A DNA stretch of 64,000 bases from Agarivorans aestuarii (GTDB lineage Bacteria; Pseudomonadota; Gammaproteobacteria; Enterobacterales; Celerinatantimonadaceae). Under the pieces are notes generated by a model. The model saw only the letters and a list, made by a program, of their open reading frames with translations, did not search any database and was not told the DNA's origin. The stretch covers positions 4,616,001-4,680,000 of the forward strand of contig NZ_AP023033.1 in assembly GCF_019670125.1 (NCBI RefSeq). The letters run 5' to 3'. Positions 1-64,000 of the stretch are shown here, piece by piece. Numbering within the stretch: the first letter of the stretch is position 1; every line of letters starts with the position of its first letter. Made by a program: the position numbers and the translations under genes.

Positions 1-613
<613 letters not shown>

Positions 614-643
614 GTCTAAAGCTTAAGCTTCCGTTTTAAACGC

Positions 644-670
644 AAAGAGCTGGCCTAGGTCAGCTCTTTT
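644..670. terminator. Bidirectional intrinsic terminator between pgi and alr
   Basis: A 9-bp stem (AAAGAGCTG / CAGCTCTTT) with an 8-base loop. A-rich and T-rich flanks allow it to work on both strands, between the convergent pgi and alr genes. Confidence 0.8.
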
Positions 671-688
671 ATTTGCAGCTATCAATTT

Positions 689-1804
689 CTACTCTAGATA
701 ACTACGCTGATTCATTAAACCTGCCATTAGATTTATTTCGGTATGTACGCTATCAAACTCACCAGCCAATTCTTCGAGGCTGATGCTCTCGTCGCCTTGC
801 TGACCCAGTAGCACCACGTCATCGCCCCAGGCAACAGGCTGTTTAAGCTGAGTGATATCTATGGTGGTAATGTTTAGAGATACTCGGCCAATCACCGGAC
901 AACGTTGGCCATTTATCAATACTTGGCCTTTATTAAATAACGCTCGCGGATAACCTTCGCCAAAACCCACCGGAATACTGGCAATACGACTATTAAAGCG
1001 AGTGGTAAATTTACTGCCGTAACCAATAGATGTGCCTGCAGGAACATCTCTTACTTCCATAACACTGGTATGCATATCCATTACGGTTTGCAGCTCGGCG
1101 GGTTGCTCAAAACATTGACTGGTTTGCGCGCCGTAACAGGCGGCCCCAATGCGCACTAAATCAGCACGCTGATCCTTTAATCTTATGCTGGCAGCACTGT
1201 TGTGTGAGTGGCATAAAACATCAGCAGGCAAATATTGGCTTAGCTGCTGCTTTAACTGGGTAAATTGAGCAAGCTGGGCTTCGGTTTGCGCTAAGTCTTG
1301 ATCATCGGCACTGGCAAAGTGGGTCATTAACCCCACTACTTGTAGCCCAGCTAATTGGCATACCTGTTTTATCGCCTCTAGCTGTTCAACAAAAAAGCCG
1401 CTTCTGCCCATACCCGTATCTATTTTTATATGTACGGGAATAGGTCGCTGCCTGCGTAACCCAAGCTGATGTAAATACTCAGCCACTTCTAGGGAACCCA
1501 CCTGTTCTTCAAGGTTTAGTAAGCTGGCGGATTCATCGTACTCTTGCTTAAGGGCGCTGCGTAATCTAATTAGTGGAATGTTGGGGAGTAACTGGCGAAC
1601 GGTGCGTGCTTCATCATTACTGCAAATACCTATGGCATCTGCGCCGGCTTCAGCGGCAACTGGAGCTAACTCAGCTAAACCGTGGCCATAAGCGTCTGAC
1701 TTCATCACCACACAGAGTTTGGTTGGAGAGACAGCCTGTTTCAAAAAGCGAATATTTTGCGCGAATCTTTCGGGGTAGATATTTACAGCTACATGATTTT
1801 GCAA
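689..1804 (-). CDS. alr: Alanine racemase (PLP-dependent, fold type III)
   Basis: Makes D-alanine for peptidoglycan. The 371-aa length is normal for Alr (E. coli about 359). The PLP lysine is in VVMKSDAYGHGL (Lys35) and the catalytic tyrosine region is SIGYGSKFT. The segment normally reading GRVSMD is GRVSLN here, so the Met-Asp pair lining the substrate carboxylate site is Leu-Asn; substrate range could differ from plain alanine. There is no signal peptide, unlike periplasmic broad-spectrum racemases. The start appears to be TTG at 1804 with a weak ribosome site. Confidence 0.88.
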   Translation of the reverse strand: MQNHVAVNIYPERFAQNIRFLKQAVSPTKLCVVMKSDAYGHGLAELAPVAAEAGADAIGICSNDEARTVRQLLPNIPLIRLRSALKQEYDESASLLNLEEQVGSLEVAEYLHQLGLRRQRPIPVHIKIDTGMGRSGFFVEQLEAIKQVCQLAGLQVVGLMTHFASADDQDLAQTEAQLAQFTQLKQQLSQYLPADVLCHSHNSAASIRLKDQRADLVRIGAACYGAQTSQCFEQPAELQTVMDMHTSVMEVRDVPAGTSIGYGSKFTTRFNSRIASIPVGFGEGYPRALFNKGQVLINGQRCPVIGRVSLNITTIDITQLKQPVAWGDDVVLLGQQGDESISLEELAGEFDSVHTEINLMAGLMNQRSYLE

Positions 1805-2258
1805 ACTTTATACGAATAAGAGCAATGCTCTTAGCTCTCCTTGCTTAGTTAACCAACAATAAAAGTAATGAGAAACAGTGACAATAAAGTTCAAGCTTTC
1901 CATAAAAAGCTTTCAACTCTAAATAATATAATTCCAACACTAAGCATTATAATGACGAAAAACAGTTTAACATTCAAGCAAAACATATGAAAACCACCCT
2001 AAATAACCAATAAACCTGCATTAGGCATGCTGTACTTCGGGATATATAATTAGAATTAAAATAATTACAACTCTAACTATATTGGTGTGATTAATCAGAG
2101 AACAAGCTAGCTTTACCGCACTTACCCGCTCACAAAGAATGATTTTTCCCAATAAACTTAGGTAAAGTTGCCATTGATAGATACCTCACCGCTAGTAAGC
2201 ATGGGCGCTCCCCAAATTACGCCGCTTAATTAGCGATAGGGTAGGGCTTTGTGCTAAG
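1805..2258. other. Non-coding gap between alr and polB
   Basis: About 450 AT-rich bases between divergent genes. They should hold the promoters of both. I see no open frame, RNA gene or clear repeat, and no convincing LexA box ahead of polB. Confidence 0.6.
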
Positions 2259-4640
2259 TTGCCAAGCATAATGCAGTACCGAGGGCTTACAGTGCCAAGC
2301 CAGCAGCGGCAAGGACAAGGTTTTTTACTCACCGCCAATAGTTACGATCGTCAAGGTCGGGCTTGTATTCAGCTTTGGTTAGCCAGTGACCAAGGCCCGG
2401 TGTGTTTAGAGGTTAGTGACCAGCTGCCGGTATTTTTTGTGTTAAGTAGTGAACTAGATGCCGTGCTTGAAATTGTTGGCGAGCACTTGCTTAAGCACCA
2501 AGGCGTAGCGTTAAACACCTTCCAGCACCAGCCGATTACTGCCTTGTACTTTGCCAGTATCGATGCGCATTACCGCGCCGCACAAAACTTACAGCAAGCC
2601 GGATTAAGCTGCTTTGAACACGACATAAAGTTACATGAGCGCTTTCTTACCGAACGTTTTTGTTATGGCAGCATGGCTTTTGCGGGCAGCCAAGGTAGTA
2701 ATCCACGTTACCCCGCTTGGCAACAAGCCAAAATAAAAACGGCCCAATATACACCTAAGCTTTCGGTGCTATCGCTAGACATAGAGTGCAGTGAAAAAGG
2801 CCAACTTTACTCGATTGGATTATACGGTGAGCACTTTCAGCAAGTGCTTATGATTGGCAGTGAACAAGCCGCTGATACGCCAATAACCTGGCTGGCCAAT
2901 GAATATGCCTTACTAAAACAGCTTGAGCTAGTAATAGAAAAAGTCGACCCGGACATCATAATTGGTTGGAATGTCATCAATTTTGATTTTAGATTGCTGG
3001 TTAAACGCGCCGCTTTGCATGGGATAAAACTGGCCTTAGGCCGCCAACAAGGCGTGGCGCGTTGGCGCGAGCGAAGCGATAACGAGCAAACAGGTTTTAT
3101 TAGCATTCCTGGGCGTGTAGTAGTGGACGGCATAGACGCACTAAAATCAGCCACTTATCACTTCGATAGTTTTAGCTTGGAAAACGTTGCCCAGCAACTG
3201 CTTAAGCGCGGAAAGTTGGTAGACGAAGTGCATGATCGTATGGCTGAGATTAACCACAACTTTGCTCACAACAAGCCCCAGCTTGCCGCCTACAACCTCG
3301 AAGACTGTAAGTTAGTGTTAGACATCTTCCAGCATACGCAAATCCTTGAATACCTATGTTTGCGCAGCCAACTTACTGGCTTAATGCTGGATAGAAGTGG
3401 TGGCTCGGTGGCTGCCTTTACCAATGTTTATTTGCCTAAATTGCACCGAGCTGGCTATGTAGCGCCAAACCTTACACGAGACTTTATCGCCGATAGCCCC
3501 GGCGGTTATGTGATGAGCTCTAAGCCAGGCTTGTATAACAATGTGCTGGTACTCGATTTTAAGAGCCTGTATCCCTCTATCATTCGTACCTTTAAAATTG
3601 ACCCGCTGGGCTTAATTGAAGGGCTAGCGAGCCCCGACAATGCCATTGAAGGCTTTAGAGGTGGAGTATTTAGCCGCGATAAACATTTTTTACCAGAGAT
3701 CATTAATCAGCTTTGGTTGCAACGCGATCAAGCCAAGGCCGACCATGACAGCGCTCGCTCGCAGGCAATCAAAATTTTAATGAATAGCTTTTATGGAGTG
3801 CTAGGCTCTACTGGTTGTCGCTTTCACGATCCCCGCTTAGCCAGCTCAATCACTATGCGCGGCCACCAGCTAATGCAAGAAACAGCAGAGTGGATCAGTG
3901 AGCAAGGCCATGAAGTGATTTATGGTGACACTGACTCCACCTTTGTGTGGCTAAATCAAGTTTTGAACGCAGAGCAAGCCAAACAAATAGGCCAACAACT
4001 GGCGCAAGGTATAAATCAATATTGGCAGCACAAGCTAGCCTCAGAAATGCAGTTAGATAGTCACCTAGAAATTGAGTTTGAGACTCATTTTTCTCGCTTT
4101 TTAATGCCAACCATTCGCGGCTCAGAAACCGGCAGTAAAAAGCGTTATGCAGGTTTAACCAACGATAAGCAGTTAGTCATAAAAGGTTTAGAAACGGTAC
4201 GTTCCGATTGGACAGAGATGGCGAAGATATTTCAAACCGGTTTGCTCGAGCGAGTATTTTCTGACCAAGACCCACGCCAGTTTGTTCTAGATACCGTCGA
4301 TAAGCTAATGGCCGGTGAGTACGACCAGCAAGTTATTTACCGTAAGCGTTTACGCCGCAAGTTAGCCGAGTACGTGAAGAATGTGCCACCACAGGTGCGA
4401 GCAGCGCGGCTCGCCGACGAACATAACCAAGCCCTAGGTAAACCACTGCAATATCAAAATAAAGGCAGCATTGCCTATTGGATGACCATAAATGGGCCTG
4501 AGCCGCTAACTAACCGAGTTAGCCAAATCGACTATCAGCATTATTTAGACAAACAACTACAGCCGATTGCCGATGCTATTTTGCCCTTCATTGATTTGGA
4601 TTTTGAGCAAATAACCTCTGCGCAATTAGGTTTGTTTTAA
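2259..4640 (+). CDS. polB: DNA polymerase II (family B)
   Basis: Replicative-type family B polymerase with 3'-5' proofreading, used in E. coli for replication restart and damage tolerance. At 793 aa it is about the usual length (783). Exonuclease motifs are in order: LSLDIEC near residue 174, IIGWNVINFDF near 235 and YNLEDC near 348. Polymerase motif A is DFKSLYPS near 433, motif B KILMNSFYG near 506 and motif C YGDTDS near 555, so all catalytic acids are present. The first codon is uncertain: TTG at 2259 sits about 12 bases after AGGGTAGGG, while an ATG at 2271 is poorly placed for it. Confidence 0.95.
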   Translation: MPSIMQYRGLTVPSQQRQGQGFLLTANSYDRQGRACIQLWLASDQGPVCLEVSDQLPVFFVLSSELDAVLEIVGEHLLKHQGVALNTFQHQPITALYFASIDAHYRAAQNLQQAGLSCFEHDIKLHERFLTERFCYGSMAFAGSQGSNPRYPAWQQAKIKTAQYTPKLSVLSLDIECSEKGQLYSIGLYGEHFQQVLMIGSEQAADTPITWLANEYALLKQLELVIEKVDPDIIIGWNVINFDFRLLVKRAALHGIKLALGRQQGVARWRERSDNEQTGFISIPGRVVVDGIDALKSATYHFDSFSLENVAQQLLKRGKLVDEVHDRMAEINHNFAHNKPQLAAYNLEDCKLVLDIFQHTQILEYLCLRSQLTGLMLDRSGGSVAAFTNVYLPKLHRAGYVAPNLTRDFIADSPGGYVMSSKPGLYNNVLVLDFKSLYPSIIRTFKIDPLGLIEGLASPDNAIEGFRGGVFSRDKHFLPEIINQLWLQRDQAKADHDSARSQAIKILMNSFYGVLGSTGCRFHDPRLASSITMRGHQLMQETAEWISEQGHEVIYGDTDSTFVWLNQVLNAEQAKQIGQQLAQGINQYWQHKLASEMQLDSHLEIEFETHFSRFLMPTIRGSETGSKKRYAGLTNDKQLVIKGLETVRSDWTEMAKIFQTGLLERVFSDQDPRQFVLDTVDKLMAGEYDQQVIYRKRLRRKLAEYVKNVPPQVRAARLADEHNQALGKPLQYQNKGSIAYWMTINGPEPLTNRVSQIDYQHYLDKQLQPIADAILPFIDLDFEQITSAQLGLF

Positions 4641-4838
4641 CTAAAGATTAGCGCGACTAGATACCGGACTACCAACAGATTGCAATGGGTCGGCCTCTAC
4701 GGCTACGCCTACAAAGAGCATCAACAAAATTGACGCAATCATGCTACGAATGACCAAAGTTCGTCGGCGAATGTTTTTGATAAGTTTATCTGAATTCAAC
4801 ACAGGCTCACTTAGTTGTTGTAATAGCCACAAGATCAA
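4641..4838 (-). CDS. Possible small exported or membrane peptide
   Basis: A 65-codon frame from a TTG, ending directly at the polB stop. A basic stretch (KLIKNIRRR) is followed by a hydrophobic run (MIASILLMLFVGVAV) and a short polar tail, which resembles a signal anchor. No family is recognised and the start is weak, so this may be a chance frame. Confidence 0.22.
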   Translation of the reverse strand: MILWLLQQLSEPVLNSDKLIKNIRRRTLVIRSMIASILLMLFVGVAVEADPLQSVGSPVSSRANL

Positions 4839-5054
4839 TTAACTAAGAGTATGCTCTAGTGTTTCGGGTTAAATTGACTAATTACGAACACAACAAGTTT
4901 TCTGAATTCAGCATAAAAACCCAACCTAGCTCACTTTTATCAAACAAAAGTCCATAACTTATTAAAATAATGAAACTTTCGTTAGATACTAGCCTCAAAC
5001 TAGCAAATCATAATGGCAACAAGTCACACGGATGGAGGCAAAGAGGGCAACACA

Positions 5055-5192
5055 ATGGCGTTTTTTTCGATGGGTGTAAGAGTACTATTATTGGTATTAA
5101 TGTTGGGTAGCGTGTTTAGCTATTCACACACTACCCATTCTTCATGGGCAAAGTTTTATTGCCCTGCACAAACTAGTAAGGCAGCGAGTTAA
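5055..5192 (+). CDS. Possible 45-aa membrane peptide
   Basis: ATG frame of 45 codons with AGAGGG seven bases upstream and a hydrophobic segment (VRVLLLVLMLGSVF) after a short basic N-terminus, then a polar tail with one cysteine. It ends inside the last codons of the convergent glgX. No family is recognised. The ribosome site and the membrane-like pattern are the only support. Confidence 0.35.
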   Translation: MAFFSMGVRVLLLVLMLGSVFSYSHTTHSSWAKFYCPAQTSKAAS

Positions 5193-7273
5193 ACTCTCTC
5201 ACTACGTTTTTCAATTTGTGGGTTAGCCACAAATACCATTACCGAACGTGCAGCCACTTTAACCGAGCCTGTTTCTAACATGGGCGCGGTTTTAAAGTCA
5301 TAAACATCTTCTGGCGGTTTGGCTGCGGTATTAACAAGCTTAAACCAATGTCCTTCAATGCATGGCACTTCAAACTCTAACTCTTCCCAGTAGGAGTTAA
5401 ACACCATGTATAAGCGGTCTTTTGAGTAAGGGTCTAATAAAGTAACCGCAATAGAGTGACTATGTTCAGACCAATCGGGCTGACCTTGATGCACACCATG
5501 CCATTCGATATTGGCATCATGAATCACATCCGACAGGCTCAAGTGGATCTTCTCTTCAAGCACATCGTCATAACGACGTAACTTAATCATCTCTTGAACA
5601 AAGCGCAGTAAGTTTTGGTTTTTGTCCACTAATGTCCAGTCAAACCAGGATAACTCGTTATCTTGGCAGTAAGCATTGTTATTACCGTTTTGAGTGCGTT
5701 TTACTTCATCGCCCATGGTAATCATTGGCGTACCTAAAGAGAGCAACAAAGTAGCGAAGAAGTTCTTCATTTGCTGTTCACGCAGATCGTTGATTTTTGG
5801 GTTTAGGGTTGGCCCCTCTACACCGTGGTTATAACTAATGTTGTGGTTATCACCATCACGGTTGTTTTCACCATTTTCTAGGTTGTGCTTATCGTTGTAG
5901 CTGACTAAATCGTTTAAGGTGAAACCATCGTGCGCAGTCACTAAATTAATAGAACGCTGAGGCGAATGGTTTTCTTTATAATAAATGTCTGGGCTACCCA
6001 ATAAGCGCGACGCAAATTTGCCAGTAACACCTGAATCACCACGGAAGAACGAACGTACATCATCTCGGAATTTACCATTCCATTCGTTCCAGCGGTCACC
6101 AACAAATTCACCTACTTGGTAAAGGCCCGCTGCGTCCCAAGCTTCAGCAATAATTTTAGTGCCAGCCAATGAAGGATCTGAATCAATCGACCATAGCAGT
6201 GGTGGCTCTTTCATTACATGACCCTTAGAGTCACGCGCTAGTACCGAGGCTAAATCAAAGCGGAAGCCATCTACGTGCATTTCGTTTACCCAAAAACGCA
6301 GTGCGTCACGGATCATACGGCGCATTACCGAGTGGTTAGCATTACAAGTATTGCCGCAACCCGAGTAGTTACTGTACCAACGCTTTTCGTTTTCTAGCAT
6401 GTAGTAGGTATCGTTTTGCAAGCCCTTCATGCTAAGTGTTGGACCGTCGTGGCCGCCTTCTGCCGTGTGGTTAAACACCACATCCAATATCACTTCAATG
6501 CCGGCTTTGTGCAGCTCGCGCACCATGGTTCTAAATTCATTAAAGGCACCACAGACACTTTTGTCGGAGCTATAAGCAGTATGTGGCGAGAAAAAGTTAA
6601 TTGGGCTGTAACCCCAATAGTTCTGCTTACCTAAAGGGGCATCTTGCAAATCGAACTGCTGTACTGGCATTAATTCCACGGCAGTTATACCTAGTTCTTT
6701 TAGGTAAGGAATTTTTTCAATAACACCTGCGTAAGTGCCTCGCTTATGCTCTGCTACACCAGACGATGAGTGCTTGGTAAAACCCGCTACATGCATTTCG
6801 TAAATAACAGTATCTTGCAGTGAGCGTTTAATTGGGTGAGTGCCTTGCCAATCAAAACCACGTAAATCTACCACTGCACCTTTAATACATTGATTGGTAT
6901 TTACATGACCGTGACGTGACGCGACCTGACGCAAATAGTTATCTGGGAAGTGGGTCATTTTGGCGTATGGGTCGAGCAATACCTTACTTGGGTCAAAACG
7001 CAAACCGCGCTCTGGTTGCCAAGGACCGTCTACTTGAAAGCCGTAGAGCGTTCCTACGTCTAGGTCTTCAACAAAAATATGCCAGTAATGGTCGGTTTTG
7101 TTGGTATTTGGATCTAAAGGGAACTCGGCAAAAGGCTTACGAGAGTTAACTTCTTTAAATAATAGAAGGGTAACTCCCGTGGCATTTTTAGAGAAAATAC
7201 TAAAGTTAACGCCCTTACCTTGATAAGTGGCGCCGAGTGGAAATGAAACACCCGCTTGAGTTTTTGTGGCCAT
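5189..7273 (-). CDS. glgX: Glycogen debranching enzyme (GH13 isoamylase type)
   Basis: Hydrolyses alpha-1,6 branch points in limit glycogen. At 694 aa it has the N-terminal CBM48-like domain (FPLGATYQGKGVNFSIFSKNA), then the GH13 barrel with VILDVVFNHT, GFRFDLASVL (nucleophile Asp), IIAEAWD (acid/base Glu) and NLVTAHDGFT (third Asp). The family is GlgX/TreX. No other glycogen gene is adjacent, so it lies apart from any glgBCA operon. The ATG start at 7273 is preceded by a purine-rich stretch. Confidence 0.92.
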   Translation of the reverse strand: MATKTQAGVSFPLGATYQGKGVNFSIFSKNATGVTLLLFKEVNSRKPFAEFPLDPNTNKTDHYWHIFVEDLDVGTLYGFQVDGPWQPERGLRFDPSKVLLDPYAKMTHFPDNYLRQVASRHGHVNTNQCIKGAVVDLRGFDWQGTHPIKRSLQDTVIYEMHVAGFTKHSSSGVAEHKRGTYAGVIEKIPYLKELGITAVELMPVQQFDLQDAPLGKQNYWGYSPINFFSPHTAYSSDKSVCGAFNEFRTMVRELHKAGIEVILDVVFNHTAEGGHDGPTLSMKGLQNDTYYMLENEKRWYSNYSGCGNTCNANHSVMRRMIRDALRFWVNEMHVDGFRFDLASVLARDSKGHVMKEPPLLWSIDSDPSLAGTKIIAEAWDAAGLYQVGEFVGDRWNEWNGKFRDDVRSFFRGDSGVTGKFASRLLGSPDIYYKENHSPQRSINLVTAHDGFTLNDLVSYNDKHNLENGENNRDGDNHNISYNHGVEGPTLNPKINDLREQQMKNFFATLLLSLGTPMITMGDEVKRTQNGNNNAYCQDNELSWFDWTLVDKNQNLLRFVQEMIKLRRYDDVLEEKIHLSLSDVIHDANIEWHGVHQGQPDWSEHSHSIAVTLLDPYSKDRLYMVFNSYWEELEFEVPCIEGHWFKLVNTAAKPPEDVYDFKTAPMLETGSVKVAARSVMVFVANPQIEKRSERV

Positions 7274-7389
7274 ATACTGTGCTGTCTTATTTTTGCTATG
7301 AACTGAGATGAAAAGCCTATTAGTTGGCTCTTTCCCTATAGTTTATCAGTAACAGCCTATTACACAGTAAGTTTATTAACAGAAAATGA

Positions 7390-7572
7390 CTAAAATTTAG
7401 CCGAAATTGAGTGTGAACGACCACTGGCTTGACGTTTTCTGCGGCAATGCTGAGCACCAAGTTGATCAAGTTCAGCAACTTCGTCAGGCAACATTAACGA
7501 CAGTAGTTGCTCTAGTTTGCCTTGATCAGACAAGACGTTGGAGATGGTTTGGCTAGTTTTTGTACGGAACAT
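7390..7572 (-). CDS. Small hypothetical protein, 60 aa
   Basis: A short soluble-looking protein with an acidic middle (LMLPDEVAELDQLG) and a basic C-terminus (CRRKRQASGR). No family is recognised. Its ATG is preceded two bases upstream by one arm of a perfect 11-bp inverted repeat that contains the only plausible ribosome site (AGGGG). That supports a real, regulated gene. It lies between glgX and the acyltransferase gene, all on the minus strand. Confidence 0.5.
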   Translation of the reverse strand: MFRTKTSQTISNVLSDQGKLEQLLSLMLPDEVAELDQLGAQHCRRKRQASGRSHSISAKF

Positions 7573-7574
7573 AT

Positions 7575-7610
7575 CATACCCCTAAATATTTATACCTACT
7601 TAGGGGTATG
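7575..7610. promoter_or_regulatory. Perfect 11-bp inverted repeat covering the ribosome site of the 60-aa gene
   Basis: CATACCCCTAA (7575-7585) and TTAGGGGTATG (7600-7610) are exact reverse complements separated by 14 bases. In the minus-strand transcript the second arm contains AGGGG just before the ATG, so folding would hide the ribosome site. As DNA, the dyad also encloses a TATAAATAT that could be a -10 element, so a protein operator is the alternative. Confidence 0.6.
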
Positions 7611-7652
7611 CAGCTACAATGCCAAGGCTATATAAAGTATTTAATCTTTATA

Positions 7653-8774
7653 TTATTCAGACAGTTGCTGCCTAGCACGAATTGGGTTTGCGTACATTTC
7701 ATACAGCTGAGATCGGACCTCTGCACTAATATCGCCAGTCTTCGCTTCAAAATAGCGCTTTGCTTCAGCTAATTCGTTAGCAGGAATTTCTTCTGGGATA
7801 GCATCACCAAGGGCAATCCAGTTGGTAGGCATAAGCTGGTAGTTACCAATAATCGCTTTATCTAAAGCTTCAGCCACGTCTTTAGCATTTTCATATTCGC
7901 CAGCCAGTGGTTCTGCAAAATGCACATGCACTCGACCTTTTTGACCCACAATACCGCGCGATATACTGTAAATATCTTCATGCTCTTGTTTTTGGTATTC
8001 ACCATGCTGGCTTTGCGATACTAACTCATTCGCTTTAGCCACATCGCAAGGATCAAACTCATAAGAAATAGACACCGGAACAATGTTTAGCTCTTTAATG
8101 TAATCAGCAAAGTCTTGTTGCTTAGATTTGTTTAAGGCCAACATAGAAATAAGCGCAGAATTAGTAATATCTAAGCCGTCTTTGGCGCGTCCTTCTCGTT
8201 GAGCAATCCAAATATGGTCGCCAGTGCTCGCCAGAGTGTGTTGAATATAAGCGGATAACTCTTTTAGATTAGCCAACTTTTCACGTTTAGCATTGGCTGA
8301 GCGCTTAACAATAAAGCTGCGGTTAAGGCGCATTAAGTCAGACACCCAAGGCTTGCTTAATAAGTTATCACCAATGGCAATTTGCACCGTGTCTTGGCCA
8401 TTTACATGCAGCAAGTAGTTTACAAAAGCTGGGTCGAGGGCAATATCTCGGTGATTTGAGATAAACAAATGCGGCTTAGATAAATCTAGGCTGTCTAAAC
8501 CACTAGAGCTTAGTTGTGAGGTGGTTGTTTTGATCATGTGCGCCATGTAGCGCTCGACCATTACTTGAAAGTCGTAAACGCTTTTTACGTTTCTTACTTT
8601 AAATTTAAGTACTTGGCGCAAGGCAAAAGACGTTAGCGAGAGAAAGGCTCCACTGGCTTTAGGGTAACGAAACTTAATTAAAGTAGTGATAAATTCGGGA
8701 TCATTAATGAGGCGTTGCAGTGTACTTTTTACTTCAGAATCTTGATAAGGGCGAATACTGTCAAACTGAGACAT
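7653..8774 (-). CDS. Glycerophosphate/lysophosphatidate-type acyltransferase
   Basis: Member of the PlsC/PlsB acyltransferase superfamily that esterifies glycerolipids at the membrane. The HX4D catalytic motif appears as SNHRDIALDPAF near residue 106, and IAQREGRAKDG near 187 corresponds to the FPEGTRS-like phosphate-binding block. At 373 aa it is longer than PlsC (about 245) and lacks obvious transmembrane segments, so the exact substrate is open. The ATG has GAGAGAAG just upstream. Confidence 0.8.
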   Translation of the reverse strand: MSQFDSIRPYQDSEVKSTLQRLINDPEFITTLIKFRYPKASGAFLSLTSFALRQVLKFKVRNVKSVYDFQVMVERYMAHMIKTTTSQLSSSGLDSLDLSKPHLFISNHRDIALDPAFVNYLLHVNGQDTVQIAIGDNLLSKPWVSDLMRLNRSFIVKRSANAKREKLANLKELSAYIQHTLASTGDHIWIAQREGRAKDGLDITNSALISMLALNKSKQQDFADYIKELNIVPVSISYEFDPCDVAKANELVSQSQHGEYQKQEHEDIYSISRGIVGQKGRVHVHFAEPLAGEYENAKDVAEALDKAIIGNYQLMPTNWIALGDAIPEEIPANELAEAKRYFEAKTGDISAEVRSQLYEMYANPIRARQQLSE

Positions 8775-8944
8775 AACTTCTCTCGCTATTAAGGAAGCCG
8801 CAATTTACCGTTTTCTGCTCTTAAAAACAACAATAATGATTAAAATTTAAACAACTATTAGCAGTTTTTAAGGCTTAATGCGGATTCTTTCGCTTAGCCT
8901 TTGAGCCACGTATACTGGAGCCTCGATTTCCCAGCTGCAAGTTA

Positions 8945-10306
8945 ATGGAACAACAACGCCAATATTTGCTTGATGCCCCCATCACGCCGCTTATTATCAA
9001 TAAGGCGAGTCCAACTTTAGTTGGCATTTTTGCGATCATCTTTTTTAACCTTGTTGATACCTTTTTTGTTGCCATGCTCGGCACCGATGCGTTGGCTGGC
9101 GTATCTTTTACTTTTCCCATTACCTTTGCCATCACCAGTGTTGCTATGGGCTTAGGCATTGGCTTGTCGTCCCATGTAGGACGGCTACTGGGGGCTCGTC
9201 AACATCAACAGGCCGCCCAACTCACTAGCCATAGTTTATTGTTTAGCCTACTGCTAATTATCGCTATTGCCGGCTTGGGTTATTTCAGCATTTATCCTCT
9301 TTTCAGCCACTTAGGCGCCGAATTACCAGTAATGCCCTATATTGAGCAATATATGCAAATTTGGTATCTCTCGGTTCCGCTATTAGTGATACCCATGGTG
9401 GGCAATAGCGCCATAAGGGCCAGTGGCGACAGTAAAACCCCCAGTATAGTGATGCTGGTTGCTGGTATCGTAAATGGCATATTGGACCCAATTTTTATTT
9501 TTGGCTGGGGGCCTGTGCCGGCCATGGGGGTGCAAGGAGCCGCTTTAGCCACTGCAGTAGCTTGGGCACTCACCTTTAGTGTTGCTGTTTACCTACTGAG
9601 TTTTAAATTAAAACTACTACGCTTTGAAGCTTGCTCTATTAAACAGCTTCTCGCCTCTTGGAAAAAGTTGCTTAGCATCGCCATTCCGGCGGTGTTTTCT
9701 CAGCTGCTTACTCCCATAGCCACCACCATAACCTTGGTGATTTTGGCCAGTGCCGGCACAGCAACCGTTGCCGCCTATGGCTTTGCCACACGGGTAGAAG
9801 CCTTACTATTTATTGGTGTAATGGCGATTAACTCGGTGATTCCGATGTTAGTTGGGCAAAATGTTGGGGCTGGCAAAGCACAGCGCGCCCAGCAAATCGT
9901 TCATCATGCCATTAGGCTAGCGGTGGTTTGGCAACTGTTGCTCGCTATCGCAATGTACGCCTTAGCCCCTTTAGTGAGCTATAGCTTTAATCACGATGCA
10001 GAAGTGGCTGAGCTTAGCCAATATTACTTACAACTAGTACCTTTTTGCTACGGCATGATGGCTGTGCCCTTATTGCTAGCTCAAACCTTAAACGCCTTAG
10101 CTAAGCCACTGTTAGCAATGGCGATAAACTTAATTCGCTTGTTTGGTTTTATGTTACCGGCCATTTATATCGGCGCGATGTGGGGAAGCAGCAAAGTAAT
10201 ATTTTTAGCGATTATTATTGCCCATACCTTGGCGGGCTTGGCGAGCTTAATCATATTGATTTGCTTGATGAGCAAAAACAGCTGGTGGCAACATTCGCAA
10301 TCTTAG
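8945..10306 (+). CDS. MATE family multidrug/sodium antiporter
   Basis: A 453-aa inner-membrane exporter with about twelve hydrophobic segments arranged as two similar halves. The N-terminus reads PTLVGIFAIIFFNLVDTFFVAMLGTDALAG in character and the second half begins near IAIPAVFSQLLTP, both typical of the MatE fold. It probably uses Na+ or H+ to extrude cationic compounds; the substrate cannot be read from sequence. It converges on the first csr-type RNA, whose terminator hairpin it shares. Confidence 0.88.
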   Translation: MEQQRQYLLDAPITPLIINKASPTLVGIFAIIFFNLVDTFFVAMLGTDALAGVSFTFPITFAITSVAMGLGIGLSSHVGRLLGARQHQQAAQLTSHSLLFSLLLIIAIAGLGYFSIYPLFSHLGAELPVMPYIEQYMQIWYLSVPLLVIPMVGNSAIRASGDSKTPSIVMLVAGIVNGILDPIFIFGWGPVPAMGVQGAALATAVAWALTFSVAVYLLSFKLKLLRFEACSIKQLLASWKKLLSIAIPAVFSQLLTPIATTITLVILASAGTATVAAYGFATRVEALLFIGVMAINSVIPMLVGQNVGAGKAQRAQQIVHHAIRLAVVWQLLLAIAMYALAPLVSYSFNHDAEVAELSQYYLQLVPFCYGMMAVPLLLAQTLNALAKPLLAMAINLIRLFGFMLPAIYIGAMWGSSKVIFLAIIIAHTLAGLASLIILICLMSKNSWWQHSQS

Positions 10307-10319
10307 TTTCGCAGAAATG

Positions 10320-10725
10320 AAAAAAGGCGACACAAATGTGTCGCCTTTTAAGTAGTCATATTGCTCTTATCCGTGAACAGTAATTGCTCCTTGCAATCCT
10401 TTTGACTGTTGCACACCAATCCTTAGCGTTTCCTCTTCCCAGTTCCTTTGAGCTTTCCTTTAGCCTTCTATGGCATAAATGTTCATCCTAAACACTTGCT
10501 CTCTCCGTCCTGGAGGTATCCTTTAACTTCATCCTGAAAGTTTGAGGTATTTTGCTTTCTAGCACTCCTGTGCTGACATCCTAATGTTTATCTTCCTTGA
10601 TAAACGTGCTCTTCCTAAGCAATGCTTCCTAATACCTTGGCATCTTGCCCTGACTCTTCCTAAGCCTTGGCTCGTCCTGATGGTTAATACTTTACGCCGA
10701 TCACTTGTTAATCCCAGTAGCCAAA
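10320..10725 (-). ncRNA. CsrB-type CsrA-sequestering RNA, copy 1
   Basis: Read on the minus strand this is a non-coding RNA of about 400 nt with 20 GGA motifs (mostly AGGA or AAGGA) about every 20 bases, several within small hairpins. It ends in a strong intrinsic terminator (GGCGACAC, four-base loop, GTGTCGCC, then T6). This is the design of CsrB/RsmZ RNAs, which titrate the translational regulator CsrA. A 23-base block at 10456-10478 is identical in all three copies. The 5' end is not determined; conserved sequence with copy 2 reaches about 10720. The terminator is symmetric and may also end the MATE transcript. Confidence 0.85.
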
Positions 10726-10847
10726 ACTAAATAATTTCAGTTTTAACCATTAAAAAATAAGTATAAATACATAAGAAACTGAAATATAAAGATTTAAATT
10801 AACACAGGCTTATTAACTAACTGACATTACCCGCTGCAGCTCGGGCG

Positions 10848-10859
10848 GATCTCTCACAC
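10848..10859. promoter_or_regulatory. GacA/UvrY-type half site upstream of csr RNA copy 1
   Basis: GATCTCTCACAC, matching one half of the TGTAAG-N6-CTTACA box bound by GacA/UvrY-type response regulators. It is about 120 bases upstream of the presumed RNA start. The same 12-mer stands upstream of copy 2; the other half is poorly conserved here. Confidence 0.5.
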
Positions 10860-10983
10860 AGGCCATGGCAGATAAAGAAACTACCAGATCGAGATTAATA
10901 ATATAAAAACCCAACTAATTACAGGTTATCCATTAAAAGTTCTGCTGATAGGCAATAAACCCTAACAGTAAATAGCAGGCAAA

Positions 10984-11390
10984 GAAAAAGGGCGACACAT
11001 ACGTGTCGCCCTCTTAGTAGTCATATCGCTCTATTCCATGAACGTTAATTGCTCCCTGCAATCCTTTTTGACTGTTTCACACTATTCCTTAGCGTTTCCT
11101 CTTCCCAGTTCCTTTGGGCTGTCCTTTAGCCTTCTATGGCATAAGCGTTCATCCTAAACACTTGCTCTCTCCGTCCTGGAGGTATCCCTATACTTCGTCC
11201 TGAAGCTATTTGGTATTTTGCTTTCTAGCAATCCTATGCTGACATCCAAACTCATCTACCTTGATAAGCCTGCTCATCCTGAGCGCTGCGTCCTAAATAC
11301 CTCGGCGTCCTGCCTAATTCTTCCTGAATCTTCGTTCGTCCTGATGGTTGATACTTTACGCTCATCCCAACTAAAGCCCAGTAGGCCAGA
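10984..11390 (-). ncRNA. CsrB-type CsrA-sequestering RNA, copy 2
   Basis: Second paralogue, about 400 nt, clearly alignable to copy 1 over its whole length, with 20 GGA motifs on the minus strand. The terminator is GGGCGACAC, loop, GTGTCGCCC, followed by CTTTTTCTTT. The identical 23-base block is at 11122-11144. The 5' part shares GCGTAAAGTATYAACCATC with copy 1. A short plus-strand open frame at 11218-11439 is a by-product of the repeats, not a gene. Confidence 0.85.
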
Positions 11391-11512
11391 AACAAAAACA
11401 TCTAAACAAAACTATTACTTAAGAGGTAAAAAACAATAAACTATTGAATAATAAATATAATTTATTAACAGCACTGACAAACAAAGAGATTTATCGGTCT
11501 AATAGAATGGTC

Positions 11513-11524
11513 GATCTCTCACAC
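11513..11524. promoter_or_regulatory. GacA/UvrY-type half site upstream of csr RNA copy 2
   Basis: GATCTCTCACAC, identical to the site ahead of copy 1 and at about the same distance (roughly 120 bases) from the presumed RNA start. Confidence 0.5.
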
Positions 11525-11675
11525 GGTCTTTAGTCGATCACCAAATATGCAACTAAAGTGAGCAGCCTTTAAATTGCTATTTATCTACATAAACCCTGTT
11601 AAGAAGAATATAAATCTAAGTGAATAGCTTTTAGCTTAATGATAAAGCTAAATAGGCGAACAAAATTCAAACAAT

Positions 11676-11700
11676 AAAAAACCCAGCACTTGGCTGGGCT
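11676..11700 (-). terminator. Second terminator behind csr RNA copy 3
   Basis: On the minus strand AGCCCAGC, short loop, GCTGGGT then TTTTTATT. It follows directly after copy 3's own terminator and would stop read-through towards copy 2. Confidence 0.65.
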
Positions 11701-11705
11701 TAGAA

Positions 11706-11988
11706 AAAGGTCGGGGCGACACTTTCGTGTCGCCCCTAGTAGTCATATCGCTCAAATCCGTGAACGGGTAGTTGCTCCCTGCAATCCTTTTTGACTGTGT
11801 TACTACGTCCTGTAGTTATCCTTTTCTCAAATCCTTTGAGCTGTCCTTTAGCCTTCTATGGCATAACCGGTCTTCCATACCAGTTGCACGTCTCCTTCCT
11901 AGGAGGTGTCCCTTGCTACTTCCTGTAGCTGTTCCTTTTTAGCTCCTGCTACGTTTCTCATCCTGATAAACGTCAGTGCCTCCGTGCA
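11706..11988 (-). ncRNA. CsrB-type CsrA-sequestering RNA, copy 3 (shorter)
   Basis: About 280 nt with 16 GGA motifs. The terminator stem is GGGGCGACAC with a GAAA tetraloop and GTGTCGCCCC, followed by GACCTTTTT. The identical 23-base block is at 11844-11866, and the 3' third aligns closely with copies 1 and 2; the 5' half is shorter and more diverged. A good -10 (TATAGT, complement of 11995-12000) sets the likely start near 11988. Confidence 0.85.
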
Positions 11989-12145
11989 CAAACAACTATA
12001 CGGAATCTAAGTTTGAGAAAAAGCCGCATTAGCAAAAAACTTTCAATTTTTTACTTACAAATTCTTACAAAAACCATAAGAGACTAATTTAAAAGGAAAT
12101 TTACTTTTAACAACTGTAAGCAAAGCTGCTTTTAACGCACAAGCT

Positions 12146-12163
12146 TGTAAGAGATATCTCACA
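12146..12163. promoter_or_regulatory. Complete GacA/UvrY-type box upstream of csr RNA copy 3
   Basis: TGTAAGAGATATCTCACA is a near-perfect 18-bp palindrome matching the TGTAAG-N6-CTTACA consensus known upstream of rsm/csr RNA genes. It is about 160 bases before the presumed start of copy 3 and in the 3' flank of the TRIC gene. Confidence 0.72.
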
Positions 12164-12187
12164 CCACCCATCGGCATTTATCGCTAA

Positions 12188-12808
12188 CTAACGATTTTTA
12201 GCAAGCTTAGGTAGTGATAAATGGTAGCGAATAGCCACTAAGCGAATAACTAAAGCGGTCAAAATACAAGCACTTGTAGCAATAGTGACCGAAAACTCCA
12301 AGTACAAGGCGGCCACCCAAACTAAGCCACCTACAATACAAGCAGTGGCATACACCTCTCGTTGAAGTACTAAAGGAACTTGATTGGCCAGCACATCGCG
12401 GATCATTCCTCCGCCACAGGCGGTAATTACTCCCATGGTAACGGCCACAATCATTGGCGCACCAAATTGATAGGCTTTATCGGCACCAATCGCCATAAAT
12501 ACCGCCATACCTATCGCATCTGCGACCGGCAGTAACCAACGAGGAGGAGTTGGAAAGTTATTAAGCAATAATACAGAGGATAAACTGGCCACTAAAATCA
12601 CCCATAGGTACAAGCCATTCTCAACCCAAAACACCGGGCTAGCACCTAAAGCCATATCGCGGATAGTACCGCCGCCAATGGCAGTAACACAGGCAAGCAC
12701 TAAGGCACCAAATAAATCCATTCGGCGACGACTGGCTATCAATACCCCGGAAATAGCAAAGATTGCGGTACCAAATAAATCGAGACTAAATATGATGCTG
12801 TTGCCCAA
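12188..12808 (-). CDS. TRIC family (UPF0126/YadS-like) cation channel
   Basis: A 206-aa inner-membrane protein with about seven hydrophobic segments and an internal duplication visible as GGGTIRDMALG (about residues 46-56) and GGGMIRDVLAN (about 131-141). Prokaryotic TRIC homologues form trimeric monovalent cation channels; the physiological role in bacteria is unclear. The gene stands alone, downstream of nadE on the same strand, with a nadE terminator between them. Confidence 0.85.
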   Translation of the reverse strand: MGNSIIFSLDLFGTAIFAISGVLIASRRRMDLFGALVLACVTAIGGGTIRDMALGASPVFWVENGLYLWVILVASLSSVLLLNNFPTPPRWLLPVADAIGMAVFMAIGADKAYQFGAPMIVAVTMGVITACGGGMIRDVLANQVPLVLQREVYATACIVGGLVWVAALYLEFSVTIATSACILTALVIRLVAIRYHLSLPKLAKNR

Positions 12809-12882
12809 GGCGAGTTCCTCTAAAAATTCGGCTGCAATTAGACAACATCTGCGCTTAGCAATACAAGACGCAGATCAAACAA

Positions 12883-12906
12883 AGCCGAAGCCTGGCGGCT
12901 TCGGCT
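12883..12906 (-). terminator. Intrinsic terminator after nadE
   Basis: Perfect 10-bp stem AGCCGAAGCC / GGCTTCGGCT with a TGGC loop. On the minus strand it is followed by a weak T-rich run (TTTGTTT). Confidence 0.65.
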
Positions 12907-12927
12907 CAAGGTATTTAAGCAACAAGC

Positions 12928-13758
12928 TTAATCGTAGATTGTTGGAATTGCCTGACGCTTATGTTGGGTGCGTTGGTATATACCAATCAGCTTTTGCTCA
13001 ACCGCATCGGCAACACTCTTACCTTCTAAGAAGTCATCAATTTGGTCATAAGTAACGCCTAGTGCTACTTCATCAGGCAGCTGTGGGCGGTCTTCTTCAA
13101 GATCGGCCGTTGGCGCTTTACCAATTAGCTTTTCAGGCGCACCTAAGTAATCGGCTACTTGGCGAACTTGGCGTTTGTTTAAACCAAAGATGGGCACTAA
13201 GTCACAGGCACCATCACCATGCTTGGTGTAAAAACCCGTTAAGTTTTCAGCTGAATGATCGGTTCCAATAACCAGTCCACCACTTAAGCCAGCTATTTCA
13301 TACTGGGCAATCATACGCATACGGGCTTTAACATTGCCTTTGGCAAAATCTACCGCAGCTTGAGCAGGTAAATCTAAACCAGCAGCCACCAAACTTTCGC
13401 TAGCACTAGTATGCAAGCCTTCGGTACCTGCTTTGATATTAGTGGTAACAACATGTGAGGGTTTAATAAACCCTAAAGCTAGTTGTGCGTCGGCTTCATC
13501 TTTTTGCTCACCAAAAGGTAAGCGCATGGCAATAAAGCGGTAATCTTGACTATCACTCTCATTGTTAAGTTGTTCTACCGCTAATTGCGCTAAGCGACCA
13601 GTGGTTGTTGAATCAACACCGCCACTAATACCAAGTACTAGTGTTTTTAAACCAGCTTGTTTTAAACGCGCTTTTATAAAGTCGATTCGACGTTTAACTT
13701 CAAACTCTGGATCAATTTCTGGCAAAACCTTCATTTCTGCCAAGATTGCCTGTTTCAT
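12928..13758 (-). CDS. nadE: NH3-dependent NAD+ synthetase
   Basis: Amidates deamido-NAD+ to NAD+ with ATP and ammonia, the last step of NAD synthesis. The PP-loop SGGVDS is at residues 45-50 and the GTDHSAE and [14 protein letters not shown] blocks of the ammonia-dependent short form are present; there is no glutaminase domain. I start at the ATG at 13758 because GGGGTGA lies just upstream of it; an earlier in-frame TTG at 13776 would overlap that ribosome site. This gives 276 aa (E. coli 275). Confidence 0.93.
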
Positions 13759-13904
13759 TCTGTCACCCCACAGCAAATAATATCCCTAATGCGCAATGTA
13801 CTTGAGAGACAAAAAAAAACCAAGGGACAAGCTGGTTTACATATACTTAAATCAGCATCAGCGAATTCAAGCAAACATCTCATCAATTTTTAAGGATTAG
13901 CAAC

Positions 13905-15341
13905 ATGTTAAGACGTACTAAAATAGTCACAACTTTAGGCCCCGCCACCGACCGAGACGATGTATTGGAACAACTGATATTGAGTGGTGCAAATATGGTG
14001 CGCCTTAACTTCTCTCATGGAACCGCAGAAGATCATTTGGCACGCGCAGCCAAAGTGAGAGAGTTAGCCAGCAAACATAAACTACACATTGCGATACTGG
14101 GTGACTTACAAGGTCCTAAAATTCGGGTATCTACTTTTAAAGATGGCAAAGTTAATTTAGTTGTTGGTGACAGCTTTATTTTAGACAGTGAGTTAGACAA
14201 AGGCTTAGGCGACGAAAAACAAGTTGGCCTAGATTACAAACACCTGCCTAAAGATGTAGAGCCTGGTGATATCTTATTGCTCGATGACGGCCGCATTCAA
14301 CTTAAAGTAACCGCGGTAAAAGACAGCCAAGTAACTACCGAGGTAACCATTGGCGGTATTTTGTCGAACAACAAAGGCATAAACAAACTGGGTGGTGGTT
14401 TATCCGCAGCAGCCCTTACCGATAAAGATAAAGCCGATATTATTACCGCAGCCAAAATTGAAGTGGACTACTTAGCGGTGTCTTTCCCAAATAGTGGCGA
14501 AGACATGCACTATGCCCGTCGTTTAACCCAACAAGCAGGTTTAGCCACAAAATTGGTTGCTAAGGTAGAACGCGCCGAAACAGTAGCAAGCGAAGAAGCG
14601 ATGATCGATATTATTAAAGCCTCTGATGCGGTAATGGTTGCACGTGGTGATTTAGGGGTAGAAATTGGCGATGCCGAATTAGTGGGTGTACAAAAAACCC
14701 TTATTCGCCTCACTCGAAAATACAATCGAGCAGTAATTACCGCCACTCAGATGATGGAATCGATGATTAGCGCACCAATGCCAACCCGTGCTGAGGTTAT
14801 GGATGTAGCCAACGCCGTGCTAGACGGTACCGATGCTGTGATGCTTTCTGGCGAAACCGCCGCAGGCCAATACCCTATTGAAACAGTACAAGCGATGGCC
14901 AGCGTATGTTTAGGGGCAGAAAAACAACGCAGCATTAACGTGTCGAAATACCGCATTAACGATACCTTCGAGAGTATTTCTGAAACGGTAGCCATGAGCA
15001 CCATGTTTGCTGCCAACCACATGAAGGGCATGAAGGCTATTATTGCGTTAACTGAGTCCGGCAGCACACCACTGTTAATGTCTCGCTTAAGTAGTGGCTT
15101 GCCAATATTCTCATTGTCTCGTCATGCCAATACCTTAAGCCGCTGTGCTTTGTATCGCGGTGTATACCCAATTCACTTTGATGAGAGCAGCGAAGATATT
15201 ATTAAAGTATCAAAAATAGCGATAGAACAGCTGAAAGAACAAGGTTACTTGAGCAAAGGCGACTTGGTTATATTGACCCACGGTGACGTATTCGACCAAA
15301 CCGGTCATACCAATACCAGTAAGATCCTAAAGGTAAGCTAA
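13905..15341 (+). CDS. pykA: Pyruvate kinase, PykA (type II) class
   Basis: Final step of glycolysis, phosphoenolpyruvate plus ADP to pyruvate plus ATP. At 478 aa it is collinear with E. coli PykA (480). It shows [26 protein letters not shown], the KVERAE catalytic lysine block, [13 protein letters not shown] and [11 protein letters not shown] in order, and the C-terminal regulatory domain is complete. It is divergent from nadE, with a 146-bp gap for both promoters, and has AAGGATTAG ahead of the ATG. Confidence 0.96.
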
Positions 15342-15352
15342 GTATTTATACT

Positions 15353-16045
15353 CTAGCTAAGTAGAGAAGCCGCTCTAGCGCCTTCTACAGGCCGATTAAC
15401 TGACAGTTTTCGGCCTTTTTTCATGCCGGTTTGAAAGTCTGGTGTCAGCTGTCCCATCGAGGCTTTAATCTTGGCTTTAAAGGTTTCGCGATCTAGCTTT
15501 TCAAACATCTCATCTAGGTAGTCGTCCATATGCTCGTTACGACCATTGGTTGTGAGATCTGGCAGCTTTTCCAAAGCACCTTCTAACCAACCAGCAGTAA
15601 ACGAAGTAACCCGGCGAGCCACTGTTACATTGTCGGTGCCAGAGCCGGCGAAACTATTTCTAAAAGAACCCACTTGTTGGTTCATTTCGCGGTAAACAAT
15701 ATCAAAAGCAAAAGCAGCAAATACCGCGCGGTCGGCATGTCCTACAAACTCGGCGCGTTTTAAACCTTTGTGATTAACCAGTACAGCCTCAACTCCAAAG
15801 CGGCTATTAATGCCGCGGATAATGCGCAGAATATTTTCACTTACGTTGGCAGGTAGCAGGGTTTGGGTAGAGGTTTTACCCATTTGAATAAGCTCAATAT
15901 CAGCTTGTTCGAGACCGTGTTTAAGCATAAGCCGATGGGCCATGCGAATAGCTTGAGCAGCCTCATGTATATTTGAGGAGTTACCCAACTCTAAACATTT
16001 GGCTATTTTTTCTAGGGCGCGTTTACGACTCACGAACTGCAACAA
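15353..16045 (-). CDS. DUF2786 domain protein
   Basis: A 230-aa cytosolic protein. The N-terminus (RALEKIAKCLELGNSSNIHEAAQAIRMAHRLMLKHGL) is the DUF2786 signature in style, a helical module of unknown function often found near phage or plasmid genes. The C-terminal part is basic (MKKGRKLSVNRP) and may bind nucleic acid; this is inference. The start is unsure: TTG at 16045 is directly beside AGAGG, while a GTG at 16033 has 12 bases of spacing. It is convergent with pykA. Confidence 0.75.
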   Translation of the reverse strand: MLQFVSRKRALEKIAKCLELGNSSNIHEAAQAIRMAHRLMLKHGLEQADIELIQMGKTSTQTLLPANVSENILRIIRGINSRFGVEAVLVNHKGLKRAEFVGHADRAVFAAFAFDIVYREMNQQVGSFRNSFAGSGTDNVTVARRVTSFTAGWLEGALEKLPDLTTNGRNEHMDDYLDEMFEKLDRETFKAKIKASMGQLTPDFQTGMKKGRKLSVNRPVEGARAASLLS

Positions 16046-16130
16046 CCTCTGCTCAAAAATGAAGCGCTATTTTACTTATTTTAGCCAATTTTTCCAGTTA
16101 TTCAGCGGCGGTAGCCAGAATCAAAAACAA

Positions 16131-16161
16131 CAAAGGCTTGGAAATAAAAACCAAGCCTTTG
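16131..16161. terminator. Hairpin terminator between mscS-side MITE and DUF2786 gene
   Basis: An 11-bp stem CAAAGGCTTGG / CCAAGCCTTTG with a nine-base A-rich loop. On the minus strand it is followed by TTGTTTTTG, so it could end the mscS transcript after the inserted element. Confidence 0.6.
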
Positions 16162-16180
16162 ATTTTGTAGTTAATGTTTT

Positions 16181-16443
16181 AGGGTCTGTTGCTCTTTGGT
16201 GTTGAAATTTTGTTCGAGATAAGCGGGCTTTAATCGCGGCGAGCACTTAGAAGCCTAGTGGGCTAAGCAAAAAGTGCTTAACAAAGAGTAAAGTTCGCTT
16301 ATCCGAACCCTTCGGGCAGAATTTATTAGCCATTTATTCAGCCTTAGCGAGTGATTATTAAGCCCACTTAACTGCACACTCACTGCCTTGCCTAAATGGC
16401 TATTTATTGCTGCAAAAACCATCAGCAAAGATCAACAGACCCT
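16181..16443. mobile_element. MITE-like element with 18-bp terminal inverted repeats
   Basis: The termini AGGGTCTGTTGCTCTTTG (16181-16198) and CAAAGATCAACAGACCCT (16426-16443) match as inverted repeats at 17 of 18 positions. The roughly 263-bp body has no gene but several internal complementary pairs, such as GTTCG...AGATAAGCG with CGCTTATC...CGAAC, and AGCCATTTA with TAAATGGCT. It should therefore fold into a long branched hairpin. The right end lies two bases beyond the stop codon of the mscS-type gene. Confidence 0.75.
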
Positions 16444-16445
16444 AG

Positions 16446-18137
16446 CTATTTCTCAATTTGCGCTGCTTCGCTAGTGGCAGGATAAAAATGCACATCGCGC
16501 TGTGGGAATGGAATAGAGATACCGTCTCGGTCGAAGCGCATTTTCACTTCGCGGGTAATATCCCAATATACATCCCAATAATCATCGGTTTTAACCCAAG
16601 GGCGAACAATGAAATCAACTGAAGATTCGTTGAGTACATGCAACTTCACCGTTGGCTCTGGTTCTGGCAATACCATTGGGTGTTTTTCTAGCAGTTCATT
16701 TAATACCGCTTCAGCTTTTTCAATATCGTCTGAGTAACCAATACCAAATACCAAGTCCACCCGACGCAGTTTTTGTGCAGTAACATTTTTAATAACGTCA
16801 CCCCAAATTTTGCTATTGGGTATAACCAAAGTTTGGTTATCGATGGTAAGAATAGTGGTAGACACAAGGTTCATGCTTTTCACCTTACCAAATACCCCAC
16901 CGCCCACTTCTACCATGTCACCTACATCGTAAGGGCGATAGATAAGAATCATCAAACCAGCGGCAAAGTTACCTAGAGTATCTTGCAAAGCAAAACCAAT
17001 AATGAAACCGGCCACACCTAAACCAGCCAGAATAGGTGCCAGCGAAATTCCCACTTGGGCAAGCGCAAACAGTATTCCTATAATAATGACCACTCTCGCT
17101 ACTGAGGAGATAATCATATCTTTCATTAAAGATGAAAGGTTTAATTTGGAAGAGTCCAAACTCTTGGTTATTAGCTTACGCACTAAGCGCGATAGGGAGC
17201 GGAAAATATAGTAAATAGCCACCAGCAAAAATACCTTGAAGATCCATTCGCCACCGTGTTCTACAAAGTATTCAGATAAACGTTCTAACCAACGTTTTGC
17301 TATGCCACCTAAAATGTTTACATCCAGAACATCGGTTGTAATTTGGCCACCCAGCTTAAGCAAGGTTTGCTGGTAGAACGACGCGTTAAAGCCCAACTGA
17401 GTAAGCAAATCCACGGTTAGTTTGAAGCTTTCTCCGGCAACCGCAAGCTGCTCGGTAACAACCGCTAGTTGGTCTTTAAGGCTTTGATCATCTGGCGTAA
17501 TTTTAATTAGCTTGCCTAGTTCTTCGCGCTTTTTACCAACTAAGCCCACCATGCCAGAGAAAGACTCGGCGCGGGTATATAGTCGGTCAATCAAATACTC
17601 TTTTTCAGTATCAACACTAAAACCTAAAGCTTGCTGATTAGAAATTTGCTGCACCATGGCAGTATAAATAAGGTCTGAGCTAGCAAGGTGTTCGATATAG
17701 AGTTGGAAAGCTTTAATGCCATCAGCTTCTTCTTCGGCGTAAGCCTTATTAAACTCAAGCTGCTGCTTTTCGATACCATTAACTAAATCTTGGTTATTTT
17801 GGGCAATAATTTGCTCAACTTCAGCCAACACTTGCTCATCGGCTAAGCCTAAGGCCTTTTGCTCAATTAAATACTGAGACAGCTGATTGATGGTTTCAAA
17901 AGCATGTAAATGGCGTTCTAACAAACGGTGAGATATAGCCGCCTGCTCAATGCTTGAGACTTGGTCGATATTGGCTTTTATTTTTTCGATTCGCTGTTGC
18001 TGGCGCTGGTATTTATCCAACAACAAAGTAGCTTGGTCACTCCCAGAATCGACTGCCATAACCGAAGTTATTGGAGCACAGACTAACAATGCTGCTAAGC
18101 CCAGAGCACCACAATAACGCGTTAATTCCTTTAACAT
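16446..18137 (-). CDS. MscS family mechanosensitive channel with long N-terminal periplasmic domain
   Basis: About 563 aa. A signal peptide (LGLAALLVCAPITSVMA) is followed by a roughly 270-residue helical, coiled-coil-prone periplasmic region. Next comes a transmembrane region and the MscS core, with the pore helix ILAGLGVAGFIIGFALQDTLGNFAAG and the beta domain RPYDVGDMVEVGG. It opens under membrane tension to release solutes. I start at ATG 18137 because GGAGAAAG lies just before it; the upstream TTG would overlap that site. The stop codon touches the MITE described beside it. Confidence 0.88.
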   Translation of the reverse strand: MLKELTRYCGALGLAALLVCAPITSVMAVDSGSDQATLLLDKYQRQQQRIEKIKANIDQVSSIEQAAISHRLLERHLHAFETINQLSQYLIEQKALGLADEQVLAEVEQIIAQNNQDLVNGIEKQQLEFNKAYAEEEADGIKAFQLYIEHLASSDLIYTAMVQQISNQQALGFSVDTEKEYLIDRLYTRAESFSGMVGLVGKKREELGKLIKITPDDQSLKDQLAVVTEQLAVAGESFKLTVDLLTQLGFNASFYQQTLLKLGGQITTDVLDVNILGGIAKRWLERLSEYFVEHGGEWIFKVFLLVAIYYIFRSLSRLVRKLITKSLDSSKLNLSSLMKDMIISSVARVVIIIGILFALAQVGISLAPILAGLGVAGFIIGFALQDTLGNFAAGLMILIYRPYDVGDMVEVGGGVFGKVKSMNLVSTTILTIDNQTLVIPNSKIWGDVIKNVTAQKLRRVDLVFGIGYSDDIEKAEAVLNELLEKHPMVLPEPEPTVKLHVLNESSVDFIVRPWVKTDDYWDVYWDITREVKMRFDRDGISIPFPQRDVHFYPATSEAAQIEK

Positions 18138-18352
18138 CACTTTCTCCAACCAACAAAGTAGTAAATAAGCTGTACATGCAGACTAACTGAACGGTTTAAA
18201 ATAAATCAAACCGCCCCTTAAGAATAGTGGCTTGTTTATATTTTACTATCAGATTTAAGTGCTTATACTAACTAATAGCTCACAATGAAGTGATAAATTG
18301 TAGAACAGCGCATCTGTAGCTCTGTTTTAGTACTGCGATACAAGGATAGTAT

Positions 18353-19180
18353 ATGAATACCAAGCAGTGGCTCCCTCTTGCTGCCCTAGTAGCAAGCTTT
18401 AGTTCTACCAGTTTTGCCGGTGAATGGGTGATAAAAGCCGGTGGCTTTTGGGCGCAAACTGATTCATCTATATCAACTAAGGCATTTGATGGTAGTGACC
18501 TAAAACTGGACTTTGAAGACACACTCAACCTTGAAGAATCTCAGTTTCTTCCTTTCTTCGAAGTCGGCTATAAGTTTAATGAACGTCATATTGTATATGC
18601 CGATTGGCGTCGCTTACATCGACAGGCTACTACCAAATCAACCTTTGGTTACACCCTTCCTAATAATCCTGATAAAGGTATTCTGGTAGGCGCATCTATT
18701 AATACCCGCATGGACATTGACATTCTACGTGCTGGCTACGGCTACTCTTTTTACAAAACCGATCGTGCCGAAATAGGTGGTTCTTTAGGTTTGCACGTTA
18801 TGTTCATTGAAATGGGCTTTAGCGGTGAAATAGCCGGTTGTGTTGATGATAACGGAAGCATTACCTGTGATAGCGCCAATACCGACGGCGAAGTAGTTGA
18901 TGAGTCAACCACTGCTCCATTGCCAGATATAGGGCTATGGGCAGATTACGACTTATCGGAAGATTGGACAATTGGCGCACATACTCAGTTCTTCTATATA
19001 TCTATAGATAATACTAGTGGTTACTTAGCCGATTTAAACGCCTCTATCTCTTACCATATCAACCCAAATTGGGATGTTGAGCTAGGTTATAACTACTACC
19101 TAGTTGAAGCTGAATGGAATGAAACCACTTTAAAATATAACTACCGCGGGCCAATGCTCAACGTAGCTTATAAGTTCTAA
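18353..19180 (+). CDS. Outer-membrane beta-barrel protein
   Basis: 275 aa with a clear signal peptide ending in SSTSFAG. The mature part is rich in alternating hydrophobic strands with aromatic girdles (YVADWRR-like, GYNYYLVE) and ends LNVAYKF, a terminal phenylalanine typical of BamA substrates. It has an acidic loop with two cysteines (CVDDNGSITC). The specific function is not recognised. It stands alone and is followed by a strong terminator. Confidence 0.75.
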   Translation: MNTKQWLPLAALVASFSSTSFAGEWVIKAGGFWAQTDSSISTKAFDGSDLKLDFEDTLNLEESQFLPFFEVGYKFNERHIVYADWRRLHRQATTKSTFGYTLPNNPDKGILVGASINTRMDIDILRAGYGYSFYKTDRAEIGGSLGLHVMFIEMGFSGEIAGCVDDNGSITCDSANTDGEVVDESTTAPLPDIGLWADYDLSEDWTIGAHTQFFYISIDNTSGYLADLNASISYHINPNWDVELGYNYYLVEAEWNETTLKYNYRGPMLNVAYKF

Positions 19181-19197
19181 ACAAGCTTTCCCAAGCT

Positions 19198-19233
19198 AAA
19201 AAAGGCCACAGGTTTTCACTTGTAGCCTTTTTG
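19198..19233. terminator. Bidirectional terminator
   Basis: AAAAAGGC-CACAGGT pairs with ACTTGT-AGCCTTTTT. A- and T-runs on both sides serve the convergent barrel-protein gene and trpB. Confidence 0.75.
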
Positions 19234-19251
19234 TTTACCAAGTTTTACTGC

Positions 19252-20475
19252 TTATATCAGCGATTCTATTCCGTATTCTTTACCGTACTTCTCTACTACA
19301 AAGTCGATGTCTTTATCGCCTCGGCCTGACAAGTTAATCAGAATAGAGCCCTTACTACCTTGCTTAGCCAAATTGATAGCGTGAGCTACAGCATGAGCAG
19401 ATTCGATTGCTGGGATAATGCCTTCTAAACGCGAGAGCTCAAAAAAAGCGTCAATGGCTTCTTTGTCGCTGACTACACCATATTGAACCCGGCCTAAGTC
19501 TTTTAAGTAGGCATGCTGTGGCCCAACCGAAGGATAATCTAAGCCACTAGCTACTGAGTAAACTTGCTCAGGCTCTCCTTGCTCATCTTTAAGCATGTAG
19601 GAATGGAAACCATGCATAGTGCCAGGTTCACCCTTGGTTAAAGTAGCTGCATGTTCACCCACTTCTTCTAAACTGCGACCGGCAGGTTCACAACCATGCA
19701 TAGCTACCGCTTCATCTTCTAAAAAGGCACTAAACAGCCCCATAGCGTTAGAGCCACCACCAACACAAGCCACTAAATTGTCTGGTAGAGCTCCAGTCAT
19801 TGCTTGGAACTGCTCACGCGCTTCTATGCCAATAATTGATTGGAAGTCTCGCACCATCATCGGGAAGGGGTGAGGCCCAACCACCGAACCAATGGCATAA
19901 AGCTGGCTATGAGGATCGGCCATGTAAGCTTGAAAAGCGCTATCTACAGCTTCTTTTAAGGTTTTTCTACCGTGAGTAGCGGGGATAACATTGGCACCTA
20001 AAATACGCATTCTCACAACGTTAGGATGCTCTTTAGCAATATCCACTTCACCCATGTGAATATCACATTCTAACCCTAACAATGCAGCAGCGGTTGCTAA
20101 CGCAACCCCATGCTGACCAGCGCCGGTTTCGGCAATAACTTTGGTTTTGCCCATTTTTTTAGCCAGTAGCACTTCACCTAAACAGTGATTAATCTTATGC
20201 GCGCCTGTATGGTTTAGGTCTTCACGTTTTAAATAAATATCGCAGCCATAGGTTTGCGATAAATGCTCGGCGTGGAAAATTGGGCTAGGGCGACCCACAT
20301 AGTCTTGATACAAACGAGTAAGCTCTTTTACAAACTCTGGATCTTGGCGAATTTCTAAGTAAGCCTGATTAATATCATTCATTACTGTTTGAAGTTCTGG
20401 CGGAATAAAGCTTCCACCATATTCGCCAAAATAACCTTCGCTGTTTGGCAGCGGGTGTTCAAACTGTTTGTTCAT
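19252..20475 (-). CDS. trpB: Tryptophan synthase beta-type protein, not linked to trpA
   Basis: PLP enzyme of 407 aa joining indole and serine. The Schiff-base lysine is in HTGAHKIN (Lys94), the catalytic Glu is in AETGAGQHG (Glu116), the phosphate cup GGGSNAMG is present, and LSGRGDKD closes the protein. All catalytic features are present. It stands alone, with no trpA or other trp gene, and with its own promoter gap and terminators. It is therefore probably a second, stand-alone TrpB that could condense free indole. Several blocks ([16 protein letters not shown]) differ from operon TrpB proteins. Confidence 0.82.
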
Positions 20476-20550
20476 GGTCTGTCCCTAAAGCAAAACTCTA
20501 GTTATACCTAATAAAAGTAGGGATTTATGTGAAAACAGTCGCTAAAACAA

Positions 20551-20575
20551 AAAAAGCGGCCAAAGGCCGCTTTTT
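20551..20575 (-). terminator. Intrinsic terminator after glmU
   Basis: Stem AAAAAGCGGCC / GGCCGCTTTTT with an AAA loop, 17 bases beyond the glmU stop on the minus strand. Confidence 0.85.
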
Positions 20576-20592
20576 ATAAACAATTCAAATAA

Positions 20593-21954
20593 TTAAGATT
20601 TCTTAACTGGACGTTGCCAACCTTTAATACTGCGCTGCTTGGTTCTAGATATTGCCAATACTTCAGCTTCCACATCGCTAGTAATTGTAGAGCCAGCACC
20701 TACAGTTGCATTCTTACCCACGGTAACTGGAGCAACTAACTGAGTATCGCTACCAATAAAGGCACCATCTTCAATCACAGTTTGGAATTTATTAACACCA
20801 TCGTAATTACAGGTAATAGTGCCAGCACCAATATTCACTTTTTCACCTACCGTAGTATCACCTAAATAAGTTAAGTGACCAGCTTTAGAGCCTTTACCTA
20901 GCGTAGACTTCTTCATTTCTACAAAGTTACCTACATGAGCATCTTGCTCCAGCTTGGCTCCAGGGCGAAGGCGAGCAAATGGACCAGCGGAAGCATCTGC
21001 CGCTAAGCTAGCTTGTTCAATAATACTGTTAGCTTTAATGGTGACCTTATCGCCAATCTCACAATCAATCAAAATAGCGTTAGCTTCGATAGTCACATTG
21101 TTACCAACGGTAACTTTGCCCTTAATAATCACGTTGATATCGATGAAACAGTCGCTACCAATGCTTAACTCTCCACGCAAATCAAAGCGATTAGCATCGG
21201 CGAGGCTTACACCATCACGTAATAGTTGTTCTGCTTGGCCTTTTTGATAGGCGCGCTCTAAACCATTAAGTTGAACGCGATCATTCACCCCTTGTACTTC
21301 TACGATAGAGTCAGGCTGAACTGCTTGAACCACATTACCTTCTTTTGTGGCCATTTCTATAATATCGGTAACGTAGTACTCGCCCTGAGCATTGTCATTG
21401 CTTAGTTTCGCTAACCAGCGGTTAAAGTCATTACTATTGGCAACCAATACACCGGTATTCACTTCTTTAATTGCTAACTGCTCAGCGGTTGCATCTTTGT
21501 GCTCTACAATCGCCGCGACACTGCCGTTTTCACGCACAATTCGCCCATAGCCTGTTGGGTCATCTTGATCTACGGTGAGTAAACCAATACCGCTTTCTGG
21601 CAGGGCTTCAATTAAACGTTGTATGGTTTGTTCGCTGATTAACGGCGTATCACCGTATAACATCACTACTGCTTGGTTTGGCGCGAAATGAGGAGCAGCT
21701 TGCTGCATTGCGTGGCCAGTGCCTAACTGTTCAGCTTGTTCAACCCAGTTTAGACTTGGGTCATTGATTTGCTGCTGGATTAAATCGCCGCCGTGACCGT
21801 AAATCAAGTGAATAGCTTCTGGCTTTAGTTTTTTAGCGGTATCGATGACATGCTGCACCATTGGTTTATCTGCTAGTTTATGCAATACCTTCGGCAAAGT
21901 TGAACGCATCCTTGTTCCTTTACCGGCAGCCAAAATAACAACACTGAAGTTCAT
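20593..21954 (-). CDS. glmU: Bifunctional GlcN-1-P acetyltransferase / GlcNAc-1-P uridyltransferase
   Basis: Makes UDP-GlcNAc for peptidoglycan and LPS. At 453 aa it is the same size as E. coli (456). The N-terminal nucleotidyltransferase carries [21 protein letters not shown] and the C-terminal half is a left-handed beta helix of hexapeptide repeats ([15 protein letters not shown] onward) ending in the acetyltransferase site region. AAGGAAACAAA precedes the ATG. In many relatives glmU adjoins atpC; here ravA-viaA lie between. Confidence 0.96.
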
Positions 21955-22046
21955 TTTGTTTCCTTATTACAGGTTAATTTTCCCAATCAACCAAGATGAT
22001 TTTCGACAACTTAAACAAGTGTAAGCGAAACGCATCAGCTTTGGAA

Positions 22047-23486
22047 TTATCGTTTAAATAAGCGTTGTATTGGCGAGCGAGTGTAATCCCATAGATGATC
22101 AAATACCTGCATCAGTTCAGGGTTGCCGTAGCTAGATAAGTTAAGTGCGTGGAATCGATTTTTTTGCGCTTTTAATAGCTCAATTGTCTCTAACAGCTCG
22201 CTAGGTGGAGCAGGGGCGATAAAATCTGACAATACCACTAAATCTGCGTTTTGGTATTTGTCTTCTGTCATTTGCTTAATCGCTTGCTGGAGCGCTACGG
22301 CCATATCGGTGCCACCATGAAAACTGTAAGACAGAAAATTAAGAACTTCTCTTAAGCCATCTTTTTTGGTGAGTTCGTAAGTGATGAGCTCTGTTGAAAA
22401 CATAATTACATAACAGTCACGCTGCTCAGCTAAGGCTATTTGCATTAAGCCATAGGCTAGGGCTTTAGCACACTTCTCAGGGAAGCCTTGCATAGAGCCA
22501 GAGCTATCAATGGCTAAAATGAATGGGCCCTTATCCAGCATGGTCTCGTCAGCGGCTTTTTTGTAGGTTTTCACCTTACGCAATTTGCGCTGCTTGCCCT
22601 GCATTTGATAGTTCATTAGCTGGTGGTCGACTAAGTGTTTATAAAAAATAACCTCTAACTCTGGGTAGGCTAGGAACATAGTTTCATTCGGCAAGAGCTT
22701 GGCTAAATCGTCACCTTCGTGCACCCCAACTATGTCGTCGGTAACTTGTTCTAATTGCTCCTCAACCAATTGAGGTTCTTCAACCGGGGCATTGCTAGCA
22801 TTAGGGTCACTCACTTGGTCGGCCATTCTGCCTAATTGCTCGGCAATTTTTTGCAGGCCTTTTTGCGATTTAAGAAACACTGCAAACTGCTTAAGCAAGT
22901 TAACTTCACTTTTGCGCAACTTGGCAGCGGCCATATCCCACAAGCGACCGAGTTTATTTGGGTCGCCTGATTCAGTCATTTCAGGCATGGCTTGCAGGGT
23001 CTCAACCCGTTGATAAAGATCGGCCAGCAAGGCTTGCTTATGCTGTTTCATTTCATCTACTTGAGCTTGATTTAACTCTTTAGCAATACTTTCGAACCAC
23101 TGATTACAAAAGTAGCTTTGAAACATAGGACTATAACGATGATGAGGATGGGCGGCCAATTCACTGGCCTTGCCATAAAAGCTGGAACAAACACTTAGCT
23201 GGATGAGTAAGTCATCTAGTTGCTGACTAAACCCTGCACTGTCTAATTCTATAGAACGCTGATACAAGGCAATTTCTTCAGCAAACTTTTCTTCGATAGT
23301 AATTTGACCAAGTTGAGCACGAATTTGGTTTTTCCACTTGCTCACTTGGTTTTTCATGGAACTTTGAATACCAGGACTAGACTCTGCAATCATCATAAGC
23401 TGCGGGCGCATCATCACCTCGCGAACGGCTTCATCAAGCAATCCCGATTCCGCTAACATTACACCAAACTGCAGGCTGTCTATCAC
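22047..23486 (-). CDS. viaA: VWA-domain protein ViaA
   Basis: Partner of the RavA ATPase, 479 aa (E. coli 483). The N-terminal half is helical; the C-terminal half is a von Willebrand A domain with a MIDAS motif DSSGS (LAIDSSGSMQG, about residue 327) and the later GGTDMA and SDF metal-ligand segments. In E. coli RavA-ViaA acts with respiratory complexes and affects aminoglycoside sensitivity. It starts at GTG, nine bases after the ravA stop, so the two are translationally linked. Confidence 0.92.
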   Translation of the reverse strand: MIDSLQFGVMLAESGLLDEAVREVMMRPQLMMIAESSPGIQSSMKNQVSKWKNQIRAQLGQITIEEKFAEEIALYQRSIELDSAGFSQQLDDLLIQLSVCSSFYGKASELAAHPHHRYSPMFQSYFCNQWFESIAKELNQAQVDEMKQHKQALLADLYQRVETLQAMPEMTESGDPNKLGRLWDMAAAKLRKSEVNLLKQFAVFLKSQKGLQKIAEQLGRMADQVSDPNASNAPVEEPQLVEEQLEQVTDDIVGVHEGDDLAKLLPNETMFLAYPELEVIFYKHLVDHQLMNYQMQGKQRKLRKVKTYKKAADETMLDKGPFILAIDSSGSMQGFPEKCAKALAYGLMQIALAEQRDCYVIMFSTELITYELTKKDGLREVLNFLSYSFHGGTDMAVALQQAIKQMTEDKYQNADLVVLSDFIAPAPPSELLETIELLKAQKNRFHALNLSSYGNPELMQVFDHLWDYTRSPIQRLFKR

Positions 23487-23495
23487 GCTTATAGC

Positions 23496-25145
23496 CTAGT
23501 TAAAAAAGTCATTAATATTGCGCATCCTGTAGGCTTGTTTATCCAATAATGTAGCCACGCCAGACACCATTAACTCAACCTCCATTAAACTAGCTTCTAT
23601 CGCCTCTGGTAGTTGCTGGGAGATAAAGTTATGGGGCAATGCTCCATGAAATTGAGTTCGACTACGTTTTAGCTCATATTCAGCTTGTTTAATACTAGCC
23701 AATACCGCATCAATTTGCTGTTGCCAGCTAGCCACCAAGCTTTCATCAAGGCCTTGCTGCTTGGCAATGCCCAGCAACAATGGACGATTAGCTAAATCTT
23801 TAATCACTAGCTGGTGGTTAATATCAACATCAAAGCGTAGCTGACATAACTCGGAACCCTCGTTAATCCGCCCTAACATTTCACAATTACCGCTTTTGAT
23901 TTTCTTGGAAAACTCGTTGGCATCCACATAGACCCAACGCGTTTCGCCTTTGTCTTTTTCACTCACCGACAAATTACTTTGCAATACCACCAGCTTAAAT
24001 AGCTCGCCACCGTGTTTATTGGGGAAACGCTTAGCGCTACCAAAATCATATTTATATTGGTCCTTTCTTAGACCAGAATCATGGGAGAACTGAACGGTGA
24101 GCTGCTCACAAATATCATCTACGGTGGCGCTATAATGACGTTCTGCACCTTCTGCCAACTCTTTTAGCTTAAGCTGGTCAAAAGCATGGTTGACCGCATA
24201 ATCTTGCATGCAGGTTTGAATAAACTGTCGGTCGTCTAGGTTGTGCCAGAGACAGTCTTGTAGCAACAATAAATCCAGCGGATTAATTTCTGAACGACCA
24301 TTAAAAAAGGCACTGGTTTGCAGTAAATGAACAGACTTCTTCCAGCGGCGATCCGACACATAAAGGTCGCTAACAATGCTGCCTTCACCCGCTAAGGGTA
24401 AACCTTGCTCAACCAAGTTTTTAATCAGGTACATTTTTTCAAACACACTGTCACTCATAGTGACTTGGCCAAGCTGTGCTTGCCATGTTTGATACTCTTC
24501 ATCACTAATAACTAAGTTTTCTGGAATATCTTGCAAGCTTTGGTTATCAAGTAATAAGGCTTTAAAATTGTCTTTTTGCTGAATTCTATTTACAAATACC
24601 CGCAGTAACATCCGGTCATATAGCGCTTCTAAGCCGCCATCTTCTTGCGGCAGTTCATTTGAAGCCGAAATAAGTAAACGCATTGGCACTGGTAAATTTT
24701 CGTAGCTATTACGAAAGGTGCGCTCATTCACAACCGTAAGTAAAGTGTTGAGAATAGCCGGACCGGCTTTCCAAATTTCATCAAGAAAAACAATATGCGC
24801 TGTAGGCAAGTAGCCTTCGGTTAAGCGGACATATTTACCATTGTCTTTAAGCTCTTGGATCGACAATGGACCAAATACTTCTTCGGGCGTAGAAAAACGC
24901 GTCATTAAGTAGTCGAAAAAACTTTGGCTTTTAAAGGCTTTAACCAAGCGTTTGGCAATCATGCTTTTTGCAATACCCGGCGGACCTAGTAGAAAAACAC
25001 TTTCTCCGGCTAAGGCTGCGAGAAGACACAGCTTGAAGCTTTCTTCACGTTCATAAATACCTGCCGACAAGGCTTTAATCAGGCTTTGAATACGCTCCGA
25101 GAGCAAGGCTTTGTTTGCCTGATTTAATGGCGCAATAGTAGCCAT
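23496..25145 (-). CDS. ravA: MoxR-class AAA+ ATPase RavA
   Basis: About 549 aa. The AAA+ core has Walker A GPPGIAKS (about residues 54-61), Walker B IVFLDEIWKAGP and sensor 1 LLISASNELP, followed by a long C-terminal extension that includes the LARA-like region. E. coli RavA (498 aa) binds the lysine decarboxylase LdcI and ViaA. The ATG at 25145 is preferred because AAAGGA lies six bases ahead; an upstream TTG at 25169 would overlap it. First gene of the ravA-viaA pair. Confidence 0.92.
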   Translation of the reverse strand: MATIAPLNQANKALLSERIQSLIKALSAGIYEREESFKLCLLAALAGESVFLLGPPGIAKSMIAKRLVKAFKSQSFFDYLMTRFSTPEEVFGPLSIQELKDNGKYVRLTEGYLPTAHIVFLDEIWKAGPAILNTLLTVVNERTFRNSYENLPVPMRLLISASNELPQEDGGLEALYDRMLLRVFVNRIQQKDNFKALLLDNQSLQDIPENLVISDEEYQTWQAQLGQVTMSDSVFEKMYLIKNLVEQGLPLAGEGSIVSDLYVSDRRWKKSVHLLQTSAFFNGRSEINPLDLLLLQDCLWHNLDDRQFIQTCMQDYAVNHAFDQLKLKELAEGAERHYSATVDDICEQLTVQFSHDSGLRKDQYKYDFGSAKRFPNKHGGELFKLVVLQSNLSVSEKDKGETRWVYVDANEFSKKIKSGNCEMLGRINEGSELCQLRFDVDINHQLVIKDLANRPLLLGIAKQQGLDESLVASWQQQIDAVLASIKQAEYELKRSRTQFHGALPHNFISQQLPEAIEASLMEVELMVSGVATLLDKQAYRMRNINDFFN

Positions 25146-25263
25146 AATCATCCTTTGCTTGTTGGCCAATTAACCGCGCGTTAAGGCCATATTTTTATTA
25201 GTGTTTAATGGTAGCGGCTTCGTGGCTACTTTTCGTTGATATCAACATCATTTTTTACAAACA

Positions 25264-25290
25264 AAAAAGGCGCTCTGAGAGCGCCTTTTT
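25264..25290. terminator. Terminator of the ATP synthase operon
   Basis: AAAAAGGCGCTC / GAGCGCCTTTTT with a TGA loop, 15 bases after the atpC stop on the minus strand. Confidence 0.88.
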
Positions 25291-25305
25291 ATTATCAAAC
25301 TAAAC

Positions 25306-25731
25306 TTATCGGACATTTTTCCCGAGGATTTCGATAACTTGAAGTTGAGCCATTGCTTTCGCTAGTTCAACTTGAGCTCTCGCAAAATCCACATCGCTGT
25401 TTGGATTGCTAATGCTTTCCTCAGCTGCCTGTTTAGCTTGCTGGGCTTTGGCTTTATCGAGCTCGTTGCCTCGAATCGCGGTATCAGCTAGAACGGTTAC
25501 ATTTCCTGGTTGTACTTCCAAGAAACCACCAGAGATGTATATCACCTCTTCGTGACCGTGCTGTTTTACCATGCGAACCATACCAGGCTTAATTGGAGTT
25601 AGTAGTGGAGCATGACCATGCAATACTCCCAACTCACCCTCTTCACCGGTTACTCGTAAATGTTCAACGCGACCCGAGAAAATCTTCTCTTCGGCGCTAA
25701 CCACGTCCAAGTGAACTGTCATCGCTGCCAT
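25306..25731 (-). CDS. atpC: ATP synthase epsilon subunit
   Basis: Central-stalk and inhibitory subunit of F1, 141 aa (E. coli 139). The beta-sandwich domain ([25 protein letters not shown]-like opening, [19 protein letters not shown]) is followed by the C-terminal two-helix regulatory domain. Last gene of the nine-gene atp operon, 31 bases after atpD. Confidence 0.96.
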
Positions 25732-25762
25732 TTCAGCCTCCTGTTACGCCAATTGGCGAAGC

Positions 25763-27163
<1,401 letters not shown>

Positions 27164-27176
27164 TTAATGCCTCGCC

Positions 27177-28040
27177 TTAAACGGCTGCAGCTCCCGCAGA
27201 AATTTCGCTCAATTCTTGAGTAATTGCTGCTTGACGTTCTTTGTTGTAAATCAACTGAAGATCGTCAATTAAATTACCCGCATTGTCGGTTGCCGCTTTC
27301 ATTGCAACCATTCGTGCAGCTTGTTCACAAGCGAGGTTTTCTACCACACCTTGATAAACTTGAGATTCGATATAACGTACCAATAAACCGTCGAGTATCT
27401 CTTCGGCACTTGGTTCGTATAAATAATCCCAACTGCGAGACGCAATTTCTGGGTCATCTGCTTTAGGCAGCGGCAATAATTGGTCCATTGTTGGTTCTTG
27501 TACCATGGTGTTAACAAAATGGTTATACACCACATAAATGCGATCCAATTTGCCTTCATCGTAGGCTTCAAGCATCACTTTTACGGTACCGATTAGCTCT
27601 TCAACGGTTGGGTTATCACCCAAGCCTGAGTTTTGAGCTACCACATTGCCACCGTGGTTATTAAAAAATGCGGTTGCTTTTCCGCCAATAACGGCTAAAT
27701 CAGCTTCAACACCTTTATCTTTCCACTGCTGCATGTCTGTAACAACTTTCTTAAACAAGTTAATGTTTAAGCCGCCACACAGACCGCGGTCAGTAGACAC
27801 CACGATGTAACCAACACGCTTAGCTTCTCGTTCTACAGCATACGGATGCTTATATTCGAGTTTACCAAGCGCGATATGACCAATTACTTTGCGCATAGCT
27901 ACTGCGTAGGGGCGGCTGCTTTCCATGCTGTCCTGAGAACGACGCATTTTACTCGCTGCAACCATCTCCATCGCTTTGGTAATTTTTTGAGTGTTTTTAA
28001 CACTGCCAATCTTACCTTTAATTTCTTTAGCGCCGGCCAT
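27177..28040 (-). CDS. atpG: ATP synthase gamma subunit
   Basis: Rotor shaft of F1, 287 aa, same length as E. coli. It has the typical N-terminal coiled-coil start ([20 protein letters not shown]) and the C-terminal helix ([20 protein letters not shown]). It lies 29 bases after atpA. Confidence 0.97.
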
Positions 28041-28069
28041 ATCTATTCGCTCCTATTCGTCAGGGTTGA

Positions 28070-29611
28070 TTACCAAGATTGCGTAGATTTAAAGCTTTCT
28101 AACAAGCCTTTAATCGAAGCGTCAATCTCGTCGTTGTAATCGCCTTTCTCGTTAATAGACGCCAATAGATCGGCATACTCATTGTTAGCGTAAGCTAACA
28201 ATGCGGTTTCAAAATCAACAATTTTGTTAATTTCTATATCCGTTAAGAAACCTTTTTCCGCTGCGTATAGACCTAAGGCCTGTTCAGCTACAGATAATGG
28301 GCTGAATTGCTTCTGCTTCATTAACTCTGTTACTTTTTGGCCGTGGTCTAACTGCTTACGGGTTGCATCATCTAAGTCAGATGCAAACTGAGCAAATGCC
28401 GCTAATTCGCGGTATTGCGCCAGTGCGGTACGAATACCACCAGACAGTTTCTTAATAATCTTAGTTTGTGCAGCACCACCAACACGAGATACCGAAATAC
28501 CTGGGTCAACCGCCGGACGAGTACCAGAGTTAAACAACTGGCCTGTTAGGAAGATTTGACCATCGGTAATCGAAATTACGTTGGTAGGTACGAATGCAGA
28601 TACGTCACCGGCTTGAGTTTCAATAATCGGCAATGCCGTTAATGAACCTGATTTGCCTTTAACTTCACCTTTAGTGAACTCTTCTACGTATTTCTCGTTA
28701 ACTTGAGACGCACGCTCTAGTAGACGAGAGTGAAGGTAGAAAACGTCACCAGGGTATGCTTCACGACCAGGAGGTCGACGTAATAGCAATGAAATTTGAC
28801 GATAAGCAACAGCTTGCTTAGATAAATCATCATAGATGATTAACGCGTCTTCACCGCGGTCACGGAAGTATTCACCCATAGTACAACCCGCGTAAGGCGC
28901 TAGGTATTGTAATGCGGCTGAATCAGAAGCAGATGCTGCAACAATAGTGGTGTATTCCATTGCGCCATATTCTTCTAACTTACGAACAACGTTCGCGATA
29001 GTTGAAGCTTTTTGGCCAATAGCAACGTACACACACTTAATGCCAGAGCTTTTCTGGTTAATGATAGTATCTACAGCAATAGCTGTTTTACCAATCTGAC
29101 GGTCACCAATAATCAACTCACGCTGACCACGGCCGATTGGAATCATAGAGTCAATCGCTTTAATACCTGTTTGCACAGGTTTGTCTACCGATTTACGTTC
29201 CATTACGCCAGGAGCAATTACTTCGATTGGCGAGAAGCCATCGTTGTCTACTGCGCCTTTACCATCAATTGGCTCACCCAGTGTATTAAGTACACGTCCG
29301 AGTAGGCCACGACCTACTGGAACTTCCAAAATACGACCAGAACTTTTAACTTTATCACCCTCTGCTAAATCAGCATAAGGGCCCATTACTACAGCACCAA
29401 CAGAGTCACGCTCTAGGTTAAGTGCGATAGCATAACGGCTACCAGGAAGCTCAATCATCTCGCCTTGCATTACATCGGCAAGACCATTAATTCGAATAAT
29501 ACCATCGCTTACAGAAACGATAGTACCTTCGTTACGAGCTTCACTGACAACTTCGAACTGTTCAATTCTTTGCTTGATCAGTTCACTTATTTCAGTGGAA
29601 TTCAGTTGCAT
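28070..29611 (-). CDS. atpA: ATP synthase alpha subunit
   Basis: Non-catalytic nucleotide-binding subunit of F1, 513 aa, exactly the E. coli length. Walker A is GDRQIGKTA near residue 169, [17 protein letters not shown] follows, and the arginine finger region [14 protein letters not shown] is intact. Confidence 0.97.
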
Positions 29612-29625
29612 ACTCTATTCCCCAA

Positions 29626-30156
29626 TTACGCTTGCAGTGCGTCGGATAGTTTTGCCAATTGCCCTTTTACAGAGCTATCAATCACTAAATCACCAGCGTG
29701 AATAATCACTCCAGCCATTAATGAGGCATCAACACTACAGTTAAGCTTCACTTTGCGTGATAAACGCTGTTCCAAGGAAGCACTAATTTGCGCTTGCTGC
29801 GCGGCATCTAGTTCAGAAGCAGAAATAACATCAGCTGTTATCTCTTTAGCCAATTCGGCTTTGTACTCTAAGAACAGAGCTAACACAGCAGGCAACGCGT
29901 CTAAACGTGCATTTTCAGCCATCAACTTTATTAAGTTAAGGCCGTGCTCGTTAAGCTGCTCAGCACATACGGTGGTAAATAAGTTTACCAAGGTAGTTGC
30001 TGATTCCTTTTTCAGTTGCACAGAAACGTGCTCGTTAGCTGCCACTTCGGCAACAAACGCTAACATTTCAGTCCACTCATCTAAGGCTTTGTGCTCAACG
30101 GCAAAATCAAACGCAGCTTTAGCGTAGGGACGAGCAATGGTGGTTAAATCAGCCAT
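29626..30156 (-). CDS. atpH: ATP synthase delta subunit
   Basis: Peripheral-stalk subunit linking F1 to the b dimer, 176 aa (E. coli 177). The N-terminal helical bundle begins [14 protein letters not shown] and the C-terminus has [21 protein letters not shown]. It lies between atpF and atpA. Confidence 0.95.
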
Positions 30157-30175
30157 AAGCTCTACCTTTTATCCC

Positions 30176-30649
30176 TTATTTCAGCTCAGCGACTAGCTTA
30201 TCAACAATATGCTTGTTGGCTTCTTTGTCGATTGAACGCTCAAGAATTTTCTCAGCGCCAGCGATGGCTAAAGCAGCTACTTGTGCACGTAACTCTTCAC
30301 GAGCTCGATTACGTTCTGCTTCAACTTCAGCATTACCTTGAGCAAGAATTTTTTCACGCTCTTGGTTAGCCAGCTCTTTTGCTTCGTCGATGATTTGAAT
30401 TTTGCGCTTATTAGCTTGCTCAACAATCACAGCAGCTTCCGATTTAGCATCTTTCATTTGCTCTGAAGCTTTAGCTTGAGCTAACTGAAGATCTTTACCG
30501 GCACGTTCAGCGTCAGCTAAACCATCCGCAATTTTCTTTTGACGAGCTTCAATCGCATCGATTAATGGTGGCCATACGTACTTAACGCAGAACCAACAAA
30601 AAATCGCGAACGATATCGCTTGTCCAAACATGGTTGCATTGATATTCAC
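30176..30649 (-). CDS. atpF: ATP synthase b subunit
   Basis: Membrane-anchored peripheral stalk, 157 aa. One N-terminal membrane helix ([21 protein letters not shown]) is followed by a long charged coiled coil ending VDKLVAELK. The start codon is GTG with GGAGGTG upstream. Confidence 0.95.
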
Positions 30650-30683
30650 AACGACACCTCCCTATTTGTTAGGAATCGAAGGA

Positions 30684-30956
<273 letters not shown>

Positions 30957-30989
30957 TTATTAGGTTAAAACAGTTTTTATTAAACTTAA

Positions 30990-32196
<1,207 letters not shown>

Positions 32197-32458
32197 TCTC
32201 GACCTCTACTAGTTTTTACATTTAACCCATTACCTAAAACTAGGTAAAAAGGGCTTGCGAAAAAGCCTAATGATTATACGTCGAACGCGCACTTTTGCAA
32301 TCAGAAGCAAAGCTGAAGTCACCAATTTGTAACAGCTTACATCAACAAATAGCGGTTATTGTTAATTTTTATGTTACAAATCAGCGATTTTGGTCATTTT
32401 TTGGTGAATGTTAGGTAATCAAGATCAAAGAAATACAGCTGAGATTAGTTTATAAAAA

Positions 32459-33397
32459 CTACAGAGTCTCGTCAGAATCGATGAAGAGCGCCAAAATAGC
32501 ATCTAATTCGTCCAGGTTTGCGTAGTCAATAACCAACTTTCCCTGACCTTTTTTGTTTTGCTGGATTTTTACACCAGCACCTAAGCGTTCGCTTATTCTT
32601 TGCTCTAATCTGTTAATATCTGGATCAACTTTAGCGGGTTGTTTAGGCGCTTTTGGGTTTAAAACCGCCTTAACCAGTTTTTCAGTATCACGAACCGTTA
32701 AGCCTTTGGCTGCGACATTGCGAGCAGTTTCGGCTTGGGTTTCACCATTAAGCGCTAACAGAGCACGGGCATGTCCCATTTCTATATCACCATGCTCTAA
32801 TAAGATTTTCACATCATTATCAAGGCTATTTAGGCGCAGTAAGTTAGTCACGGTAGTACGAGATTTCCCCACTGCTTCAGCTACTTGCTGATGAGTAAGC
32901 TCAAACTCATTCATTAAACGGTCTAGGGCAACCGCTTCTTCCATGGCGTTGAGATCTTCACGTTGAATATTTTCAATTAAGGCGATAGCAACGGCGTTTT
33001 CGTCGCTCACATTTTTAATTAAACATGGCACGTCGTGCAGATGAATTTGCTGAGAAGCTCGCCAGCGACGTTCGCCAGCAATAATTTCGAATTGGTTTTC
33101 ACCCACTTCGCGCACCACGATAGGTTGAATAACACCTTGTGCTTCAATTGAGTGGGCCAGTTCTTCAAGCGCTTCTGCCGACATGTCTTTACGCGGTTGG
33201 TATTTACCAGGGCGTAGCCATTCAATTGGCAACTTGCGTAAATCACCGCGGTTTTCGTCAACGGTTTGCTGATTAGTATCGGCTTTAGTGTCCTCTTCAA
33301 CTTGACGTTGACGAGCGTTATTACTGGTACTGAGTAATAAATCTAATCCTTTACCTAATCCACGTTTTCTCGCTGACATGTCTTTATCCGTATTCAT
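32459..33397 (-). CDS. parB: Chromosome partitioning protein ParB
   Basis: CTP-dependent clamp that loads at parS and spreads around the origin, 312 aa. The N-terminal ParB/Srx domain has IVVREVGENQFEIIAGERRWRAS and ENIQREDLNAMEEA. The central helix-turn-helix is HQQVAEAVGKSRTTVTNLLRL, and the C-terminal dimerisation domain ends the protein. Its start codon overlaps the parA stop. A perfect 14-bp parS core lies 3.4 kb away, behind mioC. Confidence 0.96.
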   Translation of the reverse strand: MNTDKDMSARKRGLGKGLDLLLSTSNNARQRQVEEDTKADTNQQTVDENRGDLRKLPIEWLRPGKYQPRKDMSAEALEELAHSIEAQGVIQPIVVREVGENQFEIIAGERRWRASQQIHLHDVPCLIKNVSDENAVAIALIENIQREDLNAMEEAVALDRLMNEFELTHQQVAEAVGKSRTTVTNLLRLNSLDNDVKILLEHGDIEMGHARALLALNGETQAETARNVAAKGLTVRDTEKLVKAVLNPKAPKQPAKVDPDINRLEQRISERLGAGVKIQQNKKGQGKLVIDYANLDELDAILALFIDSDETL

Positions 33398-34188
33398 TAA
33401 TCTACGACCACCGCTTGCGCTTCTTCTTCATGGCGGCGAATGATTTCACCCGCTAAAGCGAGGTAAGCCTTAGAACCATTTGACGTTTTATCATAATACA
33501 TGGCTGGCTTACCAAAGCTAGGGGCTTCGGCTAAACGCACATTTCTTGGGATCACAGTCCGATAGACTTTTTTGCCAAAGTGCTGCTTAAGTTGGTCACT
33601 CACATCTGAAGAAAGTCGATTACGTGGGTCAAACATGGTGCGTAGGATCCCCTCAACCTTAAGCTCGGGGTTCACCACAGAAGCCAGCTTACTAATGGTA
33701 TCAACCAAAGCCGTTAAACCTTCTAGCGCGTAATACTCACATTGCATTGGTACTAATACGCTATCGGCTGCCGCCATTGCATTAACCGTAAGCATGTTGA
33801 GTGATGGCGGGCAGTCAATAAAGATATAATCGTAGTAGTCGCGCACTGGCGCTAAGGCGTTACGTAAACGCACTTCGCGGGCAAAAAATTCCATCAATTT
33901 TATTTCAGCTGCAGTTACGTCTGAGTTAGCGGCAACTAAATCAAAAAATCCACTGGTATCTTTAACTGTAACTTGATCGATAGGTTCTTCATCGATCAGC
34001 AGTTCATAGGCTGTTTTTGGAACGTCGTATTTATCAACACCACTGCCCATAGTGGCATTGCCTTGTGGGTCTAGGTCAATCAACAATACTTTGCGTTTAG
34101 TGGCCGCCATAGACGCCGCTAAATTTACGCTGGTTGTAGTTTTACCTACGCCACCTTTCTGGTTGGCAACCGCAATTACTCTACCCAC
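33397..34188 (-). CDS. parA: Chromosome partitioning ATPase ParA (Soj)
   Basis: Walker-type cytoskeletal ATPase that moves ParB-origin complexes, 263 aa. The deviant Walker A is NQKGGVGKTTT near the N-terminus, with LLIDLDPQGNAT and the FIDCPPSL Walker B. It lacks the N-terminal HTH of plasmid type Ia ParA, so it is the chromosomal class. Confidence 0.96.
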   Translation of the reverse strand: MGRVIAVANQKGGVGKTTTSVNLAASMAATKRKVLLIDLDPQGNATMGSGVDKYDVPKTAYELLIDEEPIDQVTVKDTSGFFDLVAANSDVTAAEIKLMEFFAREVRLRNALAPVRDYYDYIFIDCPPSLNMLTVNAMAAADSVLVPMQCEYYALEGLTALVDTISKLASVVNPELKVEGILRTMFDPRNRLSSDVSDQLKQHFGKKVYRTVIPRNVRLAEAPSFGKPAMYYDKTSNGSKAYLALAGEIIRRHEEEAQAVVVD

Positions 34189-34199
34189 AATATTTTCGC

Positions 34200-34826
34200 C
34201 TAAGGGTTATTTTTATCAATAATAACTAGATGTCGCTGACCTTCAAGTTCGGGAACACTTAAACTCTCGATACTGTGCAGTTTTAAGCCATCAGGTAGGT
34301 TTTCTAGCTCTTGTTCAGGCACTAAGCCTTTTAAAGCATAGAATTTACCATTATTTGCGGGTAGGTGAGAACACCAGTTAAGCATATCGTCTAAAGATGC
34401 GAAGGCTCTGCTTATTACGCCATCAAAATCGAGGTTTTGTTGGTAGTTTTCTACCCGACTTTGCACCGCGGTAACATTGTCGAGCTTTAGCAAATGACAA
34501 ACTTGGCGAATAAAGGTAATCCGCTTACCTAAGCTATCAAGCAATACAAATTGTTTATCGGGATTAATAATGGCCAAAGGTAGACCAGGTAAACCTGGGC
34601 CAGTGCCAACATCAATGAAACGCTTGCCCTGTAAGTAAGGACTAACTACTAAGCTATCGAGAATATGTTTTACCATCATCTCCATAGGATCTCTTACCGA
34701 GGTAAGGTTATAAGCTTTATTCCATTTATCCAGTTGCTCAACCAAACTAACCAGTTGAAAGATTTGCAGCTCGCTGAGCTGCAAAGAAGTTTGAGCCAAT
34801 AGGCTCTGTAAGCGAGATTTTAACAC
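34200..34826 (-). CDS. rsmG: 16S rRNA m7G527 methyltransferase
   Basis: Methylates N7 of G527 in 16S rRNA using SAM, 208 aa (E. coli 207). The SAM-binding motif is [17 protein letters not shown], preceded by YNLTSVRDP. The start is GTG. It lies ten bases after mnmG, the classical gidA-gidB order. Confidence 0.95.
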
Positions 34827-34835
34827 CCGATCATC

Positions 34836-36725
34836 CTAAGCTGACTTGCGCGCCAAGTCGTGTTTTTTCAAATATACCAATAGCAATGATACCGCAGCTG
34901 GGGTTATCCCTGAAATACGTGCTGCTTTACCTATGGTTTCTGGTCTGGCATTGCTTAACTTTGCAACAACCTCATTGGATAGGCCGCTAATTTTAGAGAA
35001 ATCTAAGTCTAAAGGTAGCAAAGTATTTTCATGCTTTTGGGTTTTCTTAATTTCTTCTAATTGACGTTTAATATAGCCGTCGTATTTGATCTGGATTTCA
35101 ACTTGCTCAGCAGCTGCTGGCAAATCTAGCCCAGGCCCAAAACCTTCAATTTCCATTAATTGTTGGTAATTAAGCTCTGGTCTGCGGATCAATTCTTCTA
35201 GAGAATGCTCGCGAGTAATAGGATTTTTCAACAATGGGTTGAGTTGATCTAATTGACTAGAGTTAGTGTGAACCCAAGTGTCTTTCAAACGCTGGCGCTC
35301 TAGCTCAACCGCTTCAACTTTTTTGTTAAACAATTGCCAGCGATGCTCATCAACTAAACCAAGCTTATGACCTTGCTCGGTTAAACGCATATCGGCGTTA
35401 TCTTCCCGCAGCAATAAACGATATTCGGCGCGGCTGGTGAACATGCGGTAAGGTTCTTTAGTGCCTAAGGTTGCTAGATCATCGATCAATACACCCATGT
35501 AAGCTTGGTCACGGCGTGGCGCCCAAGCTTCTTTGCCCTGTGCATACAAAGCGGCGTTAGAACCAGCAATTAAACCTTGTGCACCTGCTTCTTCATAACC
35601 GGTTGTGCCATTAATTTGCCCAGCAAAGAACAAACCTTTTAGGTATTTGTTTTCAAGGCTTTGTTTTAGATCGCGTGGGTCAAAGAAATCATATTCAATG
35701 GCATAACCAGGGCGAGTGATATGAGCATTTTCTAAGCCTTTCATCGAGTGAACTAATTCAACCTGCACATCAAACGGTAGGCTGGTAGAAATACCATTTG
35801 GATACACTTCGTGGGTGGTTAAGCCTTCTGGTTCAATAAAGATTTGGTGTGAATTTTTATCAGCAAAGCGAGTCACTTTATCTTCGATAGATGGACAATA
35901 ACGCGGCCCAATACCTTCAATTACACCAGTAAACATTGGGCTTCGGTCTAGACCATTGCGAATAATGTCATGGGTAGATTCATTGGTATGAGTGATATAA
36001 CAAGGGATCTGTTGCGGATGATCGCTTTGTTTACCAATAAACGAAAATACCGGTGTTGGTGTATCACCAGGTTGTGGCTGCATTTGACTAAAATCGATAC
36101 TGCGCGCATCAATTCGGGGTGGAGTACCGGTTTTTAAGCGATCAACACGTAATGGCAATTCACGTAAGCGTTGTGCAAGCGCGATTGATGGTGGATCGCC
36201 TGCACGACCACCAGCATGATTGTTTAAGCCAATGTGAATCATGCCACCAAGGAAAGTACCAACAGTAAGCACTACGCTACGTGCACGTAACTGTAAGCCC
36301 ATTTGAGTAACCACCCCTACGACTTGATCATTTTCTACGATCAAGTCGTCACAGGCTTGCTGAAAGATGGTTAGGTTGGCTTGGTTTTCTAAGCGTTCAC
36401 GGATAGCTGCCCGATAAAGTACTCGATCGGCTTGAGCACGGGTTGCACGAACGGCTGGTCCTTTAGATGAGTTTAGGGTTCTAAATTGGATCCCCGATAG
36501 GTCTGCAGCTTGCGCCATTAGGCCGCCTAAGGCATCAATTTCTTTTACTAAGTGACCTTTACCAATACCACCAATGGCTGGGTTACAAGACATTTGACCT
36601 AAGGTCTCAATGTTATGAGTAAGCAACAAGGTATTTTGACCCATGCGTGCAGCTGCCGCTGCTGCTTCAGTACCGGCATGACCACCGCCGATCACTATTA
36701 CGTCATATTGTTGTTTATAGAACAT
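34836..36725 (-). CDS. mnmG: tRNA uridine-34 carboxymethylaminomethyl-modifying enzyme MnmG (GidA)
   Basis: FAD enzyme that, with MnmE, installs cmnm5U at the tRNA wobble position; 629 aa, same as E. coli. The FAD-binding fold is [10 protein letters not shown] at the N-terminus, then [22 protein letters not shown] and the [13 protein letters not shown] block. First gene left of oriC, transcribed away from it. Confidence 0.97.
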
Positions 36726-36769
36726 TTGCTATTACCTCGAACCAGCCTAATCCCAAAAGGGTGCGACAT

Positions 36770-37092
36770 TTTACTGGTTAAGTGGCGATAAGGGAATGCT
36801 TAGATCAGAATTAGATCAGCACTAGATCTCTTATAAATATATATAAGATCTTTTTTTAAAGATCTTTTATTAGATCTACTATTAGTAACGAGCTGATCTG
36901 TAGATAAGTGATTTTTTAGCTTTATGATCATCAACTTAATTAAGATCAGATCTTGTTAATGAAGGGCGATCTAAGCAGGGGAAAAACTGGGATCTAAATT
37001 ACTGTTTATCCACAGGTAGAATTAGGTATAAGCTTATCCATAGGAATAACTATGTTAAATTAATAGCTAATCCCTATGGTTATCCACAATGT
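36770..37092. other. oriC: Chromosomal replication origin (oriC)
   Basis: The gap between mnmG and mioC has the E. coli-type origin layout. There are 12 GATC sites between 36803 and 36994. Four AT-rich 13-mer-like units beginning GATCT stand at 36825, 36847, 36861 and 36873 on the mnmG side (the unwinding element). DnaA boxes are TTATCCACA at 37006-37014 and 37080-37088 (perfect), TTATCCATA at 37034-37042, and an inverted one-mismatch box at 36899-36907. Confidence 0.93.
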
Positions 37093-37536
37093 TTAGTTCA
37101 CATTTAGTTCATTTTTCCAGCTTTCTAACCAGCTAGCTGCTGGCTCTTCAGGCACTGGTTCTAGATCCACATCTATTTCTAAGCGTTCTTTTAGCTTTTT
37201 GGCACCCAATTTATTTAAGGTTTGGTCAAGATCCTTACCTGCACCACAAAAGGTATCGTAGCTGCTACTTCCAATGGCTACTACGCTATAAGAAACCGCT
37301 GAAAGATCTGGTTGCTGTTCAAGTAAGTATTGAAAAAAGGGCTGCAAGTTATCAGGTACATCTCCTGCACCATGAGTAGAGCTACAAATAAGCCAAAAAG
37401 CCGGTTGTTTAAGTTCGCTAAATTCAGCATCTAGGTGAATTTTCACTTGGTGCTGTTCTTTTAACAGAGCTTCTAGCTCATCTGCTACGTATTCAGCCGA
37501 ACCGAGGGTTGATCCAACAATAATTTCTATATCCAC
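37093..37536 (-). CDS. mioC: Flavodoxin-like protein MioC
   Basis: FMN-binding protein of 147 aa, same length as E. coli MioC. The FMN phosphate loop is GSTLGSAEYVAD and the second flavin loop is SSTHGAGDVPDN. It is read towards oriC, as in E. coli, where its transcription passes through the origin. Confidence 0.93.
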   Translation of the reverse strand: MDIEIIVGSTLGSAEYVADELEALLKEQHQVKIHLDAEFSELKQPAFWLICSSTHGAGDVPDNLQPFFQYLLEQQPDLSAVSYSVVAIGSSSYDTFCGAGKDLDQTLNKLGAKKLKERLEIDVDLEPVPEEPAASWLESWKNELNVN

Positions 37537-37630
37537 TTACGATCCTTTTAATGTTGACTGTTTTAGCCATTGTAACGTGATCTTAAGTGCTTTAACTAGC
37601 TGCGAGTTTGCTGTGATCTAGTTGTTGATA

Positions 37631-37644
37631 GTTTCACGTGAAAC
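37631..37644. promoter_or_regulatory. parS: parS centromere-like site
   Basis: GTTTCACGTGAAAC, a perfect 14-bp palindrome equal to the core of the bacterial parS consensus. It lies about 550 bp from oriC's DnaA boxes and near parAB, where ParB is expected to load. Confidence 0.93.
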
Positions 37645-37732
37645 CTCCGCAAAATTCCAACAAACCACCAGCTATAGTAATGATCCCAATTATTGGGTGT
37701 GAATAACACTTGTGCACAAATCGCGTATGTCA

Positions 37733-38611
37733 CTAATTCGGTTTGTTTCTAAACTCTGCTTTACATAGGTTTATTATGGCTTGTTGAGCTGGCGACATAC
37801 TGCCCTGTTTACTATAAATGAGTCCTAGTTGTTCATTCGCTATCGCATCGTTGTGCGCCACTACCACCAGATCACCCGATTGGATATAGGGGCTGAGTTG
37901 CTGTTGTTGACCTACAAATACCCCAACCCCGCGCAGGCAAAGCTCAATCGCTAGTGAGTGATGCTCCACCGCTATTTGCCGTTGTACGGTATCAGGATCC
38001 CACAATTGGGTATTGGTAGAGGAGAGCACGGTTATCCAAGTATGGCTAAGTACTTGCTGAAGCGTGGTTGAGCTTGCCGATGCCAGCTGATGACTTGGTG
38101 AACATACCGCTACTACTGGCATTTCACATAAAGGTTCTACGGTAAATTGATTGGGGAAAGCATCTCGGTAAAAGCAAATAGCTAAATCTAATGATGGCTG
38201 TTGTTGCCAGTTGAGTAGCTGCTCATCGCGGCGTTGGTAAATATGTAAATCTACTTGCGGATAGGCTTGGTTAAATTGACTAAGCACTTTTGCTATAGCG
38301 CTATCTTGCAAATAAGCACTTACTCCAAGGTTTAATCTTAAACAGTCCAGGTTGGCAATTTGCTCTACCTGTTCGTTTAGGTGCTGTTTTGCACTTAGTA
38401 ACTGCTCACACAAGGGCAGCATTTTTAAACCTTGGGCGCTTAATACTGGCTTATGACCATTGCGGGTAAACAATTCTATATTCCAATCAATTTCTAGGTG
38501 GGTTATCCATTGGCTCAGTTGAGCTCGGTTCTTTTGCATCTTTTTAGCGGCTGCAGTAATACTGCCCAGCTGATGACTTAATACAAATGCTTGAATCGCT
38601 TGAAGGTTCAT
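37733..38611 (-). CDS. LysR family transcriptional regulator
   Basis: 292 aa. The N-terminal winged HTH (MNLQAIQAFVLSHQLGSITAAAKKM, then KNRAQLSQWITHLE) is followed by a periplasmic-binding-protein-like effector domain from about residue 90. The ligand is unknown. It is divergent from the KdgM-like porin gene, with about 155 bases between the start codons, and may regulate it; this is inference from position. Confidence 0.85.
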   Translation of the reverse strand: MNLQAIQAFVLSHQLGSITAAAKKMQKNRAQLSQWITHLEIDWNIELFTRNGHKPVLSAQGLKMLPLCEQLLSAKQHLNEQVEQIANLDCLRLNLGVSAYLQDSAIAKVLSQFNQAYPQVDLHIYQRRDEQLLNWQQQPSLDLAICFYRDAFPNQFTVEPLCEMPVVAVCSPSHQLASASSTTLQQVLSHTWITVLSSTNTQLWDPDTVQRQIAVEHHSLAIELCLRGVGVFVGQQQQLSPYIQSGDLVVVAHNDAIANEQLGLIYSKQGSMSPAQQAIINLCKAEFRNKPN

Positions 38612-38766
38612 ATTTACTTCTCTGTGTTAGTAAAAGCTAACAGACTCTGATTTGTTAGCCTTGTGCTATCTCTTCATCATAGCGGCGATGGACAGTTTTA
38701 AGAGTATGTAACTGGTACTCAATGATGCACGGATGTTTTAGTAATCACCTACTGAAAGGTTCCAAA

Positions 38767-39489
38767 ATGAAAAAAATTATCGTCGCTTCAACCGTTTCAC
38801 TTGCCTTGTTTAGCCAACTTGCATCGGCTAACGCAATTCGCGGTGAAGTCGCTGCAGAAAGTAATCGCAATGGTCCTCACCTTGGTATTTTAAAAGGTGG
38901 CTATGAGTTTGATACAGACTACGGCCAATTTGGTTTTGATGTTGAAGCTAAAAGCCGTTTAGGTGGCAAGCCTTACGGTGAAAATCAGCATGAGTCTGGT
39001 TTACATGAAGCTACTTTTGCCGCTGATTATACTTACAAGTTTGGTAATGCTTACGTTCAACCTCGCGTTGAATATACACGTAACGTAGCCAACGATGCTA
39101 ATACTGGAAAGTTTGCCTTAAAAGGCGGTTATAACTTTGATAATGGTATTTTTGTCGCTGCGCGCTACCGTTATGAGGATACTCAAAACAATGGTTTTAG
39201 TAAGACCGAATTGGGTGATGTGAAAACCAACCGAACTGATTTAACCGCTGGTTGGGCTGGTGATATTGTGGGTGTGTCTTTTAACTACATTAATAAAGAC
39301 GCCAATGCAGAACACCAAACTAACAACCTGAAAATCAATGAACTAGAGACTAAGATTTTCCTAACTAATTTAGGAAGCTACCAGCCTTATGTTCAATACA
39401 CTCAGAAAAACTTTGATAGTACCGGTTACAACAGTACGCCACTTAAAGATGATAGCCAGATTAAACTTGGCGTAAGCATGAAGTTTTAA
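38767..39489 (+). CDS. KdgM/NanC-like oligosaccharide porin
   Basis: 240 aa from the ATG at 38767, which has AAAGG seven bases upstream and opens a clean signal peptide (MKKIIVASTVSLALFSQLASA). The mature protein is a small barrel with repeated aromatic strands and a C-terminal Phe (LGVSMKF). Pattern and size fit the KdgM family of monomeric porins for acidic oligosaccharides (oligogalacturonate, sialic acid). I cannot assign the sugar. It is followed by a terminator and divergent from a LysR gene. Confidence 0.7.
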   Translation: MKKIIVASTVSLALFSQLASANAIRGEVAAESNRNGPHLGILKGGYEFDTDYGQFGFDVEAKSRLGGKPYGENQHESGLHEATFAADYTYKFGNAYVQPRVEYTRNVANDANTGKFALKGGYNFDNGIFVAARYRYEDTQNNGFSKTELGDVKTNRTDLTAGWAGDIVGVSFNYINKDANAEHQTNNLKINELETKIFLTNLGSYQPYVQYTQKNFDSTGYNSTPLKDDSQIKLGVSMKF

Positions 39490-39499
39490 GCGAACAAAA

Positions 39500-39524
39500 G
39501 AAGAGCGCCTAATGGCGCTCTTTT
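39500..39524. terminator. Bidirectional terminator
   Basis: AAGAGCGCC / GGCGCTCTT with a TAAT loop and T/A runs on each side, between the convergent KdgM-like porin and cioB genes. Confidence 0.8.
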
Positions 39525-39548
39525 AATGGGGTGAGTTGTTAGCAATTC

Positions 39549-40553
39549 TTAGTGGTAATTAAGTGAAGTAGCTTTGCCTCTAAATACCCAGTAAGAGAAG
39601 GCTGTGTAGGCCAAAATTACCGGCACTACCACTAGTGCACCGACTAAAATTACAACCAGTGACTCTGGTGCTGATGCTGCCTCCCAAATATCCATTTGTC
39701 CGGGCACAACATCCGGGAAGAAGCTAAAGCCTAGTGCGCTAAAACATAGCAAAAATATCAGCATCACTAAGCTAAAGGGCACCCAGCAGTGGCGATCATT
39801 TTCTTTAGGTAAACGGCCCAACAAAAAGTCGTTAAACAAAAATGCCGCAAAACACAAAGCTGGGATCAACAATACAAACATCACTAATGGAAAATCAAAC
39901 CAGCGATCAAATACTCCTGGGTTCACTAAAGGGTTAACAATAGATACCGCTATTACTCCCATGAAACAAAAACGTCCGGTGGTTTTTGTCCAGGCAACAG
40001 CACGTTGCTGTAAGTTGTCTTCGGTTTTCATTACTAGCCAAGCTGCGCCAATGTAACTGTATGCTGCGGTAACCCCTAAGCCACTAAGTAAGCCAAATAA
40101 ATGGGTGCTTATGCCACCTTCAAAACCCATCACATACAAACCAAGCATGTAGCCCTGCGCCAAGGTGGTGAGTATTGAACCGGCTTTAAAGGTTCTGTCC
40201 CAAGCTAACTTATGGTCCACTGCTGCTTTGGCTCTAAAGTCAAAAGCTACGCCACGCATAATAAGTCCGATCAGCATAATTGCGACTGGAATATACAAGT
40301 GGTAGAGCACGATGCTATGCGCTGCTGGAAAGGCAATGAGCATGATGCCAACTGCCAGTACTAACCAGGTTTCGTTAGCATCCCAAAACGGACCAATAGA
40401 GGCAATCATAGTATCGCGCTGCGCTTCGTCGGCTTCGCCCATTGGCAGTAATATGCCTACTCCCAAATCGTAGCCATCAAGTATTGCGTAGATAAGAACA
40501 GAAAGTCCCATTAAACCGATGAATATTACCGGTAACCAGTAGGCGTCCATCAT
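39549..40553 (-). CDS. cioB: Cytochrome bd-type quinol oxidase subunit II (CioB type)
   Basis: Inner-membrane subunit of 334 aa with about eight hydrophobic segments. It has the conserved opening WLPVIFIGLMGLSVLIYAILDGYDLGVG in style and the FWDANETWLVLAVG block. Length matches CioB (about 335) rather than E. coli CydB (379). Its start overlaps the cioA stop by four bases. No cydX-like small gene follows: only 59 bases separate its stop from the barrel-protein gene. Confidence 0.9.
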   Translation of the reverse strand: MMDAYWLPVIFIGLMGLSVLIYAILDGYDLGVGILLPMGEADEAQRDTMIASIGPFWDANETWLVLAVGIMLIAFPAAHSIVLYHLYIPVAIMLIGLIMRGVAFDFRAKAAVDHKLAWDRTFKAGSILTTLAQGYMLGLYVMGFEGGISTHLFGLLSGLGVTAAYSYIGAAWLVMKTEDNLQQRAVAWTKTTGRFCFMGVIAVSIVNPLVNPGVFDRWFDFPLVMFVLLIPALCFAAFLFNDFLLGRLPKENDRHCWVPFSLVMLIFLLCFSALGFSFFPDVVPGQMDIWEAASAPESLVVILVGALVVVPVILAYTAFSYWVFRGKATSLNYH

Positions 40554-41941
40554 GCTTTAGCACTCCCTTCAACGTTGTCTTGTGGCTGATTAACATTGGT
40601 TAAGTTGCCGTCGGGTTTGGGTTCGTTGGTTTCAAACTCTTCTTCTTTTACGGCTTTACGTGCCATCAAAAATACCGTGTGAATATAGGCCACTAATAAG
40701 AAGCTATACACAATTAGATACATGGCTAAAGAAAATGCCACGTTGGAAGCGGGTAGGCTGGTTACAGCATCTTCGGTTCTTAGCACTCCGGTTACTAACC
40801 AGGGTTGGCGGCCTATTTCGGTTACATACCAGCCGGCAAGGGTGGCTACCCAACCCGAGAAGGTTGTACCTACCAATACTTTTAGCATCCAGTTTGGCAT
40901 TTTGCCTTTGCGTACCATGTGGTAGCTACCAAACCAGCTTAAAGCGAGCATTAATAAACCTAAGCCCACCATTACTCTAAAGCTCCAAAACACTGGTGCT
41001 ACTGGCGGGTGCTCGTTTTCAAATTCGTTTAAGCCTTTAATTTCACCGTTTAAATCGTGGGTAAGAATAAGGCTGGCCAAGTTAGGAATGCCAATGGCAT
41101 ATTTGTTGGTCTTAGTTTCTTCGTCTGGTAATGCAAACAATAATAATGGAGCACCTTTTTCGGTTTCCCAAACACCTTCAATCGCTGCAATTTTAGCTGG
41201 CTGGTGTTCTAAGGTATTTAAACCGTGATAATCACCCACTAAGGCTTGAGTAGGCGCAAGTACTGCCGCCACCAGCAAACTAATTTTTAGGGTTAAGCGA
41301 GGGGCTTTTTTTACATCGCCTTTCAAAATTCGATAAGCAGAAATACCCGCGATAAAGAAAGAAGCCGTTAAGCCAGAGGCGATAAGCATGTGGGTTAAGC
41401 GATAGGGAAACGAAGGATTAAATACAATGGCAAACCAATCGGTAGGGAAGGCAACACCATCTCGCATTTCAAAACCCGCTGGAGTTTGCATCCAAGAGTC
41501 TAAGGCTAAAATCCAAAATGCCGACAAGCTAGTACCAATGGCTACCAATATGGTAGATAAAGTATGTACCTTGTTAGGTACGCGCTTAATACCGAACAAC
41601 ATAATGCCCAAGAAGGTGGCTTCTAAGAAAAAGGCGGTGAGTACTTCGTAACCGAGTAAGGGACCAGCAATATTACCTACGGTTTCCATATAACCTGGCC
41701 AGTTGGTACCAAACTGGAATGACATAGTAATGCCACTTACTACGCCAATTGCGAAAGAAAGCGCAAATACCTTCACCCAAAATCGGTAAGCACGCATCCA
41801 CACGGGATTGCCTGTCATGTCGTGGCGAACTTTAAAAAAAACTAGGAACCAACACATCGCAATGGTGATGGTGGGAAACAGGATGTGAAAGCTGATATTG
41901 GCAGCAAACTGTATCCTTGAGAGCATTAGGGCATCAAGCAT
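40550..41941 (-). CDS. cioA: Cytochrome bd-type quinol oxidase subunit I (CioA type)
   Basis: Haem-bearing subunit that oxidises quinol and reduces oxygen, 463 aa. His19 (FHILFPT), the His in YRLTHMLIASG and the Met in FRVMVGLG correspond to the haem ligands. The segment after EHQPAKIAAIEG is short (no long Q-loop insert of E. coli CydA, 522 aa), which places it in the CIO subgroup often tolerant of cyanide. It is cotranscribed with cioB and follows the GbsR-type gene by 30 bases. Confidence 0.9.
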   Translation of the reverse strand: MLDALMLSRIQFAANISFHILFPTITIAMCWFLVFFKVRHDMTGNPVWMRAYRFWVKVFALSFAIGVVSGITMSFQFGTNWPGYMETVGNIAGPLLGYEVLTAFFLEATFLGIMLFGIKRVPNKVHTLSTILVAIGTSLSAFWILALDSWMQTPAGFEMRDGVAFPTDWFAIVFNPSFPYRLTHMLIASGLTASFFIAGISAYRILKGDVKKAPRLTLKISLLVAAVLAPTQALVGDYHGLNTLEHQPAKIAAIEGVWETEKGAPLLLFALPDEETKTNKYAIGIPNLASLILTHDLNGEIKGLNEFENEHPPVAPVFWSFRVMVGLGLLMLALSWFGSYHMVRKGKMPNWMLKVLVGTTFSGWVATLAGWYVTEIGRQPWLVTGVLRTEDAVTSLPASNVAFSLAMYLIVYSFLLVAYIHTVFLMARKAVKEEEFETNEPKPDGNLTNVNQPQDNVEGSAKA

Positions 41942-41971
41942 GGTTAAGCCTCGTTAAGGTTGATAATCTCA

Positions 41972-42532
41972 TTAGCTGGCGGCAGATCCTTTGTTACCAA
42001 CGATTTTGTCTTTTAACTCTAAAATTCTGCTAATACCTGAGCCCATTTTCATTAAACTCTGTAGTTTGTCGGGATTCATAGTATTAAGTGCGTATGACCA
42101 CTGAGTGATTAACTCTAAGAGATCGTGGATCTCTTCCATTTTTTGCTGAGTAAACTGGTCTGCTTCGTTTTCTGGTTCTTCCAATAAATTAGAACGTAGT
42201 AAAGACAGGGTTGGGTCAACTTCGCGCTTACTGCGTTCTTCAAATACAGTTCTCGCCATATCCCAAATGGACCCGGCGGCAGTAAAAAATTCTCGGCGTT
42301 GACCTGCTTGGTGGCTTAGCTTTACTAAGCGCCAAGACTGTAATTCTTTTAAACCCATGCTGACGTTGCCGCGGCTAATGCCCAGCTGTTGCATAATTTG
42401 TTCGGCGTGCAAAGGCTCTTTATTAATCACTAACAAAGCCAATATTTGGCCAACCGTTCGGTTAAAACCCCAACGGCTGCCCATTTCGCCAAAATGAAGA
42501 ACAAAAGCTTGGCTCTTCTCTGATAATTGCAC
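41972..42532 (-). CDS. GbsR/MarR family transcriptional regulator
   Basis: 186 aa with a winged helix-turn-helix in the first half (PLHAEQIMQQLGISRGNVSMGLKELQSWRLV in pattern) typical of GbsR-like repressors. The C-terminal half is helical and charged. It is the first gene of an apparent operon with cioAB and may control the oxidase. It starts at GTG. Confidence 0.82.
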   Translation of the reverse strand: MQLSEKSQAFVLHFGEMGSRWGFNRTVGQILALLVINKEPLHAEQIMQQLGISRGNVSMGLKELQSWRLVKLSHQAGQRREFFTAAGSIWDMARTVFEERSKREVDPTLSLLRSNLLEEPENEADQFTQQKMEEIHDLLELITQWSYALNTMNPDKLQSLMKMGSGISRILELKDKIVGNKGSAAS

Positions 42533-43047
42533 GCGCTAAATCCTTTTATTGAACTTTCAGAAAACAGTGAAACTTTAATTGAAAATTGATTTAAGTCAAT
42601 ATTTTTAGCGATAATTGATGGGGAGTGATGAAACTGTGAGGTGGGTTTAGCTTAGTTTGAGGATGGAGCAAGAAGGCAATATAAACCTGACAATTGCTTT
42701 ATGTTTATTGGCTGATTATCAGGTTTAATTGATTTTACTTGTTGGTATGTAGAGATAGTAAGTAGTTACTTATTACTTTCCGATACAGAAAGTGAAGATG
42801 CCCATAAACACAGGTGTGGTTGCACACTTGGGGGACCGATTGGGGACCAAACTGATAAATGTGTTCTTAACCCAGTGCACTTTCCTTATAGAATATAGTC
42901 GTTTGTTGCACTTCCTCAATAGATTTTTGCCATGTTTAATGGTTTAGCTGTAAAACCTATAAATAACCATTATCCGGTGTTTTTAGTTCTGCTAATGGTT
43001 ATTTTTGACTTTAGTTCGCTATAGAGCTTTGGTAAGGCCTGAGAATC
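42533..43047. other. Gene-free junction left of the accessory segment
   Basis: About 515 bases. The right half contains two blocks repeated at 53.4-53.56 kb (42788-42809 and 42869-42899). Between them stand two close copies of TTGGGG(G)ACC at 42828-42837 and 42840-42848, a pattern often met at integrase attachment regions. No open frame of note. Confidence 0.55.
42788..42899 (+). repeat. Direct repeat R1, left edge of accessory segment
   Basis: Two blocks: GAAAGTGAAGATGCCCATAA plus AC (42788-42809), and from AACCCAGTGCAC to ATAGAATATAGT (42869-42899). Both recur in the same order and orientation at 53425-53559, the first with one mismatch and the second with several. The spacer differs. Confidence 0.6.
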
Positions 43048-43953
43048 CTAAACACTTTCTAGGTTCTCAAAATACTGCTGCTCGAAGTCCGCAGGAGACC
43101 CTACTTTGACCACATCAAAATTGTAAGTAGGTTCTACGAATTCATATTGACCACTTATGATTTGTAATTCATATTTTCCATTCTCTTTTGTATCTTGGAG
43201 TACACCGTAAACTGCATTACATGCATGATTAAACGACTCTAGAGTAGACATATTTCTTACCAAACAAGCCGTAAAAATAGCTGAAAGTAAGTTGCCGATA
43301 CCATGCACCTTTTTTTCAAAGGTTATCTTAGGAAGGCGTGCTAGGTGACATGAGTTAGAAGTAGCAAGAAGCGTGTTATAAGTATCGGTTTTACTCGCTT
43401 CAAAGTGTTTCAATAGAACTATCTTAGGCCCCATATCTAGCATCTTTTTGCAAGCAGTAACCGCATCGTGTAACGAACCAATGCTGAGCCCGGTTAGATT
43501 ACTTAGTTCATATTGAGTCAGTACCAATACGTCCGAGGTTGGCACCAAACATTGCGCTACAGTCTCTGTCTTACTGTCGTATAAACCCTGAACCTCCTCA
43601 ATCGAATCTAACTCTGGCTCGCAAATATATAAGGCACTTGGGTTTCGTTCCTTAATCAAAGCTACAGCATCAGCAACTGCCCTGTATTGATGTTCACACA
43701 CTTGATACCCGGACAGTACCGCACCACATTCATTTAGCTTTCCACTCTCAAGGAGCCCTTGCATCAATGAACGTATATCATCTGAGTCAAGTTTATGCTC
43801 TGTCCAACCTCGCTCAAGCTCTGAATTGCTTGAGAATTGAGCAGTATGAATAGGCCATACCTCCATGCCCATCTTCTGCATTGGGAATATAGCTGAACTG
43901 CTACCCGCGTACCCACTCACGAAGTGGGACTGAATAGAAATGATACTTTTCAT
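43048..43953 (-). CDS. PdxY-like ribokinase-superfamily protein, probably catalytically altered
   Basis: 301 aa, collinear with pyridoxal kinase PdxY: ISIQSHFVSGYAGSSSAIFPM matches its substrate-binding start, LSGY and IVLLKH follow. The motif that should read GVGD with the catalytic Asp is GIGN (Asn221), and the CDPVMG block of PdxY is CEPELD. Loss of the general base suggests a non-kinase or a changed reaction. Its ATG has AGGACA upstream. Three CATATG-containing sites stand in the promoter region (44009-44102), one a 10-bp palindrome at 44060-44069. Confidence 0.75.
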   Translation of the reverse strand: MKSIISIQSHFVSGYAGSSSAIFPMQKMGMEVWPIHTAQFSSNSELERGWTEHKLDSDDIRSLMQGLLESGKLNECGAVLSGYQVCEHQYRAVADAVALIKERNPSALYICEPELDSIEEVQGLYDSKTETVAQCLVPTSDVLVLTQYELSNLTGLSIGSLHDAVTACKKMLDMGPKIVLLKHFEASKTDTYNTLLATSNSCHLARLPKITFEKKVHGIGNLLSAIFTACLVRNMSTLESFNHACNAVYGVLQDTKENGKYELQIISGQYEFVEPTYNFDVVKVGSPADFEQQYFENLESV

Positions 43954-44136
43954 AAGTTGTCCTTAGAATTTGGTTAGTTTCTTGATTCATTTTTACTTTG
44001 TTGAGTGCATCATATGGTCAGGTCTCTCTAACACTAAATAGCTTTTGTAGGATCAAATCATCATATGATTAATAAATGCAAAGCGATGGGTGGCATATGA
44101 TGAAAGCGACTCTTAAATTTTCAATACCTGGCGTAC

Positions 44137-44450
44137 TGTAACGGTATGATTTAACTGATGACTTTGTTAGAGGTGAAATTGCTTAAACTAACAAGGTCAA
44201 CATGCCAAAAGAAAGTTAACTTCTGAGTTGAAATGAAGTTGTGCAGAGCTAGCCTTTATACATGGCTATAAACTAAAAGATGTCGCTGCTGAGATGAGGG
44301 TAGGTTTATCCTCATCTCAGCAGTTGGGTTAGCGAATTAAGGAAAGTGCAAACCGGGGTCTCATTTAAAGCGAGTGCCCTATCTGAGTGGAAACACGATT
44401 ACAACTGGAAGCAACCCCACAGCTCGTTAAAGGGGGTAATAACCAATAGA
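44137..44450 (+). pseudogene. IS3-family orfA remnant, copy A
   Basis: From TGTAACGGTATGATTTAACTG onward this matches, with gaps and substitutions, the left end and orfA region of the relic at 48.4-49.4 kb in inverted orientation. Shared landmarks are GACTTTGTTAGAGGTGAAA, AACAAGGTCAACATG and AAAGCGAGTRCCCT. The reading frame is interrupted by stops and nothing of orfB follows. Only the first third of the element survives. Confidence 0.65.
44286..44323. repeat. Perfect 14-bp hairpin inside IS remnant A
   Basis: CTGCTGAGATGAGG (44286-44299) and CCTCATCTCAGCAG (44310-44323) are exact reverse complements around a 10-base loop. The matching stretch of the other IS copy is not complementary here, so the perfect stem is special to this copy. 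Confidence 0.6.
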
Positions 44451-44466
44451 CAGGATTGCTGAGATA

Positions 44467-44503
44467 GCTGATCAAACTCCTCTGTATGAGGAGTTTGATC
44501 AGC
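44467..44503. repeat. Perfect 16-bp hairpin
   Basis: GCTGATCAAACTCCTC, loop TGTAT, GAGGAGTTTGATCAGC. No T-run follows on either side, so it is not an obvious intrinsic terminator. It lies about 70 bases beyond the end of the small secreted-protein gene on the minus strand. Confidence 0.6.
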
Positions 44504-44573
44504 ATTATCAGGTTAGAAAGATTTCAAGAGCTGAATTATAAACTCGACCTTCAGCTCAGAAAAATGAAATACT

Positions 44574-44945
44574 CTAATGAACAACTTTTATATCAGCGTA
44601 GCGTTGAAGTTTCATAACTGCTGTACGTTCCCACAAGCTGCTTCCATTCATAACAATCTCTACCACTTGATGTTCGTCGCAAAATGCCCAAGAAGGCTTT
44701 CCTTTAAAGCCTGATTCTATTTCTGATACTTGTCCTTGCGTTAACTTAGACACATCCAAACCAACTTCATAAGCGTATGTTGCAAGTTGACTGTTTTCAA
44801 CTGGCTGTTCATTCAAGCTAGGTTCAGCAACCTGTCGATACGCATCTAAGACTGTAACTTGGTTCGCTAAATCATCAAGTGAGGAGGCGTGAGCTACGCC
44901 TCCAAACGAGATTGCGCAAACTAGTATGCTAGCGGCAATTCTCAT
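44574..44945 (-). CDS. Small secreted protein downstream of D-aminoacylase
   Basis: 123 aa with a signal peptide (MRIAASILVCAISFGGVAHA), then a mature part of about 100 residues with one cysteine (WAFCDEHQVVEIVMNG) and no recognised domain. It starts nine bases after the stop of the D-aminoacylase gene and has TAGGAG upstream, so the two are almost certainly cotranscribed and both exported. The function is not known; a partner role for the hydrolase is inference. Confidence 0.65.
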   Translation of the reverse strand: MRIAASILVCAISFGGVAHASSLDDLANQVTVLDAYRQVAEPSLNEQPVENSQLATYAYEVGLDVSKLTQGQVSEIESGFKGKPSWAFCDEHQVVEIVMNGSSLWERTAVMKLQRYADIKVVH

Positions 44946-44954
44946 CTCATGCTC

Positions 44955-46619
44955 CTAGTTGCTTTTAAATGTAGGGTTGCCTTCTGCGCCTGCTTGTGTA
45001 GCGGAGAACGTAGGAACAGTAATGTTTTTCAACCAACTCGCTTTATCAATACCTTTGAAGCGTCCTTTGTCTTCTGGAGTATAACGAATAGGTTGACCCG
45101 CCCATACTTTCTTAAATTCGCCATTGTCGACCACTTTTTGTCCATTAACAATCACATAAGAAATACCCGTTGTAGGCTTGCCCTGTTCTCCTGCTTTATA
45201 GGTTGAGTTGTCTTGAACGTTTTCTGGATCAAAAATGGTAATATCGGCCACCATACCTTCTTGCATGCGCCCACGTTTCTGCATGGCTTCTAGGCCCACA
45301 TCGCCTAAATGTTTCGCTGGCCAGTAAGTCATCTGCGCCAAGGTAAACATAAGTGGCACACCCTCTTCTCGAGCCATCGCAAATACTCTACCGCGCGTTC
45401 CCGCTGTCCGTGGATGACCTTTATATTCCGTGTAATCCGCATCCCAAGAATCAACACCTAACCCTGAGTAAATAGAATCTGCCGCTACTGTCATGTGAGG
45501 GATCTTCAAGAAATACTTCAACCACTCTTTACGTGGTGGACTGAAAATGACGACAAGGTGACCAGGATCCTTTGCTACCAGCTCTAGATACGCTTCTTTG
45601 TTTAAGAATTTGTCAGAATCTGGATCATATATAATATCCTCGTACTTGTACCCAAATAGTCCTTCAACACTTTCTGGTATTAAGAATGATGATCCAATGG
45701 CAGTCGATGCAGCGTCGTACGGATAGTATTCTGACCACATGTTCATACCCTGATCACGAGCAGATTTAAGTTTCTCCTCAACTTCCCACCAGCCAAATTC
45801 ATTGTTGTGAAGCATTAATAACCCAGCTTTGAGTGCTACGGCATTTGCAAAGACTTCATCAAACCCCAGCTGTCCTTCAGGGTTTACTGGGTTGCCATGA
45901 AAACGAGTATGAGATGCAGTAAATCGTCCCCAATTTGCCGCCACCTTTTGTGATTCATACATTTCAAATGAAGTAAGGCCGTTGCGCATGTATGCAGTTG
46001 TCGACGCAAGATTGATAGCACCATCTTGAAAGCCTTGATCCAAAATTGCTAGGATTTGGTTCATTTGTTCTTCATTGGCCTTAGTGTCAGACCAACCACT
46101 GACTCCGTCTTTGGCTGCTTCTGTACGTAACTTACTTAGAATATCTGGCGCGTCATACGCTCGATCAATTTTGACTTCAGGGTCAAGAATCTCTAGTCTG
46201 GCCGCTTCTTGACTGATTCCAGTACCATAATTCAAAGGCCAGGCATCTTTCTTATTTTCATACCATTCTGCTACACGAGTTGCGCCTATTTCTAAGTCCA
46301 TCCCTGTTGTTACACCATCAAGCGCTGCCAGTTTAATTGATAGGCCGTCAAGAGAATGAAAGTGAGTGTCAATAAATCCCGGAGCAACAACCTGGCCTGA
46401 TGCGTCAATAACCTTACTGCCTTCTAATTGGTCGGTAGATATTGTAATAATTTGACCGTCTTTTATGCCGACATTAAGCACTGCATCTAGCATGGTTTCA
46501 GGATCCATAACTCGGCCATTTTCAATCACCAGGTCATAGTCTGCCGCATGCAATGCACCAACGTTTATTGTCAATGCTGCCAGCACTGATACACATATCA
46601 ATTTCTTATTTGCTTTCAT
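44955..46619 (-). CDS. Periplasmic N-acyl-D-amino-acid deacylase (amidohydrolase)
   Basis: 554 aa with a signal peptide (LAALTINVGALHA). The amidohydrolase barrel shows the metal-binding HFHS (GFIDTHFHSLDG, about residue 86), and the C-terminal beta domain reads GRMQEGMVADITIFDPENV with GISYVIVNGQ, typical of the D-aminoacylase subgroup. It should release D-amino acids from N-acyl forms, but the acyl and side-chain preference cannot be read. It heads a two-gene operon and is divergent from another exported amidohydrolase. Confidence 0.82.
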   Translation of the reverse strand: MKANKKLICVSVLAALTINVGALHAADYDLVIENGRVMDPETMLDAVLNVGIKDGQIITISTDQLEGSKVIDASGQVVAPGFIDTHFHSLDGLSIKLAALDGVTTGMDLEIGATRVAEWYENKKDAWPLNYGTGISQEAARLEILDPEVKIDRAYDAPDILSKLRTEAAKDGVSGWSDTKANEEQMNQILAILDQGFQDGAINLASTTAYMRNGLTSFEMYESQKVAANWGRFTASHTRFHGNPVNPEGQLGFDEVFANAVALKAGLLMLHNNEFGWWEVEEKLKSARDQGMNMWSEYYPYDAASTAIGSSFLIPESVEGLFGYKYEDIIYDPDSDKFLNKEAYLELVAKDPGHLVVIFSPPRKEWLKYFLKIPHMTVAADSIYSGLGVDSWDADYTEYKGHPRTAGTRGRVFAMAREEGVPLMFTLAQMTYWPAKHLGDVGLEAMQKRGRMQEGMVADITIFDPENVQDNSTYKAGEQGKPTTGISYVIVNGQKVVDNGEFKKVWAGQPIRYTPEDKGRFKGIDKASWLKNITVPTFSATQAGAEGNPTFKSN

Positions 46620-46987
46620 TTTTTACCCTTGTATTTTTGCTAGTTTCATCTTTATCGACATAACAAAGAACAATGCGACAAGTAGTGAGCGATACCATCT
46701 CGCTTCAAAACAGCCAAAACCGTTACTTTCAATCAATAAAAACTCGGCTAAATGTACTCAAATCATTTGGTTCTTGGTGTGGCATTTATTCTATGAGCAC
46801 CAAACGAATGTACACACTCTCTTATGTCGGATCAGATACGACAACGTCATTTATTAAGCACTTAAGGTAAATAGATACTAATCTGTAATTACCTTGGTGA
46901 GCAGTTAATGGCTAAACAACTGCAGCACCTATCAATTTTTAAATGTAGCCAAACATATGCATTCAGCAAATCACAAGGAATAGCTCG
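46620..46987. other. Intergenic region between divergent amidohydrolase genes
   Basis: About 370 AT-rich bases that must contain both promoters. I see no hairpin with a T-run, no convincing open frame and no clear operator. Confidence 0.5.
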
Positions 46988-48334
46988 ATGAAATTCAAAA
47001 TAAAACTTACGATACTCAACATACTAATAGTTAGTTGTTTTTCATTTAGCACACTAGCTAACGAATCAGCAGTAGTAATCACTAATGTCGACATCTTTGA
47101 TGGTGTTAATGAACAACTCACTGAAGATGCCAACGTATTAATCGTTGACAACCTGATTAAAGCGATCTCACAAGATGCTATCAATCATGAAGGAGCTAAA
47201 GTCGTTAATGGGCAAGGAAGAACGATGATCCCAGGTCTTAGCGATGCTCATACACACATCATGTGGACGGATGATATTGAAACACTCATTTACGGCGCGC
47301 CAGAAGGTTGGTCAGGTACCCTTGCAGCGGTGAACGCAGGGGAAATGCTTCTGCGAGGCTTTACCACCATTCGCGACAACGGAGGACCAGCTTTCGGTTT
47401 AAAAAAAGCCATTGACGAGAACATCATTCCAGGACCAAGAATACTACCCGCGGGAGCATTTATTTCTCAAACATCAGGTCACGGTGATTATGACAAGCGC
47501 ATGTTTTACATGTCTCCTCACTTTACTGGTCAGATCGATAAAGCGTACATTCGAGGTTGGACAATCATCGCCGATGGCGTTCCGGAAGTACAAAAAGCTT
47601 CTAGAGATGTATTCCGCTCTGGAGCAACCCATCTAAAAATATTTGGTAGTGGCAGTATTACCGGTGCGCACGACCCCTTAGATGTCACCGAATATACTTA
47701 TGAAGAACTCAAGGCAATCGTCACGGAAGCAGATAAATGGGGTACCTACGCAGCAATACACGCCTATAGTGATGTAGGTATCCAAAATGCCATCAAAGCA
47801 GGTGTAAAAAGCATTGAGCATGGGTTGTTCGCATCAGAAAAAACCATGAAATTGATGAAGAAAAATGATGTATGGTTCTCAACTCAGTTTTTGGCCTTTA
47901 GCTTACCCCCAGAAAAAGCAGGGATGACAGGTGACGCAGTTCCAAAATACCTACAAGCTCAATCTGGTGCTCAGGCAGGCTATGAGCGCGCTAAAAAGTA
48001 CGGTGTAAAAATGACGTTTGGTACCGATATTTTGGGTTCATTAACACTTCACCGAATGCAGAATCGCGAGTTTATCGCGCGTAGCAAGTATTTCACTCCT
48101 TATGAAATCTTAAAGCAAGCAACATCACAAAATGCAGAGCTTTTTGAACTGTCAGGTGAACGCCACCCTTATAAAGATGGAAGACTGGGTGTTATCCAAG
48201 AAGGTGCTTATGCTGACTTACTCCTTGTAAACGGTAATCCACTTGAAGATATCTCAATTCTCGCACTTCCTGAGACAAACTTCGATCTCATTATGAAAGA
48301 CGGTATTATTTATAAAGATAGGTTGTCGAAATAG
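46988..48334 (+). CDS. Exported amidohydrolase, imidazolonepropionase/prolidase-like
   Basis: 448 aa with a signal peptide (LNILIVSCFSFSTLA). The metal-dependent hydrolase fold shows LSDAHTHIMW (HxH ligands, about residue 82), AAIHAYSD, SIEHGLFAS and TFGTDILG (the later His and Asp ligands), and the typical end GRLGVIQEGAYADLLLVNGNPLEDI. Relatives cleave dipeptides, N-acyl peptides or cyclic amides; the substrate is unresolved. AAGGAATAG precedes the ATG. Confidence 0.8.
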   Translation: MKFKIKLTILNILIVSCFSFSTLANESAVVITNVDIFDGVNEQLTEDANVLIVDNLIKAISQDAINHEGAKVVNGQGRTMIPGLSDAHTHIMWTDDIETLIYGAPEGWSGTLAAVNAGEMLLRGFTTIRDNGGPAFGLKKAIDENIIPGPRILPAGAFISQTSGHGDYDKRMFYMSPHFTGQIDKAYIRGWTIIADGVPEVQKASRDVFRSGATHLKIFGSGSITGAHDPLDVTEYTYEELKAIVTEADKWGTYAAIHAYSDVGIQNAIKAGVKSIEHGLFASEKTMKLMKKNDVWFSTQFLAFSLPPEKAGMTGDAVPKYLQAQSGAQAGYERAKKYGVKMTFGTDILGSLTLHRMQNREFIARSKYFTPYEILKQATSQNAELFELSGERHPYKDGRLGVIQEGAYADLLLVNGNPLEDISILALPETNFDLIMKDGIIYKDRLSK

Positions 48335-48353
48335 CATTACATGAATTGATAAC

Positions 48354-48384
48354 GCCATGACACATCTGTTAGATGTGTCATGGC
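48354..48384. terminator. Hairpin after the amidohydrolase gene
   Basis: Perfect 14-bp stem GCCATGACACATCT / AGATGTGTCATGGC with a GTT loop, 20 bases past the stop. No T-run follows, so termination would be atypical. It is also where the IS relic begins. Confidence 0.5.
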
Positions 48385-48390
48385 CAAATA

Positions 48391-49386
48391 AATTTGGAGA
48401 CTTGTTTGGACACTTTATCTTAACTTCATTTCATATTCAGCTGGTGATGTATTCCGCCATTTATAGTGCTGACGCTTTTGATTATAAAATAGCTCTATTT
48501 AGTTAATAATATCGGCCATCGCTTCACTGGTAATTGCCCCCTGCTCGAAAGGGAACAGGACTCCATTTCTGGGCTGTCGTTTACTGGTAACCCTAACACC
48601 TGACTGGCCAGCTCGCTATTTGGTTTGTCTGGGAACGCCTAGTCAATTACTGAGCATGAATCTATAATGATGGGCAAGTACAGCCACCCCTGTTGCTGTT
48701 GTGTGCGGATATAGGTGATATTACCAAACCATAATGTGTTTAAGTGTTCAGGGGTAAGTTGACGATTCAGGTAATTCGATGCTATCACCTATGCTTTACC
48801 ACCTAGCGGATACTTATTGCTTAGGCCGTTTAGCCACAATCACTAAACGCTTCATTGCTGTTTTGACGCGATGAAGCCCAATATTAAAACCATTGCCTGT
48901 TACTCACTATGCATTCTTACTTTGCCATATGCTGTATTTAACCTTGCTTGCTATGAGCTAATGGGCTTTGATTTAGCGCGGTAATAAAACGAACTGACAG
49001 CCATAGGTAAACACCGGCATATCTGTTGAACTTGGTTACCAGCCTTTTTCAACTTAGCTGCTACTTGATGACGTTGTTCATTTCCAATGCAAAAAAATGA
49101 CTGACATTATTTAACAGGGCATTGCCACTTCTTTTTCGAGTTCTTAGATCCTTGTTTGCCCGGTTGTCAGGGTACTCGCTTTAGATTTGACCCCAATTTG
49201 TGCTTTTTATTGGCTAACTCAGCGTTGATTGAGGATAAATCCAAACCCATCTCAACAGCTGCATTAATGGTTAACTCTACACTCTCACCTTTCCATTCAC
49301 TCATTAAAAATTTCTTTTCATGTTGACCTTGTTTATTAATGGAGTTTCACCTCTAACAAAGTCTCCAGTTAAATCATACCGTTACA
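48391..49386 (-). pseudogene. Decayed IS3-family insertion sequence, copy B
   Basis: Read on the minus strand it begins with TGTAACGGTATGATTTAACTG (complement ending at 49386), shared with remnant A. An orfA-like start and then orfB pieces follow. Around 48660-48735 the frame gives VWFGNITYIRTQQQQGWLYL, the DDE-domain core of IS3 OrfB. Around 48418-48490 it gives NQKRQHYKWRNTSPAEYE, the usual OrfB C-terminus. Stops and frameshifts break it throughout, so no functional transposase remains. Confidence 0.75.
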
Positions 49387-49452
49387 AACTACCATCGAGC
49401 TCAAGTTATATATAACAACTCATAGATGAAAGGTGGTTAGAATCACAAACAG

Positions 49453-49944
49453 TTACTCCTGATACTCCACAACTTTATTTGCATTTAACGAATATCCTGT
49501 TGTCGCAAGGTCAGTATCTAATGTTTCCATCATTAACTCACCTGTCACATAAACCACATCCCATAACTTGGTCATAGGAGCACCTTCTTCAAATTTCACA
49601 TAAATAATTTGGTTCGGCGGTGGTGGTGGTACATGGATGCACGCCCCAACAAATGGGACTAACAGAAATTCAGTTATGTTAGTCTCTGTTCCTTCAAGAG
49701 GAATAACAAACCCTGGGATTGTTATCTTTTTGCCAATTAAATCCTCCCTAATAGTTCCAACAGCACTTTGCTTTGCTTGAGGCCCATTGTGACTAATTTG
49801 AGCATTATCTCCCGACAAATATGTAGCTCGCTCTTGCTCTGGAATAAGATCAATCCACTCAAGCGTTTGGTTGGTGCTCGCGAACGCAAAATTGAAAAAT
49901 GTCACAATTATAATAGATACGTTTAACAATATTTTATATGTCAT
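49453..49944 (-). CDS. DUF3299 family exported protein
   Basis: 163 aa from the ATG at 49944 (a GTG two codons earlier overlaps the ribosome site). It has an N-terminal signal segment (LLNVSIIIVTFFNFAFA). The signature GACIHVPPPPPNQIIYV near the middle, with its Cys and His, is characteristic of DUF3299. Relatives often sit near ABC exporters or metal-related genes, but no function is established. It is the last of three minus-strand envelope-protein genes here. Confidence 0.82.
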   Translation of the reverse strand: MTYKILLNVSIIIVTFFNFAFASTNQTLEWIDLIPEQERATYLSGDNAQISHNGPQAKQSAVGTIREDLIGKKITIPGFVIPLEGTETNITEFLLVPFVGACIHVPPPPPNQIIYVKFEEGAPMTKLWDVVYVTGELMMETLDTDLATTGYSLNANKVVEYQE

Positions 49945-50023
49945 CAGCACACGCCCGTTTAAATAACGCTAAAGTATTATGACCCCTTACAAACGAGGGG
50001 CCTGTTCAACAACTAATTATCAG

Positions 50024-51286
50024 TTAAAAAAGGAATTGCGCTTTTAAACCAATAACTACATCAGTTTTATCTTTAATTAGTGCGTTTGACATATCCCCTG
50101 ATTCAATTGCATCAAGATTGATAGCCGTATGATTCATTACTTGAATACTCGGTGATAACTGAAACCAAGGCGCAATTTTTGCGCGATAGTACAACTCTGC
50201 CGTGTATTGACCATCAAAGTCGATATCACCAAATGTGCTTGCCATCGGACTAGCCCAGTTAAACGCCAGTCCCATCATATCTTCTGAACGACCGGTTGGA
50301 ATATAGCCAAAGCCTACGCTAACCGATGCATCATACATTGCACCACCATCTTGCGCCCAGCCAGCCCGAATAAACGGAAGCCATTGATTGTTTACAAGAC
50401 CGGAGACTGAAACATTCACACCGTGCCCCTCTTTATCATTGCCAACCGCATCGCGCTGCCAAAAAGATACGTGAGCATTATCAATGAACAACATATCTTT
50501 CGATGGTGTATAACCAACCTCAAAACTTTTCCAGGTCGCGCCAGTGTCAAATAAGTCTTTTACCCCTTGAGCGAGGTCAGACGCGTTGCCCTTCGCATCA
50601 AGAATGCTCGCTGAAGCGTATACACTGTCAGTCATAAAACCACCCAGCATAACCCCTAAAGCACCATCAGGAAGGCCACCAATAGTACCGCTACCGGTTG
50701 TAAACACACCGTTATTGAAATCGTTCCATGGACTTGCCAGAGCATAAAAATCAGTATAGTCAGTCATATCTAAAAAACCAGCGTAGGCCACCATGCGGTC
50801 ATCAAGCATAGATTGACGCCAAAACAGATGTGTAGCTCTAAAGCCTTGATCACCATATAAAGAGTGTACAAAACCAAGGTAACCCAAATCTTTTATACCA
50901 AAATCTTTCGGTGATGAATCTGTATATTTGTGTCTGTGTTCGAACTTGAACACAATACCACCGGTTGACCCAGAGTCCGTGTGAACCATATCCCACTGAC
51001 CATAAACCCGAAGGGCACCTGAAGCCGCTGAGGAATCACCCAACGCATCTGTCGCAGTTAATCCAAGCATATTGTAGTCAACACTCAATTGCAGTCCGTG
51101 TTCCTCCTGCCAGTGAGCTTTAGTTTCATTCCAAGAGTCAAAGTTAGATTTTTCAACAGGTGTATCTTTCATCACTGTTAGAACTTCAGACTCATTATTG
51201 TTTTCTTGAGCAAATGCGGTCGTCGAGATTGCCATTACTGACATTAACATTGCAACGGTTACTGATAGACGAAAAGTTGGTTTCAT
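50024..51286 (-). CDS. OprB-type carbohydrate-selective porin family protein
   Basis: 420 aa with a signal peptide ending STTAFA. The mature protein has the OprB family layout: SWNETKAHWQEEHGLQLSVDYN near the N-terminus, FWRQSMLDDRMVAYAGFLD in the middle and a C-terminal aromatic strand ending AQFLF. It should form an outer-membrane uptake channel. In this neighbourhood the cargo may be acylated amino acids or peptides rather than sugar; this is inference. AGAGGCCACG precedes the ATG. Confidence 0.78.
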   Translation of the reverse strand: MKPTFRLSVTVAMLMSVMAISTTAFAQENNNESEVLTVMKDTPVEKSNFDSWNETKAHWQEEHGLQLSVDYNMLGLTATDALGDSSAASGALRVYGQWDMVHTDSGSTGGIVFKFEHRHKYTDSSPKDFGIKDLGYLGFVHSLYGDQGFRATHLFWRQSMLDDRMVAYAGFLDMTDYTDFYALASPWNDFNNGVFTTGSGTIGGLPDGALGVMLGGFMTDSVYASASILDAKGNASDLAQGVKDLFDTGATWKSFEVGYTPSKDMLFIDNAHVSFWQRDAVGNDKEGHGVNVSVSGLVNNQWLPFIRAGWAQDGGAMYDASVSVGFGYIPTGRSEDMMGLAFNWASPMASTFGDIDFDGQYTAELYYRAKIAPWFQLSPSIQVMNHTAINLDAIESGDMSNALIKDKTDVVIGLKAQFLF

Positions 51287-51426
51287 CGTGGCCTCTATGA
51301 ATAATTACTTACTAAAAACGATGTGGCGTATCTCATTCACAGTGCAAGTAGCAAGACTGTGGGGAATAGCCCAAAGGAGACTGATTATGGACAACAGGAT
51401 CATAACCAATCATTTATGTTGCTTTC

Positions 51427-52170
51427 TTAGAAGAATGACTTGTACATAAACCAACCGACTGTATCGTTAACTTTTTGTGTCATTGACGCTGACTCAACAG
51501 TTCCGTGAGTATTCTCGATGCGGAACTCACCCCAATGTGTTTTTGCTGCGTTCATGGGAGTGCCAATTCGTAAGGATGACTTCAATGTATTGGTTTCGAT
51601 GTCCCCTCCTGCATAGGTATACTCTGGGCTCAACATTACATAGGTACCATCTTTACCCGTTTTGAGTGTGAAGTAACCTGCGGCCATGCCACCAAACGCC
51701 GAATTGTCACTCACACCAAACTGGCTAGTCATAGCATCACTGTACTCCCCACCTAAAACTCCGCCTCTCAGGTACATAGAGAAGTTCTCAGTTGGTGTAA
51801 TTGCAACAACAGCACCAAGTGCAGCCGTTGTCATTGAGGCATTATCGATAAGGTCAATCGATGCCGCGACTTTTGGCATGATAGGGTTATTGAAGTTAAA
51901 TACATGGAAATATTGCGCACGAGCATCGCTGTATTCCCCTTTATTATTCATGTTGCCTTCTGCAACCACCATGCCTTGCTGAGTATCGTTAACAGCAAAT
52001 GCATAAGTTAGCGCTCCTTTTACATCACCTTGATTGGTTACACCGACAGTGAAAGAGGTCGTCGCACGAGCAATATCTGACGGGTCGTTATCTTCTTCTG
52101 CCATTACTGACGTGTTAGAAAGTATTAATGCAGCAAATGCGGTTAGTGCAAATTTTTTATTCAGTTTCAT
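51427..52170 (-). CDS. Predicted outer-membrane/exported beta-rich protein
   Basis: 247 aa from the ATG at 52170, which has GGAG just ahead; the earlier in-frame TTG overlaps that site. The signal peptide is MKLNKKFALTAFAALILSNT in style, ending SVMA. The mature part has alternating strands and a C-terminal FMYKSFF, suggesting a small barrel. No specific family is recognised. It is divergent from the LysR gene at 52387 with a gap of 216 bases and is probably its target. Confidence 0.6.
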   Translation of the reverse strand: MKLNKKFALTAFAALILSNTSVMAEEDNDPSDIARATTSFTVGVTNQGDVKGALTYAFAVNDTQQGMVVAEGNMNNKGEYSDARAQYFHVFNFNNPIMPKVAASIDLIDNASMTTAALGAVVAITPTENFSMYLRGGVLGGEYSDAMTSQFGVSDNSAFGGMAAGYFTLKTGKDGTYVMLSPEYTYAGGDIETNTLKSSLRIGTPMNAAKTHWGEFRIENTHGTVESASMTQKVNDTVGWFMYKSFF

Positions 52171-52386
52171 TTCTAGCTCCAAAGCTGTTAATCAGTTGAT
52201 GCGGCAATAATACAAAGACTTTTTCAGACGACTAACTAACGTTTGTAGGACGAAACTGGACAAAGCTATTAACTAGCTTATATTGATCAGTGATACCGCT
52301 ATGAGCAGTTTTATCTTTACTTCTTTAGAGTGAAACGCGAACTTCACGAAACATATTGCGGAACATCAATGTTATTGGGAGATACT

Positions 52387-53310
52387 ATGAATTTTAGCCT
52401 AGAGCAGCTAAATACTTTTGTTACTGTTTATGAACGAAAATCTTTAAGCAAAGCTGCTGTCAAACTCAATAAACACCGCAGTACTATTGGCCAAGTGGTC
52501 ATGAATCTAGAAGACACTCTAATGGTAACTTTGTTTGATAAAGTCGGCCGTTCAGTTGAGCCTACAAAAGAGGCAACATTATTATATAGATACGCAAAAC
52601 AAGCTGTAGAACAACTAAAAACTTTTGATAAACTCGCAATTAACTTAGCCTCCGGAGATATAGAAGCCATCAATATCGGTTACTGTAGTTTTATTCCTCA
52701 AATCGCAATCGCCGACGTTAGAATGCAACTAGCTAGAGACTTCCCAAACCTGAGGGTGAATCTATTTGTGTGCGGAAAGGATAAACTCAAACAAGGTATA
52801 GAAGACGGATATTTTCACTTTGGCTTGGTTAACATTCATGACAGTAAAGCAATAAATAGTTTCCATTCAACATACTTAGAGACCCTATCTTTTGTTCCAT
52901 TCGGAGCGAGAAATAGCAAGCTTGCCGGTACTTCTCCAGACGAAATGCTTTCTCAACTAAAAAATTCGAAGCAGCTAATATTACAATCTCTTATAGAAGA
53001 AGGCTTATCAGACAAAATTACCTTTTCACCAAACAATGAAGCAATAGATCAATTATCAGTCGTCATTAGGCTAACTGAGTTGGGACATGGTTGGACGTTA
53101 CTTCCTCGCTCAATAGTAAAATCGGAGTACATCAATCAGAGCTTAGTGCAGTTAGAAGTATCTGAGTGGAAAAAAAGCCTAGAAATTCCTATTTCACTTT
53201 GGAGTCCGCACTCCAGCCAATTAGAGAAAATCAGAACGTCTATAGTGAATGCGCTGCAAGACTATGTTGACTATGTTTTGGAAGAATTAAACAATGATTT
53301 GTGCCAATAG
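52387..53310 (+). CDS. LysR family transcriptional regulator
   Basis: 307 aa from the ATG at 52387, chosen because GGGAG lies seven bases upstream and the protein then opens with the usual LysR N-terminus (MNFSLEQLNTFVTVYERKSL). The winged HTH continues SKAAVKLNKHRSTIGQVVMNLE. The effector domain follows from about residue 90. It is divergent from the minus-strand cluster of envelope proteins and may regulate it. Confidence 0.82.
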   Translation: MNFSLEQLNTFVTVYERKSLSKAAVKLNKHRSTIGQVVMNLEDTLMVTLFDKVGRSVEPTKEATLLYRYAKQAVEQLKTFDKLAINLASGDIEAINIGYCSFIPQIAIADVRMQLARDFPNLRVNLFVCGKDKLKQGIEDGYFHFGLVNIHDSKAINSFHSTYLETLSFVPFGARNSKLAGTSPDEMLSQLKNSKQLILQSLIEEGLSDKITFSPNNEAIDQLSVVIRLTELGHGWTLLPRSIVKSEYINQSLVQLEVSEWKKSLEIPISLWSPHSSQLEKIRTSIVNALQDYVDYVLEELNNDLCQ

Positions 53311-53424
53311 TTTTGGTTTAGTGGCTCAGTAAATGGTCGATTAAGGGCGCTCTATTTGAGATGTAGCTGATAATTGAACCGTTATCCAGAGGTTTAAAGG
53401 GGAGATGGACAAGATAACGATATT

Positions 53425-53559
53425 GAAAGTGAAGACGCCCATAAACTGCAGTAGCTCAGACCTGATCTGACAGTTACCCGATTTTTAGGGTGCCTTGTCA
53501 GCTTAGATTTGAGCTAAATTCTTCTCAACCCAAGTGTACTATTCCTAATAGAATATAGT
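53425..53559 (+). repeat. Direct repeat R2, right edge of accessory segment
   Basis: Blocks at 53425-53446 and 53527-53559 repeat R1 (42788-42899) in order and orientation. The 81-base spacer is unlike that of R1 and includes GACCTGATCTGACAGTTACC, which has the look of an insertion-sequence end. R2 ends directly at the stop codon of the following lipoprotein gene. Confidence 0.55.
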
Positions 53560-54993
53560 TTATTTAAAATTAGTGCATTGGCTTTCTGACATTGAAGTTT
53601 CTGAATCGCCACATTCTAATTTATGGGTACCATCACGATAATTAGTATATTTTTCCCACTTACCATCGCTATTATGGCTAGTCATAACTTGAGAGGGCTT
53701 ACTGACGTTTTCACTGAAGTCATTTTTCGTTCTCGACCAATAGTCAGCGCCATGAGATTCATCACTGTAAAAATCGGTGTCTACTACCTCTCTAATCGGG
53801 GTTAAGTCTTCTTGAGTCACTGAATCTGTTACTCCAATTAGATGGCTAAACCCACTATTGTTGTCGGTATGGTAAACGTGTTCAGTAGAGCTAGATAGCT
53901 CAGAACCGCTATAGTTTTTTGTGATTAAAGATTGCATTACCTCACTACCGGCGATCATTTGGGATTCACATTCTGTCCAATCGGTGACGTCATAGTAAAC
54001 TGAGTTTCTAACGCCTGATGACTGCTGTAAGGTTGTTTCTAGCCATTCACTCACCGAGCATCCGTAGCCAAACTCTGCATAGACTAAGTTGACAGTTTTC
54101 TCTATGTTCATACCACTACGCTGAACCGTTTTCATCGAACTTTTATCGAATAGACTCACCTTAGTACTGAGGTCATCAGACATAACAAAAGTCTCAGAAT
54201 CGAAGTTACCATTAGATGTTTGAACAAATTCATAACGGTACCAATCGTCATATAGTGAATCCTTATTTGCTAGCCGCCCTAAGAAATATTCAACCCAAGC
54301 AAAATCTGCGTTTGGATGTTGATCTAGTAATTGCTTGGTTTCTTCATATGACTTTTGCAATCCGGGTACCAGTTTTTGTGCAAGCTGATGGAGTGAATCA
54401 TCTCCGGAGTGGATATAGTCAGCGTACAATTCGCTAACCGTAATGTTGTATCGATTAGCAATTCGCCATTCTTGCTCTCGCAATCTATGTGCTATATCTT
54501 CTCGAAGTTCTTGTCCGGCAATAATAGACTGACAAGATAAATTTCCTGATTGGTAAACGCGGAGTTCTTGCTCAACTTGCTTCCAAACAACGGAGGTTAA
54601 CGGCGTCAAATTCAACAAATCTTGATCTGTCATTAATGCAAATTGAGGTGGAAAAACCATCGAATAAGCATTTTCTATAGGTGTATTAATAAAATCGGTA
54701 TCTATCGCACCCACAGGCACATTTACGACTATAGGCACGTACTGAGCACATTGGCTATAACGTGACGGAATAACTAGCTCAAACTCTCCCTCTTCTTGCG
54801 TCACAACACTGGGTTCACCTGCATCATGTAAACTGTTGAAGTTTAGATCTAGGAAAACAGTAGCGCCGATGATATAGCCATCAATCGCTCTTCCTTTAAA
54901 GGCTTTAACTGGGTTATCGTTGTCAGTGCTGCCACCGCAACTTACCAATAGGGTTAATATGGAACAGTGTATTATGAGTTTAAATAGGCTCAT
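53560..54993 (-). CDS. Large predicted lipoprotein
   Basis: 477 aa. The N-terminus is a lipoprotein signal with lipobox LVSCGG, followed by an acidic linker. AIDGYIIGATVFLDLNFNSLHDAGEPSVVTQ is reminiscent of SdrD/Cna-B-like surface beta domains with EF-hand-type calcium loops (DLNFNSLHDAGEP). The rest is unrecognised, with several cysteines. It is probably exposed on the outer membrane. It follows the RND efflux genes on the same strand but with its own 70-base gap. Confidence 0.7.
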   Translation of the reverse strand: MSLFKLIIHCSILTLLVSCGGSTDNDNPVKAFKGRAIDGYIIGATVFLDLNFNSLHDAGEPSVVTQEEGEFELVIPSRYSQCAQYVPIVVNVPVGAIDTDFINTPIENAYSMVFPPQFALMTDQDLLNLTPLTSVVWKQVEQELRVYQSGNLSCQSIIAGQELREDIAHRLREQEWRIANRYNITVSELYADYIHSGDDSLHQLAQKLVPGLQKSYEETKQLLDQHPNADFAWVEYFLGRLANKDSLYDDWYRYEFVQTSNGNFDSETFVMSDDLSTKVSLFDKSSMKTVQRSGMNIEKTVNLVYAEFGYGCSVSEWLETTLQQSSGVRNSVYYDVTDWTECESQMIAGSEVMQSLITKNYSGSELSSSTEHVYHTDNNSGFSHLIGVTDSVTQEDLTPIREVVDTDFYSDESHGADYWSRTKNDFSENVSKPSQVMTSHNSDGKWEKYTNYRDGTHKLECGDSETSMSESQCTNFK

Positions 54994-55064
54994 TATTAAT
55001 CCTTAGATACAGTGATCCATTCAGGCTGGTTTGAAGCCTGAATGGATATTTTAGTGACTCTTTT

Positions 55065-58000
55065 TTAGAGGGTTAAATTAAGATTTTTTGTACTTTCAGT
55101 AGCTTTTATGTTGAAGAAAATGGCATAAAGTACAGGCACTATAATTAAGGTGAGTAAGGTCGCGAAAGTAAGCCCAAATACCAATACAACTGACATCGAT
55201 TTAAAGAATGCGTCAAAGAATAAAGGAATAACCCCTAGCACTGTGGTTAATGCTCCCATCATTACGGGTCTAACTCGGCTGGCCGCTGCGTCAACAACAG
55301 CATCGTGCCTTGGTTTCCCTTCAATAATTTCTAAATCAATTTGGTCAACCAACACAATGGCATTTTTAATTAGTAAGCCAGACAACGACAGAAGGCCCAA
55401 AATAGCCATAAACTCCATTGGTGTTCCTGTGGCTAACAAGCCTGTAGACACTCCGATCAAGGCCAAAGGTACTGCCAGCCAAATAACTATTGGTTGCCTC
55501 ACCGAGCCAAACAACACAAAAACAGTAATCACCATCGCAATAAGACCTAATGGAATGGTTGATGCTAAATTGTCATTAGATTCTTTAGAATCTCCATACT
55601 CTCCACCCCATTTCAAGGCGTAACCTTCTGGGAGGTCAATCGCTTCAATTTTTGGTTTTATGCGATTGAATAGATCGGTTGTAAGCTCACCGGGAACAGG
55701 ATCTGACTGCGCCTTAATTTCCCATTGGCGGTCAACTCGCCTTACTAAACCATCACGCCAAACCGTTCTATACCCGTTAGTTATTTGACCAATAGGTACG
55801 CTGGCTCCGGTGATAGAACTAATAACTTGTAAGTTTTTGATATCGGTAACGCTGTTGCTCTCAGCTTTCGGTGCTTTGGCAATAATTGGGATCAGCTCAT
55901 CGTTATCGCGGTAGGTACCTATTCTCATTCCTGAGAAGTTAGTCTCTAGCGCTGAGGCTAAGTCTTCTCTAGATACACCTACTCTTTGGGCTGCTTGAAC
56001 TGCGTAAATAGGCTCGATTACGCTAATAGCTTGCCGCCAATCATCTTTAATAGATAAGGCTTTACCATCTTCGGCCATTATTGCTTTGGCTTGGTCAGCA
56101 AGGTGGTGCAATACTTTAGGAGCAGGGCCACTAAATTTTGCCTCTATGCGTGAACCTCCACCAGGTCCTAATACAAACTTCCATGTTTTACCTTGGGCAT
56201 CAGGGTAGGCGTTATCAATATAGCGTTGAATATCGACAAGTAACCCATCGATAACTTTGTCATCTTGGGTGCGTATTAATAATTGGCCGTAAGCAGAGTT
56301 TTGTGACTCTGGGGCATATACAAGCATGAAACGTGGTACGCCTCCACCAATCGACGCTTGCACAGTTTTAACTCCTTCTAAAGACTGAATATGCTTCCCT
56401 AGGCTTTCTATATCTTTCTTTGTTTTAGAAATATCGGTTCCTTGTGGAAGCCAGTAATCAACAACAAACATAGGCGTCGTAGAAGCAGGGAAAAAGCCCG
56501 GTTTAACAAATTGGAATCCCCATACAGAGGCACAAAACAGCGCAACAACTCCCACCACAACAATAAAGCGTTGCTGGAGAGTGGCGTAAAGTAGTTTTTT
56601 GTATAATGTAGAGAAGCGGCTATCTGTTTGTTGGCTAAGATTGTCACCCAAAGATTCTTTGAACAACCAGAAGCAGAATAGCGGCGTTAAAGTAATAGCA
56701 AATAACCAGCTATACATTAAAGAAATAAGGATTACCCAGAACAGGTGACCGGTATATTCTGCGGTTGAACCAGGGGCGAAGCCAATGGGAGCAAAAGCTA
56801 TAATTCCTACTAGTGTTCCTCCCAACAAAGGCCAAACTGAGCGTTTAACAATTTGTTTGGCAATGGCTAATTTTTTAGTACCATTTAAAATACCTACCAA
56901 TATCCCTTCGGTGACAACAATCGCATTGTCTACCATCATTCCTAAGGCAATAATGAGCGCACCTAATGAAATGCGATGCATAGGAATATCAACAAAATTC
57001 ATCGTTGCAAGTGTGGCAAAAATAGTCAAAAGCAAAATCGCGCCAATAACAATGGCTGACTTAAAGCCCATAAAAATAAGCAGGGTTACAATCACTATCA
57101 CCAGTGCCGCAATCACATTCACTACAAAGTTTTCAACTGACGAATCGACAATTTTACCTTGGTGATAAAACTCATGTAATTCAATTCCTAGTGGTCTTAG
57201 GTTTTTGGTTTCTGCTATCTTGGAGTCAATATCTGAACCAATTTTTACGATGTTGCTGCCTAGTAGGCCTGAAATACCAATAGCCACAGCAGGTTTACCG
57301 TTATATAGATATTCTTTTTCTTCTGGTTCGCTATAACCGCGCCACACTCGCGCGATGTCTTTGAGATAAATAAGTTTACCGTCTGCGTCGGTGCTTATAA
57401 GGAGGTTTTGAAACGACTCAACCGAGTCAACAACATTGGTTGGGTCTATAACTAAGCGCTTATTACCAACTTTAACGTTACCCGACGAAACCACTGCGTT
57501 TTGTTGAGACAGTAGGCTAACAACATTAGAAATAGCTAAGCCTAACCTTTTAGCATCTTGATTCGATATCTCGACATAAATGGCTTCTTTTTGTAACCCG
57601 TCAAGGGTAACTCGAGCAACACCGTCTACTTGTAGCAATGAACTCTGTAAGGTTTTTGCGTATTTTTTTAACTCAGCGTTTGAATAACCGTCGCCCGTTA
57701 CAAAATAGAGCAGACCAAATACGTCACCAAAGTCATCTGCCACATAAGGTTTACCGGCGCCTGTTGGTAAAGCCGACGAAATATCACTGATTTTATTACG
57801 CAGTTTGTTCCAAACTAACTGTAAATCACTTCGAGTTTTTGACGCGTCATATCTTACTTCTACGTTTATTTCAGACTTTCCATAGGTTGAAACAGATTCA
57901 ATAGTCTTTACTTCGGCTAACTGTTGAATGGCTTTTTCTAAAGGCTCGGTAATTTCCAGCGCGACTTCATGAGGGCTTGCGCCAGGATAGCTAGTAACAA

Positions 58001-58139
58001 TAACAGCTTGTCTAATCGTAAATTCAGGGTCTTCGAACCTCGCCATGTTTTGATAGGCATGCCATCCACCAACTATTGTTAACAACATAACAATAACGCT
58101 CAACACTGTATTTTTTATTGTAAATTCAGCAATATTCAT
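55065..58139 (-). CDS. RND-type efflux pump inner-membrane subunit
   Basis: About 1024 aa, the AcrB/MexB superfamily layout of two halves, each with a large periplasmic loop and twelve membrane helices in all. In TM4 the proton-relay pair is Asp-Asn (LGMMVDNAIVVTEG) rather than Asp-Asp; the TM10 lysine is kept (LLIKNAIVLVDQ). The ATG at 58139 gives the usual MNIAEFTIKN start; an earlier GTG is less likely. It pairs with the adaptor gene 48 bases upstream. No outer-membrane TolC-type gene is adjacent. Confidence 0.9.
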   Translation of the reverse strand: MNIAEFTIKNTVLSVIVMLLTIVGGWHAYQNMARFEDPEFTIRQAVIVTSYPGASPHEVALEITEPLEKAIQQLAEVKTIESVSTYGKSEINVEVRYDASKTRSDLQLVWNKLRNKISDISSALPTGAGKPYVADDFGDVFGLLYFVTGDGYSNAELKKYAKTLQSSLLQVDGVARVTLDGLQKEAIYVEISNQDAKRLGLAISNVVSLLSQQNAVVSSGNVKVGNKRLVIDPTNVVDSVESFQNLLISTDADGKLIYLKDIARVWRGYSEPEEKEYLYNGKPAVAIGISGLLGSNIVKIGSDIDSKIAETKNLRPLGIELHEFYHQGKIVDSSVENFVVNVIAALVIVIVTLLIFMGFKSAIVIGAILLLTIFATLATMNFVDIPMHRISLGALIIALGMMVDNAIVVTEGILVGILNGTKKLAIAKQIVKRSVWPLLGGTLVGIIAFAPIGFAPGSTAEYTGHLFWVILISLMYSWLFAITLTPLFCFWLFKESLGDNLSQQTDSRFSTLYKKLLYATLQQRFIVVVGVVALFCASVWGFQFVKPGFFPASTTPMFVVDYWLPQGTDISKTKKDIESLGKHIQSLEGVKTVQASIGGGVPRFMLVYAPESQNSAYGQLLIRTQDDKVIDGLLVDIQRYIDNAYPDAQGKTWKFVLGPGGGSRIEAKFSGPAPKVLHHLADQAKAIMAEDGKALSIKDDWRQAISVIEPIYAVQAAQRVGVSREDLASALETNFSGMRIGTYRDNDELIPIIAKAPKAESNSVTDIKNLQVISSITGASVPIGQITNGYRTVWRDGLVRRVDRQWEIKAQSDPVPGELTTDLFNRIKPKIEAIDLPEGYALKWGGEYGDSKESNDNLASTIPLGLIAMVITVFVLFGSVRQPIVIWLAVPLALIGVSTGLLATGTPMEFMAILGLLSLSGLLIKNAIVLVDQIDLEIIEGKPRHDAVVDAAASRVRPVMMGALTTVLGVIPLFFDAFFKSMSVVLVFGLTFATLLTLIIVPVLYAIFFNIKATESTKNLNLTL

Positions 58140-58187
58140 TAGTTCTCGCCTGCTCACGGATAACTTTTACAAAATGACTCAATAAGA

Positions 58188-59258
58188 TTATTTCCATTTT
58201 CTTACCTTCATCCCTTCGTATAAGTAGGTAGCTCCCGCACTGACTATTAGTTCATCTTTTGCTATTCCTGATGTAGCAGCGAGCATTTCACCAACACCTT
58301 CTGCTATGTGTATTTTCCGTTTCGTAACCGTCATGTTTTCACTATTTACTACCCAAACGTAAGCATCACTGCCATCACTTGTTATTGCGCTTAATGGTAT
58401 TAGGGGGTGATTTTCCGAATGGTCTGCCAACGTGTGTATTTCGATGGTTGCATTCATTCCTGGAAGAACTAACAAGTTGCTAGGAGCTGAAAACTCAAAA
58501 GTAATGTTATAAGTTTGTGTTGCGCTATCTGCCAATAAGGTGGCTTCTCGATAATAAGCGGCAATTTTTCTCTCTGGGGCAATATCAAGAACAATAAAAG
58601 TGTTGGTATTATTTTGCTTATTTGTGCTTTGGTATAATTCCGCTAAATAGTTTGCTGGCATGTCGATAGATGCTTCTTGAGTATCGCCGCCAATAAACTT
58701 CACTATAGCCTGAGCGCTTGATACGGTTTGCCCATTATCGACCATTTTTTTAGCAATAACGCCATCAAATGGCGCGGTTAAAACAGAATCATTTATGGCT
58801 TGTAGGGCACTGTCTAATTGGGATTGCTTTACGTCGCGTTCAGTTAAACGTTCTTGCAAAGCGCTTTGGGAAATAGCATTGTTTTTAGATAATTGCCGCG
58901 CTCTATTGTACTCAATTTCGGCACTTCTAAATTGAGCTTTAAATTTGTTTAGGCTATTTTTCAGTTCGCGTTGGTCAAGGCTTGCAATCACCTCTCCTTT
59001 TTTCACGAATTGTGCATTTTTTACCGGAAGAGAAATAACTTTACCGCCTGATGTAAAGCTTAAATCAACAAGGCGATTATCATTAATGATTGCTGGAAAT
59101 ATAGATACTTCCTTGTCGCCAGCAACTGAAATTTTCATTATTTTTACGGGACGAACATCTTCATTTAGTGGACGCATAGAGTCCTCACCATTACAAGCAA
59201 GCATACCCGCTATAAAAACAGTTACCGTTATCAGTCGAAAACCCGCGCTATGAAACAT
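58188..59258 (-). CDS. RND efflux periplasmic adaptor (lipoprotein)
   Basis: 356 aa membrane-fusion protein. The lipobox is GMLACN near residue 22; the lipoyl half-motif VKNAQFVKKGEVIASLD is followed by a helical hairpin and the second half (LTAPFDGVIAKKMVDNGQTV), then the beta-barrel and membrane-proximal domains. It links the RND pump to an outer-membrane channel. It is transcribed with the pump gene and preceded by a small secreted-protein gene. Confidence 0.88.
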   Translation of the reverse strand: MFHSAGFRLITVTVFIAGMLACNGEDSMRPLNEDVRPVKIMKISVAGDKEVSIFPAIINDNRLVDLSFTSGGKVISLPVKNAQFVKKGEVIASLDQRELKNSLNKFKAQFRSAEIEYNRARQLSKNNAISQSALQERLTERDVKQSQLDSALQAINDSVLTAPFDGVIAKKMVDNGQTVSSAQAIVKFIGGDTQEASIDMPANYLAELYQSTNKQNNTNTFIVLDIAPERKIAAYYREATLLADSATQTYNITFEFSAPSNLLVLPGMNATIEIHTLADHSENHPLIPLSAITSDGSDAYVWVVNSENMTVTKRKIHIAEGVGEMLAATSGIAKDELIVSAGATYLYEGMKVRKWK

Positions 59259-59288
59259 TTTTAACCCCCTTTAAAATAGATAACTGTT

Positions 59289-59591
59289 CTATAACCACTT
59301 GTTTTCGATGATGCCGCACATAATTGCGAGTTCTAATTTGTTGGTATTGTCTAAGCGTCTGAACTCCTTCTCTTGTGCTCTTTTCATGTCTTTTTTCCAC
59401 CAATGGTTACGGCTAGCAATTTTGTACCTAGCTATCACTTTAAAGTTTGCTGCATCTTTATCTGATTTATCTATCTCACCAGCTAAATGGCAGGCGGTTA
59501 TTTGCGCAAAGGTTTTTCCTGCGTCTTTTTGCTCACTGGCGTTAACCAACATAGGAGTCATTAAGGCCAACAAAACAATAAATTTTTTCAT
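59289..59591 (-). CDS. Small periplasmic protein at head of RND operon
   Basis: 100 aa from the ATG at 59591, which has GGAAAAAGA upstream and opens a signal peptide (MKKFIVLLALMTPMLVNA). The mature part is charged, with two cysteines (TACHLAGE and IMCGII) and an aromatic-basic block (RNHWWKKDMKRAQ). No family is recognised. It stands 30 bases before the adaptor gene, so it is probably the first gene of the efflux operon. Confidence 0.6.
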   Translation of the reverse strand: MKKFIVLLALMTPMLVNASEQKDAGKTFAQITACHLAGEIDKSDKDAANFKVIARYKIASRNHWWKKDMKRAQEKEFRRLDNTNKLELAIMCGIIENKWL

Positions 59592-59948
59592 TCTTTTTCC
59601 ATATAGACCAAGCACTGTGGCCATTATTGAGTGAGAAATGTAAGACCCCTTTGAGGTTTCTTAGCAAGGTGAGTTTTTGGTTATGCAAATAGGGCAAGAA
59701 GTGAGTTAGTACACTAGCTTTCTATTATCCACTCACAAAAAAAGGACGGCGTCCTTTTTGTGGGTGGATAATAGAGTGATGCTGCTGCTGGGTCAACAGA
59801 TTTTTGACTAACTTTTACACAAAGGTTGCTTTAATTTTATGATCATCAATTCAAAAGAATCGTATAGGTCAAAAGTCTTGCCGGTCTAGTAAAGTAAATA
59901 TTGCTAGTGCTACTATTGAAAAACATAGTGACAAAGAGTTACAACAAA
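59592..59948. promoter_or_regulatory. Divergent control region between efflux operon and TetR gene
   Basis: About 350 bases holding both promoters and, at 59722-59774, a 53-bp inverted repeat running from CTATTATCCAC to GTGGATAATAG with an AGGACGGCGTCCT-type centre. There are two extra A bases and one mismatch in the left arm. The centre recurs at 60599-60622. Confidence 0.6.
59722..59774. repeat. 53-bp near-perfect palindrome
   Basis: The arms CTATTATCCACTCACAAAAA and TTTTTGTGGGTGGATAATAG pair around GGACGGCGTCC. It is far longer than a usual TetR operator and lacks the T-run position of a simple terminator. The AAAAAGGAYGNCGTCCTTTTTGTG core is found again at 60599-60622 without the outer arms. 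Confidence 0.7.
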
Positions 59949-60380
59949 ATGCCGGCCAATTTAATGAGTATAAAATCGGAACGAACCAGAGCTAAGATTA
60001 TTGATGCAGCCTTAAAAATAACCATGAGTGAAGGGTTTGATAAAGCTACATTTGTACATATAGCTGAAACGGCGGGCATTTCTAAGTCTGGGATTAATGC
60101 CCATTTTAAGAGAAAATCTGACATAGCAGCACAGCTAGCGCCGATTTACATTCAAATGATTAAAGAGCCTCTTAATTTTGACTCCACCACCGACTTTTAT
60201 AATTCTTGGGTGGATTCGTTCAATACAAACGCACAATTTAAAGCGGCTATATTGTCTGTGGGACCAATCATCCCAAAGTTAGACGGTGTAAAAGGTTTAT
60301 TCGATACCATCAATGGGCACCCGGAAGATGTTAAGCGGTGTGTGTATATGTGTGTTGGATTTTCCGTTATAAACAGTTAA
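59949..60380 (+). CDS. TetR family regulator, short or truncated at the C-terminus
   Basis: 143 aa from the ATG at 59949. The N-terminal TetR HTH is clear (RTRAKIIDAALKITMSEGFDKATFVHIAETAGISKSGINAHFKRKSDI). The ligand domain stops after about 90 residues with VYMCVGFSVINS, whereas family members are usually 190-220 aa, so the gene may be truncated. It is divergent from the efflux operon and a likely local repressor. A later ATG at 59964 is also possible as the start. Confidence 0.72.
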   Translation: MPANLMSIKSERTRAKIIDAALKITMSEGFDKATFVHIAETAGISKSGINAHFKRKSDIAAQLAPIYIQMIKEPLNFDSTTDFYNSWVDSFNTNAQFKAAILSVGPIIPKLDGVKGLFDTINGHPEDVKRCVYMCVGFSVINS

Positions 60381-60740
60381 AAAAGCGCGTAAAGTTCCCC
60401 CCGCTTCCTTAAAAACATTCGAATAACTCCCATACTAATTAACCGAAACCAAACTTTCTCAAACTTGGTTTCGGTTGAATCATCAGCTTGAGTACTTAAG
60501 TATTTGCTAATGGTTAACACTCATATTGGTAGCTCCTAATTTAAGTTTCGATGCTTAAAGTGATTTTTCTTGACAACCATTTTCATACAACACAATATAA
60601 AAAGGATGTCGTCCTTTTTGTGAGGTGTCGTAGTTTTGTTGCAAAGTTTGCAACTAAGTTTCAGCAGTAAGATTGTTGGAAACAAGCAAAGCAAGTCGCT
60701 CTTGAACTGGGCGCTGTTTAATCCATAGAGAAGTATCAAA
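60381..60740. other. Gene-free stretch with two hairpins
   Basis: At 60441-60476 a 12-bp stem AACCGAAACCAA / TTGGTTTCGGTT could end the TetR transcript, though no T-run follows. At 60599-60622 stands the short second copy of the palindrome core seen at 59722-59774. A minus-strand frame here shows no gene-like character. Confidence 0.5.
60599..60622. repeat. Second copy of palindrome core
   Basis: AAAAAGGA-TGTCG-TCCTTTTT followed by GTG, matching the centre of the 53-bp palindrome 850 bases upstream. Confidence 0.55.
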
Positions 60741-60917
60741 ATGAAAAACATATTAGCTATTACAGCGCTATCTTTCGCTCTAATACTAACCGGTTGTGGT
60801 GAGCCTACATTATCAGCCGAAGGTGAAGCTGCTGTTAACTATTTAACTAACTACAACTATCTAAAGGACAATTGTGAAATAGATAGTATGGAAGATTTAG
60901 CAAATAGCAAACCCTAA
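60741..60917 (+). pseudogene. Truncated lipoprotein, paralogue of the gene at 62769
   Basis: 58 codons: MKNILAITALSFALILTGCGE opens with a lipobox and then runs NYLKDNCEIDSMEDLA before a stop. It matches the first half of the 111-aa lipoprotein at 62769-63104 (MKNVLTF...LTGCGE..., NYVYLKNNCEVDSMADL) at most positions. It ends where that protein continues, so it is best read as a broken duplicate, though it could still be made as a short lipopeptide. Confidence 0.65.
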
Positions 60918-60953
60918 ACCCTCGAAAGAGGGAAAACCGAACAGAGAGAAAAC

Positions 60954-61625
60954 ATGAATAAATTGCTCGCCTTATCAGCGTTAGTTATTGTCCTAGTTGG
61001 CTGCGATGCCGAGGTTATCGTGCCTGTAAACATTAGCCAAGTTAGCAACTTAGAGCTAAACGATACGGTCATTACTTCTCAAGCAAAAATTACCATCGAT
61101 GGTTCATGTAAAGACCGCGAAACAGGTGCCGAGTCCGATTCATTGAGTAAAGCAAATGGAATGATGTGGAACTTGTTTGCCCGTGAGCATGAGTTTGTAT
61201 CATGCAAAGCAACTAGCAAGTACGCATTCGATTCAATTGTTACATATAACATCGAAACCCAATTGATCACGAAACAAGGGGGCATGAATAGTTCAAAGAA
61301 TAAACGTGAATTAGGCTTAGGTTTAGCCGACGGTAAAGTGTTGCTTATGGTATCTGATAAGCTCAAACAACGCTTGAAAGCCCGCACAGGTGAACTTGAT
61401 TCAGTTGAACCAACCTTTAACGTAAAGCTAGTAAACGATACAACTGAATTAGTAGAAGCAAGTTCGAAAGGTGTCTATATCTATACAGGAAAAAGCTTCA
61501 CGCCGTATCAAGAAGCAGGCTACACAATTAAACCTAAAGGCTCGTTCTACATAAGAACTGGCTCAGTTGGAGCTGATGCCCTCACTACTCATGGTTACAC
61601 ACATTTCGCAACAATCACTAAATAG
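60954..61625 (+). CDS. Predicted lipoprotein, 223 aa
   Basis: Signal peptide with lipobox VLVGCDAE (Cys18), then a beta-rich domain of about 200 residues with a Cys pair (SCKDRET and SCKATS). No family is recognised. A shared leader CAGAGAGAAAAC stands directly before its ATG and again before the gene at 62343. A decayed relative of its N-terminus is found at 62634-62723. It belongs to a run of small envelope-protein genes on one strand. Confidence 0.7.
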   Translation: MNKLLALSALVIVLVGCDAEVIVPVNISQVSNLELNDTVITSQAKITIDGSCKDRETGAESDSLSKANGMMWNLFAREHEFVSCKATSKYAFDSIVTYNIETQLITKQGGMNSSKNKRELGLGLADGKVLLMVSDKLKQRLKARTGELDSVEPTFNVKLVNDTTELVEASSKGVYIYTGKSFTPYQEAGYTIKPKGSFYIRTGSVGADALTTHGYTHFATITK

Positions 61626-61653
61626 TTAAACCTATCTAACCAAGAAGAACACA

Positions 61654-61992
61654 ATGTCTAAAACTACTTTAATAAACTGCCCAACTTGTTCAAAAGAAAT
61701 AGCTTCAACATCTCATAAATGTGTTGGCTGTGGCTCATTAATCAATAAGCCTAAACGCTCTATCTTCGGCAAGCTAATCAAGTGGTCGTTCATCTTATTT
61801 AACATATTTATGGCTTGGTGGATGTTTGCAGGTATGGACGCTGCAACCACTACTATGGATAGTTTAGAAGGTGCCGAGGCAGCAGGGGCAGCTATTGGTA
61901 CGGGTATCGGGGCAATGCTTATATCAGGCATTTGGGTTATAGGTGACATCATTTTAGGCTTATTTGTATTGTTTACCCGCCCTAAATCTTAA
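61654..61992 (+). CDS. Zinc-ribbon membrane protein, 112 aa
   Basis: The N-terminus has two CxxC pairs (CPTCSKEIASTSHKCVGCG), a zinc-ribbon pattern. A basic segment and two hydrophobic segments follow (LIKWSFILFNIFMAWWMFAGM and GTGIGAMLISGIWVIGDIIL). The topology suggests a cytosolic ribbon and a two-helix membrane anchor. No function is known. It starts 28 bases after the lipoprotein gene. Confidence 0.65.
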   Translation: MSKTTLINCPTCSKEIASTSHKCVGCGSLINKPKRSIFGKLIKWSFILFNIFMAWWMFAGMDAATTTMDSLEGAEAAGAAIGTGIGAMLISGIWVIGDIILGLFVLFTRPKS

Positions 61993-62065
61993 TAACTAAC
62001 TCTTCGAATGGCTAACTAACCATCTAACTAAATAGTTAGCCTCAAATAACCAGGGCGACATAAAA

Positions 62066-62224
62066 ATGAAAGCACTTAGAATACTTCAAATAACAATTAT
62101 CGTTATTTGGCTGGTAGCAGCATTTATGCCGGTTAAAGCATTTTCAGCCAATCCAAAACTGATCCCTGCCACTACTTCTAGCCACGTTCACACCACCATT
62201 ATCAAAGGTTTTTCACCCACATAA
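62066..62224 (+). CDS. Small secreted or membrane peptide, 52 aa
   Basis: MKALRILQITIIVIWLVAAFM is followed by a short polar tail (NPKLIPATTSSHVHTTIIKG). It has a clear basic N-terminus and hydrophobic core, as in a signal peptide or anchor. No homologue is recognised. The AGGGCGAC element 7 bases before the ATG could serve as ribosome site. Confidence 0.42.
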   Translation: MKALRILQITIIVIWLVAAFMPVKAFSANPKLIPATTSSHVHTTIIKGFSPT

Positions 62225-62342
62225 ACCCAAACGATTGTTTACAACGTTGCTACTAATTAAAGACCTGAAGTGTATGGCGCTAAGTAAAGCGTAATAGCCA
62301 CTCAATAGTGGGGGCGGCAATAAACCAGAGAGAAAACAACAC

Positions 62343-62519
62343 ATGTTAGCAATTACTAAATATGTCATAGCTTACTTCGTAATAGTAACTCTATTAACGC
62401 TAGGCCTATGTATTAGCGAAGCCAAAGCAACCCCTGATTCAAAACAGAAAAAAATCAGGGACGAAAACCAAGGCGCATTCGTTAGCTATAACCCAGTAGT
62501 AAAGACACTGCGGCTCTGA
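62343..62519 (+). CDS. Small secreted or membrane peptide, 58 aa
   Basis: The signal-like segment YVIAYFVIVTLLTLGLCISEAKA is followed by a charged tail (TPDSKQKKIRDENQG). No family is recognised. The leader CAGAGAGAAAAC (62326-62337) is identical to that before the 60954 lipoprotein gene, which supports real expression. Confidence 0.45.
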   Translation: MLAITKYVIAYFVIVTLLTLGLCISEAKATPDSKQKKIRDENQGAFVSYNPVVKTLRL

Positions 62520-62633
62520 ATGATCAACCCACCAGATAATTAAACACTACTAATTGCTTGAAGTGCCAAGTAACCACAACCTTTTTATGTATATGAGTCT
62601 ATAGATGTTAGGCATCCAATAGCGGGGAACAAA

Positions 62634-62723
62634 TGAAGTACAACTTGTTGGCAACCTTGCTGCTTGTATGCGGTTTTGATGCTGAACCAGTAATAACATT
62701 CATAACAAATTTAACTCTATAAC
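62634..62723 (+). pseudogene. N-terminal fragment related to the 60954 lipoprotein
   Basis: A 29-codon frame reading MKYNLLATLLLVCGFDAEPV. Its DNA aligns with the beginning of the lipoprotein at 60954 (MNKLLALSALVIVLVGCDAEVIV), but the lipobox is damaged and the frame stops soon after. It is probably the remains of a duplicate. Confidence 0.45.
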
Positions 62724-62768
62724 TACGGTCTCGTTTGAGGCCAATCCAACTAAATGGAAACCGCACAC

Positions 62769-63104
62769 ATGAAAAATGTATTAACTTTCGCAGCATTTAC
62801 AACAACTCTTGTTCTAACGGGTTGTGGTGAAACCAAGTTATCACCGAAAGGGGAAGCGGCAATGAGTTATATGGCTAATTACGTTTATCTTAAGAATAAC
62901 TGTGAAGTCGATTCAATGGCCGATTTAGGTATGGCTATGGGAATGGCTATGATGGCCCCTATTGTATCGGCTGAACTGAACGGTGATAAAGATGCTAGCG
63001 ATTCATTGCTAAAAGAACGTTCTGCTAGGGTAACTGGTTCATGTAAAGAAGTAGACCAAGCAATCTCGGATGCAGGCAAAGCATTCAAAGCAGCTAGCCA
63101 ATAA
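62769..63104 (+). CDS. Predicted lipoprotein, 111 aa
   Basis: The ATG at 62769 opens a lipoprotein signal (MKNVLTFAAFTTTLVLTGCGE, lipobox LTGC). The mature part is helical, with three cysteines in all, including NNCEVDSM, and a Met-rich stretch (MAMGMAMMAP). No family is recognised. It is the intact member of the pair with the truncated copy at 60741. Confidence 0.68.
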   Translation: MKNVLTFAAFTTTLVLTGCGETKLSPKGEAAMSYMANYVYLKNNCEVDSMADLGMAMGMAMMAPIVSAELNGDKDASDSLLKERSARVTGSCKEVDQAISDAGKAFKAASQ

Positions 63105-63154
63105 TAACTAATCATGGCCTCTACGGAGACCTTTTTAAGCAAGAGATCCCCACT

Positions 63155-63394
63155 ATGAAAAACTCAGCTAGATTAAACATAGGCTATAGCCTACTTTACT
63201 TAAGCTTAGTATTCCTATTTACAGGCCTAAAACTGCATCATGTAGATTGGTTCGCATTTTCCGGAGTATCAGCCGCATGCGCAATACTTCTAATCATCAC
63301 AGGAACAATACACAACAGCATCGTTAAGTCTCACAACAAGATGATCAAACAAATTGAAGAGATGTTCGTAGTAGAAAGAGATAAGTATGAATAG
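63155..63394 (+). CDS. Two-helix membrane protein, 79 aa
   Basis: Two hydrophobic segments (IGYSLLYLSLVFLFTGL and AFSGVSAACAILLIITGTI) are followed by a charged C-terminal helix (MIKQIEEMFVVERDKYE). It overlaps the next gene by eight bases, so they are translationally coupled. No family is recognised. Confidence 0.6.
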   Translation: MKNSARLNIGYSLLYLSLVFLFTGLKLHHVDWFAFSGVSAACAILLIITGTIHNSIVKSHNKMIKQIEEMFVVERDKYE

Positions 63395-63608
63395 TTTTGT
63401 TAAACGTCTTATCAATGTACTTAGTGCTATTGGCTACCTAACCTCAATCGGTTTTCTTGTGGCCGGGTTTGTTAATATCCGTCACGACGATGTGTTCTGG
63501 TGGGCATACCCAGTTATGGTTTTAATGGCCTTGGGTATTCCAGCTTTTATAACAGCAGGTCTAAGTTACTTAATTGGCATAGGGTTCAAACCATGGCATA
63601 AAAATTAA
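63387..63608 (+). CDS. Two-helix membrane protein, 73 aa
   Basis: Basic N-terminus, then two or three hydrophobic segments (VLSAIGYLTSIGFLVAGFV, WWAYPVMVLMALGIPAFI). Starts inside the preceding gene. No family is recognised; coupling suggests both act together in the inner membrane. Confidence 0.58.
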   Translation: MNSFVKRLINVLSAIGYLTSIGFLVAGFVNIRHDDVFWWAYPVMVLMALGIPAFITAGLSYLIGIGFKPWHKN

Positions 63609-63809
63609 GCTCTATATTATCAGTGAACAATTGATCAAATTTGTCTACTTTTCTTCTGTCATCCCGATTTTTAGCATTAACACTATATTTTGAGTATACC
63701 CAAGTGACCACATTTGTTAGATCTTGGTTTCCGTATTCAATAGGGTGGATATAACGTTTTGAACACGAACGTTTCATTCACTCTAGACGTAATTGAATAC
63801 AGGTGACGT

Positions 63810-64000
63810 ATGAAAGGACAAAATATTGGATACCGACGGGTTAGTACGATCGAGCAGTCAACTTTGAGGCAGTTACATGGGTTAGAGCTTGATACTGTGT
63901 TTGAAGACAGCATCTCTGGCTCTGTTAAACAGCGACCTGGATTAGACGGGCTACTTGCACATATTCGATCTGGAGACGTTGTTCACGTTCATGACATTTC
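63810..64000 (+). CDS. Serine recombinase (resolvase/invertase family), N-terminal part
   Basis: The frame opens with AGGTGACGT before its ATG and runs off the right edge. It reads GYRRVSTIEQST (catalytic Ser in YxRVST) and later FEDSISGSVKQRPGLDGLLA and IRSGDVVHVHDI. These are the hallmark blocks of the Tn3-resolvase/Hin-type catalytic domain. Its presence suggests that a mobile or invertible element begins here. Confidence 0.88.
   Translation, partial: MKGQNIGYRRVSTIEQSTLRQLHGLELDTVFEDSISGSVKQRPGLDGLLAHIRSGDVVHVHDI

Follow-up and report, generated by a model that had tools for sequence, protein, structure and literature searches.

A head-to-tail array of three CsrB-type RNA units with different UvrY-type upstream sites in Agarivorans aestuarii

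The locus described here lies in a stretch of 64,000 nucleotides (the window, G000:C1:4616001-4680000, within which all coordinates are given) of the Agarivorans aestuarii genome, which was analyzed as one contig of 4.69 Mb and is labelled G000. Two genes assigned by Pfam flank the locus: a MATE family gene (PF01554; 8945–10306, plus strand), which is convergent with the array, and a Gly_transporter family gene (PF03458; 12188–12808, minus strand), which lies upstream of the array on the same strand. The gap of 1.88 kb between them (10307–12187, from the MATE stop to the 3' end of the PF03458 gene) contains three head-to-tail minus-strand CsrB units. An initial annotation had described a protein-free stretch of about 1.9 kb with three minus-strand units, and both points were borne out; the sole open reading frame of at least 60 aa inside the gap, which was considered as a protein-coding alternative and rejected, is antisense and 73 aa long. 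Among the matches listed, the closest named locus is that of Agarivorans sp. Toyoura001 (L032), in which the flanking PF03458 protein is 93% identical.

With starts as predicted here, the minus-strand units would give RNAs of about 286 nt (copy 3, 11703–11988), 403 nt (copy 2, 10982–11384) and 399 nt (copy 1, 10322–10720). In a covariance search of the kind proposed with the annotation, the Rfam CsrB model (RF00018, gathering score 71 bits) matched all three, and these were the only matches in the genome at E <= 1. Copies 3 and 2 scored above the gathering score (83.1 bits at 11702–12009 and 81.7 bits at 10978–11303, respectively), and copy 1 fell 2.2 bits below it (68.8 bits at 10313–10640, E 1e-17); copy 1 is therefore called a CsrB paralogue because it is 85% identical to copy 2, and not by its score. 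Over aligned columns, pairwise identity is 0.846 between copies 1 and 2, 0.825 between copies 1 and 3 and 0.843 between copies 2 and 3, the 118 and 114 gap positions in the latter two comparisons being due to the shorter length of copy 3. The identical 23-base internal block reported previously was recovered at 11844–11866, 11122–11144 and 10456–10478. A weak Rfam match to MicX (10901–11024, minus strand; 29.7 bits against a gathering score of 75) was set aside as probably due to chance.

Each unit ends in a 3' intrinsic terminator of the common design noted in the annotation, a GC-rich stem-loop followed by a T run. The terminators of copy 3 (11713–11736, minus strand) and copy 1 (10322–10349, minus strand) were found by a terminator scan, as was a second terminator-like stem-loop after copy 3 (11679–11701, minus strand), and the stem-loop of copy 2 (10990–11011, minus strand), which is followed by TTTTTCTTT, is absent from the list of that scan. 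These terminators bear on the idea that the array is read through into one long transcript, which would be cut or act as a single large sponge. Long CsrB-like units with 44–64 GGAs do occur in relatives, including the first unit of the G007 cluster, and would be consistent with it; however, every unit here has its own terminator and its own upstream site, two terminator-like stems are present at copy 3, and the neighbouring csrB genes of Shewanella oneidensis are separately transcribed according to the available part of their description (PMC3171408). Read-through of this kind is thus considered very improbable.

The units are rich in the GGA motif. Copy 3 contains 16 GGAs (11703–12009), as annotated, whereas the 20 reported for each of the other two became 21 under the present boundaries (copy 1, 10322–10722; copy 2, 10982–11387). 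Of 2000 dinucleotide shuffles, 0 (copy 1), 2 (copy 2) and 4 (copy 3) attained these counts, and the 25 GGA-richest 400-nt windows on both strands of the 64 kb all overlap the array on its minus strand. Fold z-scores of the single strands were −5.26 for copy 3, −4.91 for copy 2 and −3.34 for copy 1.

Structure conservation was analyzed for the copy-1/2 lineage (u1/u2-type units) in an alignment of 14 of the 16 such RNAs from G000–G006, with G005 p3 and G006 u2 left out. The RNAalifold consensus comprises 83 pairs and 98.3% of its cells can pair, a figure that leans towards the fold because the fold was derived from the same sequences. Changes on both sides were found in 12 pairs, against 5.1 +/- 1.2 after shuffling, and none of 500 shuffles reached 12, whereas sliding the partners in this fold left only 1 to 3 pairs with two-sided changes. 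A measure of further pair types, for the same 14 rows, was no higher than in shuffles (339 of 500). In addition, 18 of the 21 GGAs are identical in 14/14 rows, compared with 76 of 381 other trinucleotides, and both Gs are unpaired in 16 of the 21 in the consensus fold, 61% of the columns of which are unpaired.

The genome does encode csrA, the absence of which had been named in advance as evidence against a Csr role: a single CsrA match was obtained, at 89.6 bits (cut-off 27), in a 59-aa frame. A UvrY orthologue that shares 72% identity with the E. coli protein (residues 1–215) and a BarA homologue with 46% identity (1–914) are also present.

The claim that a UvrY/GacA-type site stands upstream of each unit was borne out in part: an element was found for each of the three, but at copies 1 and 2 it comprises just one half of the palindrome. 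The full 18-bp palindrome claimed for copy 3, TGTGAGATATCTCTTACA, was found at 12146–12163 (minus strand) and is a single base away from the E. coli csrB site. Upstream of copy 2, the asymmetric element TGTGAGAGATCGACCATT (11506–11523, minus strand) differs from the csrC site of Salmonella at 2 bases, from that of E. coli csrC at 5 and from that of E. coli csrB at 6. Upstream of copy 1, the half site TGTGAGAGATCCGCCCGA (10841–10858, minus strand) matches the first half of the palindrome at 9/9 and the second at 4/9 positions, and differs from all three published sites by 6–7 bases. Within the window, GATCTCTCACAC occurs at 10848 and 11513 and GATATCTCACAC at 12153, with no further occurrence. 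In the whole genome, the palindrome pattern TGTRAGANATCTCTYACA has its sole exact match upstream of copy 3; with up to two mismatches allowed, one further place was found (with two mismatches), and the reversed control matched once. The half-site pattern TGTRAGAGATCNNCC, which was built from copies 1 and 2, matches exactly at those two places alone, with no control match.

When each unit's best upstream 18-base site was scored across the genus, with distances counted from the unit starts as set here, the 7/7 copy-3 units carried 17–18 of 18 palindrome positions at 150–152 bp before the start, and the 16/16 u1/u2-type units matched the first half at 9/9 and the second half at 3–5 of 9 positions, at 134–138 bp. 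In letter-shuffled windows (200 trials), a score of 13 of 18, which is that of copies 1 and 2, was reached in 7% and a score of 14 in 1%. By score alone the putative u1/u2 half sites are thus unremarkable, and it is their fixed position and conservation that carry weight.

We read TATAGT at 11995–12000 (minus strand) as the presumed −10 box of copy 3, and CGTATAGTT is found in 7/7 copy-3 upstream rows. A scan of 9900–12700 for sigma-70-type promoters found none, with 5.6 expected by chance, and the exact IHF consensus, which occurs 6 times in the window against a chance mean of 5.0, does not occur in the array. Before copy 2, the element TTACCTCTTAAGTAATAG (11412–11429, minus strand) is represented as TTACC[TC]CTTAAGTAATAG in 5 of 6 aligned u2-type rows (G002 does not have it, and G001 is outside that alignment); this element is a possible site for another regulator, which would hint at a second input to copy 2.

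Taken together, the Rfam matches, the conserved GGAs and hairpins, the presence of csrA, barA and uvrY and the position of the upstream sites back the CsrB-type identity that had been proposed. We consider it highly probable (about 0.85) that the locus comprises three functional, separately transcribed, UvrY-activated CsrB genes that titrate CsrA, as in ordinary Csr control. BarA would activate UvrY by phosphorylation, and phosphorylated UvrY would bind about 140–175 bp upstream of each gene. From the features above we infer that three separate RNAs would then be made, each ending at its own terminator, and that their 16–21 GGAs, many of them in hairpin loops, would bind CsrA and thereby free the mRNA targets of CsrA. 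As the copies carry a csrB-type palindrome (copy 3), a csrC-like site (copy 2) and a half site (copy 1), they probably differ in their response to UvrY. Weighing against this explanation as a whole are the score of copy 1 below the gathering threshold, the lack of a sigma-70-type hit and of an exact IHF consensus, the half-site scores within reach of shuffled windows and the measure of further pair types.

Comparison with relatives suggested how the array arose. A CsrB match was present in 12/12 genomes of the family that were searched, and all 7/7 genomes of the genus among them carry three to five copies at the array locus, flanked by open frames matching in size and order (Pfam identity is from the window alone). 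Three copies are found in G000, G001, G003, G004 and G006; G002 also has three, with copies 2 and 1 split by a stretch of about 2.3 kb that contains two open frames of 185 and 317 codons, stop to stop (L143); and G005 has five (L146), including p3 and p4, which lie 696 bp apart and share the same 290-nt core sequence, which we read as a recent tandem duplication. Among the genomes beyond the genus, G008 and G009 carry three CsrB matches each and G010 and G011 one each, G010 with a second GGA-dense stretch besides, and G007 combines one long GGA-rich unit with one short unit.

In a midpoint-rooted tree of 33 units (30 different), which has several long branches, all seven copy-3 units fall into one group (98/95), to which the short unit of G007 attaches (85/94), and the 16 u1/u2-type units fall into a second (92/93). 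Within the latter, the four copies of G005 group together (94/78) and the two of G004 do so weakly (83/34), pointing to re-duplication on the spot or to gene conversion. These groups imply that copy 3 is a paralogue in its own right that predates the genus sample, and that the kind that expands is that of copies 1 and 2; copy 3 is accordingly best described, on sequence grounds, as a separate lineage with a csrB-type site. The cluster would have been born by tandem duplication, in which one split gave rise to the copy-3 and copy-1/2 lineages, and the copy-1/2 lineage would have duplicated again in some species.

This history also bears on whether copy 3 is the one main RNA, alone under full UvrY control, with copies 1 and 2 losing function. 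The partial sites of copies 1 and 2 and the score of copy 1 below the gathering cut-off would fit such decay, but across six other species the copy-1/2 type keeps the 18 conserved GGAs, hairpins maintained by paired changes and intact terminators, and G005 even expanded this type to four copies; decay therefore seems most unlikely.

To place the array in a broader context, 247 genomes of the order were surveyed for CsrB at E <= 1e-4 under stricter filters, and matches were obtained in 134 of them, from 38 of 87 genera. Tandem copies were counted in one genome per CsrB-positive genus, the first in the list, and were defined as at least two separate same-strand matches with under 1 kb between them. 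Just 22 of these 38 genomes had a match that exceeded the gathering score. The annotation had held that multiple CsrB RNAs usually lie at separate loci. This is true of E. coli and vibrios, whereas tandem or neighbouring matches were seen in 9 of the 38 genera and 7 of 15 families (G000, G007, G009, G020, G021, G022, G025, G030 and G218, by table reading, the G025 pair consisting of two weak matches of about 32 bits), and the S. oneidensis pair is already published. The recurrence of tandem csrB in the order contrasts with the table of a 2014 review, in the accessible portion of which Csr/Rsm siblings are given as “distal” (PMC4211561). A pair in G012 whose members are separated by 1268 bp, including an open frame, was left out of the count, and 30 genomes chosen for multiple copies added two families, with three units in G096 and two each in G157 and G229.

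The flanks of the clusters vary by family: TatC/TatD in G218, DUF3549 in G020 and G096, MnmE with an epimerase in G141, a TetR/SlmA-type regulator with DUF3313 in G030, GNAT in G049, and DeoC with GNAT in G104. Clusters therefore arose, or moved, more than once. CsrB was also sought beside PF03458 genes elsewhere: 10 of 79 loci other than L032 have a GGA-rich stretch, and of 5 of those and L032 run through Rfam, only L032 matched. In family f11 (L173 in G141, L184 in G021, L186 in G083), the two copies of any one genome resemble each other more closely than they do those of the other genomes, a pattern of the kind left by concerted evolution or by repeated duplication. Giant CsrB-like units, with boundaries set by us, were also observed; they are 719–949 nt long with 44–64 GGAs, internal direct repeats and a terminal terminator-like stem-loop, and lie at L187 1560–2448 (G141), L170 1410–2260 (G012), L171 1430–2378 (G058) and, reversed, L177 1940–2700 (G216) and L148 2320–3038 (G007).

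The two kinds of upstream site extend beyond the family as well. For 39 of 40 GGA-dense units inspected at 20 loci outside it, the best upstream element was judged to be either palindromic or asymmetric, the latter roughly TGTRAGANATYNNCCATW; the first unit of G196 had no clear upstream element. In 55 genomes, the asymmetric pattern had 45 exact matches, 30 of which lie within 650 bp upstream of a same-strand CsrB match (21 of 25 in the genomes from which the motif was derived and 9 of 20 in the others), and its reversed control had 5. The palindrome pattern was near a CsrB match, strand ignored, at 46 of 53 places, and its control gave no match at all. Because the asymmetric site resembles the published csrC site, the idea that it is a new element was dropped, and the two classes parallel the csrB-type/csrC-type difference of E. 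coli and Salmonella. The other 15 of the 45 asymmetric csrC-type matches have no CsrB match nearby (e.g., G117:C74:7657, G138:C1:4156143 and G243:C27:82575); some of these lone sites may mark csrC-like genes missed by the CsrB model.

A rival reading is pure dosage, with interchangeable copies and upstream-site differences of no consequence. Near-identical copies within the clusters of relatives are in line with this reading (G005 p3/p4; pairs of 0.98–1.00 identity in 6 of 14 clusters, namely G141, G218, G104, G021, G022 and G083, other pairs having 0.77–0.94), as is the little effect of losing a single Csr RNA in other species, in the passages available from PMC11882849. However, the palindrome is kept in every copy-3 unit and the half form in every copy-1/2 unit of the genus, and drift is not expected to separate them. 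We give pure dosage a little less than an even chance.

Stepwise control of CsrA, as suggested in the annotation, is also plausible. In its specific form, the array would be a stepped switch of a csrB-type gene and csrC-type or half-site genes, in which increasing levels of phosphorylated UvrY, aided at copy 2 by an additional factor, release CsrA targets stage by stage, and lineages tune the second step by expanding the copy-1/2 type alone (G005) or by merging units into a single long RNA of over 40 GGAs (G007). We put this forward tentatively, as rather unlikely in all its parts. The reason for which bacteria maintain multiple, seemingly redundant Csr RNAs is a standing question, for which the array gives a tidy case: relatives have three copies, three with an insert, or five, with two site classes, so that experiments could tell dosage and site type apart.

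In our literature search, no paper was found on CsrB in Agarivorans or on tandem csrB genes; csrB predictions were reportedly made by Kulkarni et al. 2006, where a mention of such tandem genes is possible. A close known counterpart of the array is E. coli CsrB (RF00018), controlled by BarA-UvrY, which likewise has many GGAs in hairpin loops, an intrinsic terminator and a far-upstream UvrY palindrome; however, csrB and csrC of E. coli are single genes at separate loci, whereas Agarivorans has three units in a row. Phosphorylated UvrY protects the csrB and csrC sites of E. coli, as stated in the part of PMC4682653 at hand. The candidate site of copy 2 resembles that of Salmonella csrC, with 2 of 18 bases different, but the RNA of copy 2 matches the CsrB model and its site is further from that of E. 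coli csrC.

Parallels in arrangement are found elsewhere. In S. oneidensis MR-1, as described in the same excerpt of PMC3171408, csrB1 and csrB2 lie next to each other, and each has its own UvrY box and is transcribed separately; the Agarivorans genes similarly adjoin, each with a UvrY-type upstream element (here predicted), but the S. oneidensis locus has two copies with a transposase gene between them, and those of Agarivorans have three to five, mostly without an intervening gene. In Pseudomonas brassicacearum, rsmX-1 and rsmX-2 are tandem duplicates of a CsrA/RsmA-binding RNA under GacA, according to the text available from PMC7911923, and in this they are like the array; unlike it, they are two RNAs of about 110 nt from another RNA family, with more rsm genes elsewhere. 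Vibrio tasmaniensis, in the extract of PMC6262261, has several CsrB paralogues that arose by duplication as well (csrB1-4), which are differently regulated but, in contrast to those of Agarivorans, lie in different gene neighbourhoods. The Agarivorans triplet thus departs from the textbook layout, yet it has precedents, and tandem csrB is not unique to it.
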